A stretch of 64,000 nt of DNA from Arcobacter sp. (GTDB taxonomy: Bacteria; Campylobacterota; Campylobacteria; Campylobacterales; Arcobacteraceae). A model generated the notes under the pieces. It saw only the letters and a list, made by a program, of their open reading frames with translations, had not been told where the DNA came from and did no database searches. Where the stretch lies: the NCBI GenBank assembly GCA_002685075.1, contig NYWO01000108.1, positions 27,281-91,280 of the forward strand, written 5' to 3'. Position 1 is the stretch's first letter. Every line of letters starts with the position of its first letter. Of the stretch, positions 1-64,000 are shown one piece after another. Both the position numbers and the translations under genes were made by a program.

Positions 1-1545
1 CCAGATGTAAAAGAACAAACTCAAAAAGTAAGTTTTGGAACTTCTGGACATAGAGGAAGCTCAATAAAATCTAGTTTCAATGAAAATCATATTTTAGCAA
101 TAACTCAAGCACTTTGTGAGTATAGAAAAGAAGCTGGCATCACAGGAGTAATGCACATAGGAATAGATACTCATGTCCTATCAACACCTGCACAAATTAC
201 TGCATTACAAGTATTTCTAGCAAATGAAGTATCATGTAAAATTGCAGTAAATAAAGAGTATACACCTACTCCTGTTTTATCTTTTACTATTTTAGAATCA
301 AATAAAAATAGTAAAATTTTAAATGATGGTGTTGTTATAACTCCTTCACATAATCCACCATCAGATGGGGGATTTAAATATAATATGCCAAATGGTGGAC
401 CAGCAGATACTGATGTAACTTCACTTATTGAAAATAGAGCAAATGAAATTCTTTTAAATGAGCTAAAAGAGGTTAAAACTATAAGTAAGGATGAAATATT
501 TACATCTAAATTCTTAGAATTATATGATTTTATAACACCTTATGTAAAAGCATTAGACACTATTATTGATATGGATAGTATCAAAGAGGCTAATATAAAA
601 ATTGGGGTTGATCCCTTAGGTGGTTCGGGATTAGAAGTTTACAAAAAGATAAAAGATATCTATAAAATAGAACTTGATATTGTAAATGAAAAAATAGACC
701 CTACTTTCTCTTTTATGTCTTGTGACCATGATGGAAAAATAAGAATGGATTGTTCATCACCATACGCTATGTCTTCACTAATAGCACTAGCAGAGAAATA
801 CGATATTGCTTTTGCTAATGATCCTGATTTTGATAGACATGGAATTGTTACAAAAAGTGTAGGACTTATGAATCCAAATCATTATTTATCAGTTGTTATT
901 TGGTACTTATTCTCAAGTAGAAATTGGAAAGAAGATATAGCTATTGGTAAAACTTTAGTTTCAAGCTCAATGATTGATAAAGTTGTTAATTCATTAGAAA
1001 AAAAGCTTTATGAAGTTCCAGTAGGTTTCAAATGGTTTGTTGAAGGTTTATATGAAGGAACTTTAGCTTTTGGTGGAGAAGAAAGTGCTGGAGCATCATT
1101 TTTAAGAAAAGATGGAAGTGTATGGTCTACAGATAAAGATGGAATTATTTTAAATCTTTTAGCAGCTGAAATGACTTCTAAACTAAAAAAAGATCCTGGT
1201 AAAATTTATAAAGAGTTTGAAGAAAAGTTTGGAAAATCTTATTATAGAAGAGTTGATGCTCCTGCTAGTTTTGAACAAAAAGTAAAATTAAAAAACCTTA
1301 GTGTTGAAGATATTACATCTAAAACTTTAGCAAATGAAAAAATAGAAAATATTTACACAAAAGCAAGTGGAAATAATGCAAGTATTGGTGGACTTAAAGT
1401 TACTACTAAAAATGGATGGTTCGCAGCACGTCCTTCTGGAACAGAAGATATTTACAAAATATATGCTGAGAGTTTTATAGATGAAAAACATCTAGAATTA
1501 CTAATTAAAGAAGCACAAGATTTAGTTAGTAAAAGTATAGAGTAA
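1..1545 (+). CDS. pgm: Alpha-D-glucose phosphoglucomutase, 5'-truncated by the window edge
   Basis: Interconverts glucose 1-phosphate and glucose 6-phosphate in the cytoplasm, feeding glycogen and nucleotide-sugar synthesis. The frame is open from base 1, so the start lies outside the window; about 514 residues are visible against roughly 546 in E. coli Pgm. Seen: TSGHRGSS near the visible N-terminus, the phosphoserine loop TPSHNPPSDGGFKYN (Ser codon at 346-348), the metal-binding DPDFDRHG, the sugar-binding GGEESAGASF and the C-terminal phosphate-binding RPSGTED. These match the bacterial Pgm (PgmA) subfamily rather than ManB/GlmM. Downstream it converges on the slyD-like gene across a shared terminator hairpin. 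Confidence 0.95.
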   Translation, partial: PDVKEQTQKVSFGTSGHRGSSIKSSFNENHILAITQALCEYRKEAGITGVMHIGIDTHVLSTPAQITALQVFLANEVSCKIAVNKEYTPTPVLSFTILESNKNSKILNDGVVITPSHNPPSDGGFKYNMPNGGPADTDVTSLIENRANEILLNELKEVKTISKDEIFTSKFLELYDFITPYVKALDTIIDMDSIKEANIKIGVDPLGGSGLEVYKKIKDIYKIELDIVNEKIDPTFSFMSCDHDGKIRMDCSSPYAMSSLIALAEKYDIAFANDPDFDRHGIVTKSVGLMNPNHYLSVVIWYLFSSRNWKEDIAIGKTLVSSSMIDKVVNSLEKKLYEVPVGFKWFVEGLYEGTLAFGGEESAGASFLRKDGSVWSTDKDGIILNLLAAEMTSKLKKDPGKIYKEFEEKFGKSYYRRVDAPASFEQKVKLKNLSVEDITSKTLANEKIENIYTKASGNNASIGGLKVTTKNGWFAARPSGTEDIYKIYAESFIDEKHLELLIKEAQDLVSKSIE

Positions 1546-1557
1546 TAAATAAATTAT

Positions 1558-1598
1558 AAAAATCTAGTCCAATTATTTATCTAATGGGCTAGATTTTT
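1558..1598. terminator. Bidirectional terminator hairpin between pgm and slyD-like gene
   Basis: A 13-bp stem with one wobble pair pairs 1558-1570 with 1586-1598; the loop is 15 nt. The stem has A-rich left and T-rich right arms, so it can end transcription from both converging genes. Confidence 0.75.
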
Positions 1599-1609
1599 AA
1601 AAGATGAAC

Positions 1610-2032
1610 TTAAAGAAGAGAGTCAATTTTTACTTTATAATCTAAATCTTTCCCAGCTAGAGGATGATTAAAATCAACAGTTACTTCTGTTTGAGTAATC
1701 TCTTTTACAATAATTTGAGTAAGTTCACCCTCTTCATCTTCACCTTGAATTTGCATTCCAACTTTTAAATCTTTTATATTTGCAAACTCTTCAATTGGTA
1801 AAGTTTGAATTGCACTTGCATCATATTCACCATATGCTTCAGCAGCTGGAACTCTTATACTTGCTGCTTCACCTGGTTTCATATTTATAATTCTTTTTTC
1901 AAGTCCTGCAATTACTTGTCCTACACCAAAGTTAAACTCAAAAGGCTTATTACTTCGGCTTCCATCAACTAGTTCACCATCAACTCTAACTTCAAACAAA
2001 ATCTTAACTGTTTGATTTATTTCAATAGGCAT
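1610..2032 (-). CDS. slyD: SlyD-like FKBP-type peptidyl-prolyl cis-trans isomerase
   Basis: A 140-residue cytoplasmic prolyl isomerase/chaperone. The FKBP halves are at about residues 1-65 and 130-140, with an IF (insert-in-flap) chaperone domain at about 66-125. FNFGVGQVIAGLE, PGEAASIRVPAAEAYGEYD and VTVDFNHPLAGKDL are characteristic. The histidine-rich metal-binding tail of E. coli SlyD is absent, so the nickel-delivery function known for that protein cannot be assumed. The start is ATG at 2032, preceded by a strong AGGAGG site. It is a single gene with a plausible -10 at 2067-2072. Confidence 0.9.
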   Translation of the reverse strand: MPIEINQTVKILFEVRVDGELVDGSRSNKPFEFNFGVGQVIAGLEKRIINMKPGEAASIRVPAAEAYGEYDASAIQTLPIEEFANIKDLKVGMQIQGEDEEGELTQIIVKEITQTEVTVDFNHPLAGKDLDYKVKIDSLL

Positions 2033-2066
2033 TTATAGCCTCCTATTTTTTATTTATATAACGTAT

Positions 2067-2072
2067 AGTATA
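2067..2072 (-). promoter_or_regulatory. -10 element for the slyD-like gene
   Basis: TATACT on the minus strand, about 35 bases before the ATG at 2032. No convincing -35 box, as is usual in Campylobacterota sigma70 promoters. Confidence 0.4.
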
Positions 2073-2093
2073 AAATATCTACTAAATAACCCT

Positions 2094-3477
2094 TTATATA
2101 TCCTCTAAAGGAAGTGTAATTTTAAATTCTGCACCAATTAAAGTTTTGTCATTATTTTCAATTTCAATATTGCTAACTAGAATTTGTCCTTTAAACTGTT
2201 TAGTAATAATTTGATTTGTCATATAAAGTCCAATACCAGTTCCAATTGAAGAATGTTTTGTTGTAAAGTATGGATCAAATATCTTCTCCATAATATTTAA
2301 AGGCACACCATTTCCACTATCTTTTATACTAATTTCTAAATTTTTATCAATTATCTTACTTTCAACAAATAAAAATCTATCTTCACTATTTTCTTGGTTA
2401 TATACAATTGCATCTTTTGCATTATTAAAAATATTGATTAAAGCTTAAATAAAAAGATTTTCATTTAATAGTAACTTTGTATCTACACTTTTATTATAAT
2501 ATTTAATATAATTATCTTTTAATGAATCTTTTGTAAGTTCTTCTAATTTACAAAAAGCATCTTTAATATCACTTGTATCACCTCTGAAGAAATTTCTAAA
2601 ATCGTCTATAGTTTTAGATAAATATTGTACTTGACTGTTTATCTTATCCATAGATTCAAAAACATCATCTTTATTTATATTAGCATTAAATTCAAGCTAC
2701 ATTTTTAAATAAGTAAGTAAAATGGCCTAAAGAAGCAATTTTTTGTGCATATTCTAGTTTTTTTTCTAATATCTTCTTTTTCTGATATTCTTTTTTTAAT
2801 TTATTATTCCAATATATTAAACTAAATAATGCAATTATAACGATTGACAATAAAATCATTTAAAATTGGTAATAAATCAAAATTCTCTTTTGTTATTCCC
2901 ACACCTCTTTTGATTTCAATTCATTTAATTTCTCGTTCATATGTGACTGAGGATAACAAAGTATATCTATGTCACCTTTTATTAAAGAAGAAAGAGCTAT
3001 AGCTAAATCTGAAAAAACAATTTTTTTAGAGCTTATTTCATTTGTAATAAGTTTATTACAAGCATTTGCAGATATTACACCTACTTTATTTGTTTTTAAG
3101 TCTTCCATATTTGATATACTAAAAGTATTATGTTTCTTAAATAGTCTGATTTTAAAAGTATCTGTAGGTTGTGTGAAGTTAAATAATAATTCTCTATTCT
3201 TTGTAATTCCTACATTTGGAACAATATCTATTTCTCCATTTTTAGCTAATTCAAATACTTCTTTCCAGGTATTAATAACTTTATATTCAAATTTAAGATT
3301 AACTTTTTTTGATATTTCTTTGAATAATTCATAAGTATAACCATTAAGTTTATTATCATCTTCAATTATATAATAAGGTTTCCAATCTTTTAAAAAAGCT
3401 ACAGTATAAGTTTTAGTAGTTGAAGAAGAAAATAATGGAATAAAAAACAAAAACATACTTAAAAATAATTTTTTCAT
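2094..3477 (-). pseudogene. Decayed sensor histidine kinase with periplasmic solute-binding (SBP_bac_3) sensor domain
   Basis: Pieces of one ancestral gene lie in order on the minus strand. First comes a signal peptide and an SBP_bac_3 domain (3477-2893), read from ATG 3477. One extra base at about 2900 then moves the frame; ignoring it the text continues GITKENFDLLPILN, the usual end of this domain. A membrane segment and coiled coil follow (about 2850-2700, ending AQKIASLGH), then a second shift. The segment 2696-2448 contains QYLSKTIDDFRNFF. A TAA at 2447-2445 falls where FIQALINIFNNAKDAI would be expected, which suggests CAA to TAA. The ATPase part with the GTGIGLYMTN G-box ends at 2094. 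The stretch that should hold the phosphoacceptor His (IAHQWRQPL-type) is missing, so it cannot work as a kinase. Confidence 0.85.
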
Positions 3478-3639
3478 AAAAAGCACTTTGTAATAAGATA
3501 ATATAAAGCATATCTATTATTTGCTTTAAGTTATGTCTTTATAAATAAGCAACATTTATAATAAAAATAATGAGTTTATATATAACTTTTTTTTATGATA
3601 AATGAAAGATATTTGACTATATATTTTATTTACTTACTG

Positions 3640-3645
3640 TATAAT
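3640..3645 (+). promoter_or_regulatory. -10 element for the efflux operon
   Basis: TATAAT 25 bases upstream of the TolC-like start at 3671. TTGACT at 3613-3618 is 21 bases further up, too far to be a standard -35. Confidence 0.45.
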
Positions 3646-3670
3646 AATACTAAAATACATTTAGGAAAAT

Positions 3671-5050
3671 ATGATTATGCATAAGATATACTTATCATTA
3701 CTACTTACATCATTTACTTATGCTCAAACAATTAATTTTAATGACGCTTTAAATCTTACTTTTAAAAATAATAAAGACTTAAAAAACCAAAAATTAAATA
3801 TTGATTTAGCAAAATTAAACGCAGAAAATGTAAATGCACTTTCTTATGGAAAACTTTCATTTGAAGAACAAGTCAATAGAACAAATCATGCAGGATATGT
3901 TTTTAACTCAAAACTTTCCTCAAGAGAGGCTAGTTTTAGTGATTTTGGTGCAATTGAATATACAGGACCAAACGCAGTAACTGTTCAACCAGAGAATCTA
4001 AACAATCCAAAAGATAGAAATAACTTTAATACAAAACTAAATTATGATATCCCATTATTTACAGGGTTTAAACTTTCAAATCAAAAAGAGATATTAAAAC
4101 TTCAACATAAGGCAAATGAAGTGAAATATAACCTAAATAAAAGACAGATATCTTATGAAGTTTTAAAAGCTTATAATAGTGCTGTAGTAGCAAAAGAGTT
4201 TATTCAAGCTTCAAAAAAAGCTAAAGAATCTATATCTTTTATAGTTAAATCAGCAAAAGCCTTTCATAAAGAAGGTTTAGTTACAAAAATCGATGTTAAA
4301 CAGGCCCAAGTTCATAACTTAAATATAAATACAAAATATCTAGAAGCACAAAATAAGTTTGAACTTGCTCTTGCTTATCTTAAGTTTCTAACATCAAAAA
4401 ATGAAATAAATGATGTAGAAAACTTAAAATATATAGAAATAGAAGATTCAAATTTTGATAATTTATATAAAAAAGCTTTAGAAAATGCAGATGAATTAAA
4501 AATGCAAGATATAAATAATAAGGCAAAAAAGAAAAATATAGAGATTTCAAAAGCTGATTACTATCCCACAATTTATTCCCATTTAGAATATGGTTTTAAT
4601 AATGATAAATTAACACTAAATAATCAAAAAGATTATTATAATGCAGTAATAGGACTTAAATATACTATTTTTGACAAGACAAGAGATATAGAAAAACAAA
4701 AGAGTCAAATAGAATATAAAAAATCTCTTTTAGATTATGAGAAATTACAAGAAGCAATTAAATTAGAATTAAAAAAATCACTTCTTGATTTAAATTCAAA
4801 AGAAAAAATTTTGAAAGAAAAAAAAGAAACACTTGTTTTAGCAAATGATATTTATAAACAATCACAGCTTATGTATAAAAACCACTTAATAGCAATAATA
4901 GACTTATTAGCTCAAGAAGCAAGTTTAAGAAATACACAAGCTGAACTAATAGTTGCAAAATATGAAAAGTCTTTAGCCCTTGCTAAAATAAATCTTATAA
5001 GTGGAAATAGCTTTGTAAAAAACAACACAACTTTAAAGGTAATAAAATGA
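3671..5050 (+). CDS. TolC-family outer-membrane efflux channel
   Basis: A 459-residue outer-membrane component of a tripartite efflux pump. The N-terminal signal peptide (about residues 1-18, ending SFTYAQ) is followed by two helical OEP repeats rich in Lys, Asn and Leu. The first repeat begins INFNDALNLTFKNNKDL, the usual opening of TolC/OEP proteins, and the second ends near IIDLLAQEASLRNTQAELI. ATG 3671 has AGGAAAAT just upstream; an in-frame ATG at 3677 is an alternative. The stop overlaps the next start (ATGA, 5047-5050), so translation is probably coupled to the adaptor gene. Confidence 0.9.
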   Translation: MIMHKIYLSLLLTSFTYAQTINFNDALNLTFKNNKDLKNQKLNIDLAKLNAENVNALSYGKLSFEEQVNRTNHAGYVFNSKLSSREASFSDFGAIEYTGPNAVTVQPENLNNPKDRNNFNTKLNYDIPLFTGFKLSNQKEILKLQHKANEVKYNLNKRQISYEVLKAYNSAVVAKEFIQASKKAKESISFIVKSAKAFHKEGLVTKIDVKQAQVHNLNINTKYLEAQNKFELALAYLKFLTSKNEINDVENLKYIEIEDSNFDNLYKKALENADELKMQDINNKAKKKNIEISKADYYPTIYSHLEYGFNNDKLTLNNQKDYYNAVIGLKYTIFDKTRDIEKQKSQIEYKKSLLDYEKLQEAIKLELKKSLLDLNSKEKILKEKKETLVLANDIYKQSQLMYKNHLIAIIDLLAQEASLRNTQAELIVAKYEKSLALAKINLISGNSFVKNNTTLKVIK

Positions 5051-5805
5051 TAAAAAGTATATTAATAATTTGTATTTCATCTGTTTTTATTTTTGCAAAT
5101 AATATCGAGTTATCAGGAACAGTAATTTCTGATAATGAAAAAGTAATTACAAGTAGAAATATGGGTTTTATAAAAGAAGTATATGTAAGTGAAGGCTCAT
5201 TTGTAAAAAAAGGTGAGTTACTTTATGAAATTGATTCTTCAAGTGTTGATTCTTCAAAACAAGAAGCCTTGTTAAATCTTAAAATGCAAGAAAATAAACT
5301 TGCCAATATTCAAGTAAATTACAATAGATATAAAAGATTATATGCACAAGATTTAGTACCTAAATATGATGTAGAAGAATTAGAGCTTAATCTTTTAAAT
5401 ATGAAAAATATGATTTTAATTGCAAAAGCAAAACTAAAAGAAGTAAATTTTCAATACAACTACTTAAAAATAAAAGCACCAAATGATGGACTAATTATAA
5501 AAAAATCTATAAAAGCAGGTGAGATGTCTATGCCAAGTGCCCCTGCACTAATTCTTTCAGATCTTTCAAGTTTAAAAATAAAAACTGATATTTCAGAAAA
5601 CAACTTAGGAAAAATTAAATTAAATCAAGAAGTGAAAGTTTCTATTCCTTCTATAAAATTAGAGACAGTTGGTAAAATTGATGCGATAATTCCAAGTATA
5701 AATACTGTTACACACTCTTTTATCTTAAAAATTTCTTTTGATAAAAAAGAGTCTGTGATTTATCCTGGTATGTATTCTAAATTAATTATTGAACCTTTAA
5801 ACTAA
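5047..5805 (+). CDS. RND efflux periplasmic adaptor (membrane fusion protein)
   Basis: A 252-residue HlyD/AcrA-type adaptor that would link the inner-membrane pump to the TolC-like channel. A signal peptide (residues 1-18) is followed by a biotinyl-lipoyl-like half motif (VYVSEGSFVKKGELLYEID), a short helical hairpin (about 70-130), the second lipoyl half (APNDGLIIKKSIKAGEM) and beta-barrel domains. It is shorter than AcrA (about 397), with a short hairpin and little membrane-proximal domain. The start overlaps the upstream stop and the pump gene follows after 8 bases. Confidence 0.88.
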   Translation: MIKSILIICISSVFIFANNIELSGTVISDNEKVITSRNMGFIKEVYVSEGSFVKKGELLYEIDSSSVDSSKQEALLNLKMQENKLANIQVNYNRYKRLYAQDLVPKYDVEELELNLLNMKNMILIAKAKLKEVNFQYNYLKIKAPNDGLIIKKSIKAGEMSMPSAPALILSDLSSLKIKTDISENNLGKIKLNQEVKVSIPSIKLETVGKIDAIIPSINTVTHSFILKISFDKKESVIYPGMYSKLIIEPLN

Positions 5806-5813
5806 GGCTTTAT

Positions 5814-7382
5814 ATGCAAAATATTGATAAAAATTTAAATATAGCAGGAAGATTATCATTATCTTTTATAAATCATCCTTTAACACTTATCTTAGGAGTA
5901 TTTATTTTAGTTTTAGGGTATATATCACTTGTATTTATGCCAAGAGAAGAAAATCCACAAATAAAAGTAAGTGGAGGTGCAGTTATAGTTGCACTTCCAG
6001 GTGCAACTCCTAGTGAAATTCAAAAGGTAATAATACAACCTTTAGAGAAAAAAATAAAAGAAATAAAAGGTGTAGAACACATCTATTCATTTGCAAAAGA
6101 TTCATATGGTATTGTACAAGCTCAATATTTTATAGGTCAAGATAAAGAAGAATCAAATCTAAAACTTTATGATCAAGTTATGAGAAATATGGACTTAATG
6201 CCAAGTGGAGCTATGCAGCCTATTATAAAAACAATGGATATTGATACAGATATTCCAATAGCAACTATGGCTTTTTATTCAATGAAAAAAAATGGAAAAG
6301 ATTTAATCACTCAAACGCAACTTTATAAAGAAGTAAATAAAATCACAAGAGAAGTAAATAAAATTCAAAATGTCGCACTTGTTGATTTAAAAGGTGAAAA
6401 AAAAGAGCAATACAATATTCTAATAGATTCAAATAAAATCTCAGCTTATAATTTATCTATTGGTCAAGTTATGAAACAAGTACAAGCCTTATCTTACAAA
6501 ACAGCAGATATCAATGGAAATACAAAAACTGGGGATGTAGTTGTATTTGGAATAAAACAAGCAATTGAAACAAAAAAAGATATAGAGAACATAATCATTA
6601 CCTATGAAAACAGTGTTGCAATTTACTTAAAAGATATAGCAAGTGTACAAAGGTCTTATGATATTCAAAATAATAAAGAAGCTCAACTATATCAAAAAGA
6701 TCTACAAGGAAACTTTGAAGAAATAGAACAAGTTACTATGAGTATATCAAAGCTAAATGGCTCAAACTCTGTTCTTATAAATGAAGAGATATTTGAATAT
6801 ATGGATTCAATAAAAGAAGAACTACTTAATAAAAAAATTGCATTTACAATTACAAGAGATGATGGATACACAGCTAATAATGCTGTAAATTCACTTGTTC
6901 AAAACTTATTAATATCTATTGTAATTATTGCTATTTTACTTATTTTTACTTTAGGTTTTAAAGAAGCTATGATTGTTTCATTAGCAGTTCCTATGATTTT
7001 ATCACTTACTTTATTCGCTGGATTTTTACTTGATGAAACAATTAATAGGATTACTCTTTTCGCTCTTTTAGTATCCCTTGGAATGTTAGTAGATGCTGCA
7101 ATTATTGTAATTGAAAATATCCATAGACACAGAAAAGAAAATCCAAATATAGATATTTCAATAACAGCTATAAATGCAACAAATGAAATTGGAAATGCAA
7201 CAAATATAGCAACACTAGCTATTGTAATGACTTTTATACCTATGTTCTTTGTAGGTGGAATGATGGGACAATTTATGCACCCTCTTCCTATTTTTATATC
7301 AATTTCACTTGTTATGTCACTATTTGTAGCGTACTCATTTACTCCATATTTAATGAAAAAAATTTATAAGGTTACAAAATGA
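5814..7382 (+). CDS. RND efflux permease, N-terminal half (TM1-TM6)
   Basis: 522 residues corresponding to the first half of an AcrB-type pump: TM1 at about 25-45, porter/docking loop about 46-340, then a five-helix bundle up to about 515. The TM4 proton-relay region reads GMLVDAAIIVIENIHRH. The first Asp of the AcrB Asp407-Asp408 pair is kept and the second is Ala. The frame ends cleanly after SFTPYLMKKIYKVTK, where intact pumps continue into the linker before TM7. The stop overlaps the ATG of the second half (ATGA, 7379-7382), so the two halves are probably made together and assemble. Confidence 0.88.
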   Translation: MQNIDKNLNIAGRLSLSFINHPLTLILGVFILVLGYISLVFMPREENPQIKVSGGAVIVALPGATPSEIQKVIIQPLEKKIKEIKGVEHIYSFAKDSYGIVQAQYFIGQDKEESNLKLYDQVMRNMDLMPSGAMQPIIKTMDIDTDIPIATMAFYSMKKNGKDLITQTQLYKEVNKITREVNKIQNVALVDLKGEKKEQYNILIDSNKISAYNLSIGQVMKQVQALSYKTADINGNTKTGDVVVFGIKQAIETKKDIENIIITYENSVAIYLKDIASVQRSYDIQNNKEAQLYQKDLQGNFEEIEQVTMSISKLNGSNSVLINEEIFEYMDSIKEELLNKKIAFTITRDDGYTANNAVNSLVQNLLISIVIIAILLIFTLGFKEAMIVSLAVPMILSLTLFAGFLLDETINRITLFALLVSLGMLVDAAIIVIENIHRHRKENPNIDISITAINATNEIGNATNIATLAIVMTFIPMFFVGGMMGQFMHPLPIFISISLVMSLFVAYSFTPYLMKKIYKVTK

Positions 7383-9034
7383 GACTAGAAAAATTTATAT
7401 TTAATATATTAGAAAGTAAAACAAAATCTTTTTTAGTTTATCTTATTACATTTATTTTGTTCTCTTTAAGTATAGCTACATTTCCTAGTGAAATTGTGAA
7501 AGCAAAAATGCTTCCAAGTAAAGATTCAAATACTTTTTCTGTTTATGTAGATTTAAAAGATGGCTCAAGTAAATTACAAACTAAAGAAGTGACAAGATGT
7601 ATTTCTTCAAATCTTCAAAAAAACGAATTAGTTACAAATATTTCAGTGTTCATTGGGGAAGGTCAGCCTTTAGATTTTGCAGCAATGGTTAAACAAAGTG
7701 CTTTAAAAAACAAACAATCTCAAGCTGAAATAATGGTAAATATTAAAAAAGCAGAAAATAGAGATATTACAAGTTATAATTTAATAAGCAATTTAAGAGA
7801 AAATATTCAAAGAACCTGTTCCTTATATGATGCAAACATAAAATTTATAGAACTTCCTGCAGGACCACCTGTTCTTGCTTCCATAGTTGCAGAAATCTAT
7901 GGTGGAGATACTTTCCAATCAAGAAGAGGTTTTTCACAAAAAATAGCATCTATTTTAAAAGAGCAAGCTACTTTAGTAGATATTGATATAATGGCTGATA
8001 AGGATTATATTAAATATCAATTAGAACTTGATAATAATAAAATCATTAAAAGTGGTATTAATTTGGAGCAAATAAAAAATATTCTTTATTTAGCATATGA
8101 AGGTATGGAGATTTCTGTTGTTAATGAAGAAAAGGCAGAAAACCAAATACCTATATTTTTAAGATTAGATGATTCAAGACTTTTAGAAAGTTCAACAAAA
8201 CAAAGTCTTGAAAGTAAATTACAAACATTAAAAGTAGTAAATAAACAAGGTCTTATGATTAGTCTAGCTTCATTTATTACTATTAAAGAAGTAATAAAAG
8301 AGCCTACATTAACATCAAAAAATTTAAATATGATGATAAATGTAATTGCTGAAACAGACAAAGATAGTCAAATTTACCCTCTATTAGATGCTAGAAATCA
8401 GATACTAAATGAATTAGCAGAAGATTATATAATCACAAAAATAAATATGCTAAATCTCTCATTTAAAGATAAAATTACAGATGAAGAGTTTGATTTAGTT
8501 TTTGATGGTGAATTAAAAGTTACAATTGATACTTTTATAGATTTAGGAGGAGCATTTATAATTGCTTTAGTTTTAATCTTCTTCTTAATGGTAATGTATT
8601 ATAAAAGTTTTGCTCTTTCAGGAGGAATTGTATTAGCTAGTTTTATCTCAATTGTTGGAGTGATTTTTGCTCATGTCATAATGGATATAATTACTGTGGA
8701 TACATTTTATTTAACAGCCACATCATTAATTGGTTTTATTGGATTAATTGGAATAAATTCAAGAAACTCAACTTTAATAATAGATTTTTCTAAACAATTA
8801 GTTATAGATAAAAAGTTAAGCATAAATCATGCTATAGCACAAGCTACTGCAACACGTTCTAAGCCAATTATCTTAACAGTTCTAACAATGGTATTCGCAA
8901 GTTCACTTTTAGCTACTGATGCAGTCTTTGGAGGTTTAGGGATTGCTTTAATAGGTGGAACACTGATATCATATATTGTATCAATGTTCTTTGTTCCAGT
9001 AATTATAAAAAACCAATTACATAAAATCATTTAA
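7379..9034 (+). CDS. RND efflux permease, C-terminal half (TM7-TM12)
   Basis: 551 residues matching the second half of an AcrB-type pump: TM7 at about 18-36, periplasmic porter loop about 37-380, and TM8-TM12 to the end. The first half plus this one is about 1073 residues, the size of a complete RND protein (about 1030). In TM10 the segment IGLIGINSRNSTLIIDF has Arg where AcrB has the proton-relay Lys940. No stop codons or shifts interrupt the frame. It has its own ATG overlapping the previous stop, which points to a stable split gene rather than a damaged one. A terminator follows at once. Confidence 0.88.
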   Translation: MRLEKFIFNILESKTKSFLVYLITFILFSLSIATFPSEIVKAKMLPSKDSNTFSVYVDLKDGSSKLQTKEVTRCISSNLQKNELVTNISVFIGEGQPLDFAAMVKQSALKNKQSQAEIMVNIKKAENRDITSYNLISNLRENIQRTCSLYDANIKFIELPAGPPVLASIVAEIYGGDTFQSRRGFSQKIASILKEQATLVDIDIMADKDYIKYQLELDNNKIIKSGINLEQIKNILYLAYEGMEISVVNEEKAENQIPIFLRLDDSRLLESSTKQSLESKLQTLKVVNKQGLMISLASFITIKEVIKEPTLTSKNLNMMINVIAETDKDSQIYPLLDARNQILNELAEDYIITKINMLNLSFKDKITDEEFDLVFDGELKVTIDTFIDLGGAFIIALVLIFFLMVMYYKSFALSGGIVLASFISIVGVIFAHVIMDIITVDTFYLTATSLIGFIGLIGINSRNSTLIIDFSKQLVIDKKLSINHAIAQATATRSKPIILTVLTMVFASSLLATDAVFGGLGIALIGGTLISYIVSMFFVPVIIKNQLHKII

Positions 9035-9060
9035 AAGTATTAGATTTTACTAATACTTTT
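9033..9060. terminator. Terminator after the efflux operon
   Basis: A perfect 11-bp stem (9033-9043 with 9050-9060) and 6-nt loop, followed by ATTTTT on the plus strand; A-rich on the other side, so it may also serve the converging acetyltransferase run. Confidence 0.8.
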
Positions 9061-9076
9061 ATTTTTACTGCTTAAT

Positions 9077-9538
9077 TTATAAATCAAAAACCATTGCAAT
9101 TTCATCGCAAACAGGAAAGTGTTTACAACGAATACAATCAGCCCAAATTTTATGTTCAGGAATTGCTTCTTTTTCAATTACTCTAAAGCCTGCTTTTTCA
9201 AAAAAACTTTGTGCATAAGTTAAAGATAATATTTGTTCTAACTTATATTTTCTTCCTTCTTTAATACACTCTTCTACAAGTTTTTTTCCAAGGTCTAAGC
9301 CTCTAAAATTTTTAGATACAACTAGACTTCTAACTTCTGCTAAACGCGCAGAATGAATATGTAAAGCAGTGAATCCAGCCATTATTCCATTTACTTCTAC
9401 AATTGTGTAAGATCTAATTGTATTAGCCATTTCATCTTCTGTTCTTAAAAGAATATTTCCATTTTCAACTTCAGCTTTTACAAGCTCTTGCATTGAAGTA
9501 ATTGAAGTTACATCAGGCTTATAAAACTTAACTTCCAA
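9077..9538 (-). CDS. GNAT acetyltransferase, short ArgA-like N-acetylglutamate synthase
   Basis: A 153-residue single-domain GNAT protein. The acetyl-CoA loop is seen in VRSLVVSKNFRGLDLGKKLVEECI (about residues 69-92). The C-terminus KIWADC-IRCKHFPVCDEIAM carries the three-Cys pattern seen in the short, stand-alone N-acetylglutamate synthases of Geobacter and Campylobacterota. That would make it the first arginine-biosynthesis enzyme, converting glutamate to N-acetylglutamate; this substrate is inferred. The start is TTG 9538, with CGGAG 8 bases upstream, overlapping the end of engB by 11 bases. It is the last gene of the leftward run. Confidence 0.75.
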   Translation of the reverse strand: MEVKFYKPDVTSITSMQELVKAEVENGNILLRTEDEMANTIRSYTIVEVNGIMAGFTALHIHSARLAEVRSLVVSKNFRGLDLGKKLVEECIKEGRKYKLEQILSLTYAQSFFEKAGFRVIEKEAIPEHKIWADCIRCKHFPVCDEIAMVFDL

Positions 9539-10130
9539 ATAAGTACTCCGTAATTCTATTTTGAAGAGATTCTACACCTTTTTTCTTTAAATTAGAGATG
9601 AATATTCCATCAGGGTTTGCTCTTTTTAATTTTTGTAAGTCATTTTGTTTCAATTTATCTATTTTTGTGAAAGCATTGATAATAATTTGATCACCTCTTT
9701 TATTGGCCTTTAGAAATTCATCAACATTTTTATCAATAGGTAAATCAGGATGTCTTGAATCAATTAAATGTACAAAAATCTGCAAACATTGTCTTTGTTC
9801 TAAATATCCTGTTAAATTAGAATTCCAATCTTTTTTTAAACTTTTAGAAACCTTTGCATAACCAAATCCAGGTAAATCTACAAATCTTGCATAAAGAAAA
9901 GGAACTTCTTCTTTATCTGTTTTAAACTTAATATTAAAATAGTTAATAAGTTGAGTTTTTCCAGGTGTTGATGAAGATTTTGCTAAACCTTTTCTATGTG
10001 TTAATGTATTTAATAAAGATGATTTTCCTACATTTGATCTACCTAAAAAAGCCACTTCTGCTTTATCAGGACTTGGTGAATCTTGAATACTTTGTGCTGA
10101 TTCCATAAAGTTTGCTTCAACTATTCTCAT
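9528..10130 (-). CDS. engB: Ribosome-biogenesis GTPase EngB/YihA/YsxC
   Basis: A 200-residue TrmE-Era-type GTPase that helps assemble the large ribosomal subunit. The G motifs are in order: G1 GRSNVGKSS (about residues 31-39), G2 threonine region SSTPGKT, G3 DLPGFGYAKV, G4 TKIDKLK and G5 ISNLKKKG. Length and motifs match EngB throughout. It follows lptA by 12 bases and overlaps the acetyltransferase gene, consistent with one transcript. Confidence 0.95.
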   Translation of the reverse strand: MRIVEANFMESAQSIQDSPSPDKAEVAFLGRSNVGKSSLLNTLTHRKGLAKSSSTPGKTQLINYFNIKFKTDKEEVPFLYARFVDLPGFGYAKVSKSLKKDWNSNLTGYLEQRQCLQIFVHLIDSRHPDLPIDKNVDEFLKANKRGDQIIINAFTKIDKLKQNDLQKLKRANPDGIFISNLKKKGVESLQNRITEYLFGS

Positions 10131-10142
10131 TTAATATTTTCC

Positions 10143-10628
10143 TTACTTTTGCGAGCCACGCTCAATATTTATGATAAATCTTACAGGCTTATTATCACTA
10201 CCACTTACTTTTGCTTCACCAGTTAATTGATTTACATAAATTTTTTCACCATAAATTTTTTTATCATCATTCTTTTCTTCTAAAAATCCATTTCCAAGAA
10301 CTGTGTATTCTTGTTTTAAAGGAGAATAAATAATTTTATTACCCTTTCCAACATAATGTTTTAGATCTGTAATAATTTCAAAATCTACATTTCCCGTTGC
10401 TATATATTTTGAAGGAATTTTTCCTGTACTTCCTTTTTTAGTTACAAAATATATATCAACTTTTTGTGCATTTAGTTTATCTTTTCCCATTTGTATTTTT
10501 ACATTTCCAGTGAAAGTTGAAATACCTTTTTTATCATTTGCTTCAAAATTCTGCGCATCTATAACTAATTGCTGAGTTTGAGCTAATAATAGTGTAGAAC
10601 ACACTAATAAACCTGCTAAAAATTTCAT
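10143..10628 (-). CDS. lptA: LPS transport periplasmic protein LptA (OstA-like)
   Basis: A 161-residue periplasmic bridge protein carrying LPS from the inner to the outer membrane. The signal peptide is MKFLAGLLVCSTLLLAQ. An OstA/LptA beta-jellyroll follows, starting VIDAQNFEANDKKGISTFTGNVKIQMG and repeating the YVGKGNKIIYSPLKQEYTVLGN pattern. It lies directly downstream of lptC and kdsC, the usual LPS-export/Kdo grouping. No lptB is visible here. Confidence 0.88.
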   Translation of the reverse strand: MKFLAGLLVCSTLLLAQTQQLVIDAQNFEANDKKGISTFTGNVKIQMGKDKLNAQKVDIYFVTKKGSTGKIPSKYIATGNVDFEIITDLKHYVGKGNKIIYSPLKQEYTVLGNGFLEEKNDDKKIYGEKIYVNQLTGEAKVSGSDNKPVRFIINIERGSQK

Positions 10629-10637
10629 TGCTTACCT

Positions 10638-11171
10638 TTATTTTTTATTTTTAACTTCTATTTCAAAATGAACATCTTTAGATCTCATATAATTTTTTGT
10701 TCCATCTAAATATAAGTTTGTTCCTTTAACTGTATTCTTATAATAATAACCATTATAAGGCACATTATTTGTTGCTAATTTTGTTTTTATATTATAATCT
10801 AATGCATCTGTATTTAAATTTATAAAGTCATCTCTATTATATTTTACATCTCTTTGTAAAGTTAAATCATCGCCTTTTTTTATAATAACTTGTGCTTCTA
10901 AAGTTTCAATTTTAAAATCTTTTTTATCTAAGTTATTTCTTAAAAGAATATTTGCATCATACATTTCATCTCTAGTTTTATATTTAATAGCATGACTACC
11001 TTGAACTATTCTTGATACATTTTTATCTGTAATTGTGTACATTAATGGCTTTTCAAAAACTACTAAAGGAATATCTTTAATATCATTATTCTTTGCTCTA
11101 TTTTCAACAGGAATAAAATATGATCCAACTGCTAAGAGTAATAATGAATAATTAAAAAGTTTTATATCCAT
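10638..11171 (-). CDS. lptC: LPS export protein LptC
   Basis: 177 residues with one N-terminal membrane anchor (about residues 5-20) and a periplasmic jellyroll. LptC takes LPS from the LptBFG transporter and hands it to LptA. Sequence identity within this family is low. The call rests on length, the single anchor, the repeated beta pattern (LTLQRDVKYNRDDFINLNTD, then LATNNVPYNG, then YYYKNTVKGTNLYLDGT) and the position between kdsC and lptA. The start overlaps the kdsC stop by 10 bases. Confidence 0.82.
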   Translation of the reverse strand: MDIKLFNYSLLLLAVGSYFIPVENRAKNNDIKDIPLVVFEKPLMYTITDKNVSRIVQGSHAIKYKTRDEMYDANILLRNNLDKKDFKIETLEAQVIIKKGDDLTLQRDVKYNRDDFINLNTDALDYNIKTKLATNNVPYNGYYYKNTVKGTNLYLDGTKNYMRSKDVHFEIEVKNKK

Positions 11172-11659
11172 GCGTTTAAAAAGTCCTCTTCAAGTCCATC
11201 TTCTTTACAAATATGTTCAATCATTTCTCGAACAGCTCCACTTCCACCTTGATTTTTACAAACTACATGTACAAAATCTTTTAAATATTCTGTTCCATTT
11301 AAAGGTGTGAAAGAAAGTCCTGCTTTTTTAAGCATTCTATAGTCATTTAAATCATCACCAATAGCTGCAACTTGATTCCATGCCAATCCTTCATCATCAA
11401 GTATTTTCTGTAGTACTTCATCTTTATTATGAATTCCTTGATGTAAGTGCTCAATTTTTAAATCTTTTGCACGTCTTTCAACAATTAAAGAGTTTCTTCC
11501 TGTAATAATTGCAGCTTTTTTCCCAAGTTTTTTTGTCCAAGTAGCAATTGCTAAACCATCAGCAACATCAAAAGACTTTAACTCATCTCCAGAATTAGTA
11601 TATGTAATTTGACCATTTGTTAATGTACCATCAACATCTAATACAATAAGTTCAATCAT
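11162..11659 (-). CDS. kdsC: 3-deoxy-D-manno-octulosonate 8-phosphate phosphatase KdsC
   Basis: A 165-residue C0-type HAD phosphatase that makes free Kdo for lipid A core synthesis. HAD motif I is VLDVDGTLTNG (nucleophile Asp near residue 8), motif II ITGRN, motif III region HNKDEVLQKIL and motif IV AAIGDDLNDYRML. The small C0 size (no cap) with tetramer-type loop DELKSFDVADGLAI is typical of KdsC. The start overlaps the hisB stop by 4 bases. Confidence 0.92.
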   Translation of the reverse strand: MIELIVLDVDGTLTNGQITYTNSGDELKSFDVADGLAIATWTKKLGKKAAIITGRNSLIVERRAKDLKIEHLHQGIHNKDEVLQKILDDEGLAWNQVAAIGDDLNDYRMLKKAGLSFTPLNGTEYLKDFVHVVCKNQGGSGAVREMIEHICKEDGLEEDFLNAWI

Positions 11660-12228
11660 AGAACACCTTTTGTACTAGGAATTCCTAATCTTTCATTTTT
11701 AACAAGTGCACGTCTTAAAGCAACAGCAAAAGCTTTAAAAGAAGCTTCCAAAATATGGTGTTTATTTCTTCCTCTATCTTGAATGATATGTAAAGTTATT
11801 CCAGCATTTCCACTTACTGCATGAAAAAATTCTTCAGCTAATTCAACATCAAAATCCCCTACTTTTCCTGAAATATTTACTTCATAAACTAAATAAGGTC
11901 TATTTGATAAGTCTAAGGCACAAGTTGTTGCTGCTTCATCCATTACAACAGTTGCATTACCATATCTCTCAACTGCTTCTATAGGAAAAATCTCTTGCTT
12001 TAAAGCTTTTCCTAATACAATTCCACAATCTTCAACTGTATGGTGCGCATCAATATGTAAATCTCCATCACAAGACAATTCTAAATCGATTCCACTATGT
12101 TTTGAAAGTGCTTCTAACATATGGTCAAAAAAACCAACACCTGTATTAATATTTGATTTACCACTACCGTTAATATCTAATTTACATTTAATATCTGTTT
12201 CTTTTGTTTTTCTATTTTGTTCTACCAT
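11656..12228 (-). CDS. hisB: Imidazoleglycerol-phosphate dehydratase
   Basis: 190 residues, monofunctional (no N-terminal histidinol-phosphatase as in enterobacteria). Catalyses the sixth step of histidine synthesis, using two manganese ions. The repeated metal-binding motifs are visible: FFDHMLEALSKHSG, DAHHTVEDCGI, EEFFHAVSGNAGITLHI and GRNKHHILEASFKA. It is isolated from other his genes except hisS 8 kb away, and embedded in the cell-envelope run between rlpA and kdsC. Confidence 0.96.
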   Translation of the reverse strand: MVEQNRKTKETDIKCKLDINGSGKSNINTGVGFFDHMLEALSKHSGIDLELSCDGDLHIDAHHTVEDCGIVLGKALKQEIFPIEAVERYGNATVVMDEAATTCALDLSNRPYLVYEVNISGKVGDFDVELAEEFFHAVSGNAGITLHIIQDRGRNKHHILEASFKAFAVALRRALVKNERLGIPSTKGVL

Positions 12229-12236
12229 TTTAAACC

Positions 12237-13121
12237 CTATTTTCTTATTATAATAGCACGACTTAAACCATTTGTATCTTTAAATATTTGTGCTTGATTT
12301 TCTGAACTAAAACCTCTTATTAGTACTTTATGTAAAAATCTATCATTAGAAACAACTTTTACTATATCAACTCTATTTTGATTATTAGTTATTGCTTCAT
12401 ATTTTCTTTTTGTTATCATTGCACCTTCTAGTTTACTAAAAGCACCAACTTGTAAATTATAATTATCATGAATTACAGTTTTTTCTTCTATTACCATAGG
12501 AGTAACTGGCTCTAATTTAGTTACCTTTTGAGATACTACTGGCTTTTGATATGCATGTTTTATAGGTGCATTATAATTTTGTATTTCCCCATTATATCCT
12601 AAAACAGTTACTTTTACCCTTGCAGTTCCATCTTTTACCATATCAATTTTATGGGCTGCTGTATTAGATAAATCAATAATTCTTCCATCAACAAAAGGAC
12701 CTCTATCATTAACTCTAACAACTACGCTCTTACCATTTTCAAGATTATCAACTCTTACTACTGTATTCATTGGCAAAGTCTTATGAGCAGCCGTTAAGTC
12801 ATACATATTGTATGTTTCACCATTTGAAGTCTTTTTAGCATGAAAATTTGGTCCATACCATGAAGCAATTCCTCTAAACTCATCATTTATATTTGGAATA
12901 AAAGGATAATATTTTTCACCAAAAACAGTGTAAGGACGTAAGGTAGCTCTATGCATTGCTTTTGAATTTCTAATATTACTATTTGATGTATCTTTATATA
13001 TTTTATTTATTTCAGATTTGTTTACTACATGTTTTTTAGAAGAACATCCTGTTATTAAAAGCGCTCCTGCTAATAAACTAGTAGTTATTCCATATTTAAA
13101 AATTTTATTAATATATTGCAA
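12237..13121 (-). CDS. rlpA: RlpA-family septal-ring lytic transglycosylase lipoprotein
   Basis: A 294-residue lipoprotein. The N-terminal membrane segment ends in the lipobox LITGC, then a linker. The double-psi beta-barrel follows (GIASWYGPNFHAKKTSNGE, NDRGPFVDGRIIDLSNTAA), then a C-terminal SPOR domain (YNLQVGAFSKLEGA). RlpA enzymes cleave glycan strands lacking stem peptides, and SPOR domains bind such strands at division sites. The start is taken as TTG 13121, because GGAG lies 6 bases upstream; the TTG at 13133 overlaps that site. It overlaps the end of mltD, another transglycosylase. Confidence 0.9.
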   Translation of the reverse strand: MQYINKIFKYGITTSLLAGALLITGCSSKKHVVNKSEINKIYKDTSNSNIRNSKAMHRATLRPYTVFGEKYYPFIPNINDEFRGIASWYGPNFHAKKTSNGETYNMYDLTAAHKTLPMNTVVRVDNLENGKSVVVRVNDRGPFVDGRIIDLSNTAAHKIDMVKDGTARVKVTVLGYNGEIQNYNAPIKHAYQKPVVSQKVTKLEPVTPMVIEEKTVIHDNYNLQVGAFSKLEGAMITKRKYEAITNNQNRVDIVKVVSNDRFLHKVLIRGFSSENQAQIFKDTNGLSRAIIIRK

Positions 13122-14490
13122 TTTTATCTCCAACTTTTATTTTATTCGATTTCAAGTTATTATCTCTTTTTATTTTTTTAATATTAAGTTTAAATTTATG
13201 TGCAATTCTACTTAAAGAATCACCTTTTTTAACTTTATATATTGTTTTATTTGAACTCTTTCTTGTTGTTTTATTTACTTTATACTTATCAATAGGAATA
13301 ACAAGTTTTTGCTTTAATAACAATCTATTAGATTTTAAATCATTAAACTTTTTAATTAAACTATATTTTACTTTAAACTTATAAGCAATACGTAATAAAG
13401 TATCACCTTTTTTAACTCTATAAATTACAAAAGAGTCATTTTTAATTCTATTTTTATTTTTATTATAAATACCTAATTTTGAATAAGGAATATTTACGTC
13501 ATAACGTTTTACATCAAAAGGTACAATTTTTTGTTTTATATGTATATTCATTTTAGCTAATGTATTATATTTCATATTTAATACTTTAGAAATACTTCTT
13601 AAATGCAAGCCACCTTTTACTTTAACAGTTGTAATTGTAGCATTTATATCTCTATCAAAAATATAACCTTTTTTAAGAAAATTTCTATTAGCAATCATTG
13701 CTAAAACTACAATTTTTCTTAAATAACTTCTACTTTCTCTTGGTAAATATTGTCTATCTAATTTTTCTTGTATTTTTAAAAGATCTCTAGCTGTAATTGG
13801 AATATTCCATTGTTTTATATCTTTGTATATTCTATTAAGTTTATAAAAATCTTTTCTTGTTCTTAAATACTCTTTGATTATATTTCTATATTCTGTGATT
13901 TTTTTAGAGTCTTTTTTATTAGGATAAAGTTGTACATATTTATCTATACTAGCTCTTGTAATTGCTTCAATTATTCTACCTTCACCACAATTATAAGCTA
14001 ATATTGATAAATACCATTTATTAAATCTTTTATGGTGTGATTTTAAATACTTAGAAGCTGCATGCGTTGATTTTATAAAATCTAATCTTTCATCAACATA
14101 TTCATCATTTCTTAACTTATAAACTTTTGCGGTCGCTGGCATAAACTGCCATAATCCAAGAGCATTTGTAGAAGATTTAGCATCTATTTTGAAATTTGAT
14201 TCAGCCATAGATAAAAATAAAAAGCTTGAAGGTAAGCCTTCTTGATTTAAAACTTCTTTTATTTTTGAAATATAAATAGAAGATTGTCTTAAATTTCTTT
14301 TATATACATGTATATGATTTTTGTCTGATAATTTATTATATAGATCTTGAAGATGTTTATCATGAACAAAAGATTTTTCGATATCCAAGTCTTTTAAGAC
14401 TTGAAGATCTTTTTTAGTGAAATTTACTGCACTTAAATTAGTATAAAGAGAGGTGAAAATTAAAAATACAACTAATAATATCTTATTCAT
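13108..14490 (-). CDS. mltD: MltD-like membrane-bound lytic transglycosylase with two LysM domains
   Basis: About 460 residues, periplasmic. The signal peptide is MNKILLVVFLIFTSLYTNLSA. The SLT domain (about 95-230) has catalytic Glu in LSMAESNFKID and ALGLWQFMPATA, and the AYNCGEGRI motif. Two LysM repeats bind peptidoglycan: YRVKKGDTLLRIAYKFKV near residue 355 and YKVKKGDSLSRIAHKFKL near 418. ATG 14490 is chosen because GGGA lies upstream; a GTG at 14502 would precede that site. The stop codon lies inside rlpA, so both wall enzymes are co-translated. Confidence 0.9.
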   Translation of the reverse strand: MNKILLVVFLIFTSLYTNLSAVNFTKKDLQVLKDLDIEKSFVHDKHLQDLYNKLSDKNHIHVYKRNLRQSSIYISKIKEVLNQEGLPSSFLFLSMAESNFKIDAKSSTNALGLWQFMPATAKVYKLRNDEYVDERLDFIKSTHAASKYLKSHHKRFNKWYLSILAYNCGEGRIIEAITRASIDKYVQLYPNKKDSKKITEYRNIIKEYLRTRKDFYKLNRIYKDIKQWNIPITARDLLKIQEKLDRQYLPRESRSYLRKIVVLAMIANRNFLKKGYIFDRDINATITTVKVKGGLHLRSISKVLNMKYNTLAKMNIHIKQKIVPFDVKRYDVNIPYSKLGIYNKNKNRIKNDSFVIYRVKKGDTLLRIAYKFKVKYSLIKKFNDLKSNRLLLKQKLVIPIDKYKVNKTTRKSSNKTIYKVKKGDSLSRIAHKFKLNIKKIKRDNNLKSNKIKVGDKIAIY

Positions 14491-14527
14491 GTAATATCCC
14501 ACTTCTTTACATAACTAGATATCCTTT

Positions 14528-15316
14528 TTAAGATAAACTAGAAAACTCTTTAAATAATTTAATAGCATTCGTTGTAGTAAGATTGTCAATTTCTTCTCTA
14601 GACATTTCTAATAATTCAGCCATTTTATCAGCAACAAAAACTGTATAATATGGTTCATTTCTTTTTCCTCTAAAAGGATGAGGAGTAAGATAAGGTCCAT
14701 CTGTTTCTATAATTAATTTATCTTTTGGAATTTTAGATAGAACTTCTACTAATTTTTTTGCATTTTTAAAAGTTAAAACCCCACCTATACCAAAGTAAAA
14801 ATTATGATCAGCAAGTGGCAATAAATGTTCACTTGCATTAAAGCAGTGAAGAACTCCACCAACTTGTTTAGCATCATAATCTATTAATATTTGTCTTGAA
14901 TCATTTGAGGCTTCTCTAACATGAACAATTAAAGGTTTATTTACTTTTTTTGCAAACTCAATCTGAGCAATAAAAACTTCTTTTTGTTTTGCAATATTAG
15001 CTTTTTTTTCTTCATCATCTTCAGGAAGTCTAAAATAATCTAAACCACACTCTCCAACTGCTATACATTTAGGATGGTTTATATATTCTTCTAATACTTT
15101 TTCATCATACATATCTATATCATAAGGATGAATACCAACAGCAAAAAACACTTCATCATATTTTTCTGCAAGTTTTATAGCTTGAGGAAGATCGTTAAAA
15201 TCAGCACCAGGAATTAAAAAACCTTTTACATTATGCTCTATTGCATTCTTAATTACGGTATCAATATCTTCATAATATTGTTTGTTGTCTAAATGACAAT
15301 GAGTATCTATTATTAT
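14528..15316 (-). CDS. tatD: TatD-family metal-dependent hydrolase with no canonical start codon
   Basis: A TatD-type amidohydrolase (DNase/exonuclease family, about 262 residues). It carries IIDTHCHLD (metal ligands His-x-His at the extreme N-terminus), AVGIHPYDID, CIAVGECGLDYFR (Glu ligand), PLIVHVREAS, LHCFNAS and IETDGPYLTPHPFRGKRNEP. The HxH ligands are essential in this family, so translation must begin before 15307. Between the upstream in-frame stop and these residues there is no ATG, GTG or TTG, only ATT and ATA codons. ATA at 15316-15314 would give the expected (M)IIDTHCH. The upstream stop (15315-15313) overlaps it, allowing re-initiation. A GTG at 15151 would delete the active site. 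Confidence 0.8.
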   Translation of the reverse strand: MIIDTHCHLDNKQYYEDIDTVIKNAIEHNVKGFLIPGADFNDLPQAIKLAEKYDEVFFAVGIHPYDIDMYDEKVLEEYINHPKCIAVGECGLDYFRLPEDDEEKKANIAKQKEVFIAQIEFAKKVNKPLIVHVREASNDSRQILIDYDAKQVGGVLHCFNASEHLLPLADHNFYFGIGGVLTFKNAKKLVEVLSKIPKDKLIIETDGPYLTPHPFRGKRNEPYYTVFVADKMAELLEMSREEIDNLTTTNAIKLFKEFSSLS

Positions 15317-15618
15317 GTTAAAAACCTTTTTTTTACTAAATTTAATAATCCATTTACTTCAGATAGATCTGAAGCTTTTATCCAAGCATCAATTCCAAAG
15401 TTTTTAAATGCATCATAATCTTCTTCATCATCAATCATTGCAACTGAAACATACTTTTCTTTACATACTTCAGATTTATTTTCTTCAAATTCAAAAATTG
15501 AATCAATATTTATAATGATGATATCTGCTTTTTCACTTAATCCACTATGAAAATGTTCAACTTTATGTTCATTATCAAACAATGACTCATCAATTTCACA
15601 AAATGTAATTATATTCAT
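15313..15618 (-). CDS. Small acidic protein of unknown function (receiver-like pattern)
   Basis: 101 residues, acidic, no membrane segment or signal peptide. Alternating hydrophobic strands (MNIITFCEI, ADIIIINIDSI, YVSVAMIDD, IDAWIKASD) resemble a small alpha/beta receiver-like or flavodoxin-like fold, but no phosphoacceptor pattern is convincing. I do not recognise the family. It lies between hslU and tatD; its stop TAA overlaps the presumed tatD start, so it probably drives tatD translation. Confidence 0.7.
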   Translation of the reverse strand: MNIITFCEIDESLFDNEHKVEHFHSGLSEKADIIIINIDSIFEFEENKSEVCKEKYVSVAMIDDEEDYDAFKNFGIDAWIKASDLSEVNGLLNLVKKRFLT

Positions 15619-15678
15619 ATAAAAACTCCTAAACTTCTTTAATACTTTATTCTATCTAAAAAATTATTAATTTCAAAA

Positions 15679-17007
15679 TTATAGTATATACCTAGCTGTA
15701 TCTACGTTATCTACAATCTCATCTAGTTTAACTTCAACTAGATTTTTTGTTATAATTACTTTTTCGCCTTTTTTTTCATCAGCTTCAAAAGAAATGTCTT
15801 CAATTACTTTTTCAATAACAGTATGAAGACGTCTAGCACCTATATCTTCTGTCATTTCATTTGCAGTTACTGAATATTTTGCAAAGGCTCTAATAGAACT
15901 ATCATCAAACTCTAACTCAACCTTTTCTACTGCTAATAACGCTTGATACTGTTTTAATAAAGAGTTTTTAGTATTAGTTAATATTTTATATAAAGCTTCT
16001 TCATCTAAAGATTCTAATTCAACTCTTAAAGGAAATCTTCCTTGAAGTTCTGGTAATAAATCGCTAGGTTTTGATACATGAAATGCCCCTGCTGCTATAA
16101 ATAAAATATGGTCAGTTTTAACTTGTCCAAATTTAGTTTGAACACTACTACCTTCAACAATAGGTAATAAATCTCTTTGAACACCTTCTTTACTTGGATC
16201 TTGATTTTGGTTAGTTTTACCAGATGCAATTTTATCAATTTCATCTAAAAATATAATTCCACCATTTTGAGCTCTTTTAACAGCTTCAATTCTAATAGCT
16301 TCTTGATCTAGTAAAGATTCACTAGCTTCATCTCTTAATAAAACCTTTGCATCTTTAATACTTACTTCTTTTTTAATCTTATCTTTATTAAGTCCACCTA
16401 ACATTTTACTAAGGCTTTCTTGCATTGAACTCATATCCATTGGCATATTTGAATCTAAAATCTCTACATGAGCTTTCTTAGAAACTTCAATTTCAATTTT
16501 TTTATCATCCAATGATCCATCAAGAAGCTTTTTTTCCATAACGTTATATGTTTTTATAAATGATTCTTTAGCATTTTGAGTTGCAGTATCAGGTAATGGT
16601 GGTACGAGAATTTCTATAATTTTTTTATAGACTTCATCTTCAATTTTATCTTTGATTTTATCTTCATACTCTTTTGACACAATATTAATTGATTCATATA
16701 CTAAATCTCTAATCATTGATTCGACATCCCGACCTACAAAACCAACTTCTGTATATTTACTAGCTTCCACTTTTACAAAAGGTAAAGACATCATTTTTGC
16801 TAATCTTCTTGCAATTTCAGTTTTACCAATACCAGTACTTCCTATCATAAGAATATTTTTTGGCATAATTTCTTCTTGTAAAACTGGTTCAACTTTCATT
16901 CTTCTATATCTATTTCGTAAAGCTAATGCAATTGTTTTTTTTGCATTGTTTTGTCCAATAATATAATCATCTAAGTATGCAACAATTTGCTTAGGTGTTA
17001 AATCCAT
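15679..17007 (-). CDS. hslU: ATP-dependent protease ATPase subunit HslU (ClpY)
   Basis: A 442-residue AAA+ unfoldase that feeds substrates into the HslV peptidase. It begins TPKQIVAYLDDYIIGQ. Seen: Walker A GSTGIGKTE (about 56-64), the pore GYVG-like segment GFVGRDVES, an intermediate I domain (about 110-230), Walker B GGIIFLDEIDKIA, sensor LQGRFPLRVEL and the C-terminal hydrophobic tail ARYIL that docks into HslV. It starts 6 bases after hslV. Confidence 0.97.
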   Translation of the reverse strand: MDLTPKQIVAYLDDYIIGQNNAKKTIALALRNRYRRMKVEPVLQEEIMPKNILMIGSTGIGKTEIARRLAKMMSLPFVKVEASKYTEVGFVGRDVESMIRDLVYESINIVSKEYEDKIKDKIEDEVYKKIIEILVPPLPDTATQNAKESFIKTYNVMEKKLLDGSLDDKKIEIEVSKKAHVEILDSNMPMDMSSMQESLSKMLGGLNKDKIKKEVSIKDAKVLLRDEASESLLDQEAIRIEAVKRAQNGGIIFLDEIDKIASGKTNQNQDPSKEGVQRDLLPIVEGSSVQTKFGQVKTDHILFIAAGAFHVSKPSDLLPELQGRFPLRVELESLDEEALYKILTNTKNSLLKQYQALLAVEKVELEFDDSSIRAFAKYSVTANEMTEDIGARRLHTVIEKVIEDISFEADEKKGEKVIITKNLVEVKLDEIVDNVDTARYIL

Positions 17008-17013
17008 ACTTTT

Positions 17014-17550
17014 TTAATCCTCTAATTTCAATAATTTAATATTTTGATTTGTATAAATACAAAGTTCACCTGCAATCATAAGTGATTCTTTTACAACTGC
17101 TTCTTCATCTAAATCTGAATGCTTTGCAAGTGCCCTAGCAGCTGAAATTGCAAAATTTCCACCTGAACCAATTGAAGCTATACATCCATCTTCTGGTTCA
17201 ACTACATCACCATTTCCACTTAAAATAAAAATATGGTCTTTATTAAGTACAATCATCATAGCTTCAAGACGTCTTAAAACTTTATCTTTTCTCCACTCTT
17301 TAGAAAATGCAATAACTGCTTTTAATAAATCACCTTTTGTTGATTCTAAATGTGTTTCAAACATATCATAAAGATTAAAAGCATCAGCAGTACTTCCAGC
17401 AAAACCTGAAAGAATTTGATCTTTATATAATTTTCTAATTTTTGTGGCATTACCTTTTAAAACTGTATTACCAAAAGTAACTTGTCCGTCACCACCTATT
17501 ACAGCTTTATTTTTGCCCTTATATGCAAGTATCGTAGTAGCATCAAACAT
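17014..17550 (-). CDS. hslV: ATP-dependent protease peptidase subunit HslV (ClpQ)
   Basis: A 178-residue proteasome-beta-like threonine peptidase. Mature HslV begins with the catalytic Thr; here MFDA precedes TTILAYKG, so a four-residue propeptide would have to be removed, against only Met in E. coli. [10 protein letters not shown] and the GSGG active-site segment ([11 protein letters not shown]) are present. It lies between rplI and hslU with 4- and 6-base gaps. Confidence 0.96.
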
Positions 17551-17554
17551 TCAA

Positions 17555-18001
17555 TTATTCTCCTATGATTATAACTTCCAGTGATGCATGAACTGCATGA
17601 CCTAATTTACAATCAATAATAAAAGTACCTTCAGCTTTGATTTTTTTATCTAATGATAAATTCTTTTTATCAATTTCAATAGAGAATTGAGTATTTAATT
17701 CTTCTGAAATTTCTTTATTTGTAACAGAACCAATTAAATGTCCATTTGCACCTATTTTGTGTTTAATAGTAAGTTTTGTTGCATTTAATTTTTCTGCTAA
17801 TTCTTTTGCTGCTGCAATTTCTTCTGCTTCTTTTGCATCTTTTCTTTTTTGCTCAGCTTTATATTTTGCTAATACGTCATTTGTTGCATGTAAAGCTAAA
17901 CCTTTTCCGATTAAGAAATTTTTTCCATAACCATCTTTAACTTCTTTAACTTCACCAGCTTTTCCCGTACCTTGTACATCTTTAATTAATAAAACTTTCA
18001 T
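17555..18001 (-). CDS. rplI: 50S ribosomal protein L9
   Basis: 148 residues, the normal L9 length. The N-terminal RNA-binding domain is [31 protein letters not shown], then the long connecting helix rich in Ala, Glu and Lys (about 40-75), then the C-terminal domain ([15 protein letters not shown]). Translation starts at ATG 18001 behind GGAGTAA. It is the first gene of the long leftward run, ahead of hslVU, with a -10 at 18035-18040. Confidence 0.97.
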
Positions 18002-18034
18002 ATTTACTCCATATATCTAAATTAGCGGTATTTT

Positions 18035-18040
18035 ACTATA
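18035..18040 (-). promoter_or_regulatory. -10 element for the rplI-hslVU run
   Basis: TATAGT on the minus strand, 34 bases before the rplI ATG; the flanks are AT-rich and no -35 box is evident. Confidence 0.45.
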
Positions 18041-18065
18041 ATTTATATGAAGTAAGTATAAATCA

Positions 18066-18110
18066 TAATACTCTTGGTATTTTAATTAACTTGCAATATC
18101 AAGAGTATTA
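18066..18110. repeat. Perfect 11-bp inverted repeat overlapping the end of the recombinase-like gene
   Basis: TAATACTCTTG at 18066-18076 is the exact inverse of 18100-18110, with 23 bases between. The right arm encodes the last residues of the recombinase-like protein. No T-tract follows on either strand, so it is either a weak terminator or a protein-binding site. Confidence 0.6.
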
Positions 18111-18727
18111 GGCAAATTTTGTCTAATATTCCTTTTTTTAACATAATTATTTAAACCTATATGATTATTATATCCTAAAAGTTTTGCAATTTTTCTAACA
18201 GATAATCCAACTGATAATAACTCTTCAATTTTATCTCTTTGCTTATCAAATTTAGATTTTTGAATGGTTCCTACAGGTTTACCTAAAGCAACACCTGATA
18301 ATTTTTTTGCACTTAATGCTTCTTTTGTTCTTAGACTCATTAAGTCTTTTTCTAATCCAATAGTCATAGAAATCATACCTAGAATCATTTGAGTTAACAT
18401 ATCTTTATCATCAACTAAATCAAGATTTTGCTTAACTACTAATATTCGTATTTTATTAGTTAAAAGAAATTTAACAATTTCTAAAATAGTTTCAATTGTT
18501 CTTCCAAATACATTTAAATCATAAACAATAAGTGTTGAGTTTTTTTCACAGTTTTTTAGTAATTCTAGAATATTTTTTTCATCACTAGGAGTACTAATAT
18601 CAATCTCTATATTTTTGTAAATTTCAATATTATGTTTTTTTACATAATTATTTAAAATATCTTTCTGTTCTTCTGTATATTTCTCATTATTCTTGTTTAT
18701 TCTCATATATATGAAAACATTTGACAT
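18086..18727 (-). CDS. Serine-recombinase (resolvase/invertase) family protein with substituted active site
   Basis: 213 residues in the Hin/gamma-delta resolvase layout: catalytic-type N-terminal domain (1-about 140), helix E (ISMTIGLEKDLMSLRTKEAL) and a C-terminal helix-turn-helix (about 165-200, LLSVGLSVRKIAKLLGYN). Aligned by eye with Hin, the motif Y-x-R-V-S reads YMRIN, so the nucleophile Ser is Asn11. The LDRLGR motif reads LNVFGR, so the Asp is Asn72 and the first Arg is Val73; Arg9 and Arg76 remain. Strand-exchange activity is therefore unlikely and a DNA-binding role is inferred. No inverted-repeat-flanked segment or transposase is nearby. ATG 18727 has AAGGA upstream. Confidence 0.85.
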   Translation of the reverse strand: MSNVFIYMRINKNNEKYTEEQKDILNNYVKKHNIEIYKNIEIDISTPSDEKNILELLKNCEKNSTLIVYDLNVFGRTIETILEIVKFLLTNKIRILVVKQNLDLVDDKDMLTQMILGMISMTIGLEKDLMSLRTKEALSAKKLSGVALGKPVGTIQKSKFDKQRDKIEELLSVGLSVRKIAKLLGYNNHIGLNNYVKKRNIRQNLPNTLDIAS

Positions 18728-18970
18728 GATTTATTCCTTAACATTAAGTATATTTTTAATATATAAAGTTACATAGTGTTTCGTTTATATATATAAAATT
18801 TATACAAAATGTTAACAAATTATTATTAATTTAAACTTAATTTTTAATTAATCAATGCCATATTTAGACACTTTATAGAATATGTCTTTACACATATTAT
18901 TATACAGTTTGAATTAAAAGTCTTTTTTTGATATTATCTTTTTGAATATATGTAAACAGAAAGGTATCTT

Positions 18971-19525
18971 TTGAAAATTACTGTTGGAATCTCAGGAGCA
19001 AGTGGAGCTAATTTAGGTCTTAATTTTGTTAAAAAACTTCCTAAAAATATTGAAGTTTTTTTAGTACTTTCTAAGAGTGCAAAAATTGCATTAAAATTAG
19101 AAAATGGAATTTCTGTAAAAAAAACTTTTGAACAATATCCAAATGTCAAAATATTTTTAGATAGTAATATTGCTGCACCAATTGCATCTGGCTCATTTAA
19201 AGTGGATAAAATGATTATCATTCCATGTTCAATGAATACACTTGCAAAATGTACTGTTGGAATTTCTGATTCATTGATTACAAGGGCTTTTACAGTAATG
19301 TTAAAAGAAAAAAGAGATATAGTTCTTGCACCTAGAGAAATGCCCCTTAATTCAATTGCTTTAGAAAACATGTTAAAATTATCTACCTTAGGAGTAATTA
19401 TAGCTCCTCCTGTTCTTGGATATTATTCAAGTCAACAAACTCTAGAAGAAATGGAAAGTTTCTTAATTGGTAAATGGTTTGATTTACTAAAAATTGACAA
19501 TAACTTATATGAAAGATGGAAATAA
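18971..19525 (+). CDS. ubiX: Flavin prenyltransferase UbiX
   Basis: A 184-residue flavoprotein of the UbiX/Pad1 family, which attaches a prenyl group to FMN to make the cofactor of UbiD decarboxylases, needed for quinone synthesis. The N-terminal ITVGISGASGANLG, the PCSMNTLAKCTVGISDSLITRA segment and LAPREMPLN are diagnostic. Start is TTG 18971, with AGAAAGG about 9 bases upstream. First gene of a rightward run; coaD starts 1 base after its stop. Confidence 0.93.
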   Translation: MKITVGISGASGANLGLNFVKKLPKNIEVFLVLSKSAKIALKLENGISVKKTFEQYPNVKIFLDSNIAAPIASGSFKVDKMIIIPCSMNTLAKCTVGISDSLITRAFTVMLKEKRDIVLAPREMPLNSIALENMLKLSTLGVIIAPPVLGYYSSQQTLEEMESFLIGKWFDLLKIDNNLYERWK

Positions 19526-19526
19526 A

Positions 19527-20018
19527 ATGCCTAAAAATTTAAATACGAAAGAGTCATATAAAAAAGCTATCTATAGTGGTACTTTTGACCCCATTACAAA
19601 TGGACATTTAGATATTATAAGCCGTGCTGCAAATATATTTGATGAAGTAATAATTGCAGTTGCGAAAAGTGAAAGAAAAAAGCCTATGTTTACACAAGAA
19701 GAAAGAGTAAGGTTTTCAATAGCAGCAACAGAACATTTACCAAATGTACGAGTTGAAGGCTTTGATACTTTACTTGTGGATCTAGCTACACAATTAGATG
19801 TAAATACTATCATTAGAGGACTTCGTGCTGTTTCAGATTTTGAGTTTGAACTACAGATGGGTTATGCAAATGCATCAATTAATGATAAAATTGAAACTCT
19901 TTATTTAATGCCTACACTAGAGAATGCCTTTGTTTCTTCTACAATTGTAAGAGAAATTATAAGATTTGATGGGAAGTTTCAACACTTAGTACCTAAAGAA
20001 GTTTTAGAATGTATGTAG
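19527..20018 (+). CDS. coaD: Pantetheine-phosphate adenylyltransferase
   Basis: About 163 residues; converts 4'-phosphopantetheine and ATP to dephospho-CoA. The nucleotidyltransferase signature is in YSGTFDPITNGHLDII, followed by the IRGLRAVSDFEFELQMGYAN and SSTIVREI motifs. The start is ATG 19527 (MPKNLNTKES). An upstream in-frame GTG/ATG would overlap the ubiX coding end and adds nothing conserved. Its last codons overlap the tmk start. Confidence 0.96.
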   Translation: MPKNLNTKESYKKAIYSGTFDPITNGHLDIISRAANIFDEVIIAVAKSERKKPMFTQEERVRFSIAATEHLPNVRVEGFDTLLVDLATQLDVNTIIRGLRAVSDFEFELQMGYANASINDKIETLYLMPTLENAFVSSTIVREIIRFDGKFQHLVPKEVLECM

Positions 20019-20575
20019 TTGTTGAAGGAATTGACACTGCTGGAAAATCTACACAGTTAGATTTATTACAACAAAAACATCCAAATGCAATTTTCACTAA
20101 AGAACCAGGTGGGACTGATATTGGTTTGAAATTACGTTCAATGGCACTTAATGGAGAAGCGAAATCTCCAATTGCTGAAATGTTTTTGTTTTTAGCTGAT
20201 AGGGCTGAACATATTGAAGAAGTAATACTTACAAATAAAGAAAAATTAGTAATCTCAGATAGATCAATGATTTCTGGAATTGCATATGCATCAGCCTTTC
20301 CATTAGAAAAAATGATTGAACTAAATCTATTAGCAACAAACAATATATTACCAAGCCATATAATTTTATTAGAACTATCAGCTTCAGAACTTAAATATAG
20401 GCTTTCACAAAAAGAAAATGATGCAATTGAATTACGTGGAATTGAGTATTTAATGAATATTCAAAGTAGAATGAAAGAAACAATAATTAAACTAGGAATA
20501 AACCATCTATTTATAGATGCAAGCCTAAAAATAGAAGAAATAGAAGAACAAATAGGAGATTTTTTAAATGAGTAA
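20009..20575 (+). CDS. tmk: Thymidylate kinase
   Basis: 188 residues, phosphorylates dTMP to dTDP. P-loop EGIDTAGKSTQ, DR(S/Y) motif ISDRSMISGIAYA and TKEPGGTDIG are seen. In place of the usual LID LDV motif the strand reads ILLELSASELKYRL. Slightly short (about 205 in E. coli). The start ATG overlaps the coaD stop by 10 bases and the stop overlaps hisS by 8 bases. Confidence 0.93.
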   Translation: MYVVVEGIDTAGKSTQLDLLQQKHPNAIFTKEPGGTDIGLKLRSMALNGEAKSPIAEMFLFLADRAEHIEEVILTNKEKLVISDRSMISGIAYASAFPLEKMIELNLLATNNILPSHIILLELSASELKYRLSQKENDAIELRGIEYLMNIQSRMKETIIKLGINHLFIDASLKIEEIEEQIGDFLNE

Positions 20576-21803
20576 AGTTGAAAAGAAAGCAATAATACAA
20601 AGTCTTAGAGGTATGAAAGATATTGTAAATGATGAAAGTGCATTATTTACATATTTTGTTGATAATGCTTCCTCTATTGCGAAAAGATATGGATTTTCAT
20701 ATATGGAAACGCCAATTTTAGAAGAAACAGCTTTATTTAAAAGATCAGTTGGTGAAAGTTCAGATATTGTAAATAAAGAGATGTATAACTTTACAGATAA
20801 AGGTGAACATGAAGTTTGCTTAAGACCTGAGGGAACAGCAGGTGTTGTTAGACATTTTGTACAAAAGAAACTAGATCGTGCTGGTGGAACACAAAGATGG
20901 TACTATTATGGACCTATGTTTAGATATGAAAGACCTCAAAAAGGTAGATTAAGAGAGTTTCATCAGTTTGGTTGTGAAGTATTTGGAGTGGCTTCAGTTA
21001 TTGAAGATGCAAATATTATTATGATGATTAAAGAGATTTTAGACTTCTTTGGAATTGGTTTCAAATTACAGTTAAATTCACTTGGTGATGAAAATTGTAT
21101 GCCTCAATATAAAGAAAATCTTGTAAAACACTTAACTTCTTTTAGAGATGAATTATGTGAAGACTGTCAGGTAAGAATTGATAAAAATCCTATTAGAGTC
21201 CTTGATTGTAAAAATGAAAACTGTCAATTAAAGTTATCCAATGCGCCTAAAATTACTAATAATCTATGTGATTCATGTAATACAGATTTTGAAAAACTAA
21301 AAGAAATTTTAGATTTTAACGGTGTTGAATATGAGATTGACACAAACCTTGTACGAGGTTTAGACTATTATTCTAAAACTGCTTTTGAGTTTGTTTCTAA
21401 TGAAATTGGAGCACAAAGTGCAATTGCTGGTGGTGGAAGATATGATAAACTTGTTGAATATTTAGGTGGTCGCCCAACTCCTGGTATTGGTTTTGCTATT
21501 GGAATTGAAAGATTATTAGAACTTGTAAAAATGAAAGAATCAAAAGAAGATACTATTTATATGGGTTCACTAGATGAAGCTTCTTTTAATACAGTTTTAA
21601 AAGTTGCAAATATAAAAAGAAAAACAACAAAAACAATAGTAGAGTATACACCAAGAGCTTTTGGAAAGCATTTTAAACTAGCAGAAAAAGTAAATGCTAA
21701 TATATTTGCTGTAATTGGAGAAAAAGAACTTCAAGAGGGAACTATCTATGTTAAAAACTTAGATACTAAAGAAGAAAAAACTATTAAATTAGAGGAATTC
21801 TAA
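20568..21803 (+). CDS. hisS: Histidyl-tRNA synthetase
   Basis: A 411-residue class II aminoacyl-tRNA synthetase. Motif 2 is FRYERPQKGRLREFHQFG, the His-A/His-B loops are LVRGLDYYSKTAFEF and AGGGRYDKLVE, and motif 3 is PGIGFAIGIERL. A cysteine-containing stretch (CEDCQVRI, CKNENCQ, CDSC) sits in the insertion domain, as in several Campylobacterota HisRS. It overlaps tmk. Confidence 0.96.
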   Translation: MSKVEKKAIIQSLRGMKDIVNDESALFTYFVDNASSIAKRYGFSYMETPILEETALFKRSVGESSDIVNKEMYNFTDKGEHEVCLRPEGTAGVVRHFVQKKLDRAGGTQRWYYYGPMFRYERPQKGRLREFHQFGCEVFGVASVIEDANIIMMIKEILDFFGIGFKLQLNSLGDENCMPQYKENLVKHLTSFRDELCEDCQVRIDKNPIRVLDCKNENCQLKLSNAPKITNNLCDSCNTDFEKLKEILDFNGVEYEIDTNLVRGLDYYSKTAFEFVSNEIGAQSAIAGGGRYDKLVEYLGGRPTPGIGFAIGIERLLELVKMKESKEDTIYMGSLDEASFNTVLKVANIKRKTTKTIVEYTPRAFGKHFKLAEKVNANIFAVIGEKELQEGTIYVKNLDTKEEKTIKLEEF

Positions 21804-21805
21804 TA

Positions 21806-23611
21806 TTGAATAATTATGGAGTTGATATATGGAGTGATGACAACTTCATAATTGAAGAGGGATATGCAAAAGTAAATTATCAAAGTAAACCTTCACTAAT
21901 ATCTATAGTTAAGGAAGTAAGAGATCAAGACTTTAAAGGTCCCTTACTTTTAAGATTCCCTCATATAACTAAAAAACAAATAACTACACTTTATGATACT
22001 TTTAATACAAGTATTGATGAATATAATTACTGTGGAACATTTAACGCAGTCTTCCCTTTAAAGGTAAATCAGCTTCCTACATTTATTCATCCACTTATAC
22101 AAAATGGAAAAGAATTTAACTATGGATTAGAAGCAGGAAGTAAAGCAGAACTTGTAATTGCAATGACGTATAATAACCTTAACTCCCCTATTACAGTTAA
22201 CGGCTTTAAAGATAAAGAGATGATTCATTTAGCTTTTATTGCAAAGAGCAAGGGCCATAATATAACACTTATTATTGAAGGCTTAAATGAGCTAGAAACA
22301 ATAATAGGTGTACAAGAAGAAACACATCTTCCTTGTCCAAATATTGGATTAAGAGTTAGACTTCATAGTGGTGGTAGTGGTATTTGGGCAAAAAGTGGTG
22401 GAATTAATTCTAAGTTTGGATTAACATCAACTGAGATACTAGAAGCTTATGAAATGATTAAGAAAAATGATATGATCGAGTTCTTAACAATGATTCATTT
22501 TCATATTGGTTCAGCTATGAACTCAATTAAGCCATTAAAAAAAGCATTAAGAGAATCTGGTCACATTTATGCAGAACTTAAAAACTTAGGAGCAGTTAAT
22601 TTAAATGCCATAAATATTGGTGGTGGTTTAGCAGTTGAGTATAGTGCTTATGAAAGAAATAGATTTTATTCATTAAGAGAGTTTGCAAGTGATGTAATAT
22701 TTACATTAAAAGATATTGCTAAACAAAAAGGTGTTGAAGAGCCAAATATTTTTACAGAATCTGGAAGATTTATTTCTGCAGCCTCTACTGTATTAGTAAC
22801 TCCTGTTTTAGAACTTTTTTCTCACGAATATGATTTAGCGCATTTAAAACTAAAAGAGACTAACCCTCCTTTGATTGAAGAGTTAAATTTACTTTTTAAA
22901 GATATGATTAAAAAAACATCTTATGAATATATGCATGATGCAATTGACCATATGGAATCATTATTAACACTATTTGATTTAGGATATATTGATTTACAAG
23001 ATAGATCAAATGCAGAAATATTAACTCATCAAATTATAAAAAAAGCTATTTCACAACTAGAAGTGGAAGACTATGAGGAACTTAAAAAACTTGATGAAAA
23101 TATACAAGAAAAATATTTACTAAATTTTTCTATGTTTCAGTCACTTCCAGATTATTGGGGAATAGACCAAGAATTTCCAATTATGCCTTTAACTCATCTT
23201 GATAAAAAACCTACAAGATCTGCATCTTTATGGGATATTACTTGTGATAGTGATGGTGAATTACCTTTTGATTCAAAAAAAGCTTTATATTTACATGACA
23301 TTAATTTAAATAAAGAAGAGTATTTCTTAGGTTTCTTTAATGTAGGAGCATATCAAGATACTCTAGGAATGAAACACAATCTATTTTCACATCCTACTGA
23401 AGTAAATGTAGTTTTTAAAGATGGCAAAGTTTCACTAGAAAAAATTATTGAATCACAAACTATTATAGATATTCTTGAAGATATTGATTATGATACAAGT
23501 GACATTAAAAACAGACTTAAAGAAAATTTAGATATAAACACATACAAAATATTAGAAAAGTATTTAAATGAGAATAATTATTTAAAAACAATTTGGAGTT
23601 ATAATGACTAA
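21806..23611 (+). CDS. speA: Biosynthetic arginine decarboxylase
   Basis: A 601-residue fold-III PLP enzyme converting arginine to agmatine, the first step to putrescine/spermidine. The PLP-lysine motif FPLKVNQ is near residue 87, HFHIGSA and GGGLAVEY are in the barrel, and the C-terminal domain has YFLGFFNVGAYQDTLG. Size agrees with SpeA (about 630). Start is TTG 21806, 2 bases after the hisS stop. It overlaps cysE by 8 bases. Confidence 0.93.
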   Translation: MNNYGVDIWSDDNFIIEEGYAKVNYQSKPSLISIVKEVRDQDFKGPLLLRFPHITKKQITTLYDTFNTSIDEYNYCGTFNAVFPLKVNQLPTFIHPLIQNGKEFNYGLEAGSKAELVIAMTYNNLNSPITVNGFKDKEMIHLAFIAKSKGHNITLIIEGLNELETIIGVQEETHLPCPNIGLRVRLHSGGSGIWAKSGGINSKFGLTSTEILEAYEMIKKNDMIEFLTMIHFHIGSAMNSIKPLKKALRESGHIYAELKNLGAVNLNAINIGGGLAVEYSAYERNRFYSLREFASDVIFTLKDIAKQKGVEEPNIFTESGRFISAASTVLVTPVLELFSHEYDLAHLKLKETNPPLIEELNLLFKDMIKKTSYEYMHDAIDHMESLLTLFDLGYIDLQDRSNAEILTHQIIKKAISQLEVEDYEELKKLDENIQEKYLLNFSMFQSLPDYWGIDQEFPIMPLTHLDKKPTRSASLWDITCDSDGELPFDSKKALYLHDINLNKEEYFLGFFNVGAYQDTLGMKHNLFSHPTEVNVVFKDGKVSLEKIIESQTIIDILEDIDYDTSDIKNRLKENLDINTYKILEKYLNENNYLKTIWSYND

Positions 23612-24356
23612 AGAAAATGAAAAAGAAGAAGAGAATAGTATTTCTTTTTGGGCTCAAATAAAAGAGGACTTTGTTGTTCCTAAATTAAATGATCCTGCAC
23701 TTGATTCAAATATTGAACTATTTTTTAACTACCCAGGTGTTTGGGCTATTATTAACCATAGGATTACAAATAAATTATATATAAATGGTTGGAGAAGAAC
23801 AGCAAGAGTATTAGGAGGAATATCTTCTTTATTTACAAAGACAGATATTCATCCCGCTGCAACGATAGGTAGACGAGTATTTATTGATCATGCAATTGGT
23901 GTTGTAATTGGTGCAACTACTATTATTGAAGATGATGTATTAATTTATCAAGGGGTAACTCTAGGTGGTGTTAGTTTAGATAAAGGTAAACGACATCCAA
24001 CTGTAAAATCAAATGCAGTTATTGGAAGTGGTGCAAAAGTTTTAGGGAATATTACTATTGGTAAAAACTCTAAAGTTGGGGCTAACTCAGTTGTTGTTTG
24101 TGATGTTCCAAAAAACTCTACAGCTGTTGGAGTTCCGGCAAAGATTCTAAAAAGAGATAATAAAGACTGCAAATTCACACATGATGATTTACCAGATATC
24201 AATAAAGAAATGTTTAAATATTTAATTGAAAGAATTCATGTTTTAGAAACTGCTGTTAAAGAAGAAGATGGCATTGATGTAAGTAAAAAAGATAAAAAAC
24301 TTGAAGATGATTATAATAAATTCATAAATGCAATGAACTCAATAAAAAAGAAATAA
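23604..24356 (+). CDS. cysE: Serine O-acetyltransferase
   Basis: 250 residues. Makes O-acetylserine for cysteine synthesis. The N-terminal helical domain is followed by a left-handed beta-helix of hexapeptide repeats (about 90-190) with IHPAATIGRRVFIDHAIG, the catalytic-loop sequence VTLGGVSLDKGKRHPTV and VVCDVPKNSTAVGVPAK. An acidic/lysine-rich C-terminal extension of about 50 residues (KEEDGIDVSKKDKKLEDD) goes beyond the usual tail. It overlaps speA. Confidence 0.93.
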   Translation: MTKENEKEEENSISFWAQIKEDFVVPKLNDPALDSNIELFFNYPGVWAIINHRITNKLYINGWRRTARVLGGISSLFTKTDIHPAATIGRRVFIDHAIGVVIGATTIIEDDVLIYQGVTLGGVSLDKGKRHPTVKSNAVIGSGAKVLGNITIGKNSKVGANSVVVCDVPKNSTAVGVPAKILKRDNKDCKFTHDDLPDINKEMFKYLIERIHVLETAVKEEDGIDVSKKDKKLEDDYNKFINAMNSIKKK

Positions 24357-24361
24357 CATAA

Positions 24362-25093
24362 ATGTATGATTTAGCTGTTTTTGGAATTATAACTGGTTTT
24401 ATATCAGGCTTTTTCGGAGTTGGGGGAGGTATGATTTTAGTACCAATGCTTTTAGTCTCTGGTTTTGTAATGAAAGAAGCAGTAGCTATCTCTATTATGC
24501 AAATGGTATTTTCATCAATATATGGTTCATTTTTAAATTCAAAGAAATTTACAAATGTAATTAAAGATGGAATTATAATAGGTATTGGTGGTTTTGTAGG
24601 TGGCTTACAAAGTGGATATATTGTAACAAATGTATCTAATGAATTTTTACAATATCTATTTATTCTAATTTTATTTTACTCAATAATAAAAATATTTATA
24701 ACTCCAGCAGAACATGATTGTGATCAAAGATCAAAGAACAAACTTACACTATTTATTATCGGTTTCTTTACAGGACTGCTTGCTATGAGTATTGGAGTTG
24801 GAGGTTCTGTAATATTAACTCCTATTTTAATAGGTTTTTTAAAGTATGACTTAAAAGCAGCAACTGCACTTGGACTGTTCTTTGTAATATTTTCATCAAT
24901 TGCTGGATTTACTTCTTTATCATTAAGTGGACATATGCTTTATACCGAAGGTGCTATTATTGGTATTTGTTCTTTAATAGGTGTTTATTTTGGAATTTTG
25001 CTTAAAAATAAAGTTCACTCTAATTCATATAAAAAATATATTCTAGTTTTAAATACTATTATATTAGTAACTATGATTTATAAAACATTTTAA
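24362..25093 (+). CDS. TauE/SafE-family membrane transporter
   Basis: 243 residues, predicted seven to eight membrane segments in two repeats. Each repeat begins with the glycine-rich family motif: GFISGFFGVGGGMILVP near residue 11 and GFFTGLLAMSIGVGGSVILTP near 133. The family exports sulfite, sulfonates or related anions. Its place right after cysE suggests sulfur metabolism but the substrate is not established. Ends at a bidirectional terminator. Confidence 0.88.
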   Translation: MYDLAVFGIITGFISGFFGVGGGMILVPMLLVSGFVMKEAVAISIMQMVFSSIYGSFLNSKKFTNVIKDGIIIGIGGFVGGLQSGYIVTNVSNEFLQYLFILILFYSIIKIFITPAEHDCDQRSKNKLTLFIIGFFTGLLAMSIGVGGSVILTPILIGFLKYDLKAATALGLFFVIFSSIAGFTSLSLSGHMLYTEGAIIGICSLIGVYFGILLKNKVHSNSYKKYILVLNTIILVTMIYKTF

Positions 25094-25154
25094 ATAGCTT
25101 TGTAACTAAGTTGTAATTAAAATTTAGTATAATTTCATTACAGACATTAATTTA

Positions 25155-25188
25155 GATAAAAAAGATTACGCGAACGATCTTTTTTATC
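25155..25188. terminator. Bidirectional terminator
   Basis: A perfect 12-bp stem (25155-25166 with 25177-25188), 10-nt loop, A-run on the left and T-run on the right. It separates the converging transporter and aconitase-like genes. Confidence 0.85.
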
Positions 25189-25216
25189 TTCTTTTTAAAT
25201 ACAACTGCAATTGTAT

Positions 25217-27670
25217 TTAATTTAAATTGTCTTTTAATAGATACTCTAAAACTCCACCATACTTATAGTACTCAACTTCAATACTTGTATCTAATCTAGA
25301 TTGTAAAGTAAGAACCTTACTTTGATTGTTTTTAAAAATTTCTATATCTATTTTATCATTTACTTTTAATCTATTAGTTTTTATATTTATAAGCTCATCA
25401 CCTTTTAACTTTAAAGAGTCAATATCATCATCAATAAACTCTAAAGGTAAAATACCTACTCTTATCAGATCTTTTTTATACTCTTTTGAAAAAGATTTAG
25501 CAATGATTACTTCAACACCTAAAAGTTTTAATCCTTTTACAGCCCAATCATTTATCTCCCCGATTCCAAACCTACTTCCTGCAAAGAGTACTAGAGGAAT
25601 TTTATTTTCTTTCATTTTAAGTGAAAAATCATATATTGGCATAATTTCACTACTTTGAAAATCTTTTGTATAACCACCCTCTTTTGGACTTACCATTTTG
25701 TTTTTAAGTTTACTATTTGATAAAATTGATTTTATAATTACATTACTATTTGCATATCTATTCTCAAAAGTATCAAACTCATCAGGTCGTAGCCCTTTTG
25801 ATTGAAGAAATAAAGCTGTTGGAGAATAAGATGGTATTCTACCCTTAGCAGATATATCTTCACTTGAAATATTATCATCAAAAAGTGCTAAGATTCTTGC
25901 ATTTTTAATATCAATATATTCTATATTCTTTTTATTAAAAATATCTGTTTTATAAAGATAGGTAGAATTTGTATCCCAATCAAAAGTTTTATCTTTTTCA
26001 TATACTAATTCTTGCCAATAATTATTCCCAATAAAAATATCTTTATATAAATCTTTATAAACAGAATAATCAAGTTTTTCTAAGTATTCATTTACTTCAT
26101 TCATACTTGGCCAAATATTTGATAAAAAAATATCTTGAGTTATACTCTCTTTTGTAATATCAAAATCTAAATTACCTTTTAAACAATAAGCAACTAATAG
26201 TGCAGGAGAAAATAGCCATTTAGATTTAGTAAATCTATTTTTTTTGATTTCTTCAATATCATTTGAAAAAGCAATATACGATACATTTAAATTATATTTA
26301 TCTATATCCAAAGAAACAGTTTCATTAAGAGAGATATCTTTTTTCTCTTTTATAATAAAACCCAATTGTTCTAAATATTTAAATAAGTCTAATTTCTCTA
26401 AAAACTGCTTTTGTACTAAGGAGTCAAAAGTTATAAATCTAGCAATATTTTTATTTATTCTAATACCTAAGTCACAAGCTTTTTTTGCAATTAAGCAAGC
26501 TTGTATCAATAAAGAAGGATTAGTTGTATTTTTACAAATATCTATAAGAGCTAAAACAATATCATTATCTTTAACAAATTTTCCTTTTTTAAAGGTTTTT
26601 AGCTTATTAGCTATTTCTTTTACTAAAAACTCTTCTTCAAGAGTTTTTAAAGCAATTCCAATTGGCATAACTTTTGATAAGTCTAATTCGATTTGTTCTT
26701 CATATTCTGTATATTGTTCTATATCTTTTGATAAATATAGCATTTGCTTTTCATAATATGTTTTAATTAAAGAAGCATTAACTCCTCTTGTTTGTTCAAT
26801 AAAAAATATAGTATTATCGTCAATAGGAAAATATCCACAAACTCCTTTATACTGCGAAATAAGTTTTGATAACACTGTTCTATCTTCTAAAGATATATTT
26901 TTTAAGCCTCGTCCATAAAACTCTACAATTTTTCCATTTATATTATTATTTTTTATTATATTTTTTAAACTTATAAGAACATCATTGAAACTTGTTCCTT
27001 GAGCTAATGAGCCTGTAATTTTTATACCAATAGTTTTAGGAAGCTCAAAAGAAATAGAAGAACCTAACATAACAGATTGGATTTCAAGTCTTCCTACATT
27101 TAAAGAAAGTACACCTAAAGAATTAAGCTGTGAACTGTGAAAATCTGTACCAAGTATTGCTTCTGGAAAAATTACAACTTTTTCTTCTGTCATTTTCATT
27201 GAAAGCATTGTGGATAAGTATTCTAAGTTTACTTGATTTAAATTATTAATATTTGGAGGAATTATAGATATATTTTCAAAAGTATTTCCATAATACTTTA
27301 AAAAAGTATATCTTTCTTTATTTTTTTGTTCATTACTATCTTTATTATCAACTACAACATCAATCATTATTTTAGGACTTAAATTTTTACTTGCTGAAAT
27401 AAAATCAACTAAAGCAGGAACTGCATTAAATTCATTCATTATAATTCTATTTGAATAAAATTTTATTTGCTTTAAATGATTTCTATTTACAAAGGTATTT
27501 ATAATCTTTTCAATATCATTTTCATCAGCATTTCTAATATTTGCTTCTAATAATATCTTTAATGAATATGGAAGTTTTTTTAATTTTGAAGAATATTCAA
27601 AAACTTTTTTTAAGTCACAATAATAATATTTTTTTTGATTAAAATCAAAACTATTTAAAAATCTATTCAA
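25217..27670 (-). CDS. Aconitase-family (AcnA/IRP-type) paralogue lacking most catalytic and Fe-S residues
   Basis: 817 residues, collinear by eye with E. coli AcnA (891) from end to end. For example EKVVIFPEAILGTDFHSS, GKIVEFYGRGLKNISLEDR, CGYFPID, LLVAYCLKG and AKGRIPSYSPTALFLQ match. One cluster Cys survives in DICKNTTNPS (Cys379). The second motif, GCTTCIGNSG in AcnA, has no counterpart: the text after YLEQLGFII (about 433-450) reads KEKKDISLNE. The substrate loop SGNRNFEGR is gone, DHISPAG is EDISAKG, SRRGNHE is ENRYANSN and GSGSSRDWAAKG is GIGEINDWAVKG. It therefore probably cannot hold a 4Fe-4S cluster or act as an aconitase. The frame is intact, so it is likely a maintained protein; an RNA-binding role like apo-aconitase is only a guess. 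Confidence 0.88.
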   Translation of the reverse strand: MNRFLNSFDFNQKKYYYCDLKKVFEYSSKLKKLPYSLKILLEANIRNADENDIEKIINTFVNRNHLKQIKFYSNRIIMNEFNAVPALVDFISASKNLSPKIMIDVVVDNKDSNEQKNKERYTFLKYYGNTFENISIIPPNINNLNQVNLEYLSTMLSMKMTEEKVVIFPEAILGTDFHSSQLNSLGVLSLNVGRLEIQSVMLGSSISFELPKTIGIKITGSLAQGTSFNDVLISLKNIIKNNNINGKIVEFYGRGLKNISLEDRTVLSKLISQYKGVCGYFPIDDNTIFFIEQTRGVNASLIKTYYEKQMLYLSKDIEQYTEYEEQIELDLSKVMPIGIALKTLEEEFLVKEIANKLKTFKKGKFVKDNDIVLALIDICKNTTNPSLLIQACLIAKKACDLGIRINKNIARFITFDSLVQKQFLEKLDLFKYLEQLGFIIKEKKDISLNETVSLDIDKYNLNVSYIAFSNDIEEIKKNRFTKSKWLFSPALLVAYCLKGNLDFDITKESITQDIFLSNIWPSMNEVNEYLEKLDYSVYKDLYKDIFIGNNYWQELVYEKDKTFDWDTNSTYLYKTDIFNKKNIEYIDIKNARILALFDDNISSEDISAKGRIPSYSPTALFLQSKGLRPDEFDTFENRYANSNVIIKSILSNSKLKNKMVSPKEGGYTKDFQSSEIMPIYDFSLKMKENKIPLVLFAGSRFGIGEINDWAVKGLKLLGVEVIIAKSFSKEYKKDLIRVGILPLEFIDDDIDSLKLKGDELINIKTNRLKVNDKIDIEIFKNNQSKVLTLQSRLDTSIEVEYYKYGGVLEYLLKDNLN

Positions 27671-27817
27671 AGCTCTTCACTCCGTTATTTTTCTTAATTA
27701 AAAAGTATCTAAATTTACTTTAATAATTAATTATAAATAATTAAAATTCTTCCATAAAAATATAAGTTTACAATTTATATAAAAGCATAGAAAATTTAAT
27801 CAATAATTATCTAAGAG

Positions 27818-27828
27818 TATAATATAAT
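27818..27828 (+). promoter_or_regulatory. Double -10 element for uvrA
   Basis: Two overlapping TATAAT copies at 27818-27823 and 27823-27828, about 35-45 bases before the uvrA ATG. Confidence 0.5.
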
Positions 27829-27861
27829 ATTAGCTTCAAAAATTTAAAGGCTAATATAATT

Positions 27862-30672
27862 ATGACAGATACTATAAAAATTTTTAATGCTAAAGAAAAC
27901 AACTTAAAAAATATTAATTTAGAAATACCAAAAAATAAACTAATCGTATTTACAGGACTATCAGGCTCTGGAAAATCTACACTTGCATTTGATACACTTT
28001 ATGCAGAAGGACAAAGAAGATATATTGAATCATTATCTGCTTATGCTAGACAATTTTTAGATAAAGTTGGAAAACCTGATGTTGAAAGAATTGAAGGCTT
28101 AACACCAGCAATTGCAATTGACCAAAAAACAACTTCTAAAAATCCACGTTCAACTGTTGGAACAATTACAGAAGTTTATGATTACTTAAGACTTTTATAT
28201 GCAAGAATTGGAAAACAACATTGTCATAAATGTGGAGAACCAATTTCACAAATGAGTGCATCAGATGTAATTAATCAAGTTTTAACACTTCCTCAAAACT
28301 CCAAAATTGTAATTTTAGCACCTCTTATAAACAGAAAAAAAGGTACTTTTGCTGATTTACTAGAATCTTTAAGAGGTAAAGGTTATGTAAGAGCCATGAT
28401 TGATGGAGTGATGGTTAGACTTGATGAAGAAATAGAACTTGGTAAATCAAAAATGCATACAATCAAAGTCGTAATTGATAGAGTTGTAGTAAAAGAAGAA
28501 AACAAAGAAAGAATCGCTCAAGATGTTGAAAAAGGTTTAAAAGAGAGCTTTGGAGAACTTGAAATTGAAGTACTAAATCATGAAGATGTTGGAGTTGAAA
28601 AACATATTCATTACTCTGAGCATATGGCATGTTTTGATTGTAAAATTTCCTTTGAACCTTTAGAGCCTTTATCTTTTTCCTTTAATTCACCAAAAGGTGC
28701 ATGCTCATCATGTGATGGTTTAGGTATTAGATACGCACTTGATATGAAAAAAGTAATAAATGAAGAACTTCCTATTGAAGAAGGGGCTGTTAGAGTAATC
28801 TATGGTTTTAACAAAGGTTTTTACTTTAAAATGCTTACTGCTTTTTGTGAAGCTGCAGATATTAATACAACAATTCCATTTAAAGAATTACCAGAACATC
28901 AAAGAAAAGCAATACTTCATGGTGGAATAGAAGAAGCAAAGTTTGTATGGAAAAAACATAGCTTAAAAAGAAAATGGGAAGGTGTTGTAAAAATTGCCTA
29001 TGATATGGTTAAAGATGAAAAAGAGATGGCTGAATATATGACTGAAAAAGCATGTAGTGATTGTAATGGAAATAGATTGAAACCATCATCTCAAAGTGTT
29101 TATGTTGCAGGTAAAACAATAGGAGATATTCTAAATATTCCTATTGAAGATTCTCATAAATTTTTTCAAGATGAAAAAAACTTTAAATATTTATCAGACC
29201 AAGGTAAATTAATTGCAAAACCAATATTAAAAGAAGTTCAAGAAAGAGTCTATTTTTTATATGATGTAGGACTTGGATATATTACACTAGGACGTGATGC
29301 TAGAACTATTTCAGGAGGAGAAGCACAAAGAATTAGAGTCGCTTCTCAAATTGGTTCTGGACTTACTGGAGTAATGTATGTTTTAGACGAACCTTCAATT
29401 GGCTTACATGAAAGAGATACAAGTAAACTTATTAAAACACTTCGAGCCTTACAAGAAAAAGGTAATACTGTAATTGTAGTTGAACATGATAAAGAGACTA
29501 TTGAGGCAGCTGATTACATTGTAGATATTGGTCCACATGCTGGAAAGTTTGGTGGAGAAATCGTATTTGATGGAACACTGAAAAAAATGCTAAAAGCAAA
29601 GACTCTTACTGCAAAATATTTAACGGGTGAAAAGAAAATTGATTATGTTCATAATAGGCCACAAGAAGAGTTTATAGAAATAAAAAATGTAAGTATAAAT
29701 AATATCAAGGATTTAAGTCTTCAAATACCACTTAAAAATTTATGTGCAATTACAGGAGTTTCAGGAAGTGGTAAATCATCTCTTATCTTACAAACTTTAT
29801 TACCTGTTGCTAAAGAATTATTAAATCATGCAAGAAAAGTTAAAAAAGTTGATGGTGTAGAGATTGCAGGTTTAGAAAAACTTGATAAAGTTATCTATCT
29901 TGATCAAAGTCCAATAGGAAGAACTCCTAGATCAAACCCAGCAACATATACAGGCTTAATGGACGAATTAAGACTATTATTTTCAAAAACAAAAGAAGCA
30001 GAAATAAGAGGTTATAAAATTGGTCGTTTCTCTTTTAACGTAAAAGGTGGACGTTGTGAAAAATGTCAAGGCGAAGGTGAAATCAAAATTGAAATGCACT
30101 TTTTACCAGATATCATGGTTAAATGTGATGATTGTGCTGGTCAAAGATATAATGCACAAACTTTAGAAATTTTATACAAAGGTAAAAGTATTTCTGATGT
30201 ATTAAATATGAGTGTTGATGAAGCTCTTGAGTTCTTTGTAAAAATTCCAAAAATTCATGCAAAACTTCAAACATTAAGTGATGTTGGTCTTGGATATATT
30301 ACTTTAGGCCAAAATGCAGTAACACTTTCTGGTGGTGAAGCACAAAGAATTAAATTAAGTAAAGAGTTAAGTAAAAAAGATACTGGAAATACTTTATATA
30401 TTTTAGATGAACCAACAACTGGACTTCATTTTGCTGATGTTGATAGACTTACAAAAGTATTACATCATTTAGTTGATTTAGGAAACTCTGTAATTGTAAT
30501 TGAGCATAATTTAGATGTAGTTAAAAACTCTGATTGGGTTATTGATATGGGTCCTGAAGGTGGAAATAAAGGTGGTTTACTTGTAGATGAAGGAACACCT
30601 GAGCAAGTTGCAGCAAATCATAAAAAATCTGGCTCTCATACAGGTTACTATTTAGCAAAGGAGATAAAATAA
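27862..30672 (+). CDS. uvrA: Excinuclease ABC subunit A
   Basis: A 936-residue damage-recognition ATPase of nucleotide excision repair. Two ABC modules: Walker A GLSGSGKSTL near residue 33 and GVSGSGKSSL near 634, and signatures TISGGEAQRI and TLSGGEAQRI. Zinc-binding Cys pairs are in CHKCGEP, CFDCKISF, CSSCDGLG, CSDCNGNR, CEKCQGEGE and CDDCAGQR. The second Walker region is followed by the insertion-domain motif DQSPIGRTPRSNPATYTG. All family elements are present. It starts with ATG 27862; the next gene begins directly after its stop. Confidence 0.98.
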   Translation: MTDTIKIFNAKENNLKNINLEIPKNKLIVFTGLSGSGKSTLAFDTLYAEGQRRYIESLSAYARQFLDKVGKPDVERIEGLTPAIAIDQKTTSKNPRSTVGTITEVYDYLRLLYARIGKQHCHKCGEPISQMSASDVINQVLTLPQNSKIVILAPLINRKKGTFADLLESLRGKGYVRAMIDGVMVRLDEEIELGKSKMHTIKVVIDRVVVKEENKERIAQDVEKGLKESFGELEIEVLNHEDVGVEKHIHYSEHMACFDCKISFEPLEPLSFSFNSPKGACSSCDGLGIRYALDMKKVINEELPIEEGAVRVIYGFNKGFYFKMLTAFCEAADINTTIPFKELPEHQRKAILHGGIEEAKFVWKKHSLKRKWEGVVKIAYDMVKDEKEMAEYMTEKACSDCNGNRLKPSSQSVYVAGKTIGDILNIPIEDSHKFFQDEKNFKYLSDQGKLIAKPILKEVQERVYFLYDVGLGYITLGRDARTISGGEAQRIRVASQIGSGLTGVMYVLDEPSIGLHERDTSKLIKTLRALQEKGNTVIVVEHDKETIEAADYIVDIGPHAGKFGGEIVFDGTLKKMLKAKTLTAKYLTGEKKIDYVHNRPQEEFIEIKNVSINNIKDLSLQIPLKNLCAITGVSGSGKSSLILQTLLPVAKELLNHARKVKKVDGVEIAGLEKLDKVIYLDQSPIGRTPRSNPATYTGLMDELRLLFSKTKEAEIRGYKIGRFSFNVKGGRCEKCQGEGEIKIEMHFLPDIMVKCDDCAGQRYNAQTLEILYKGKSISDVLNMSVDEALEFFVKIPKIHAKLQTLSDVGLGYITLGQNAVTLSGGEAQRIKLSKELSKKDTGNTLYILDEPTTGLHFADVDRLTKVLHHLVDLGNSVIVIEHNLDVVKNSDWVIDMGPEGGNKGGLLVDEGTPEQVAANHKKSGSHTGYYLAKEIK

Positions 30673-31026
30673 ATGTTTGATAAATCAAAATTTACACAAG
30701 ACTTAGCAATAGATAGATTTATTCATGCAGTTGAAAATAACTTCTTTGTTGAAGCTCATGAGTTACTTGAAGATGACTGGAATATGTACAAAAAAATTGG
30801 TGAGAAAAACAAAGCTTTAGTATTAAAAGGTCTGATAAATGGTGCAACTGCTCTAGCTTTATATTTTGAAAAAAACAGACCTAGTGGATATGAAAAAGTA
30901 TGGCCTGTTTTTAATAAATATATGCCTTTATTAGATGAAGTATTATTAGAAAATAAAGATAGATTTTATTATGCAAAAGATTTATTGATTAAAAAAAATG
31001 CTTTGATCAAAAAAACTTTTAAGTAA
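30673..31026 (+). CDS. DUF309 family protein
   Basis: 117 residues, all-helical. The FFVEAHELLEDDWNMYK and LKGLINGATALALYFEKNRPSGYEKVWP segments match the DUF309 pattern (F-x-E-x-H-E-x-LE-x-W, then a QG/GLI-x-G-A-A helix). The function of this widespread family is unknown. It follows uvrA with no gap, so the two are co-transcribed and probably co-translated. Confidence 0.82.
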   Translation: MFDKSKFTQDLAIDRFIHAVENNFFVEAHELLEDDWNMYKKIGEKNKALVLKGLINGATALALYFEKNRPSGYEKVWPVFNKYMPLLDEVLLENKDRFYYAKDLLIKKNALIKKTFK

Positions 31027-31039
31027 TTTAGAATTAAGA

Positions 31040-31384
31040 TTAATTTAATCCCATTAAGTAAGTTTTTAATCTCATCATATCCTCAGTAGGATATTGATTT
31101 TCACTATTTCCTCTAACTGCTTTTACAAAAAAATCTTTTGAAGAATCGTTATAACCAAAATTTATATTTGTTAATACTACTTCATGATGCTGTTTTGTAG
31201 CTTCATTTGTAGTTTTTTCTACATTTGAAAGAGAACTAGTATTTAAAAAATTTTCTTTTTCTACTTCTTCTAATTTAGATTGTTGATCAAGTTTAGAACT
31301 TGTGTTAATTGATTGAATTTGCTGTGCTTGTAAAAGTTTATTATCACTAAATTGATCAATATTAGATATTAATCCATATTCCAT
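31040..31384 (-). CDS. Conserved hypothetical protein with disordered N-terminal half
   Basis: 114 residues. The first about 65 are Gln/Ser/Asn/Thr-rich and probably disordered. The last 45 look ordered (VVLTNINFGYNDSSKDFFVKAVRG and YPTEDMMRLKTYLM). The layout, with a low-complexity N-terminus and a short conserved tail, recalls small flagellar or secretion-linked proteins of Campylobacterota, but I cannot place it in a family. It converges on the DUF309 gene. No signal peptide or membrane segment. Confidence 0.6.
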   Translation of the reverse strand: MEYGLISNIDQFSDNKLLQAQQIQSINTSSKLDQQSKLEEVEKENFLNTSSLSNVEKTTNEATKQHHEVVLTNINFGYNDSSKDFFVKAVRGNSENQYPTEDMMRLKTYLMGLN

Positions 31385-31522
31385 TATGAGCTCCTGTCTT
31401 TAGAAGAATTTAACTCTTGACATAATTATACATCATTTTTAAATATTTTGTCAAAAAAAATATTTATTAAGCTTATTTTGATATTATTAGTTATTAATTT
31501 TCGGATAACAAAGGAGTTTTTA

Positions 31523-31582
31523 TTGGAAGATAGTTCCCAGAGGTGTGATTTAATAATAAGTGAGAAAAAATGGATATTTTAA
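31523..31582 (+). CDS. Candidate 19-residue leader peptide ahead of the CNNM/CorC gene
   Basis: AAAGGAG at 31510-31516 is the best ribosome site in this intergenic region. It lies 6 bases before TTG 31523, which opens a short frame (MEDSSQRCDLIISEKKWIF) stopping at TAA 31580-31582. That stop lies inside the start of the next gene (ATG 31570), in another frame, so termination would release ribosomes at the downstream start. The CNNM gene itself has only a weak GTGAG site. A coupling leader is inferred; it could also be fortuitous. Confidence 0.35.
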   Translation: MEDSSQRCDLIISEKKWIF

Positions 31583-32616
31583 TCTTTCTATTTGTTGCTG
31601 TTGTAGGAGTCTCTTTTTTATGTTCTATTTTAGAATCTATTCTACTTTCTACAAATCCAGCATATGTTTCTGTTCTTGAAAAGAAAAATAAGGTTTCAGG
31701 GCAATTACTAAAAAAACTAAAATCTGACATAGATGTTTCAATTGCTTCAATTCTTATATTAAACACAGTTGCGAATACTTTAGGTGCAACTGCTATTGGA
31801 GTTCAAGCACAAAATGTTTTTGAAGGTGACAAAACAATTGTAATGATTGTTTCAATTGTTTTAACATTTATGATTTTATTTTTTGCAGAAATAATACCTA
31901 AAACTATTGGGGCAGTTTATTGGAAACAACTAGCACCATATGCAGCAAGAATTATTAATTTATTTATATTTATTACCTACCCAATAATTTTAATTACGCA
32001 ATTTGTAACAAAAAAGATTGGTTCAAATATTACAGATACAATATCTAGAGAAGAGTTAATTCACTCTACATTGTTAAGTGAAGAAGAAGGTATTATTGGT
32101 GATTTAGAATCTGATATTATTGAAAATACACTTACTTTAAATAATATGAAAGTAAGAGAAATTTTAACACCTAGATCTGTTATGTATGCAATAGATAAAA
32201 ATACACCTATAAAAGATATTATTGAAGATAAAAGAACTTTTAAATTTTCGAGAGTTCCTGTTTATGCAGATACTATTGATAATATCATTGGTATTGTGTT
32301 AACAAAAAAATTGTTTAAACAAGCTCTAATTGACAAAGATGTTTTAGTTGAATCGATTATGAAACCAGTTATTCCTATAAATGAAAATATACCAGTATCA
32401 AAAGCTTTAAATATGTTTATTCAAAAGAAAGAACATATGTTTGTAGTTTACGATTCCTATGATCAAACAGAAGGTATTGTTACACTTGAAGATTGTATTG
32501 AGACATTATTAGGTTTAGAAATTATGGATGAATCAGATACAACTGCGGATATGAGAATACTTGCTTTAAATAAAATGAAAGCAAAAAGAAAAGAAAAAGA
32601 AAAGGAATATAAATGA
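31570..32616 (+). CDS. CNNM/CorC (HlyC) family membrane protein with CBS pair
   Basis: 348 residues: a DUF21/CNNM membrane domain with about four segments (residues 1-150), including the PKTIGAVYW-type helix IIPKTIGAVYWKQLAP, then a CBS pair (about 195-310; LTPRSVMYAI, FSRVPVYADTIDNIIGIV and EGIVTLEDCIETLLG). Relatives export magnesium/cobalt or aid Mg2+ homeostasis. The C-terminal CorC_HlyC transporter-associated domain is missing; the protein ends in a basic tail. Its stop overlaps the carbonic anhydrase start. Confidence 0.88.
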   Translation: MDILIFLFVAVVGVSFLCSILESILLSTNPAYVSVLEKKNKVSGQLLKKLKSDIDVSIASILILNTVANTLGATAIGVQAQNVFEGDKTIVMIVSIVLTFMILFFAEIIPKTIGAVYWKQLAPYAARIINLFIFITYPIILITQFVTKKIGSNITDTISREELIHSTLLSEEEGIIGDLESDIIENTLTLNNMKVREILTPRSVMYAIDKNTPIKDIIEDKRTFKFSRVPVYADTIDNIIGIVLTKKLFKQALIDKDVLVESIMKPVIPINENIPVSKALNMFIQKKEHMFVVYDSYDQTEGIVTLEDCIETLLGLEIMDESDTTADMRILALNKMKAKRKEKEKEYK

Positions 32617-33365
32617 GTTTAAAGAACACTTTAATTAGTATTTTTATTGTAGTTATTATTGCCCTTATGGTAAGTGGTGATAAACAAGAAGAAAAAGGTG
32701 CACATTGGGAATATAGTGAAGAATTAGGACCAAAAGAATGGGCAAACCTTGATGAAAAATATAAAATGTGTGAAGATGGATTAAATCAATCACCAATTAA
32801 TATTACTAATGTTATAGATGCACAATTAAATCCATTAACATTTGAAAGTACTGCAAAAGCTACTTCATTTGCTAATAATGGACACTCTGTACAAGTAAAC
32901 TTTACAAGTGCAAACTCTCTAGCAATAGATAATCAAAAATACTACTTAAAACAAATTCATTTTCATACACCTAGTGAAAATCAAATTAATGGAGTTTCAT
33001 ATCCAATGGAAGCACATTTAGTTCATGCAAATAGTGCTGGAGATTTAGCAGTAGTAGGTGTTATGTTTGAATTAGGTGAAGATAATATTGTTTTAAATAA
33101 ATTATTAAGAAATATACCTGAAAATACAGGTGATAGTAATAAACTTAAATCTGAAATTTTAGGATACGATATCTTACCATCAAATCAAGATTACTACAGA
33201 TTTAATGGTTCGTTAACAACTCCTCCATGTTCTGAAGGTGTTAAATGGTTTGTACTAAAAACTCCAGTTTCAATTTCAAAAAGTCAATTAGCTGATTTTA
33301 ATGCTGCAATGCCTACAAATAATAGACCTATTCAAAATATTAACTCTAGAGTTATTCTAGATTAA
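32613..33365 (+). CDS. Periplasmic alpha-class carbonic anhydrase
   Basis: 250 residues. An N-terminal hydrophobic signal (about 5-22) is followed by a complete alpha-CA domain: HWEYS, CEDGLNQSPINI, zinc ligands in IHFHTPSENQ and EAHLVHAN, and LTTPPCSEGVKWFVLK. It hydrates CO2 in the periplasm. Related enzymes help H. pylori and others with CO2/bicarbonate and pH control. The ATG overlaps the CNNM stop by 4 bases. Confidence 0.94.
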   Translation: MSLKNTLISIFIVVIIALMVSGDKQEEKGAHWEYSEELGPKEWANLDEKYKMCEDGLNQSPINITNVIDAQLNPLTFESTAKATSFANNGHSVQVNFTSANSLAIDNQKYYLKQIHFHTPSENQINGVSYPMEAHLVHANSAGDLAVVGVMFELGEDNIVLNKLLRNIPENTGDSNKLKSEILGYDILPSNQDYYRFNGSLTTPPCSEGVKWFVLKTPVSISKSQLADFNAAMPTNNRPIQNINSRVILD

Positions 33366-33442
33366 TTACTTCTAATATATACAGATTAATTTCTGTATAT
33401 ATTACCCTCAATATGTTATTAATATTCGTTCAATTTGTAAAG

Positions 33443-33462
33443 AAAGAACAAAGAAGTTCTTT
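33443..33462 (+). promoter_or_regulatory. Small hairpin in the 5' leader of the YegP-family gene
   Basis: AAAGAAC (33443-33449) pairs with GTTCTTT (33456-33462) over a 6-nt loop, ending 5-6 bases before the AAGGA ribosome site. It could influence mRNA stability or translation. Confidence 0.45.
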
Positions 33463-33478
33463 GAAATAAGGAAACAAG

Positions 33479-33805
33479 ATGACTATTAACTTAAGAAAAA
33501 GCGAAGCAAAAGAACCATTCTCATTTATTTACGTAAATGCAGAAGGTAAGACAATTGTAAAGAGTGAAAATTACTCTCAAAAGCCAAGTGCTAAAAATGG
33601 TATTGAATCAGTTAGAAAGAACTGTCAAGATGATGCTAGATATGAATTTAAAAAATCATCAAACGAAAAATTTTTCTTTAATATTAAAGCAACAAATGCT
33701 CAATTTGTAGGCACTAGTGCCTTATTTGTAACTGAAGAAGAAAGAACAGCAGCTATTGCTGAACTTAAAGTAGATTCTGCAGATGCTAAGGTTTCAGAAG
33801 TTTAA
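33479..33805 (+). CDS. YegP-family (DUF1508) protein
   Basis: 108 residues with two DUF1508-type repeats. The first reads FSFIYVNAEGKTIVKSENYSQK then NGIESVRKNCQDDARYE, the second FFFNIKATNAQFVGTSALFVTEEE. Proteins of this group occur as tandem small alpha/beta repeats and have no settled biochemical role. The leader has a hairpin and a good AAGGA site, suggesting strong expression. Followed by a terminator. Confidence 0.85.
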   Translation: MTINLRKSEAKEPFSFIYVNAEGKTIVKSENYSQKPSAKNGIESVRKNCQDDARYEFKKSSNEKFFFNIKATNAQFVGTSALFVTEEERTAAIAELKVDSADAKVSEV

Positions 33806-33831
33806 AAATTTTCTTTAACAAACAATATCTT

Positions 33832-33868
33832 AAAAGTAAATGTCTAGACTTTAGGCATTCACTTTTTT
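33832..33868 (+). terminator. Terminator after the YegP-family gene
   Basis: A stem of about 14 pairs (33832-33846 with 33852-33866) with one mismatch and one wobble, followed by a T8 run. Confidence 0.75.
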
Positions 33869-33872
33869 TTGC

Positions 33873-33878
33873 TATAAT
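33873..33878 (+). promoter_or_regulatory. -10 element for the ATPase/H-NOX operon
   Basis: TATAAT 39 bases before ATG 33917, directly after the preceding terminator, so the operon starts here. Confidence 0.55.
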
Positions 33879-33916
33879 ATTAAAAAATTACATTAAAAAC
33901 GCAGAAGAGGTCTATT

Positions 33917-36298
33917 ATGAATAGCACTATTGATTATGAAAAATTAAAACTTTTTTATATCGGAAAAGAAAAGATTGATGAACAAACAACTATTCCTTTA
34001 GTTTACAAGAACAAAGACTTAAGAACACATGCTGCAATTATTGGAATGACAGGAAGTGGTAAAACAGGTCTTGGAATTTCATTATTAGAAGAAGCTGCTA
34101 TTGATAATATACCTTCAATTATTATTGATCCCAAAGGAGATATGGGAAATTTACTTTTAACTTTCCCTAACTTACAAGCAAATGACTTTAAACCTTGGAT
34201 AGAAGAACAAGATTCTATAAACAATGGTTTATCACTTGAGGAGCAAGCAGAAAAAACTGCTAAGCTTTGGGAAAAAGGAATTACAAGTGATTTTCAGAGT
34301 AAAGAAAGAATTGCAAAACTAAAAGATTCTGCTGATTTTACTATTTATACACCTGGAAGTACAGCTGGTGTTTCTGTTTCTATTCTATCTTCATTTAAAG
34401 CTCCCAGTGTTGAAGTTTTAGAAGACCATGATTTACTAACTTCTTTGATTACTTCAACAGTTTCATCTTTATTATCACTTGTAGATATAAATAGTAATTC
34501 TTCATCTAAAGAGAGTATTTTATTATCTTCAATTTTTATGAATGCATATTCTCAAAATAAGGATTTAAGCCTTAAAGAATTAATTTCTTTAATTGTTACA
34601 CCCCCATTTCCAAAAGTTGGTATTTTTGATTTAGAAACATTTTTTGCACAAGATGATAGATTAAAATTAGCACTAAAACTAAATACTATTATTGCAAACC
34701 CATCTTTTAAAAATTGGATTGAAGGTGAAGCTTTAGATATCTCAAATTTACTATATGATGAAAATGGAAAAGCAAAAGTTTCTATTTTTTCAATTGCACA
34801 TTTAAATGATTCTCAAAGAATGTTCTTTGTATCACTTTTATTAAATCAAATGGTTTCGTGGATGAGAAGACAGGAAGGGACATCTTCTCTTAAAGCCCTT
34901 CTTTACATGGATGAAATATTTGGATATTTTCCACCATCTAAAAATCCACCATCTAAACAACCTATGCTTACACTTTTAAAGCAAGCTAGATCTTTTGGAG
35001 TGGGAGTTATACTTTCAACTCAAAATCCTGTTGATATAGATTATAAAGGATTATCAAATATTGGAACTTGGTTTATAGGAAGACTTCAAACAAAACAAGA
35101 TATAGATAAGGTAATTGATGGTTTAAATGGAGCAAGTGATGGAGCCATTGATAAAAAAGAGTTAGAAAAAACTATATCAAATCTTGAAAAAAGAACATTT
35201 ATAATGAAAAATATAAATGAGAAAAATATAAAAATATTTAAAACTAGATGGGTTTTATCTTATTTAAAAGGTCCAATTTCAAAAGATGACATAAAAAAGC
35301 TAATGGAAAATAAAATTAAAAAACTAAAAACAGCTAATAAAAAAGAGAAAATAGCTGCAATAGAAACTAAACATACAAAAACTAATACAGCATCAAAAGA
35401 TTTTACAAAGCCAATTTTACCAAAAACTATAGAAGAAAAATATTTATTTAATTCACAAAGTGATGAATATTCACTTCAACCTTATTTACTATGTTCATGC
35501 AGTATTAACTTTGTAAATACAAGTAAAAGTATAGATAAAAAGGAAGAATTAAGTTATAAAATATATTTAGAAGAAAAAACAAATGAAATATCTTTTGATG
35601 AAATAGAAGATACTAAAGGTTTTGTTTTTGATACAAAAAGTAGAATTAATTGTACATATTATGAAGTTCCTAGCTTTTTACAAAATGAAAGAGAAATTAA
35701 AAAAGTACAAAAAGATTTTTCTAACTATATTTATAGAAATAATAAACTAATTTTATACAAAAACTCAAAATTAAAACTAATATCAAAACAAAATGAACTA
35801 ATAAAAGATTTTAAATTAAGAGTTCAAGATAGATTAAATGAAAAGATAGATCAAGAGATAGAAAAACTACAAACAAAATTTGAAAAAACAGAAAACTCCT
35901 TAGAAAAAAAACTTGATAAACTATTAGTAAAACTTGAAAAAGAGAAAAATCAAGCAAGTGCAAAAACAACTAATACTCTTATATCAATTGGAACTTCTAT
36001 AATTGGTGCTTTTTTTGGAAAATCTGTATTAAATAAAACAAATATTGGGAAAATAGCCAGTAGTGCAAGAGGAGCTTCAATTATTTTAAAAGAGAGAGCG
36101 GATATTAAATTTGTAGAAGAAGATATTAAAGATTTATCAAATGAAATGGAAGAGTTAAAAGAAAAACTTGAAATACAAATAGAAGAAATAAATGAAGAGT
36201 ATTCAATTAATAATTTTGAAATTGAAGAATTTAGTTTAAATCTAAGACGAAAAGATATATATAATACAAAAATAGAGATTTTATGGGAAGAAATATAA
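33917..36298 (+). CDS. HerA-like (DUF87/DUF853-type) ATPase with C-terminal coiled coil
   Basis: 793 residues. The FtsK/HerA core at about 30-450 has Walker A GMTGSGKTGLG, an ASCE-type strand IIIDPKGDMGNLL, Walker B region LLYMDEIFGYFPP and LKQARSFGVGVILSTQNPVDIDYKG. The C-terminal half is Lys/Glu-rich coiled coil (about 620-680 and 725-770) flanking a short glycine-rich segment (ISIGTSIIGAFFGKSVL). Such proteins are widespread and uncharacterised; a DNA-translocase role is possible. It leads the operon with the HugZ-like, H-NOX and kinase genes, whose first start it overlaps (TAATG). Confidence 0.85.
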   Translation: MNSTIDYEKLKLFYIGKEKIDEQTTIPLVYKNKDLRTHAAIIGMTGSGKTGLGISLLEEAAIDNIPSIIIDPKGDMGNLLLTFPNLQANDFKPWIEEQDSINNGLSLEEQAEKTAKLWEKGITSDFQSKERIAKLKDSADFTIYTPGSTAGVSVSILSSFKAPSVEVLEDHDLLTSLITSTVSSLLSLVDINSNSSSKESILLSSIFMNAYSQNKDLSLKELISLIVTPPFPKVGIFDLETFFAQDDRLKLALKLNTIIANPSFKNWIEGEALDISNLLYDENGKAKVSIFSIAHLNDSQRMFFVSLLLNQMVSWMRRQEGTSSLKALLYMDEIFGYFPPSKNPPSKQPMLTLLKQARSFGVGVILSTQNPVDIDYKGLSNIGTWFIGRLQTKQDIDKVIDGLNGASDGAIDKKELEKTISNLEKRTFIMKNINEKNIKIFKTRWVLSYLKGPISKDDIKKLMENKIKKLKTANKKEKIAAIETKHTKTNTASKDFTKPILPKTIEEKYLFNSQSDEYSLQPYLLCSCSINFVNTSKSIDKKEELSYKIYLEEKTNEISFDEIEDTKGFVFDTKSRINCTYYEVPSFLQNEREIKKVQKDFSNYIYRNNKLILYKNSKLKLISKQNELIKDFKLRVQDRLNEKIDQEIEKLQTKFEKTENSLEKKLDKLLVKLEKEKNQASAKTTNTLISIGTSIIGAFFGKSVLNKTNIGKIASSARGASIILKERADIKFVEEDIKDLSNEMEELKEKLEIQIEEINEEYSINNFEIEEFSLNLRRKDIYNTKIEILWEEI

Positions 36299-36792
36299 TG
36301 GCAAAAAACTTAAGCGAATTTTTAAAAAATATACAAAGTCTAACAATAAGTTCACTAGATGAAAAAGGTAACCCTTTCTCATCTTATGCTCCTTTTGTTA
36401 AATATAATAATAAATATTACACATACCTTTCACTAATGGCAAAACACTCTACAAACTTAAGAGAAAATAGTACATCATCTATTTTTTTCTGTGAAGATGA
36501 AAAAAATTGTTCTAATATCTTCGCTAAAAAAAGAGTATCAATTCAATGTGAAACATTAATGTTAGAACAAGATACAGAAAAAGAAGAAAAAATTTTAAAT
36601 GAATTTAAAGCAAAATTTGGTGATGATATGGTAAATATGTTGAAAAATATGGGTGATTTCTATCTCTTTGAATTTTCACCATTTTACGGTGAAGCAGTTT
36701 TTGGATTTGGAAAAGCTTATAATCTTGGCGGAGAAAACTTTGAAGAGTTTGTACAAAGAGAAAATACAGGGAATAAAGGACATGGAAAATGA
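36298..36792 (+). CDS. Pyridoxamine-5'-phosphate-oxidase-fold protein, HugZ/HutZ-like
   Basis: About 164 residues: split-barrel flavin/haem-binding fold (LTISSLDEKGNPFSSYAPFV, AKHSTNLRENSTSSIFF). The C-terminal FYGEAVFGFGKAYNLGGENFEE and the tail [11 protein letters not shown] with its His are typical of the HugZ/HutZ haem-degrading branch. ATG 36298 is chosen: GGGAAG lies 7 bases upstream and the earlier ATG 36283 sits inside that region. Haem handling next to an H-NOX gene is suggestive, but enzymatic activity is not shown. It overlaps the H-NOX gene by 4 bases. Confidence 0.82.
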   Translation: MAKNLSEFLKNIQSLTISSLDEKGNPFSSYAPFVKYNNKYYTYLSLMAKHSTNLRENSTSSIFFCEDEKNCSNIFAKKRVSIQCETLMLEQDTEKEEKILNEFKAKFGDDMVNMLKNMGDFYLFEFSPFYGEAVFGFGKAYNLGGENFEEFVQRENTGNKGHGK

Positions 36793-37322
36793 AAGGTTTA
36801 GTTTTTACAGAATTACTTGAATATGTTGAGGAAAATTTTGGTTTTGATGTTGCAGATAAGATTATTGAAGAAGCAAAATTAGCTAATAATGGCTCATTTA
36901 CACAAGCTGGTAACTACCCATTTGAAGAATTATTAAGATTAGTTAGTGCTCTTAGTAAAGAATTAAATATCGAAATACCAAAACTTTTAGAAATTTTTGG
37001 TGAGTATATGTTTTCAAGATTAATATCTTTAAACCCACAGCTAAAAGAAAACTTTTCATCTTCTTTAGATTTAATTTCAAGAGTAGATGATATCATTCAT
37101 CCTGAAGTTCAAAAATTATATCCAGGTGCAGATTTACCAAAATTTAATCTAGTACATAGAAGTGAAAATAAAATAGTTATTGATTATATTTCAAGTAAAC
37201 ATTTAGAACCTTTTGCAATAGGACTAATGAGAGGTTCTGCCAAAAATTTTAATGAAAAACTAATTATCAGTCAAGAAAAAGTTGAAGATATTACAAGATT
37301 TACTTTAGTATTGGAAAAATAA
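36789..37322 (+). CDS. Stand-alone H-NOX (haem NO-binding) sensor protein
   Basis: 177 residues, the H-NOX length. It starts with [18 protein letters not shown] and has the expected helical N-lobe. The proximal haem ligand is His104 in [21 protein letters not shown]. The haem-propionate motif Y-x-S-x-R reads YISSK (residues 133-137), so the Arg is Lys. H-NOX proteins bind NO (sometimes O2) through haem and control a partner kinase or cyclase; here the partner is the hybrid kinase two bases downstream. Preceded by the HugZ-like gene (4-base overlap). Confidence 0.85.
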
Positions 37323-37324
37323 GA

Positions 37325-38620
37325 GTGAATGAACAAAGTCCTTGGGAAAAGCGTTTTTATAGAGAAAGAAATGCTAGAAAGGAAGCTGAAGAACTTTTAG
37401 AAAGAAAAAGTACAGAAGTCTATAATATTAATAAAAATTTAGAAAAATCGATATATGAAAGAACTCTAGAATTAGAAGAGGCTTTAAAATCTGCAAATAT
37501 AGCAAAAGAAGTTAAATCAAATTTTCTAGCAAATATGTCACATGAAATTAGGACACCAATGAATGGAATCATTGGTTTTACTGAATTACTTCTAGAAACA
37601 AAACTTGATAAAAAACAAAAAGAATATGTAGATATAATTGAGTCATCAACTAAAACATTAATGTCAGTAATAAATGATATTTTAGATTTTTCAAAAATCG
37701 AAAGTGGAAAAACTGAAATTGAATTAATTGAAGTTGATATTTTAAAAGAGTTAACAAGTAACATTTTACTATTTTCTAAAGATGCACAGAAAAAAGAGAT
37801 AAACTATAGTTTCAATATTGATGAAAAAATAGCTAAGGATTTATATGTAGATATTCATAAAATAAAGCAAGTTTTATCTAACCTAATTAATAATGCCATA
37901 AAATTTACAGATAAAAATAAAAAAGTTACTATAGATGTAAAGTTAAAAGAAGATTTAAACAATAAGCAAAGAATATTATTTTCAGTTAAAGATGAAGGAT
38001 TAGGAATACATCCTAATAAACAAAGTAAAATCTTTGAAGCCTTTACACAAGCAGATAACTCAACTACTAGAAAGTTTGGTGGAACAGGACTTGGTTTAAA
38101 TATCTCCTCTACTATTGTAAAATTATTAGGAGGAGAGTTACAATTAGAAAGTGAAGAAAATATTGGTAGCAAATTCTTTTTTGAACTTGAATTTGAAAAA
38201 GTACAGAATAAACAAAAAAATAAAATTCAAATTTTAGATTCTAAGACTACCGAATATAACCAAAATTTAAATATCTTAGTTGTTGATGATAATGAAATTA
38301 ATTTACTTCTTATTTCAGAAGTTCTTAAAAATCTTAATATAAAATTTGTTCTAGCTATAGATGGACAAGATGCTATTAATAAATGTAAAGAAGAAAACTT
38401 TGATATTATTTTAATGGATATAAACATGCCTATTTTAAATGGAATAGAAACTGCTCATATTTTAAGAAGTGAGTATAAAATAAAAGCTCCAATTATTGCC
38501 TTAACAGCTAATTCACTTGAAGGTGATAAAGAAAAATTTATAAAAAATGGTATGGATGATTATTTATCTAAACCTTTTAATGTAGATAAATTTAAAACTT
38601 TAATAAATAAATTTTCTTAA
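37325..38620 (+). CDS. Soluble hybrid histidine kinase/response regulator, likely H-NOX partner
   Basis: 431 residues, no membrane segments. N-terminal coiled coil (1-60), HisKA with phosphoacceptor His in [19 protein letters not shown], HATPase with N-box [10 protein letters not shown] and G-boxes KDEGLGIHP and [10 protein letters not shown], then a REC domain (about 310-428) with phospho-Asp in [13 protein letters not shown] and the conserved Lys in DYLSKPFN. Lack of any sensor domain fits control by a separate sensor, the H-NOX just upstream, as in HnoK-type systems. Start is GTG 37325. No HPt partner is visible in the window. Confidence 0.9.
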
Positions 38621-38666
38621 AATATACAAAATTAAAATTAAAATATCTTATCATAGAAGAAAAAAA

Positions 38667-38984
38667 ATAAAAATAAGAAGAATAGCTCTAAAAGAGTTAA
38701 TTCAAAATGGAATAAAAGACCCAAAAGAATTAGCTCTACTTCTAAAAGTTACACCTCCTACAATAAAAAAAGATATTCAAGCGCTAAAAACAATGACTAA
38801 AGAAGATCTTACTTTTAAAACAAAAGCTACATCTGATGATATTTTAGAAAAAAAAGATTTGATTTTAAAAATACTTGATGATGAAAACTATTATAATGAG
38901 TCTGGTGAAATAAAGATAAAAGAAATATGCTTAGAACTTAAAACTAGTAGATCAACAGTTTTAAGTGTTTTAAATGGAGAATAA
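38667..38984 (+). CDS. Small helix-turn-helix protein with unclear start
   Basis: About 105 residues if read from ATA 38667. Two HTH-like segments are visible: RIALKELIQNGIKDPKELAL with LLKVTPPTIKKDIQALK (N-terminal) and IKIKEICLELKTSRSTVLSVLN (C-terminal). The only ATG, at 38793, would remove the first HTH. Between the in-frame stop at 38604-38606 and the conserved-looking region there is no ATG, GTG or TTG, so either ATA/ATT is used or the gene is decaying. It follows the hybrid kinase; a transcriptional role is inferred. Confidence 0.5.
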   Translation: MKIRRIALKELIQNGIKDPKELALLLKVTPPTIKKDIQALKTMTKEDLTFKTKATSDDILEKKDLILKILDDENYYNESGEIKIKEICLELKTSRSTVLSVLNGE

Positions 38985-38993
38985 AACTACATT

Positions 38994-40094
38994 CTATTTA
39001 TTTGAATATATTTTACCATCTCCAGAAATTAAAATAGCCATTCCTTTTGTATTTTCAAATTGAGAAAGTATGATTAAAAGAATCATCATCAATGGAACTG
39101 ATAAAAACATTCCAACAGTCCCCCACATAGCTCCCCACATTACAAGCGATAAAATTACAACAAATTGAGATATATTTAATTTATTTCCCATTAACTTAGG
39201 ATAAATTACGTTTCCTATAATAAACTGTATCGCTGTTAAAGATATAAGAAAAAATATAACTTCAGAAAGTTCTGTAAATTGAATAAGTGCAAACATAGTA
39301 GGAATTACAACTGCAATTATACTTCCTATTGAAGGAATAAAATTTAAGATAAAAGCTAGAAATCCCCATAGAACTGCACCTTGTAAAGAGAAAAATTCAC
39401 ATATTAAATATGTTAAAAAACCTGTACTTAAACTAATAATTGTTGTAATTGAAATATACATTCTAATAGTTTTTGAAACACTAGATAAAACTTCTTTAGC
39501 TCTTGCTCTATTTTCATAATTAGGAAAAAGTGCATTTATCTTAGCATTAAAAAATCTTTGATCTAGGAGTAAAAATAAAACATATAATAAAATTTGCATA
39601 ATATTACTTACAATTGAACTAAAAGCTGCAATTACTTTATTTATCATAGAAGCAATACTAAACTGTTCAAATAACTTCTCAAATTTATCTGATAAATCAA
39701 AACCTGTTGAGAGAGATAACTTCTCAATTATTGCATAAAATTTATCATCTAGCTGTGCAATAGTAGAACTTAATTCAACCATACTTGAAGCTATAAAGCT
39801 ACCTATTTGAAGCATAGAGACTACTATTATTATTAAAGATAAAGGTATTGAGATAAATTCGCCAAAATTTGAATTCATAAAAGGAAGACGTTTGATTTGA
39901 TTTGCAAGAGCGTTAATTAAAAACCAAATTAAAATTGCAATTGCAATGGGTGTTAAAATATTACTAAGGCTTGAAAAAGCAAAAACAATTAGTGAAAGAA
40001 ATGCAAAGAAATAAAATGCTGATGCAAAATTTGTATTATATATTTTTGCAGAAGAATTGTTTTTAGTTACTATATTTTTATTTAAATGGTCCAA
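38994..40094 (-). CDS. AI-2E family (PerM/YdiK-type) membrane permease
   Basis: 366 residues with about seven to eight membrane segments. Paired N-terminal helices (FAFLSLIVFAFSSL, ILTPIAIAILIWFLINAL) are followed by an amphipathic stretch (110-155) and the conserved C-terminal core FLAFILNFIPSIGSIIAVVIP and MWGTVGMFLSVPLMMI. The family includes proteins linked to AI-2 export, Na+/H+ antiport and general permeation, so the substrate is unknown. Start appears to be TTG 40094; no ATG precedes the first helix. Confidence 0.87.
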   Translation of the reverse strand: MDHLNKNIVTKNNSSAKIYNTNFASAFYFFAFLSLIVFAFSSLSNILTPIAIAILIWFLINALANQIKRLPFMNSNFGEFISIPLSLIIIVVSMLQIGSFIASSMVELSSTIAQLDDKFYAIIEKLSLSTGFDLSDKFEKLFEQFSIASMINKVIAAFSSIVSNIMQILLYVLFLLLDQRFFNAKINALFPNYENRARAKEVLSSVSKTIRMYISITTIISLSTGFLTYLICEFFSLQGAVLWGFLAFILNFIPSIGSIIAVVIPTMFALIQFTELSEVIFFLISLTAIQFIIGNVIYPKLMGNKLNISQFVVILSLVMWGAMWGTVGMFLSVPLMMILLIILSQFENTKGMAILISGDGKIYSNK

Positions 40095-40147
40095 ATTCTA
40101 CCTTTTTAATTTATTGTATATAATAACTAATAGTTTATTTAAACTTC

Positions 40148-40789
40148 TTACTCTAAAGCTTTTTCTGAATCAGTTTTTAGCAATTCTGCAATTTTAGCAT
40201 CTATTACTTCTAAACTTTTTTCTTGTGTTTTAACAGAAATATCAGGAAGTTCTCCACCGAAAAGTTTTTGTGCTTGTTCAAAACCTTCAACTAAACCTTC
40301 TCTACTTTGTTGAAGTGCTTCTAAATTATCACCTGTCATATTTAAAACAAAAGAAGTTACTCTTGCTGATGTTTCATCAATTCCAAAAAAACCACCTTCT
40401 GAAACTAAATCTTGAGCTTCACCTTGAGTAAGTTCACTTAAAGCTTTCCCTTCATAACCAATTGATTCTAAAGATAATCCACTTTCAGTTGTCTTGCCAT
40501 TAAAAAAGTTAACATATTCATCATTTCCATTAACTAAGTTAGTTAAAATTTGTTGTGCATTTGTATTACCTTGAGTGGATTCTGCACTTTTAACTTTTAA
40601 ATAATTCATAATACTATGTGTTGATATTGAAACATTAACAGCAGCATTATGAAGCTTAGTATCATTTTTATTTTCAAATATATCAGAAGAGCCTTCTTTA
40701 GAACTTGTTATTTGTTCAGAAGCTTTTGCCATGTTTTCATTGAATGCATTCAAATATTGATTTGTTTGACTCGGATTTATAGTATTCAT
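40148..40789 (-). CDS. Conserved Campylobacterota protein of the type often named 'hydrogenase-4 component G'
   Basis: 213 residues, soluble. The N-terminus is Asn/Ser/Gln-rich. The C-terminal part has GGFFGIDETSARVTSFVLNMTGDNLEALQ and REGLVEGFEQAQKLFGGELPD, a helical module (DUF5610-like) recurring in epsilonproteobacterial proteins. The hydrogenase name comes from automatic annotation and no hydrogenase gene is near. The N-terminal half and module layout would fit a flagellar- or surface-related protein, but function is not known. Confidence 0.65.
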   Translation of the reverse strand: MNTINPSQTNQYLNAFNENMAKASEQITSSKEGSSDIFENKNDTKLHNAAVNVSISTHSIMNYLKVKSAESTQGNTNAQQILTNLVNGNDEYVNFFNGKTTESGLSLESIGYEGKALSELTQGEAQDLVSEGGFFGIDETSARVTSFVLNMTGDNLEALQQSREGLVEGFEQAQKLFGGELPDISVKTQEKSLEVIDAKIAELLKTDSEKALE

Positions 40790-40906
40790 TATTTATCCTT
40801 TGTAATTATAATTATACTTCTACAATTCTTAATTTTATCTTAAAAATAATTTATAGGATTATATCAACTAAATTTTATTTATTTTAGTAAAAAATACAAG
40901 TTTTTA

Positions 40907-41494
40907 CTACTCTTTATACTGATTTAGAAAAGCATCAATTTCATTTCTCATAGTGTTATGGTAACCTTTTGCACTTGTGTATATAAAAAACACTGATTGA
41001 ATCATAAAAAAGAAGTAAGCATTTGAATATCCTATATAAACAAAGATGATATCAGCAAGAAAAAAGCATATAAATGCATACGATCTAATAATATGATTAT
41101 GACTTGAAAGTAAGAAACTCCCAAAAATAGCAATAAATGAAGCTACAAAATCCACAGGTAAAATATTAAAATCAATATTTTCAATATTTGGCAAAATTGT
41201 AAAAACTAAAATTAAACTATAAATAGAAAGAATCCCACTTATGATAAATACATCTCTACTTCTATTTTTTGTAAGTTTATATATTCCTAAAATTGCTGTT
41301 ATAAAAAATAAAATCATTTGTATTATTACAGGAATTTTTCCATTTAGTACAAAAAAAGTTAATAACGCAAGATTTGAAATAAAAAAACTAATAAATCCAA
41401 AATATAAAGGTCTTGTATTCTCTTTAGAACTTAAAGACATTAAATATGCACCTGTTATAGAAAAAATTGCACCAGTTGCTTCTAGAATTATCAT
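40907..41494 (-). CDS. Seven-helix membrane protein of unknown function
   Basis: 195 residues made almost wholly of about seven hydrophobic segments, with a short charged C-terminal tail (MRNEIDAFLNQYKE). The ATGAIFSITGAYLMS opening and paired-helix pattern resemble the PnuC/YgjV-like inner-membrane group, but the nicotinamide-riboside-binding residues of PnuC are not recognisable. It is a single gene between unrelated neighbours. Confidence 0.6.
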   Translation of the reverse strand: MIILEATGAIFSITGAYLMSLSSKENTRPLYFGFISFFISNLALLTFFVLNGKIPVIIQMILFFITAILGIYKLTKNRSRDVFIISGILSIYSLILVFTILPNIENIDFNILPVDFVASFIAIFGSFLLSSHNHIIRSYAFICFFLADIIFVYIGYSNAYFFFMIQSVFFIYTSAKGYHNTMRNEIDAFLNQYKE

Positions 41495-41602
41495 TGCTTC
41501 TCACTTATTTAAATTTGTGCAATTATAATCATATAATCAAAAATACTTATAAATATAATAAATATTTGACTATAATTTCAAAAATTAATTAGAAAGTTCA
41601 AT

Positions 41603-42262
41603 TTGCAAGATTTTAAAAATAGAGAAAAATGTTATAAATGCTATAGACCAAAAACCTCATGTATGTGTGAATATACAATAAAACCTTTAAAAACAAATAC
41701 AAAATTCGTAATTCTTATGCATCCAAAAGAGTTTAAAAAAACAAAAAATGGAACAGGACACTTAACAAATAATTCTATTGAAAACAGCGAACTTCATGTA
41801 GGAATTGACTTTTCAAATAATGAAAGGATAAATGCTCTTTTAAATAATAATGAGTATGAATCTTTTGTTTTATATCCTAGTAAAAACTCTATAAAACTTA
41901 ATGAAGAAAAAATAGGTTCAAAAAAAAATGCATTAGTTTTTATAATTGATTCTACATGGCCTTGTTCTAAAAAAATATTAAGACTTAGTAAAAATCTTGC
42001 TTCTTTAAAAAAAGTCAGTTTTACTCATGATAAATCTTCTATTTTTACTATTAAAACTCAACCAAATGAACATTGTTTATCAACTATAGAATCAACTCTC
42101 TGTGTTTTAGAGCAGTTGAATAAACATAATATTGAAGATATCAAAAACTCACAGCTTGAAGACTTTTTAAACCCTTTTAAAAAAATGGTTTCTTATCAAA
42201 TTTCTTGCACAAGTGAAGATAAAAAATATATACGATTTAAAAAGAATTCTTCTTACGAATAA
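41603..42262 (+). CDS. DTW-domain tRNA-uridine aminocarboxypropyltransferase
   Basis: 219 residues. The N-terminal zinc-type cluster CYKCYRPKTSCMCEY, LMHPKEFKKTKNGTG and the signature DSTW (in FIIDSTWPCSKKILR) mark the DTW/TapT family. This family transfers the aminocarboxypropyl group of SAM to uridine in tRNA (acp3U). Start TTG 41603, with AGAAAG upstream. The RPKTxCxC start is standard for the family. Confidence 0.85.
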   Translation: MQDFKNREKCYKCYRPKTSCMCEYTIKPLKTNTKFVILMHPKEFKKTKNGTGHLTNNSIENSELHVGIDFSNNERINALLNNNEYESFVLYPSKNSIKLNEEKIGSKKNALVFIIDSTWPCSKKILRLSKNLASLKKVSFTHDKSSIFTIKTQPNEHCLSTIESTLCVLEQLNKHNIEDIKNSQLEDFLNPFKKMVSYQISCTSEDKKYIRFKKNSSYE

Positions 42263-42372
42263 TATCTTATAAACTAAATGACAAGAGAAACATATAAAAA
42301 TTATTTATATACTTAATTATATTTTTTTACTCTATATTTGTACATATTAAAGAGGCTTTAGTTATTTTTCAC

Positions 42373-42378
42373 TATAAT
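42373..42378 (+). promoter_or_regulatory. -10 element for the L,D-transpeptidase gene
   Basis: TATAAT 37 bases before ATG 42415. The rest of the 150-base gap after the DTW gene is AT-rich with no other feature seen. Confidence 0.5.
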
Positions 42379-42414
42379 AAACAAAAATTATAAATTTATT
42401 TGGAGATAAACCTA

Positions 42415-44349
42415 ATGTACAATTCTAAGTTTGTATTTACTGCTTTATTTCTTTGTACTTCATTATTTGCTGCAACAGATATTAAACCATCTGAAATCGA
42501 GAAAGAAGTTCAAGTTGAGAAATATGAAAAAGTAGAAAATATAGTACCAAGTGAAGAAGAAGTCTTCATGACAAACAGCACTGAAACGGTAAAAAAGTTG
42601 CTGTCATATAAGAAAACACCTAACTCATTCTTATCTAAAACATCAATTAGAAATTATTATAAAAATTTTGATAATAAATTAATTTGGAGTGATATAAATG
42701 GAATTAAAGATATTTCACTCTCTTTATTAGAAACAATAAAAAATGATCCTGTATTGAAACCAAATGTAAAAAAAGCTTTTAATCTTGATCTAATATTAAA
42801 TGAATTAAAAAATCTAGAAAAAACTAATGATAAATACATAGAAAGCATGACTAAAATTGATTTTATGCTAACAAGTATTTATGACAAGTATATGAGATAT
42901 TTATCAAAAGGTTATATTAACTGGAAAGGCTTTAAAAAAGAACTTAAAAAGTTAGATGAAACAGAAGAAATTCTTGCTGATTGGGAAAAGTTTAATGTAA
43001 ATAAAAACTCAGCAAAACTTTTAAAAACTGCAATATTAGATAATGATTTATCTATTGCATTTAATGAAGTAAATTACACTTATCCAAAAGCAAAAGAGTT
43101 AGCCAATACTATTAATGAATTTGAAAAACTAGCAAGTGAAGGTGGATATATAAAACTTCCAAAGTTTAAAGTATTAAAAATTGGAGATAAATCAAGTATA
43201 GTAAAAATTTTAAGAGAAAGGTTGTTACAAAGTAAAGATCTTAAAGTTAATGATTGTGATATTCAAACTACTATTACACCAGATACAATTTCACAAGTTA
43301 AAAGAGATATGCAGGAAGTTGAAAAAGATACACAAGTAGCAGGACCTCCTTTGGTTGATAAATGTGAAATATATGATGAAGATTTAAAAGAAGCCGTTAT
43401 ATCATTTCAAAAAAGTCATGGCTTATTAGCTGATGGAATTATAGGTTCAACAACAAGAAAATATTTAAATATCTCAATTGAAAGTAAAATCCTTAAAATG
43501 AGACTTAATCTTGAAAGGATGAGATGGCTTCCTAGATCACTTGGTGAGAAATACTTACTTGTTAATATCCCTGATTTTAGATTAAAAATGTATGATAACA
43601 ACGAAGTAAAACTAGATATGAAAACTGTTGTTGGTACAAGAAAGAACCCTACTCCAATTTTTTCTAATAAAATGTCTTATATTGTTTTAAATCCATATTG
43701 GAGAATACCACCTAGAATTGTAAAAAGAGAAATTATTCCTAAACTAATAAAAAACCCTACATATTTACATGGCAAAGATATTAAACTATTTGAAAACTGG
43801 GACCACACTTCAACTGAATTTGATTTAAACTCAATTGATTGGAGTTTATATGATGAAAATAGAGTTGCTACAACAAATCTTACAACAACAATGATTGATG
43901 GCAAAGAAGTTCAAGTTGAAGAGACTATTGAACCTCCAAAGGGACCAACTATGAGATTTATCCAAATGCCAAGTGATAAAAATCCATTAGGAAGAATGAA
44001 ATTTATGTTCCCTAATAAATATGCAGTTTATTTACATGATACTCCTGCAAAAAGATATTTTAAATATACAAAAAGAGCTTTATCTCATGGTTGTATACGA
44101 TTAGAAAGTCCAGAAGAACTATTAAAAGTAATTGCATCTGAAGATAATAACTTTGATTATACAAAAGCTTCTAGTATTTTAGAAGACATAGAAAAAAAAC
44201 AAATTGGTTTAAAAAAGAAAATACCTGTACATATGGTATATTTAACATCATGGATTGATGAGAACAATAATTTACAATTTAGAGATGATATATATAGATA
44301 TGATAGAATGCAGAAAAAATTAATGTATAAAACTAATAAACATATGTAA
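42415..44349 (+). CDS. YcbB/LdtD-type L,D-transpeptidase
   Basis: About 644 residues, periplasmic. The signal peptide is MYNSKFVFTALFLCTSLFAA. A scaffold domain follows, then a peptidoglycan-binding domain (about 255-345; LKEAVISFQKSHGLLADGIIGSTTRKYLN) and the YkuD catalytic domain (about 370-560) with YLHDTPAKRYF and the nucleophile Cys in SHGCIRLESPEEL. It makes 3-3 cross-links in peptidoglycan. ATG 42415 is preceded by GGAG (42402-42405); TTG 42400 lies on that site and is rejected. Ends in a bidirectional terminator. Confidence 0.92.
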   Translation: MYNSKFVFTALFLCTSLFAATDIKPSEIEKEVQVEKYEKVENIVPSEEEVFMTNSTETVKKLLSYKKTPNSFLSKTSIRNYYKNFDNKLIWSDINGIKDISLSLLETIKNDPVLKPNVKKAFNLDLILNELKNLEKTNDKYIESMTKIDFMLTSIYDKYMRYLSKGYINWKGFKKELKKLDETEEILADWEKFNVNKNSAKLLKTAILDNDLSIAFNEVNYTYPKAKELANTINEFEKLASEGGYIKLPKFKVLKIGDKSSIVKILRERLLQSKDLKVNDCDIQTTITPDTISQVKRDMQEVEKDTQVAGPPLVDKCEIYDEDLKEAVISFQKSHGLLADGIIGSTTRKYLNISIESKILKMRLNLERMRWLPRSLGEKYLLVNIPDFRLKMYDNNEVKLDMKTVVGTRKNPTPIFSNKMSYIVLNPYWRIPPRIVKREIIPKLIKNPTYLHGKDIKLFENWDHTSTEFDLNSIDWSLYDENRVATTNLTTTMIDGKEVQVEETIEPPKGPTMRFIQMPSDKNPLGRMKFMFPNKYAVYLHDTPAKRYFKYTKRALSHGCIRLESPEELLKVIASEDNNFDYTKASSILEDIEKKQIGLKKKIPVHMVYLTSWIDENNNLQFRDDIYRYDRMQKKLMYKTNKHM

Positions 44350-44356
44350 ATAAAAG

Positions 44357-44389
44357 TAAAATAAAAAGAGTTAAACTCTTTTTATTTTA
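44357..44389. terminator. Bidirectional terminator overlapping a stop codon
   Basis: A near-perfect palindrome centred on 44373, with at least 15 pairs, A-rich left and T-rich right arms. The right arm contains the stop codon (44382-44384) of the converging gene. Confidence 0.8.
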
Positions 44390-45515
44390 TTAGTTGAAGA
44401 TTATCTTTTATATGATTAATATTAGATACGTTTAATATATGTTCAGGCTTTAAAACCTTCATAAAAAATCTAACTTCGGCATTTGTAAAACCATCTAACT
44501 CTTTATCTTTAATAGAAACATCATCTTTTTGAAGTCTAATTCGTTTTAATTTACCATTTTCTTCTTTAGCATAATAAACTAAATCAAGTTCAGATTGATT
44601 AACTTTTTCAATAGTTACAATAACTCTATTAGTTCTAACCTTTAGATTAAACTCTGGATATAAAATTAAAAAGTCCTCTTTTGAGATATATCCTATATAA
44701 AGTTTTGTATAAATATCAAAAAATAAACCAAGTTTAGCAGAAGAGAAAAACTTTAAATCCACAGTAAATTTTGGATGAGCTCTTGATTTATTTAAAATCC
44801 ATTCTAATGTTGGAAAATATTGAAACTTTTGATATTTTACTCTATATGTTTCAATATATTTTTTATGTCTTTGTGCTTTTAATGTTGTATTATTCTTCTT
44901 TGTTTTTTTAGCAAAAATAATTCTTTTTATTAAATCATCGTCATCTAAATCTTTAGTAACCCAAACAGTTGCATAATCAGGAAAGTTACGTAAACCAACT
45001 GATCCTTTAGTAACTATTATTAATGCTCTAATTATTAAAGTAGGAAATATCATCTTTAAAAGTGCATATTTTTTTACAAGCCGTTTATTTAAACTAGCTG
45101 TTTTTTTTGATGTACTCATTTCTACAAAGTAAACTGAATCTTTAGTAAAGAATAAAGCATCAAACTCACTAATGTCTTTATATGCTGATTTATATACTAT
45201 TTGAGCACTTTTATCTATTAAAAGTCCACTTTTTATAAAAGCATTCTCTTTATCTTGATATGGGCCTTTTAATACAAACCTAGTAATCAGATCTTCATCA
45301 AAAACATATTGAAGTAAAAGTTCATAAACTACGTTTTCATAAACCTCTCCTCTAAAACTACTATATGAAGATATATAAGCAGGATCATCTTGAGAAATGT
45401 TATTCCTGAATAATGATTTTAAACTTTTACTATCGTATGGGTAATGAAATAGATTTTCTTCTATGTCATGTATGTCTAAATTTTTTATTTTTTCTGTAAT
45501 ATTAAATTGTTGCAA
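44382..45515 (-). CDS. Unknown protein, possible PD-(D/E)XK nuclease-like fold
   Basis: About 377 residues. Residues about 80-190 hold a pattern like a restriction-endonuclease core: GEVYENVVYELLLQYV, then EFDALFFTKDSVYFVEMSTSKK (Asp, strand, Glu-x-x-x-x-Lys). The rest is basic and strand-rich with no recognised domain. The start is set at TTG 45515 because a TATAAT lies at 45570-45565 on this strand. Longer readings to 45647 would start before that promoter and encode only AT-rich low-complexity sequence. Function unknown. Confidence 0.6.
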   Translation of the reverse strand: MQQFNITEKIKNLDIHDIEENLFHYPYDSKSLKSLFRNNISQDDPAYISSYSSFRGEVYENVVYELLLQYVFDEDLITRFVLKGPYQDKENAFIKSGLLIDKSAQIVYKSAYKDISEFDALFFTKDSVYFVEMSTSKKTASLNKRLVKKYALLKMIFPTLIIRALIIVTKGSVGLRNFPDYATVWVTKDLDDDDLIKRIIFAKKTKKNNTTLKAQRHKKYIETYRVKYQKFQYFPTLEWILNKSRAHPKFTVDLKFFSSAKLGLFFDIYTKLYIGYISKEDFLILYPEFNLKVRTNRVIVTIEKVNQSELDLVYYAKEENGKLKRIRLQKDDVSIKDKELDGFTNAEVRFFMKVLKPEHILNVSNINHIKDNLQLIK

Positions 45516-45564
45516 AATTATTAAAGTAAATAAATACTTTTTCCCTTTATTTATAAGTAAAAGG

Positions 45565-45570
45565 ATTATA
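45565..45570 (-). promoter_or_regulatory. -10 element for the possible-nuclease gene
   Basis: TATAAT on the minus strand, about 50 bases before TTG 45515; it supports the shorter start. Confidence 0.4.
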
Positions 45571-45603
45571 TCCAAATAAATATTAATCAAGTTTAATTTA
45601 GTA

Positions 45604-45609
45604 TATAAT
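45604..45609 (+). promoter_or_regulatory. -10 element for the SDR gene
   Basis: TATAAT 40 bases before ATG 45649, divergent from the previous promoter. Confidence 0.5.
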
Positions 45610-45648
45610 ACAAGTAAATGATAATTTATGAAAAAAGGAAATAACATA

Positions 45649-46338
45649 ATGTCAAAAAATATTCTAATAACAGGCTGTAGTTCAGGATTAGGACTAGCTC
45701 TTACAAAATACTATTTAGAAAAAAATTATAAAGTTTATGGAATTGGTAGAAATAAACCAGATATTAGTAATGAAAATTTCACATTTTACTCTTTTGATTT
45801 ATCAAATACTTCTTTAATTAAAATACAATTAGACAATTTTATTACATCTATAAAAGATATTGATACTGTATATTTAAATGCAGGAATGCTTGGAGAAATA
45901 AAAGAAATTGGCAAACTCAGTATTGAAGAGATAAGAAAAGTATATGAATTAAATGTATATTCAAATAAAGAACTTTTAGATATTTTAGCAAAAACAAATA
46001 CAAAAAATATTATTGCATTATCATCAGGAGCTTCTAAAAATGGTTCAAAAGGATGGGCTTCATACTCTTTATCAAAAGCTGGATTAAATATGCTTGTAAA
46101 TCTTTATTCAAAAGAGTTAGTAAGTACAAAAATCCTTTCTGTTGCTCCTGGAGTTATTCAGACTCCAATGACTGATTATATAAGACATGAAATAGATGAT
46201 GATATTTTTACTTCAGCAAAAGTTCTAAAAGCAGGTGTTATTCAACAGCCAAGTGAAGCTGCAAAAAGATTAGATGATTTAGTAAGTAGAATAGATGAAT
46301 TTGAATCAGGTTCATTTGTTGATGTAAGACAGATATAA
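45649..46338 (+). CDS. Short-chain dehydrogenase/reductase
   Basis: About 229 residues, classical SDR. NAD(P)-binding TGCSSGLGLALT near residue 8, YLNAGMLG (NAG motif), catalytic Ser in IALSSGAS and YxxxK in SYSLSKAG, then SVAPGVIQTPMTD. Substrate not predictable. ATG 45649 is chosen because AAAGGAAA lies upstream; the ATG at 45628 precedes that site. Followed after 3 bases by the VTT protein gene. Confidence 0.9.
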   Translation: MSKNILITGCSSGLGLALTKYYLEKNYKVYGIGRNKPDISNENFTFYSFDLSNTSLIKIQLDNFITSIKDIDTVYLNAGMLGEIKEIGKLSIEEIRKVYELNVYSNKELLDILAKTNTKNIIALSSGASKNGSKGWASYSLSKAGLNMLVNLYSKELVSTKILSVAPGVIQTPMTDYIRHEIDDDIFTSAKVLKAGVIQQPSEAAKRLDDLVSRIDEFESGSFVDVRQI

Positions 46339-46341
46339 AGA

Positions 46342-47007
46342 ATGAAACTTTTAATAAAAACTATTTTAATTCTAGTAAGTATTTTTACTATTACATTACT
46401 TACTATTAAATTTACTGGAATTTTAACAGTTGAAGATATCAAAGAAATATTTGCAAATTTAAAATCTCAACCTTCATATATTTTAGGCTCTATGATAGTT
46501 CTTTTACTATTTATTGATTTATTTATTGCTGTTCCTACTATGACTATTATTATACTTGCTGGATATTTTATTGGTTTTGAATTAGCTTTATTTTATACAA
46601 CTATTGGACTTTTATCTGCTTCTTTAACTGGATATTTTTTATCAAAAAAATATGGAATGAAAGTTTTAAATAAATTATCATCAAATGAAGAACAAAAACA
46701 AGAAATGACTGATTTATTTAATAAACATGGTGTTTTAGTTCTTGTATTATCCAGAGCAGTTCCTATGCTTCCTGAGATATCATCTTGTCTTGCAGGTACT
46801 TGTAATATGTCATTTAAGAGATTTTTATTTGCATGGTTTTTAGGAACAATACCTTATGTATGTGTAATTACTTATGCAGGTTCAATTAGTAACCTAGATA
46901 ATCCCATGCCAGCAATTTATGCAGCACTAGGAATTACTTTACTATTTTGGTTTATATGGATGGTTTTTATGAAGATCAATAAAAGAAAGGCTTTAAAAGA
47001 GAATTAG
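46342..47007 (+). CDS. VTT-domain (TVP38/TMEM64, DedA-like) membrane protein
   Basis: 221 residues, about five to six membrane segments. The VTT core is seen in IAVPTMTIIILAGYFIGFELAL, YTTIGLLSASLTGYFLSKKYG and VLVLSRAVPMLPEISSCLAG, then FLGTIPYVCVITYAGS. The [F/Y]-x-x-x-R-x3-P motif is present as LVLSRAVPMLPE. Relatives act in lipid scrambling/flipping or membrane homeostasis. Likely co-transcribed with the SDR gene. Confidence 0.88.
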   Translation: MKLLIKTILILVSIFTITLLTIKFTGILTVEDIKEIFANLKSQPSYILGSMIVLLLFIDLFIAVPTMTIIILAGYFIGFELALFYTTIGLLSASLTGYFLSKKYGMKVLNKLSSNEEQKQEMTDLFNKHGVLVLVLSRAVPMLPEISSCLAGTCNMSFKRFLFAWFLGTIPYVCVITYAGSISNLDNPMPAIYAALGITLLFWFIWMVFMKINKRKALKEN

Positions 47008-47270
47008 CTTTTATTCTGAAGAAACATTGAAATTATAATGTTTCTTCCTTTCTCTTTTGATTCATACATTGCAACATATACTCTATCAATAAAGTTTTCT
47101 ATAGTATCATTTGTATAATACACAGTAGCACCTATACCAATAGTAAATTTTATATAAAAGAATAATAAATCCTTCTTCATTAAATTTAGCAGAAATAGTC
47201 TGTATCTAGAATACAAAGTGAAATTTCCTTTGATAGCTTTTGTAATATAACATTACCCATTCCATAAAAA
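47004..47270 (-). pseudogene. Remnant of a GGDEF (diguanylate cyclase) domain
   Basis: Minus-strand fragments in shifted frames: NVILQKLSKEISLCILDTDYFC (about 47255-47190), then a degenerate signature reading AKFNEEGFIILL where GGEEFVILL is expected. The in-frame tail IGIGATVYYTNDTIENFIDRV with VYVAMYESKEKGRN (about 47140-47040) matches the GGDEF C-terminus (SIGVA ... ADxALYxAKxxGRN). Stops and shifts separate the pieces, and nothing of an N-terminal sensor remains. Confidence 0.75.
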
Positions 47271-47272
47271 AG

Positions 47273-47650
47273 TTACAAGCCTAAATTCCTCATAAAATTT
47301 CCTGCAATTATTGAGCTTCTTTCTTTAAACTTATTTGCAATATTCTCAGTAAATATTTTATCAACAGAATCAAAAAAAAGTCTTAACCAAGTTGCAAAAG
47401 CTTCTTTGTGTAAACCTTCAATTTGTAGATGTGGAGCAAATGGTGATCCGTTATAGTCACCATGCCCATGAGATATCGTGTACCAAAAATCTGTTAAAAG
47501 AGTGATGTGCTTTTGCCAAATATCTGATTTTAAATCATCTCCTAATTTTTCAATGAAAAATTGAGATATCGTTTCATCTTTTAAAATTTTCGTATAAAAA
47601 GTAAGCACTAATCTATTTAAATTCTCTTTTGTTATTTTTTCTTCTAACAC
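47273..47650 (-). CDS. Group III truncated haemoglobin
   Basis: A 125-residue small globin. LVLTFYTKILKDETIS gives the B-helix Phe-Tyr pair, IWQKHITLLTDFWYT the E-helix with conserved Trp, YNGSPFAPHLQIEGLHKEAFATWLRLFF the proximal-His region, and the tail is helical. It lacks the Gly motifs of groups I/II and matches Ctb-type proteins of Campylobacter, which deal with NO and oxygen stress. It starts at 47650, downstream of the OFA transporter by 10 bases. Confidence 0.88.
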   Translation of the reverse strand: MLEEKITKENLNRLVLTFYTKILKDETISQFFIEKLGDDLKSDIWQKHITLLTDFWYTISHGHGDYNGSPFAPHLQIEGLHKEAFATWLRLFFDSVDKIFTENIANKFKERSSIIAGNFMRNLGL

Positions 47651-47660
47651 GGATATCCTT

Positions 47661-48902
47661 TTATTTTTGTTTCTTCTTTTCTATAGTCTTAATATTTATT
47701 AACATTAAAATAGAAATAATAAGTGCCACGATAAAGAAACCAGCAAAAACATATAATGTTTGAGAATAAGAACCTGTTGAATCTTTTACCATTGAAATAA
47801 TTAAAGGCCCAACTAATCCTGCTGCTGCCCATGCAGTTAATATATAACCATGAATTGCACCTAATTCTTTTGTTCCAAAAATATCTCCAATATATGCAGG
47901 AATTGATGCGAAACCACCACCATAACAAGACATAATAAAGAATAATAAGAATTGGAATACTACTATTTCTGTAACAGTTGGTAATATATAAAAAGCAAGT
48001 GCTTGAGTTGCAAAGAAAATTATATAAACAACTGGACGTGTTAAATAATCAGATAATGAAGCCCAGAAAATTCTTCCAGCTCCGTTAAATATTCCCATTA
48101 AACCAACAGCTGCTGCTGCTGCAATAGCTGATAATCCAATTACTTCTTGAAGTAATGGTGATGCCACACCAATGATTGCAATTCCACAAGTAACGTTTAT
48201 AAATAACATTAACCAAAGACCATAAAATCTTGGAGTTTTAACTGCTTCATTTAAACCTAATAGTGCTAAATCTTCTTTTAGTTTTTTCTTACCTTCTTTG
48301 ATTTTCTTTTCAAATTTCTTAGGTAAATAGCCCTCTTCTGGTTTTTCTAAATATAAAGCAGATGCAAACATAACTACAAAATAAAGTGCACCTAAAATAA
48401 AGAATGTTCCAGAAATTCCAACAGCTTCAATTAGAACTTTAATAGTAGGTCCCCAAATAGCAGAAGCAAAACCAAATCCCATAATAGCTAAACCTGTTGC
48501 CATTCCTCTTTTATCTGGAAACCATTTAACTAATGTTGATACAGGTGAAATATAACCAATTCCTAAACCACAACCACCTAATACTCCATAGAAAAAGTAT
48601 AAAAGCATTTTTGATTCCATCATAATAGCAAGTCCAGAACCCATTGTTCCTAGACCAAATAATGATGCTGCGATAATTGCAGATACTCTAGGACCATTCT
48701 TCTCAACAAATTTCCCCATAAGTGCAGCACTTAATCCTAAAAAGAATATTGCAATACTAAAGGCAATTGTAACATCCGTTAAAGTCCATTCCATTTGTTC
48801 TTGAATTGGTTTAACATATACACTCCAAGCATATACAGAACCAATACAAATATGAACACCAACAGCACTTAAAGCCATTAGCCATCTATTTTTTTCAATC
48901 AA
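47661..48902 (-). CDS. OFA-family major facilitator (oxalate/formate antiporter-like)
   Basis: About 413 residues, 12 membrane segments. The N-terminus has the OFA signature region GSVYAWSVYVKPIQEQMEWTL, a Gly-rich GCGLGIGYISPVSTLVKWFPDKRG loop and a charged central loop (GYLPKKFEKKIKEGKKKLKED). Substrates of the family are small carboxylates such as oxalate, formate, lactate or pyruvate; which one is unknown. The start is TTG 48902 behind GGGGAG at 7 bases; TTG 48917 lies on that site. The downstream globin gene is 10 bases away. Confidence 0.88.
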   Translation of the reverse strand: MIEKNRWLMALSAVGVHICIGSVYAWSVYVKPIQEQMEWTLTDVTIAFSIAIFFLGLSAALMGKFVEKNGPRVSAIIAASLFGLGTMGSGLAIMMESKMLLYFFYGVLGGCGLGIGYISPVSTLVKWFPDKRGMATGLAIMGFGFASAIWGPTIKVLIEAVGISGTFFILGALYFVVMFASALYLEKPEEGYLPKKFEKKIKEGKKKLKEDLALLGLNEAVKTPRFYGLWLMLFINVTCGIAIIGVASPLLQEVIGLSAIAAAAAVGLMGIFNGAGRIFWASLSDYLTRPVVYIIFFATQALAFYILPTVTEIVVFQFLLFFIMSCYGGGFASIPAYIGDIFGTKELGAIHGYILTAWAAAGLVGPLIISMVKDSTGSYSQTLYVFAGFFIVALIISILMLINIKTIEKKKQK

Positions 48903-48934
48903 AATAATTCTCCCCAATTTTTTAAATTAGTCGA

Positions 48935-48940
48935 ATTGTA
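48935..48940 (-). promoter_or_regulatory. -10 element for the OFA transporter/globin pair
   Basis: TACAAT on the minus strand, 33 bases before TTG 48902. Confidence 0.35.
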
Positions 48941-48961
48941 TCAAAAACTATTTAGATTTGA

Positions 48962-49186
48962 TTAAAAGGAGTGCTTAAGTTTAAAAGAACTTGGACTTTT
49001 TATAAACTCATAAATACAAGATTTACAAATGCAAGATTTTTTTTTTTTTGAAGTTGGAACTAAATCAATTAGTTCCTTTGGGATTTTTATACTCATACAC
49101 CAACATGAATTTGAAGCTAAAACTTCACAACTATTATCTTTTTTACAAAAAGGACAAAGTTTAGCTTCAAAAGTCATCTTAATCAT
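48962..49186 (-). CDS. Cysteine-rich CWC-family small protein
   Basis: 74 residues with nine Cys: [25 protein letters not shown], and a C-terminal [10 protein letters not shown]. This is the 'cysteine-rich CWC' pattern (C-P-x-C ... C-W-C ... C-x-C-x-x-C), probably zinc-binding. Function unknown. ATG 49186 overlaps the end of sstT by 8 bases; ATG 49177 just after the sstT stop is equally possible. Confidence 0.75.
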
Positions 49187-50387
49187 CTTTGTGACAAGCT
49201 GCTGTGAAGATTACATCTGTTGAAGAATTAAGCGCTGTTTCCATTGAATCTTGCACAACACCAATTATAAATCCAATAGCCACAACTTGAAGGGCTATAT
49301 CATTTGAAATACCAAATAATGAACAAGCAAGTGGTATTAAAAGCAAAGATCCTCCAGCAACGCCGGATGCTCCACAAGCAGCAAGTGCTGAAACAAATGA
49401 TAATAATAATGCAGTTCCTAAATCAATACTCATTCCAAGTGTATGCACAGTTGCAAGTGTTAATATAGTAATAGTAACAGCTGCTCCTGCCATATTTGTT
49501 GTTGCTCCTAAAGGAATAGAAATAGAATAAGTATCTTCTTTTAAGCCTAATTTTTTACATAAATTCAAGTTAACTGGAATATTTGCTGCTGAACTTCTTG
49601 TAAAAAAAGCTGTTATTCCACTTTCTTTTAAACATGTAAAAACAAGTGGAAAAGGATTTTTCTTAGTTTTAATAAATACAATTATAGGATTAATAATTAA
49701 AGCAATAAAAAGCATAGTACCAACAAGTACAAGTAATAGTTTTGAGTAACTTAAAAGTGCTTCAAAACCTGTTTGAGCAAAAGTATTTGCAACTAAACCA
49801 AAAATACCAAAAGGTGCAAGTTTAATTATAAATTTAACAATTTTTGTAATACCAGTTGATACATCAAAAAATACTCTTTTTGTTTCATTTGAACTGTAAT
49901 GCATAGCAAAACCAATAGCAATAGCCCAAACTAAAATACCAATAAAGTTTCCTGTTAAAAGTGCGTTTACAGGATTGTCAACCATATTATTTAATACAGT
50001 TTTTAATACATCTATAACACTATCAGGTGGTGTTAAAACTTTATCTGCAGCATTAATAAGTATAAGTTCAACAGGAAAAATAAAACTTGCAATAACTGCA
50101 ACTAACGCAGCTAAAAAAGTACCAATTAAATATAAAAATATAATTGGCTTCATTCCAGTATCAACACCAACTTCTTTTGTTGCAATTGCTGTTGCTACTA
50201 AAACAAAAACTAAAATAGGAGCTATTGCTTTTAAAGCACCTACAAAAAGTGTTCCCAAAATAGAAAAAGACATGGCTAATTCCTTTGAAATCATAGCCAC
50301 AACAACACCTAATATAATACCCACTAATATTTGTATTACTAAATTACCATCTGCATATTTAGTAACAATACTTTTCCTATTTTCCAT
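49179..50387 (-). CDS. sstT: Serine/threonine:Na+ symporter SstT
   Basis: A 402-residue member of the DAACS (dicarboxylate/amino acid:cation symporter) family. Features: [20 protein letters not shown] at the start, the HP1 serine-rich [14 protein letters not shown], the Na+-site TM7 motif [15 protein letters not shown] (NMDGT-like) and HP2 [22 protein letters not shown]. The length and these motifs fit SstT rather than GltP/DctA. Imports serine and threonine with sodium. Unlinked to serine catabolism genes here. Confidence 0.93.
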
Positions 50388-50482
50388 TTAATAATCCTAA
50401 AATTAATATCAAAACGCAAAATTATATCAAAGATAGTTTTCAAGATAGATTATGTGTTAATTACTTTTAAATTATACAATAG

Positions 50483-51394
50483 TTACATTTTTTTGAAAAT
50501 CAGGTTTTTTAAAGATTTTTCTTCATTGTTTGAAGGAAAAGTCTCTAAATTATCTAACCTTTCTACAAATTTAAAGGTAGGAGCAAACTCTTTAAATATA
50601 TTTTTTATAAAATCACTATCTAGTTCAGGTGCATTAAGTGCTGAAAATACAATACATTCTTCGCTTGCGAGTTGATCAAGTTTTTTGATTATCTTTTCAT
50701 AATCCTTACTTGCTGCAAAACTTCCTTTTTGAAATGAAGGTGGATCAATAATTATAACATCATAAGGACCTTGTTTTTTAATTCTATTCCATGATTTTAA
50801 AATATTATAAGGCATAAAATGGATATTTGAAGTATTTAAACCATTTATGCGATGATTTGCACGGCCAGTTGTTAAAGCACTTTTTGACATATCTACATTA
50901 ACTACTTTTAAAGCCCCTGCTTTAGCTGCACTTAGTGAAAAAGCACAAGTATAAGAAAATAAATTTAATACATTTTTATCTTTTGCTATTTTAGATATAT
51001 ACTCATGCCCTATTTTCATGTCAGGGAAAAAACCAATATTTTTATTTGTAAAACTAATTTTATATTTTATTGAATTTTCAATTGCAATATTTTCTTCTTC
51101 TAAAATTCCAATTAATACTTCGCAAGGAGATTTATCTAAGTATCTTCTTTGTAGTACTAATATTTCATATTTTGATGTCCTAAAAACTTCTTTAATCATT
51201 TTTAATAATTGATTTTCTAGTTCTTTTTCAATCTGCTCAAATAAAACAATAAATAAAACTCTATCAATAGAGTCAATTGTTAAATAATTATAATCCCCAT
51301 AGAAATTTCCTCTTCCATGAAAAACTCTTTTAAACTCTTCATTTTTATCTTTAATATTTTTTACTACTAAACTCTTTAGTTCTTCAATTTTCAC
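50483..51394 (-). CDS. RlmI/RlmK-type class I SAM-dependent rRNA methyltransferase
   Basis: 303 residues. The Methyltrans_SAM core (about 100-290) has NLFSYTCAFSLSAAKAGALKVVNVD (SAM motif I), SALTTGRANHRINGL, catalytic/binding IIIDPPSFQKGSFAASKDYEKI and ALNAPEL. The start lacks the PUA domain of RlmI, having an unrelated 90-residue strand-rich lead-in. It probably modifies cytosine or guanine in 23S rRNA, but the exact position is not inferable. Overlaps greB by 4 bases. Confidence 0.85.
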   Translation of the reverse strand: MKIEELKSLVVKNIKDKNEEFKRVFHGRGNFYGDYNYLTIDSIDRVLFIVLFEQIEKELENQLLKMIKEVFRTSKYEILVLQRRYLDKSPCEVLIGILEEENIAIENSIKYKISFTNKNIGFFPDMKIGHEYISKIAKDKNVLNLFSYTCAFSLSAAKAGALKVVNVDMSKSALTTGRANHRINGLNTSNIHFMPYNILKSWNRIKKQGPYDVIIIDPPSFQKGSFAASKDYEKIIKKLDQLASEECIVFSALNAPELDSDFIKNIFKEFAPTFKFVERLDNLETFPSNNEEKSLKNLIFKKM

Positions 51395-51879
51395 TGCTTG
51401 TCCATTTTATATTCTTCTATTTTTAATACTTCATATTCTTTTATAGTTTCATTTATTCTAAATTCAAACTCATCATTTAACTCTTTTCCTAATAAGGCTT
51501 TTCCTAAAGGAGATTTATTTGATATTTTATTTTCACTAGGATTAGTTTCATGTGTTCCTAATATTATAAAAACTTTTTCTTTATTTTCATTAAAATCAAA
51601 AAGTGTAACTTGTGAACCAAAATTTACTTTTTTATGAGGAATTTTACTAATATCAATAACTTCACTATTATTTATAATCTTATTTAAAAAACGAAGTCTC
51701 TTATCTAAGTTTCTTATTTCTGCTTTAGCTGTTATATACTCAGCATTTTCACTTCTATCGCCATGTTCAGCAGCTATTTTCTTTTCTTTTACCCAATAAG
51801 GTTTTTCAACTTCTAATAATTGTTTAAACTCTTTTAAAATTTTGTCATATCCAAAACTTGTAATTAATTCTTTTGCCAT
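51391..51879 (-). CDS. greB: Transcription elongation factor GreB/GreA type
   Basis: 162 residues. The N-terminal coiled coil carries the acidic tip GDRSENAEYITAK that reactivates backtracked RNA polymerase, and the C-terminal FKBP-like domain has VTLFDFNENKEKVFIILG and ISNKSPLGKALLGKELND. KPYWVKEKKIAAEHGDRSENAEY is closer to GreB than GreA. Start 51879; it overlaps the methyltransferase. Confidence 0.9.
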   Translation of the reverse strand: MAKELITSFGYDKILKEFKQLLEVEKPYWVKEKKIAAEHGDRSENAEYITAKAEIRNLDKRLRFLNKIINNSEVIDISKIPHKKVNFGSQVTLFDFNENKEKVFIILGTHETNPSENKISNKSPLGKALLGKELNDEFEFRINETIKEYEVLKIEEYKMDKQ

Positions 51880-51924
51880 TTGATATTATAGTATAATATT
51901 TAAAATCAATTATTAGGATTAAGT

Positions 51925-52806
51925 TTGCCATACGTATTAAAAAAATTTGAAGTAAAAGAAAAAAAGCTAATAGATGACTTTTTAATACAAGATGCCAAAC
52001 TATCTTCAAAACTATCTCAAAGTTTATTAGCCAAAGGAAAAGTTTTAAATCAGGATAATAAAAGACTTCAAAAAAACCAAACAGTAAAAAAAGGATTTAT
52101 AAAAGTAAGTGTTTTTCAAGCTATTACAAAAGGTCTTAAACCACTTTTTCAAACAGAACACTTCGCAATTTTTGATAAACCGTCAGGACTTTTAGTTCAT
52201 CCAACTGCTATAAATGATGAATATACATTATTAGATGAAATCAAATACCATTTTGATGATAATGCATCTTTAGTTCATAGAATTGATAAAGAAACTTCAG
52301 GGCTTGTATTAGTAGCAAAAAACAAATACTCTGAAATGATTTTAAAAGAGATGTTTGAAGAAAAAAAATACCAAAAAACATATAAAGCTATTGTAGAAAA
52401 TGAAGTAAAAAATAGTATTGAAATAAACTCACCTATTACAAATGATACAGGGATTATAAAACTAAAAATGAAAGTAGATGAAAAAGGCAAGGCTTCAACT
52501 ACAAGTATTGAGCCTATTTCTTTTGATAAAGAAAAGAATCAAACTTTAGTTTATTCATATCCAAAAACAGGCAGACAACATCAGATTAGAGTTCATTTAG
52601 ATTCAATAGGACACAGAATTGTTGGAGATCCAATTTATGGTATTAAAGAGGAAAGTGCAGATAGAATTTTAAAAAAAGAAGTTACTATTGAGCAAAGAAA
52701 CCTTTTATCAGGTAATAAAAGGCTTCTTCTTCATGCCTATTCTTTAGAGTTTGAATACTTAAATATTAAATATAAGTTTATTTCAAAACAAAAATTTAAT
52801 GCATAA
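51925..52806 (+). CDS. RluA-family pseudouridine synthase
   Basis: 293 residues. An S4-like N-terminal RNA-binding stretch (about 15-60) precedes the catalytic domain with nucleophile Asp in LVHRIDKETSGLVLVAKN. Further motifs are FDKPSGLLVHPT, YPKTGRQHQIRVHLDSIGH and IVGDPIYG. Acts on rRNA or tRNA uridines; the precise site cannot be told. Start TTG 51925 after AGGATT. Its 3' end overlaps the converging glutamate-synthase-like gene by 11 bases. Confidence 0.92.
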   Translation: MPYVLKKFEVKEKKLIDDFLIQDAKLSSKLSQSLLAKGKVLNQDNKRLQKNQTVKKGFIKVSVFQAITKGLKPLFQTEHFAIFDKPSGLLVHPTAINDEYTLLDEIKYHFDDNASLVHRIDKETSGLVLVAKNKYSEMILKEMFEEKKYQKTYKAIVENEVKNSIEINSPITNDTGIIKLKMKVDEKGKASTTSIEPISFDKEKNQTLVYSYPKTGRQHQIRVHLDSIGHRIVGDPIYGIKEESADRILKKEVTIEQRNLLSGNKRLLLHAYSLEFEYLNIKYKFISKQKFNA

Positions 52807-54355
52807 ATCTTTTAAAGTCTTTTGGATAAGGGGCTTTTAAAAGATCACCTGTTCTTAAAGGTTTATATAATTCATCATATCTTTTATATTTAGTTTCATC
52901 TAATCTATAAAACACATGTTTTCTAGTTAATTTGTCAAAATCATCAAGACCAGAAGAAGCTAATAATTCTACAAAACTCTCAATAGTACCTTGATGATAA
53001 TTAGCAACTCTTTGCTTTTTATCTTCAACTATTAACGCACTTCCTAATCTTTTATTCTGAGTAGCAACACCAGTTGGACATGTATTTTTATGACAATCTA
53101 AAGCCTGAATACAACCTAAAGAAAACATCATTCCTCTTGCACTTGCACATAAATCAGCACCAAGAGATAGTTTTTTTAGAATATCCATTCCATTTAAAAC
53201 TTTTCCAGAAGCAATAACTTTAATATCTTTTTTTAAATCAAAACCAATTAAAGCGTCAACAACAAAAACTAAAGCTTCTCGTAATGGCATTCCTACAGAG
53301 TTTGTATATTCTAAAGGAGCAGCACCGGTACCACCCTCACCACCATCAACTGTAATAAAATCTGGTTTTAGTCCAGTTTGATGCATAACTTTACAAAGTT
53401 CAATAAACTCTTCTTTTCTACCAATACAAAGCTTAATTCCAATTGGTTTTCCATTAGATAAATATCTTAAATTTGTTATAAATTCCATCATCTCTTTAGC
53501 TGTATTAAAAGCTGAATGAACAGGAGGAGAGTCAACTTGAGTATAAGGTTTAACACCTCTACCTTCTGCAATTTCAGGAGTGTTCTTATTTGCAGGTAAA
53601 ATTCCACCATGTCCAGGTTTTGCACCTTGTGATAATTTTATTTCAACCATTTTTACATTTTCATAGTTTGATTTCTCTTTAAATAAATCAGCATTAAAAG
53701 TACCATCTTCATTTCTACAACCAAAATATCCAGTTCCTACTTGCCAAATTAAATCACAATTTACTTCAAGATGATATTTACTAATTCCACCCTCACCTGT
53801 ATTTAATGCAAAACCACCAATCTTTGCTCCATATCCAAGTGATCTTACTGCAGCTGAACTAAGTGCTCCAAAACTCATAGCAGAAACATTGAAAATACTT
53901 GCATTATAAGGTTTTGAACAAGAAGAATTACCAATTAATACTCTTGGGTCATGATCTAAATCTTTTGCTTTTACAGCACTTAAAGAATGACCTATCCATT
54001 CATATCCTGCTTTATAAACATCAACTTTAGTTCCAAAAGGAATTGTACTAACTAATTTTTTAGAACGTCTATAAACTAAACTTCTTTCTTGTCTGTTAAA
54101 AGGAACACCATCAATATCTGATTCCATAAAATACTGTCTAATTGGTGGTCGTAATTCTTCAAATACCCATCTAAGTCTTCCTACTATTGGGAAGTTACGC
54201 CATAAGGAATGCTTTGTTTGCTTCATATCATAAATTGCTAAAGCAATAAATCCTGAAATAATTATAATTAACCATAAAAATGATATTTTAATAATTAACC
54301 AAATACCAAATATTACAGCTAAAAATATTAAAGCTTTTTTTGTGTTTTTTTTCAT
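52796..54355 (-). CDS. FMN-binding glutamate-synthase family protein
   Basis: 519 residues. Two N-terminal membrane helices (about 8-40) anchor a GltB-type FMN barrel (about 100-480). Motifs include VSAMSFGALSSAAVRSLGYGA, LNTGEGGISKYH, SQGAKPGHGGILPANK, FITVDGGEGGTGAAPLEYTN and CIQALDCHKNTCPTGVATQ. It lacks the amidotransferase and iron-sulfur partners of true GOGAT, so despite the name its reaction is uncertain; such membrane-anchored forms are common in bacteria. Convergent with the pseudouridine synthase. Confidence 0.87.
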   Translation of the reverse strand: MKKNTKKALIFLAVIFGIWLIIKISFLWLIIIISGFIALAIYDMKQTKHSLWRNFPIVGRLRWVFEELRPPIRQYFMESDIDGVPFNRQERSLVYRRSKKLVSTIPFGTKVDVYKAGYEWIGHSLSAVKAKDLDHDPRVLIGNSSCSKPYNASIFNVSAMSFGALSSAAVRSLGYGAKIGGFALNTGEGGISKYHLEVNCDLIWQVGTGYFGCRNEDGTFNADLFKEKSNYENVKMVEIKLSQGAKPGHGGILPANKNTPEIAEGRGVKPYTQVDSPPVHSAFNTAKEMMEFITNLRYLSNGKPIGIKLCIGRKEEFIELCKVMHQTGLKPDFITVDGGEGGTGAAPLEYTNSVGMPLREALVFVVDALIGFDLKKDIKVIASGKVLNGMDILKKLSLGADLCASARGMMFSLGCIQALDCHKNTCPTGVATQNKRLGSALIVEDKKQRVANYHQGTIESFVELLASSGLDDFDKLTRKHVFYRLDETKYKRYDELYKPLRTGDLLKAPYPKDFKRFMH

Positions 54356-54459
54356 TTAAATTCTTTTTTTTGATTTGTTTTAGTATTATAATAAGAAAAT
54401 GATTAAAAGCATTATTATTTTAAGAAATGATAGTACACAAATAGTAAATATTTTTTGTT

Positions 54460-54465
54460 TATAAT
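54460..54465 (+). promoter_or_regulatory. -10 element for the flavoprotein gene
   Basis: TATAAT 28 bases before ATG 54493; AAGGAAAA follows as the ribosome site. Confidence 0.5.
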
Positions 54466-54492
54466 ACAATAATTAAAAAACTAAGGAAAAAC

Positions 54493-55866
54493 ATGAAAAA
54501 GTTTGATTTGATAATTATAGGAGCAGGACGAGCAAGTAACCTTGCAGTAACAGCTTCAAAAATGGGAAAAAAAGTTGCAATAATTGAAAAATCAAAATTT
54601 GGAGGTACTTGTCCAAATAGAGGTTGTGTACCTTCAAAACTATTGATTGGATATGCTCATGTTGCACGTGCGATTAAAGAATCAAATAGGCACTTCATAG
54701 ATTCAACTATAAATAAGATTGATATAGAAAAAATATTTGAAGAGACAAACAAATATATTTCAAAAATTGATCCTTCTTATAAAAGTAGATTTAATGAAAA
54801 TGTAGAAATTATATATGGAACAGGAAAATTTGTTTCTAACAATATTGTAAGTGTAAATGGTGAAGAATTAACTGCTCCTAAAATTGTAATAGCAACGGGA
54901 ACAAAACCGATAAAAGCACCACATGAAAAAGCATGGACAAGTGATGATATTTTTCCTCTTGAAGGTGAGATTCCAAAATCAATCACAATAGTTGGTTCTG
55001 GTTTCATAGCTTGTGAATTAGCAAACTTTTTTGCAGCAGTTGGAATACAAACAACACTACTTGTAAGAAGCCAAAGAATTCTAGGAAATGAAGATAGCGA
55101 TATTTCTGCTATTTTTAAAGAAGAGTTTTCAAAAAATGTTGATATTTTATTTGATACAAGTATTGATGAGATAGATTATACAAATAATCAATTTGATTTA
55201 ACACTAATAAATAAAGATAATAACAAAACAAAACATAAGTCACAAGCATTGTTATATGCAACAGGAAGAGAATCTAATACCAATAGTTTAGATTTACAAA
55301 ATACTGATATAGAAGTAGATGAAAGAAACTATATAAAAAGAGATGATTTCTTTGAAACAAATGCAAAAGGTGTTTATGTTGTAGGAGATGCAAGTGGTGA
55401 AAATATGCTACAACATGCAGCTGCTCAAGAAGTAAATTATTTAGGAAAGATTCTGCTTGAAGGGGAAAAAGAACCTTTAAAATTTAAATACATGCCTCAT
55501 GCAGTTTTTACAGAACCAGAAATTGCAAGTGTTGGAATAACTGAACAAAAAGCAAAAGAGCAAAATATTGAATATGTTACAAGTATAACTCCATGGCTTG
55601 CAAGTGCAAAAGCTATGTCAACTAGACTTAAATACCCAAGAACAAAGTTTATTATAGACCCAAATACTTATGAAATTTTAGGATGTCATTTAATAGGTCC
55701 TGAAAGCTCAACTATGATGCATCAAATACTAGCTGTAATGCATTTAGACAATGATGTTAGGCACTTAAAAGAGATGTTATATATTCATCCAGCATTAAGT
55801 GAAGCTATTTTACCTGCTGCTGTAGGAGCAGTAAAAGCTATAGAATCTTATAAAAAAGATAAATAG
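54493..55866 (+). CDS. Class I disulfide-type FAD/NAD(P) oxidoreductase (Lpd/MerA-like)
   Basis: 457 residues. FAD-binding IIGAGRASNLAV, redox-active Cys pair in GGTCPNRGCVPSK (about 43-48), NAD-binding TIVGSGFIACELANFFAAVG, FAD-site VYVVGDASGENMLQHAA and the C-terminal catalytic HPALSEAI (His-x4-Glu). It lacks the mercury-binding N- and C-terminal Cys of MerA, and the spacing resembles lipoamide/mycothione-type reductases. The substrate is uncertain; the pyruvate-complex Lpd is more likely encoded downstream of aceF. Confidence 0.85.
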   Translation: MKKFDLIIIGAGRASNLAVTASKMGKKVAIIEKSKFGGTCPNRGCVPSKLLIGYAHVARAIKESNRHFIDSTINKIDIEKIFEETNKYISKIDPSYKSRFNENVEIIYGTGKFVSNNIVSVNGEELTAPKIVIATGTKPIKAPHEKAWTSDDIFPLEGEIPKSITIVGSGFIACELANFFAAVGIQTTLLVRSQRILGNEDSDISAIFKEEFSKNVDILFDTSIDEIDYTNNQFDLTLINKDNNKTKHKSQALLYATGRESNTNSLDLQNTDIEVDERNYIKRDDFFETNAKGVYVVGDASGENMLQHAAAQEVNYLGKILLEGEKEPLKFKYMPHAVFTEPEIASVGITEQKAKEQNIEYVTSITPWLASAKAMSTRLKYPRTKFIIDPNTYEILGCHLIGPESSTMMHQILAVMHLDNDVRHLKEMLYIHPALSEAILPAAVGAVKAIESYKKDK

Positions 55867-56091
55867 GTATTTTTATAATTTAATTTGTGAAGTTTCTATA
55901 ATCAAAAAAGCTTAAAGCTTTGTGAGATTTTATAGTTTTTACTTTTTTAATACTTTGTAGAACACGAAAAACTAATATGAGTACTTCGTGCTCTAAAACC
56001 TAGAGATTAAGAAAAAGAATATATAGAACATTGTGTCATTTTTTTTTCTTAGATTAGATAGTTTATTTTACAAGGTCATAAAAGATATTAC
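55867..56091. other. Intergenic stretch with an imperfect hairpin, otherwise no feature
   Basis: No gene is seen here. The only structure noticed is a stem of 11 pairs with one mismatch (55958-55968 with 55985-55995) enclosing 16 bases, without a following T-run. It lies between the flavoprotein gene and the AraC remnant. Confidence 0.5.
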
Positions 56092-56340
56092 TTATCTATT
56101 ATTTAATCTATACCCTTTAGGTGTTATTTCAACATTTTTAAAAAACCTTGTAAATTGTGAAGCATCTTGAAAATTTAAAGATATTACTAGACTATAAATT
56201 ATTTGTCAGAGCATATCAATAAATTTTTTGCTTCTTTTATAATCCTTTTATGGATAAAATGAAGAGTACTTTTACTAGTTTTTCTTTAACTGTATCACTT
56301 ATGTCAGCCGAACTGTTAAAATAATCAAGTAAATTTAGAC
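56092..56340 (-). pseudogene. Remnant of an AraC-family transcription regulator
   Basis: The minus strand reads RIIKEAKNLLICSDK (about 56265-56222), then after a shift VISLNFQDASQFTRFFKN and VEITPKGYRLNNR to a TAA at 56092-56094. These are the two HTH segments and the C-terminal end of AraC proteins (LGFxDxSxFxRxFK, TPxxYR). Further upstream SGFSLNLLDYFNSS may be part of its inner domain. Frame changes and stops interrupt it, and the N-terminal domain is missing. Confidence 0.75.
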
Positions 56341-56357
56341 TAAAACCAGATCAATAT

Positions 56358-56363
56358 TATATA
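56358..56363 (+). promoter_or_regulatory. -10 element for the diguanylate cyclase gene
   Basis: TATAAT 64 bases before ATG 56428, immediately followed by a 7-bp inverted repeat (56364-56370 and 56375-56381). Confidence 0.45.
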
Positions 56364-56381
56364 ATTTTGTATATTAATACA
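56364..56381. promoter_or_regulatory. Operator-like inverted repeat at the GGDEF promoter
   Basis: TTTGTAT and ATACAAA separated by 4 bases, directly downstream of the -10. The position around the transcription start suits a repressor site; no binding protein is identified. Confidence 0.3.
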
Positions 56382-56427
56382 AATTTTACAAAATTGAGAT
56401 AAACTAAAGATATCAAAGGGATAAGTT

Positions 56428-57732
56428 ATGAGCATCAGATTTAAATTTAGTTTTATGATATTTGTTTTATTGACATCTGTATTTATTAATATATCATTTA
56501 TCTATTTATTGGAAAAATACAGTTCAAATAAACTTCTTGCAGTTAATGATACACATGAAATTATTATTGCTTCTAATAAACTAATAAGTCTTATCAATGA
56601 TGCAGAAACAGGTCAAAGAGGATATTTACTTACCCAAAATTTAGAATATCTTGAACCCTATCATATTGGAAAAAGGGATCTTTTTATAGTACTTGAATTT
56701 TTAACAAAGCAGGTTCAAGATGAGGAACAAAAAGAGAATTTAAAAAACTTAAAAAAACTTATCACAGAAAAATTTTCTGATATGCAAAAAACAATTGATT
56801 TAGGAAAAAATAATCAATTTGATGAAGCTATAAACTATGTAAAAAGAGGTATAGGGAAAAACTATATGGATCAAGTTAAAGCTGTGACAGCAAAATTTAT
56901 CTATAGAGAAAATTTTTTATTACAAACACGAAAAGGGAACTACCAATCAAACAGAGTAACTATTATGACCCTTATGTATGTGGAACTTACTTTTATTATA
57001 TTATTTAGTTTATTGGCATGGTTTATCGTCTCAAAATCATTTTTTGAACCTTTAAAACTTCTTGTTAATAGTACCAAAAAAGTTGAGAGTGGAGAAAAAA
57101 TAGATATTAATGAGATCACAACGCAAGATGAAATGGGATATTTAATAGCAAATTTTTATAAAATGCATGAAAAAATCATAGAAAGAGAGAATCATCTATC
57201 TCATATTGCAACACATGATACTCTGACCTCTTTAGCAAATAGAGTAAAATTATATGAATATTTAGATACCTCTTTACAAAATGCAAATGATACAAATACA
57301 CAAACATATGTATTATTTATGGATTTAAATAAATTTAAAATTATCAACGATACATTTGGTCATGAAGCAGGAGATCTTATGCTTCAAACTGCAGCAAAAA
57401 GATTTAAGAGTATTCTTCGAGAAGAAGATGAATTATTTAGAATTGGAGGAGATGAGTTTTTAATAGTTATTCAAAATATTATAGAGCAATCACAAATAGA
57501 TGTAATCATTAAAAAGCTATTGGATTCTACCTTTGAACCGATTAATTACAACACACATAAAATGGAACTCTCTGTAAGTATAGGTATATCTTCATATCCT
57601 GATACAGCAAATAATAAAGAAGAACTAATCAAGTCAGCCGATATAGCGATGTATGAAGCGAAAAAGAATAGTGAAGAGAACTTTGCATATTTTAATAAAA
57701 GTATGATGAGAAGAAAATCCGACAAAATTTAG
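56428..57732 (+). CDS. Membrane CHASE3-HAMP-GGDEF diguanylate cyclase
   Basis: 434 residues. TM1 (about 8-27), periplasmic CHASE3-type domain (about 40-180; NDAETGQRGYLLTQNLEYLEPY), TM2 (about 185-205), HAMP (about 206-255) and GGDEF (265-425). The domain starts THDTLTSLANR and the active site RIGGDEF is intact. The product-inhibition I-site R-x-x-D (REED) lies exactly five residues before GGDEF. It makes cyclic di-GMP in response to an unknown periplasmic signal. ATG 56428 has AAAGGGAT upstream. Confidence 0.92.
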   Translation: MSIRFKFSFMIFVLLTSVFINISFIYLLEKYSSNKLLAVNDTHEIIIASNKLISLINDAETGQRGYLLTQNLEYLEPYHIGKRDLFIVLEFLTKQVQDEEQKENLKNLKKLITEKFSDMQKTIDLGKNNQFDEAINYVKRGIGKNYMDQVKAVTAKFIYRENFLLQTRKGNYQSNRVTIMTLMYVELTFIILFSLLAWFIVSKSFFEPLKLLVNSTKKVESGEKIDINEITTQDEMGYLIANFYKMHEKIIERENHLSHIATHDTLTSLANRVKLYEYLDTSLQNANDTNTQTYVLFMDLNKFKIINDTFGHEAGDLMLQTAAKRFKSILREEDELFRIGGDEFLIVIQNIIEQSQIDVIIKKLLDSTFEPINYNTHKMELSVSIGISSYPDTANNKEELIKSADIAMYEAKKNSEENFAYFNKSMMRRKSDKI

Positions 57733-57984
57733 TTAAATAAAAAGTGTAACTAGACTTCATTTGACATAGGTATCTACAAAACCATTAAGTAGTGGAGAGG
57801 TAATATGGATTCATACTTAGAATTTAAAAGTATCTAAGTTAAAATAATAAGTTCTATAACCTGTACTATTTCAAATATTCCTTAAATAAATAGTATTAAA
57901 TATATAATATTAACTTATAATTGATAAATATCATTTTTTTATCTTTTTGTTTTAAATACACTTCATAAAACAAAAGGATAAAAA
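57733..57984. other. Non-coding interval before the cytochrome gene
   Basis: 250 AT-rich bases with no gene. TATAAT-like text near 57900-57920 may serve the cytochrome; the AAAAGGA ribosome site is close to its ATG. Nothing else seen. Confidence 0.4.
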
Positions 57985-59148
57985 ATGAAAATATTTCTAT
58001 TAGCTATTCTTCTACTTATAGAATTGAATGCAAATGATTACATAAAAAATAATACATGTAAAGCATGTCATCCTACAATTTATAGTGAATTTTATAATTC
58101 ATCGCATAGAAAAGCTTCAATTTTTGAAGATCCAATTCATAAAGCAGTTTGGGATTTACATCCAAATAAACAAAAAGGATCTTATACTTGTGCAAAGTGT
58201 CATACTCCAAGTGATTTAGAACTTCTTAAAAAACTAAAAGAAAATAAAAAAGCACTACCTATTAAAAATATTGTACAAACCCATGAAGCAATTTCATGTG
58301 TTTATTGTCATAGTATAAAAAGTATTGAAAAACATGAAAAAGTTAATACTAATATTTTAACAAAAGAAAAGAAAGTGTTTTTTGCAGCAAATGAAGAAAA
58401 TAAAGAACTAAAAGATAAAAAGTATAAAGATGAAGTTTCAATGTTTGGGATGATGAAAAAAACTTCAGGTTCACCCTATCATACAATTGATTACTCAAAT
58501 GAAGATTTTTATACAGGGAAAATGTGTATGGGGTGCCATCAGAAGCTACAAAACAATAATAACTTTGATTTATGTAGAGTTGATATGAAAGGTGCACAAA
58601 ATGAGGAAAAAAACTGTATAACTTGTCATATGCCAAAAGTAAAAGGAACAGCAACTTCTATTAAGATAACAGATACTCATAGATTCCACGGTTTTGCTAG
58701 TGCTTCTAATAATCAAGATTTATTAACAAAATATGTAAAAATCAAATTTAAAGAAAAAAGTGATAACTTTGAAATTGCTATAAAAAATGAATCTAGCCAT
58801 AATTTATTTTTACAACCTTTAAGATTAGCACAATTAAGAGTTAATGTTTTAAGAGGAGATAAAAGAATAAAACTTGATACAAAATCTTTTATGAGAATAA
58901 TAGGAAAAGATGGAAAACCTACTATGCCTTGGCTTGCAAATAGTGTAGTCAAAAATAATATGATTAAAGCAAATGAAAATAGAGTTATTACCTATGATTT
59001 TAAATTAAAAGCTAATGATTCTATTGAAGTTGTATTTGGTTATTACAAAGTTAATCCAAAAATGTGGAAAAAGTTAAAACTTGAAAATGATAAAAAAAGT
59101 ACAAAATTTAATATATTAAAAAGTGAATTTTATAAGAGTAGTAAGTAA
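57985..59148 (+). CDS. Periplasmic pentahaem cytochrome c
   Basis: 387 residues with a signal peptide (about 1-17) and five CxxCH haem sites: CKACH, CAKCH, CVYCH, CMGCH and CITCH, all in the first 220 residues. The last about 170 residues lack Cys and form a strand-rich domain (HRFHGFASASNNQDLL, then NESSHNLFLQPLRLAQLRV). Layout resembles cytochrome c-554/multihaem electron carriers. No redox partner gene is adjacent, so the substrate and electron acceptor are unknown. The tRNA-fMet gene begins right after its stop, on the other strand. Confidence 0.87.
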   Translation: MKIFLLAILLLIELNANDYIKNNTCKACHPTIYSEFYNSSHRKASIFEDPIHKAVWDLHPNKQKGSYTCAKCHTPSDLELLKKLKENKKALPIKNIVQTHEAISCVYCHSIKSIEKHEKVNTNILTKEKKVFFAANEENKELKDKKYKDEVSMFGMMKKTSGSPYHTIDYSNEDFYTGKMCMGCHQKLQNNNNFDLCRVDMKGAQNEEKNCITCHMPKVKGTATSIKITDTHRFHGFASASNNQDLLTKYVKIKFKEKSDNFEIAIKNESSHNLFLQPLRLAQLRVNVLRGDKRIKLDTKSFMRIIGKDGKPTMPWLANSVVKNNMIKANENRVITYDFKLKANDSIEVVFGYYKVNPKMWKKLKLENDKKSTKFNILKSEFYKSSK

Positions 59149-59150
59149 GT

Positions 59151-59227
<77 letters not shown>

Positions 59228-59231
59228 TTCT

Positions 59232-59288
59232 AAAAGTTGTTAAGGTCTATGATAGCTAATTAAGCTTAATGCAATCTCAACAACTTTT
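59232..59288 (-). terminator. Inverted repeat between lipA and the tRNA gene
   Basis: A perfect 10-bp stem (59232-59241 with 59279-59288) encloses 37 bases that themselves hold a smaller palindrome. On the minus strand it lies between the lipA stop and the tRNA, so it is a plausible lipA terminator or processing site. Confidence 0.5.
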
Positions 59289-59300
59289 TATTTAAGTAAA

Positions 59301-60179
59301 TTAGTCTTCTTTTAAATACTCATGTGCCATATATGAACTTCTTGCATATGGGCTAGCTTTTACATATTCAAAACCTAAATCCATTGCTAACTTTTCATAT
59401 CTTGCAAATTGTTCAGGTTTTACATATTCAATAACTTTTTCATAGTCGCCAGAAGGAGCAAGATATTGTCCAATACTTAAAAACTTACATCCAACTGCTA
59501 ATAAGTCTTTAAATACAGCAATCATTTCTTCTTCTGTTTCACCTAATCCTACCATTAAAGCAGATTTTGTTTTTATTTTATCACCACCAAGCTCTTTTAA
59601 TCTTCTTAAAACATCTAAAGATCTTTCATATTTCCCATTTCTTCTTACTCTGTATAGACTTGGAACTGTTTCAACATTGTGTCCAATGATAGTTGCCCCT
59701 GATTGAACAACTCTTTGAAGACTCTCTTCTTTAGCTTTGAAATCAGGAATTAAAATTTCCACTTTAGTACCAGGAGCTTTTTCTAAAATATCTTGTGTAA
59801 CTTTGTAAAACTGTTCTGCTCCACCATCTTTTAAATCATCTCTTGCTGGACTTGTAATTACTACAAATTTAAGACCTAAGCTTAAAACTGAAGTTGTTAC
59901 TTTTTGTATTTCACTTTCATCAACTCCACTTGGTAATCCTGTTGTTACATTACAATAAGTACATCTTCTTGTACAAATAGCTCCTAAAATTAAAAAAGTA
60001 GCATTTTTATTTGCAAAACATTCACTAATATTAGGACATTTTGCTTCTTGACAAATTGTATGAAGTCCTCCAACATCTTTTAAAAGGTTTTCCATTTCTA
60101 TTTGAGTATGTGGTGTTAGTTTTTTTCTTAACCATTCTGGTTTTTTAAATTTTAATTCTTTTGTCATTTCTTTTGTCAT
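59301..60179 (-). CDS. lipA: Lipoyl synthase
   Basis: About 292 residues, a radical-SAM enzyme inserting two sulfurs into octanoyl groups on lipoyl domains. The auxiliary cluster motif is CQEAKCPNISEC, the radical-SAM motif CTRRCTYC, with the C-terminal SPYARSSYMA containing the conserved Ser. The start is ATG 60179 (MTKEMTKELKFKKPEW) behind GGAAAA; earlier Met codons in frame lie in the end of the upstream gene. The partner octanoyltransferase ends 2 bases upstream. Confidence 0.96.
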   Translation of the reverse strand: MTKEMTKELKFKKPEWLRKKLTPHTQIEMENLLKDVGGLHTICQEAKCPNISECFANKNATFLILGAICTRRCTYCNVTTGLPSGVDESEIQKVTTSVLSLGLKFVVITSPARDDLKDGGAEQFYKVTQDILEKAPGTKVEILIPDFKAKEESLQRVVQSGATIIGHNVETVPSLYRVRRNGKYERSLDVLRRLKELGGDKIKTKSALMVGLGETEEEMIAVFKDLLAVGCKFLSIGQYLAPSGDYEKVIEYVKPEQFARYEKLAMDLGFEYVKASPYARSSYMAHEYLKED

Positions 60180-60180
60180 A

Positions 60181-60897
60181 TTATTTTCCTTCATATAATT
60201 CATAATATATATTTTGTTCATTTTCATCTAATTGCGATTCTATAAATTGCGCATTAAAAGTCTTTTCAAATGCTGTTTGTAAAATATTAGCTGCTTCATC
60301 AAAACTTAATTTAATAGAAAAGTCTTCTAATGAAGACCCATATTTTTCATCTTTTCTAATTGTCGTTAAAGGTATTGAGCCATGTTGAAAAATTACATTT
60401 TTTGCTCTTTTCTGAGCATTACCACCAATCTTTTCTCCATTGATTATAATATCATAAGCCTCAAATCCTACTTGACAAAATGCATCTTTACTTAAAACTA
60501 TCCCCTCAGTGTCTTTTGCAAAATTTGCTTTTAGACCTAAATGGGAATAGAAGTTAAGAATAAAAGAACAAATTAACTCGTAAGTTTCTTTTACACTTTT
60601 ATTTTCTATATAACTTGATGGAATTATTAAAGAGTATGAAATATCATGTCCATGGAATAATACTCCTCCTCCAGTAATTCTTTTTGCAAAATTATTTTTA
60701 TAATCTTCTATTAATGTTACGTAATCACTAGGGTTTTGAGAAAGTCCAAAAGTAACACTAGTTTGCCAAGAATAAATTCGTAAAACAGGTAAACTATCTT
60801 TATTAAAAGTTTTAAATAATGCAGAATCTAAACAAGTATTAGCTTTTGCACTAAGATTTTCAGATTTAATTAATCTGAACTTATTGTTAAAAATCAT
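60181..60897 (-). CDS. Lipoate/octanoyl transferase (LplA/LipM family)
   Basis: 238 residues of the BPL_LplA_LipB fold. The lipoyl-binding signature KRITGGGVLFHGHDISYSL and the segment FCQVGFEAYDIIINGEKIGG, with Cys in the position of the LipM nucleophile and Lys in GEKIGG, are seen. The C-terminal accessory domain of E. coli LplA is absent. It is therefore more like LipM-type octanoyltransferases than a full ligase. It would load octanoyl groups for LipA to convert, supplying the pyruvate dehydrogenase E2 encoded divergently. Confidence 0.82.
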   Translation of the reverse strand: MIFNNKFRLIKSENLSAKANTCLDSALFKTFNKDSLPVLRIYSWQTSVTFGLSQNPSDYVTLIEDYKNNFAKRITGGGVLFHGHDISYSLIIPSSYIENKSVKETYELICSFILNFYSHLGLKANFAKDTEGIVLSKDAFCQVGFEAYDIIINGEKIGGNAQKRAKNVIFQHGSIPLTTIRKDEKYGSSLEDFSIKLSFDEAANILQTAFEKTFNAQFIESQLDENEQNIYYELYEGK

Positions 60898-60989
60898 TTT
60901 AATCCTAACTTATTTTTTTATTTATCTATTATTATAATATTTATATTTAAGAATAGTTTAAACTAATTACAATTTTTAGTTAAAAACTA

Positions 60990-61023
60990 AGTTTATTGTA
61001 ATTTAAAGTTTATTATAATCTAA
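60990..61023. repeat. Tandem 17-bp imperfect direct repeat over the aceE promoter
   Basis: Two adjacent copies (60990-61006 and 61007-61023) beginning AGTTTATT, differing at two positions. The second copy contains the -10 (61014-61019). Confidence 0.55.
61014..61019 (+). promoter_or_regulatory. -10 element for aceEF
   Basis: TATAAT 65 bases before the aceE ATG 61084, within the second 17-bp repeat copy. CAAAGGAT is the ribosome site. Confidence 0.45.
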
Positions 61024-61083
61024 AAAATTAATTTTTTTTATTAAATAAACATTAAGAATTAAAAATTATATCAAAGGATATTT

Positions 61084-63756
61084 ATGTCGTTGTTAAACTT
61101 AGAAGATATTAATCCATTAGAAACAGAAGAATGGATGGAAGCATTAGAAGCTGTTATTGATGAAGAAGGTGTTGATAGAGCTCATTTTTTACTTGAAAAA
61201 CTTATTGACAAATCGAGAAGAAGTGGTTCAGATATACCACATAGTGGAAATACGGCATATTTGAATACTATTCCTGTAAATCAAGAACCAAAAATGCCAG
61301 GAGATAGAGATTTAGAGAGAAAAATTAGATCAATTATTAGATGGAATGCTCAAGCTATGGTTTTACGAGCTTCTAAAAAGAAGTTAGAACTTGGTGGACA
61401 TATTGCATCATTCCAGTCATCTGCTACATTATATGATGTAGGATTCAATCATTTCTTTAAAGCTCCAAATGAAAAAGATGGTGGGGATTTAGTATTTTAT
61501 CAAGGACATATTTCTCCGGGTATCTATGCAAGAAGTTTTGTAGAAGGAAGATTAACTGAATCTCAAATGGATAACTTTAGACAAGAAGCATTTGTAGATG
61601 GTTTATCTTCATACCCACATCCAAAACTTATGCCTTCATATTGGCAGTTCCCAACTGTATCAATGGGTCTTGGACCAATACAAGCAATTTATCAAGCAAG
61701 ATTTTTAAAATATCTTACAAATAGAGGTATTAAAGATTGTAGCGAGCAAAAAGTATATTGTTACATGGGTGATGGAGAGTGTGATGAGCCTGAATCTTTA
61801 GGTGCAATCGGACTAGCTGGACGTGAAGGTTTAGATAACTTAGTATTTGTTATTAATTGTAACTTACAAAGACTAGATGGTCCTGTACGTGGTAATGGAA
61901 AAATTATTCAAGAGTTAGAAAGTGAATTTAGAGGTGCTGGTTGGCAAGTTCTAAAAGTTGTTTGGGGTGCTAAGTGGGATGAATTATTAGCAAAAGACAA
62001 ATCTGGAAAACTATTACAATTAATGGAAGAAACTGTTGATGGTGAGTATCAAAACTTTAAACAAAAAGGTGGAGCTTACACAAGAGAAAAATTCTTTAAT
62101 AAGTACCCTGAAACTGCAAAACTTGTAGAAAATATGAGTGATAGTGAAATTTGGCAATTAAATAGAGGTGGACATGACCCTGTTAAAGTATATGCTGCTT
62201 ATAAAAAAGCAAACGATACAAAAGGAGTTCCTTCTGTAATTCTTGCTAAAACTGTAAAAGGTTACGGTATGGGTGAAGCTGCTGAGGGTAAAAATATTGC
62301 TCATGGTGTTAAAAAAGTAGATACATCAGTACTTAGACAGTTTAGAGATAGATTCGATATTCCAATTTCAGATGAAGATGTTGAAAATTTAAAATACTAT
62401 AGACCATCAGAAGATTCTCCTGAATATAAATATATGCAAAAGCATAGAGAAGATTTACATGGACATGTTCCACAAAGAAGAGAGAATTTTTCTCAGTCTT
62501 TAGAAATTCCAACATTAGATAAATTTGAAGCTGTTTTAAAAGGTAGTGGGGATAGAGAAATTTCTACAACTATGGCATTTGTAAGAGTTTTAAATATTTT
62601 AGTTAAAGATAAAAAAATTGGTAAAAATATCGTTCCAATTGTTCCAGATGAAGCTAGAACATTCGGTATGGAAGGTATGTTTAGACAACTTGGTATTTAT
62701 GCTAATGAAGGTCAAAAATATATTCCACAAGATAAAGATCAAGTTGCTTTCTACAAAGAAGATAAAAAAGGTCAAGTACTTCAAGAAGGTATTAATGAAT
62801 TAGGTGCAATGGGTTCTTGGACTGCAGCAGCTACATCTTACTCTGTAAATGATTGTCCTATGATTCCTTTTTATATTTTCTATTCAATGTTTGGATTCCA
62901 AAGAACTGGAGATATGTGTTGGGCAGCAGCTGATCAAAAAGCTAGAGGTTTCTTAGTTGGTGGAACATCTGGTAGAACTACACTTAATGGTGAAGGTTTA
63001 CAACATGAAGATGGTCATTCTCATATTATTGCAAATACTATTCCTTCTTGTGTAACTTACGATCCTACTTATGGATATGAAGTTGCTGTTATTGTTCAAG
63101 ATGGTATGAATAGAATGTACGGTGAAGCACAAGAGAATATCTACTACTATTTAACAACATTAAATGAAAACTATAAACAACCTGCAATGCCAGAAGGTGT
63201 AGAAGAAGGTATCTTAAAAGGTATTTATAAATTTAAAACTTATGAAGCTAAAAATGATTATAAAGTTAAATTATTAGGTTCTGGTACTATTTTAGAGCAA
63301 GTTAGACTTGCAGCTGAAATTTTAGCAAACGATTATGGAATTGCATCTGAACTTTATTCTGCTACTTCTTATAATGAATTAGCAAGAGAAGCACAAAATG
63401 TTGAAAGAGATAACCTATTAAATATTGATGCTGAAGATAAAATTGCTTATGTAGATCAAGTATTAGGAAGTGATGATGAAAATATCATTATCTCTGCAAC
63501 TGATTATATGAAAGCTTACTCTGAGCAAATTGCTCCATTTGTAAAAGGTTCATTTAAAGCACTTGGTACTGATGGTTTTGGACGATCAGATTCAAGAGCA
63601 AACCTAAGATCATTCTTTGAAGTTGATACAGACTTTATCGTATTTACAACATTAGCACAACTTGCAAGAAATGGTAAAATCGAGAAATCAGTGGTAGCAG
63701 AAGCTATGAAAAAACATAATATTGATCCTACTAGAATCAATCCATTAAATGCCTAA
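61084..63756 (+). CDS. aceE: Pyruvate dehydrogenase E1 component (homodimeric AceE type)
   Basis: 890 residues, matching AceE (887 in E. coli). Oxidatively decarboxylates pyruvate with thiamine diphosphate and hands the acetyl group to E2 lipoate. Seen: GGHIASFQSSATLYDVGFNHFF, the thiamine-diphosphate motif MGDGECDEPES...NCNLQRLDG, VKGYGMGEAAEGKNIAHGVKK, FGMEGMFRQLGIY and the C-terminal domain FGRSDSRANLRSFFEVD. No gaps or frameshifts. Its stop is 10 bases before aceF, with the strong AAGGAG in between. Confidence 0.97.
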   Translation: MSLLNLEDINPLETEEWMEALEAVIDEEGVDRAHFLLEKLIDKSRRSGSDIPHSGNTAYLNTIPVNQEPKMPGDRDLERKIRSIIRWNAQAMVLRASKKKLELGGHIASFQSSATLYDVGFNHFFKAPNEKDGGDLVFYQGHISPGIYARSFVEGRLTESQMDNFRQEAFVDGLSSYPHPKLMPSYWQFPTVSMGLGPIQAIYQARFLKYLTNRGIKDCSEQKVYCYMGDGECDEPESLGAIGLAGREGLDNLVFVINCNLQRLDGPVRGNGKIIQELESEFRGAGWQVLKVVWGAKWDELLAKDKSGKLLQLMEETVDGEYQNFKQKGGAYTREKFFNKYPETAKLVENMSDSEIWQLNRGGHDPVKVYAAYKKANDTKGVPSVILAKTVKGYGMGEAAEGKNIAHGVKKVDTSVLRQFRDRFDIPISDEDVENLKYYRPSEDSPEYKYMQKHREDLHGHVPQRRENFSQSLEIPTLDKFEAVLKGSGDREISTTMAFVRVLNILVKDKKIGKNIVPIVPDEARTFGMEGMFRQLGIYANEGQKYIPQDKDQVAFYKEDKKGQVLQEGINELGAMGSWTAAATSYSVNDCPMIPFYIFYSMFGFQRTGDMCWAAADQKARGFLVGGTSGRTTLNGEGLQHEDGHSHIIANTIPSCVTYDPTYGYEVAVIVQDGMNRMYGEAQENIYYYLTTLNENYKQPAMPEGVEEGILKGIYKFKTYEAKNDYKVKLLGSGTILEQVRLAAEILANDYGIASELYSATSYNELAREAQNVERDNLLNIDAEDKIAYVDQVLGSDDENIIISATDYMKAYSEQIAPFVKGSFKALGTDGFGRSDSRANLRSFFEVDTDFIVFTTLAQLARNGKIEKSVVAEAMKKHNIDPTRINPLNA

Positions 63757-63766
63757 GGAGTAAAAG

Positions 63767-64000
63767 ATGAGTACTATTCAAGATATATTTATTCCAGATT
63801 TAGGTGGAGATACTGATGTTGATTTAATTGACATTATGGTCTCTGTTGGTGATACAGTTGAAGTTGAAGATGGTTTAATTACATTAGAAACTGAAAAAGC
63901 TTCTATGGATGTTCCTACAACACATAGTGGTGTTATAAAAGAAATTTTAGTTGAAGTTGGAGCAAAAGTTAATTCTGGTGATTTAATTGCTAGAGTTGAA
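63767..64000 (+). CDS. aceF: Pyruvate dehydrogenase E2 (dihydrolipoyl acetyltransferase), 3'-truncated by the window
   Basis: The 78 visible residues are one lipoyl domain: IFIPDLGGDTDVDLIDIMV, then the lipoyl-lysine loop ETEKASMDVP (Lys44) and GVIKEILVEVGAKVNSGD. The frame runs to base 64000, so the number of lipoyl domains and the catalytic domain are not visible. Follows aceE by 10 bases with AAGGAG upstream, so both subunits are co-expressed. The lipoylation genes are on the opposite side of aceE. Confidence 0.93.
   Translation, partial: MSTIQDIFIPDLGGDTDVDLIDIMVSVGDTVEVEDGLITLETEKASMDVPTTHSGVIKEILVEVGAKVNSGDLIARVE

Follow-up and report, generated by a model that had tools for sequence, protein, structure and literature searches.

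Bound at res, the Tn3 resolvase autoregulates both tnpR and tnpA (PMC7157771), and Mpi is an active, global DNA invertase (PMC4747536). In Bacillus subtilis, the chromosomal yneB gene shares an operon with the SOS-induced yneA (PMC6051672). In a 2022 review of genes recruited from mobile elements, passages on serine recombinases concern recruits that still act as enzymes, the Hin-type invertases among them (PMC8987985). Here, we analysed a window of 64,000 nucleotides from Arcobacter sp. (contig NYWO01000108.1), which carries the gene of a small serine recombinase with a replaced catalytic serine. Like the TnpR resolvases of Tn3 and gamma-delta, this protein has the resolvase fold and domain order, a divergent gene beside its own, and several candidate sites in the promoter region that the two genes share; unlike them, it lacks the catalytic Ser, Asp67, Arg68, and Arg45, has no transposon, and is accompanied by a different site sequence. 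The Mpi-type invertases (NF009949, master DNA invertase of Bacteroides fragilis) provided the sole and best NCBIfam match (residues 4-203, E = 3.4e-27), but the score of 95.5 bits lay under the cut-off of 272, which places the protein outside that family, and in contrast to Mpi it has no nucleophile. YneB resembles it as the product of a chromosomal gene, and NCBIfam terms the YneB family resolvase-like, whereas the phylum and the genomic context differ. The catalytic Ser of YneB is intact. Literature searches, mostly of journals open without subscription, returned no description of the Arcobacteraceae protein or of the ccoG-linked family described below.

The original prediction of a full resolvase layout with its helix-turn-helix (HTH), an intact frame, and a ribosome site was borne out (Table 1). 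The protein matched Pfam Resolvase (PF00239) with 67.5 bits against a cut-off of 23.3 (E = 1.8e-18). The C-terminal HTH typical of small serine recombinases was recognised from a weak HTH_38 match, under its own cut-off, together with the C-terminal helices of the structural model and the hyperconservation of this part. Aligned with gamma-delta resolvase and Hin, the protein has N11 in the Ser10 column, N72 in that of Asp67, and V73 in that of Arg68, exactly the columns first proposed, and E50 additionally occupies the Arg45 column. Among the active-site and hallmark residues, Arg8 (R9), Gln19 (Q21), Arg71 (R76), Glu118, and Arg125 are retained. Only Arg8 and Arg71 therefore remain in the family from the active-site set Arg8/Arg45/Asp67/Arg68/Arg71, and from the sequence we infer that the protein has lost cleavage. 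A terminator-like hairpin, followed by a T run on the + strand, was also observed near the 3' end of the gene (18103-18131).

Table 1. Features of the recombinase locus, in window positions unless residues or another locus are given, and members of the ccoG-linked family.
Feature	Position	Strand	Description
rplI	17555-18001	(-)	Leads rplI-hslV-hslU, downstream of the recombinase gene
Small serine recombinase gene, putatively dead	18086-18727	(-)	213 aa, ATG start, AAGGAA ribosome site
Resolvase fold	residues 1-105		Domain of the 213-aa protein
Dimerisation helix E	residues 110-143		Domain of the 213-aa protein
Linker and HTH	residues 143-200		Domain of the 213-aa protein
Intergenic region	18728-18970	.	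243 bp, shared with ubiX
Candidate site C	18738-18753	(+)	Inverted copy TTAACATTAAGTATAT, adjoins the recombinase ribosome site
Candidate site B	18769-18780	(-)	AACACTATGTAA, ~32 bp downstream of site A
Site A	18800-18815	(-)	TTAACATTTTGTATAA, ~90 bp before the recombinase ATG, conserved family-wide
ubiX-proximal block	~18900-18945		Conserved separately, taken as the ubiX promoter
ubiX (flavin prenyltransferase)	18971-19525	(+)	First gene of ubiX-coaD-tmk-hisS-speA, divergent from the recombinase gene
ccoG-linked family	e.g. L091:3945-4565		Members L090-L095, L098, L104-L106, L130-L147, L149

The predicted structure was in line with this assignment. An AlphaFold model built from a 24-row alignment (mean pLDDT 82, pTM 0.57), in which the relative placement of the domains is uncertain, displayed the alternating fold, a 34-residue helix E (110-143), and C-terminal helices at 157-198. 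The top Foldseek matches of the model were serine recombinases, including complexes of the Tn3 and gamma-delta resolvases with DNA, and the structural-alignment identity to the TnpR resolvases of Tn3/gamma-delta was ~16-17%.

Replacement of the catalytic residues was found throughout the family. Over 59 distinct sequences, the Ser10 column held Asn in 54 and Ile in 3, with 2 unread; that is, none of the 57 readable sequences of this conserved family carried Ser, the exception being two nested, diverged members considered below. The Arg45 column was Glu in 59/59, the Asp67 column was Asn in 55, His in 3, and Thr in 1, and the Arg68 column was Val in 57/59. Arg8 and Arg71 were constant wherever read, Gln19 and Arg125 were intact, and the columns of E118 and R125 were conserved. 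Chance or sequencing error behind the loss of Ser was ruled out by the 59 concordant sequences. Ser45 and Ser48 had been named as possible alternative active-site serines; since the former column varies (S/N/D/T) and so does the latter (S/D/E/K/N/R/V), neither replaces the nucleophile. Serines are invariant only at S131, S158, and S176, which belong to helix E, the linker, and the HTH and are outside the active site. A single cysteine, C60, was conserved in 58 of the 59 orthologues and was absent at that column in the intact relatives compared; it may conceivably serve in redox or metal sensing.

The median dN/dS was 0.106 overall (NG86, 12 close relatives), with 0.125 for the N-terminal part and 0.059 for the DNA-binding part, and 37 of the 58 linker-HTH columns were invariant. 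Judged from these sequences, purifying selection on the recombinase gene is strong. A pseudogene was ruled out by the dN/dS values together with the conservation.

The closest relatives, at 92-97% identity, came from Poseidonibacter strains and other Campylobacterales genomes, and further named relatives belonged to Arcobacter, Halarcobacter, Malaciobacter, and Aliarcobacter. The window itself is assigned to Poseidonibacter or a close relative. In the search of relatives, an orthologue was found in all Arcobacteraceae genomes examined except two draft assemblies. In an even draw of genomes across the phylum, the gene was present in 21/21 Arcobacteraceae (one being a diverged g7 copy), and no match of comparable score was obtained beyond this family. 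Therefore, the recombinase is near-core in one bacterial family.

The lone position of the gene between housekeeping operons was also upheld, with rplI-hslV-hslU on one side and ubiX-coaD-tmk-hisS-speA on the other; the names ubiX and rplI are assigned from the protein sequences. The divergent pairing with ubiX was kept in nearly every orthologous locus of sufficient length and varied least of all parts of the neighbourhood. No transposase was present among the neighbouring ORFs within the window, and the family gene sits at a fixed chromosomal spot among housekeeping genes, which sets it apart from members of Tn3-type transposons or plasmids. The interval between the recombinase gene and rplI ranged from 0.1 to 3.5 kb in relatives and held ordinary-looking genes that differ by species (L037, L038, L049, L050, L040), which suggests a variable spot. 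In genus g4 (L022, L023, L069), the recombinase gene lies elsewhere, away from ubiX, next to genes that by eye resemble those of cobalamin biosynthesis.

Phylogenetic analysis placed the presumed dead family of Arcobacteraceae in one clade of single origin (support 100/100), which arises within the Ser-bearing recombinases of Campylobacterota (support 98/88). These nearest relatives in the tree (L079, L080, L083, L110, L125, and others) have the same linker and HTH layout; unlike the dead family, they carry a YIRVST motif with the catalytic Ser intact and are sporadically distributed. Site A was absent upstream of the intact relatives checked (L079, L080, L081, L083, L110, and L125). Two sequences from one small-genome Arcobacteraceae genus (L077:4047-4655 and L078:4003-4620) bear Ser at the Ser10 column and fall inside the dead family in the tree; their Arg8 is replaced by Lys, Arg68 is lost, and the Asp67 column is Ser. 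The L077/L078 gene is fast-evolving, has been relocated to a different neighbourhood, and no longer has site A upstream.

The intergenic region contains a conserved site in front of the recombinase gene. Of 52 intergenic regions, 46 carried the family motif TTAACATTWYGTATAA roughly 90 bp ahead of the ATG, where the site A match (threshold >=14/16) fell at -84 to -101, and four more had a full match at 45-58 bp. Scores at the level of site A were seldom reached in dinucleotide shuffles of the same regions. Candidate site B reads AACATTATGT in many relatives, and the best reverse match fell at the position of candidate site C in 20/52 intergenic regions; both are weak in many species. The three sites are spaced by ~31-33 bp, near three helical turns. 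Site A ends in TATAA, possibly a -10 element; promoter and operator functions are thus inseparable by sequence, and part of the conservation of site A may reflect promoter function. In genus g4, from which ubiX has gone, a one-mismatch copy, TTAACATTATGTATAT, was located upstream of the recombinase gene at -59/-60. The motif therefore seems to follow the recombinase gene rather than ubiX, so that a conserved own-promoter site stays with a moved gene, the moved case being one genus and a one-mismatch site.

Genome-wide pattern matching was used to look for further sites. In the genome of the window, site A alone matched the family pattern perfectly, and a perfect match was present at the recombinase promoter in 8 of 9 genomes, with one mismatch in the ninth. 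Other perfect matches numbered 0-2 per genome, six in total across five genomes, and five of the six were inside ORFs. When off-promoter sites were sampled (the six perfect ones and some with one mismatch), nearly all were within ORFs; the exceptions were a site in L161, 26 bp ahead of an ORF, and an intergenic one in L166. Pattern matching across the 8-9 genomes revealed no genome-wide set of further sites that would form a regulon.

Because the cutting residues are lost yet the gene is retained at one position with a conserved upstream site, the protein is most likely a DNA-binding regulator. We consider it probable that it is a domesticated, non-catalytic serine recombinase acting as a dimeric, sequence-specific, autoregulating one. 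This agrees with the original prediction of a domesticated DNA-binding protein that is not a mobile element, to which the vertical inheritance at a fixed place, the strong selection, and the own-promoter motif all point. Cleavage would have been lost through Ser10 to Asn, Asp67 to Asn, Arg68 to Val, and Arg45 to Glu replacements, with the fold, the dimer element of helix E, and the hyperconserved linker-HTH retained. The protein would then bind TTAACATT/GTATAA-type sites in its own promoter, namely site A and presumably B and C, and thereby set its own level, much as Tn3 resolvase, itself still recombining, represses its own gene from res. Of a TnpR-like resolvase, the repressor half alone would be left, with binding, dimerisation, and repression as the sign of regulation all putative, as would be any target beyond the own promoter. 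A pure autoregulator with no other target would be odd, which counts against this explanation, and the regulon search found none; the protein may also use weaker sites or have an architectural role.

Part of the same evidence could fit a protein of architectural or nucleoid type, whose dead dimers would pair sites and bridge DNA like an accessory synaptic complex, the own-promoter sites being merely those most easily seen. The conservation of helix E and of the dimer-contact fold, including the E118 and R125 columns, and the regular spacing of the three site copies would suit such bridging. We nevertheless regard it as unlikely: no motif array or excess was seen elsewhere in the 8-9 genomes, where pattern match counts overall, palindromic counts included, were not above those of reversed-pattern controls. 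The constancy of the divergent pairing raises the question of whether the main target is the ubiX-coaD-tmk-hisS-speA operon, with the protein as a local repressor or activator, which would explain the conserved neighbourhood. This appears quite improbable, as site A lies ~100 bp from the presumed ubiX promoter block, with B and C farther away, and as the g4 gene has left ubiX with the motif still upstream of it.

Retention of Arg8, Gln19, and Arg71, and the occurrence of intact relatives in some Arcobacteraceae genomes, could also be read as signs of a recombinase still active through a different nucleophile, or of a helper acting in trans on an active recombinase. Such activity is highly improbable, given that no replacement Ser or Thr is conserved at the active site, that Asp67, Arg68, and Arg45 are gone as well, and that the intact copies are sporadic; the source genome of the window (86.5% complete) gave no second match to the protein even at E<=10. 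Loss of the catalytic residues would likewise be expected of a functionless, decaying remnant of a mobile element, a reading that retains next to no probability and is refuted by the intact ORF at a family-wide fixed spot, the dN/dS of ~0.1, and the invariant HTH.

In further families of the order, profile searches uncovered a second serine recombinase family that lacks Ser10. Wherever the locus was readable (27 of 27, from 26 genomes), ccoG lay directly downstream on the same strand, with frames mostly overlapping or touching; apart from these, L105 has another downstream gene on a short contig, and the contig of L145 ends before the neighbour. The identity of CcoG was confirmed by a TIGR02745 match for one representative. 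Both families belong to the same superfamily, lack Ser10, and have a fixed neighbour, the ccoG-linked one mostly as one copy per genome; the latter differs from the Arcobacteraceae family in retaining Arg45, in having lost Arg71, in its HTH and neighbour, and in carrying two near-invariant cysteines (28/29 and 27/29 sequences). In its structural model, helix E is shortened to ~16 residues. Five Arcobacteraceae genomes inspected had ccoG with no member of this second family adjacent to it.

The two dead families formed separate clades in the tree, and the AU test did not reject a joint clade (p = 0.069). One common dead ancestor of both is disfavoured by the tree and by the complementary losses, the AU value leaving a single clade possible. 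Retention of Arg45 in one family and of Arg71 in the other argues for largely separate decay, and on their sequences the ccoG-linked family is probably separate from that of Arcobacteraceae. The two cysteines make the ccoG-linked family a candidate sensor of redox conditions or metal in the assembly of cytochrome oxidase. We tentatively propose, with somewhat less than even confidence, that on two or more occasions in Campylobacterota a serine recombinase was converted into a regulator that binds DNA without cutting it and passes by vertical descent. The Arcobacteraceae gene, autoregulated and next to ubiX, would be one case, and the ccoG-linked family of much of the remaining order, possibly with Cys-based sensing, another.

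Through the ccoG-linked family, the ccoG operons of much of an order are seen to contain a gene that seems not to have been described before. If our reading of the Arcobacteraceae protein is true, it would offer a small relative for studying binding and pairing without cleavage, and its retention throughout a family, under strong selection but without cutting, would demonstrate that the resolvase fold can persist for binding alone.
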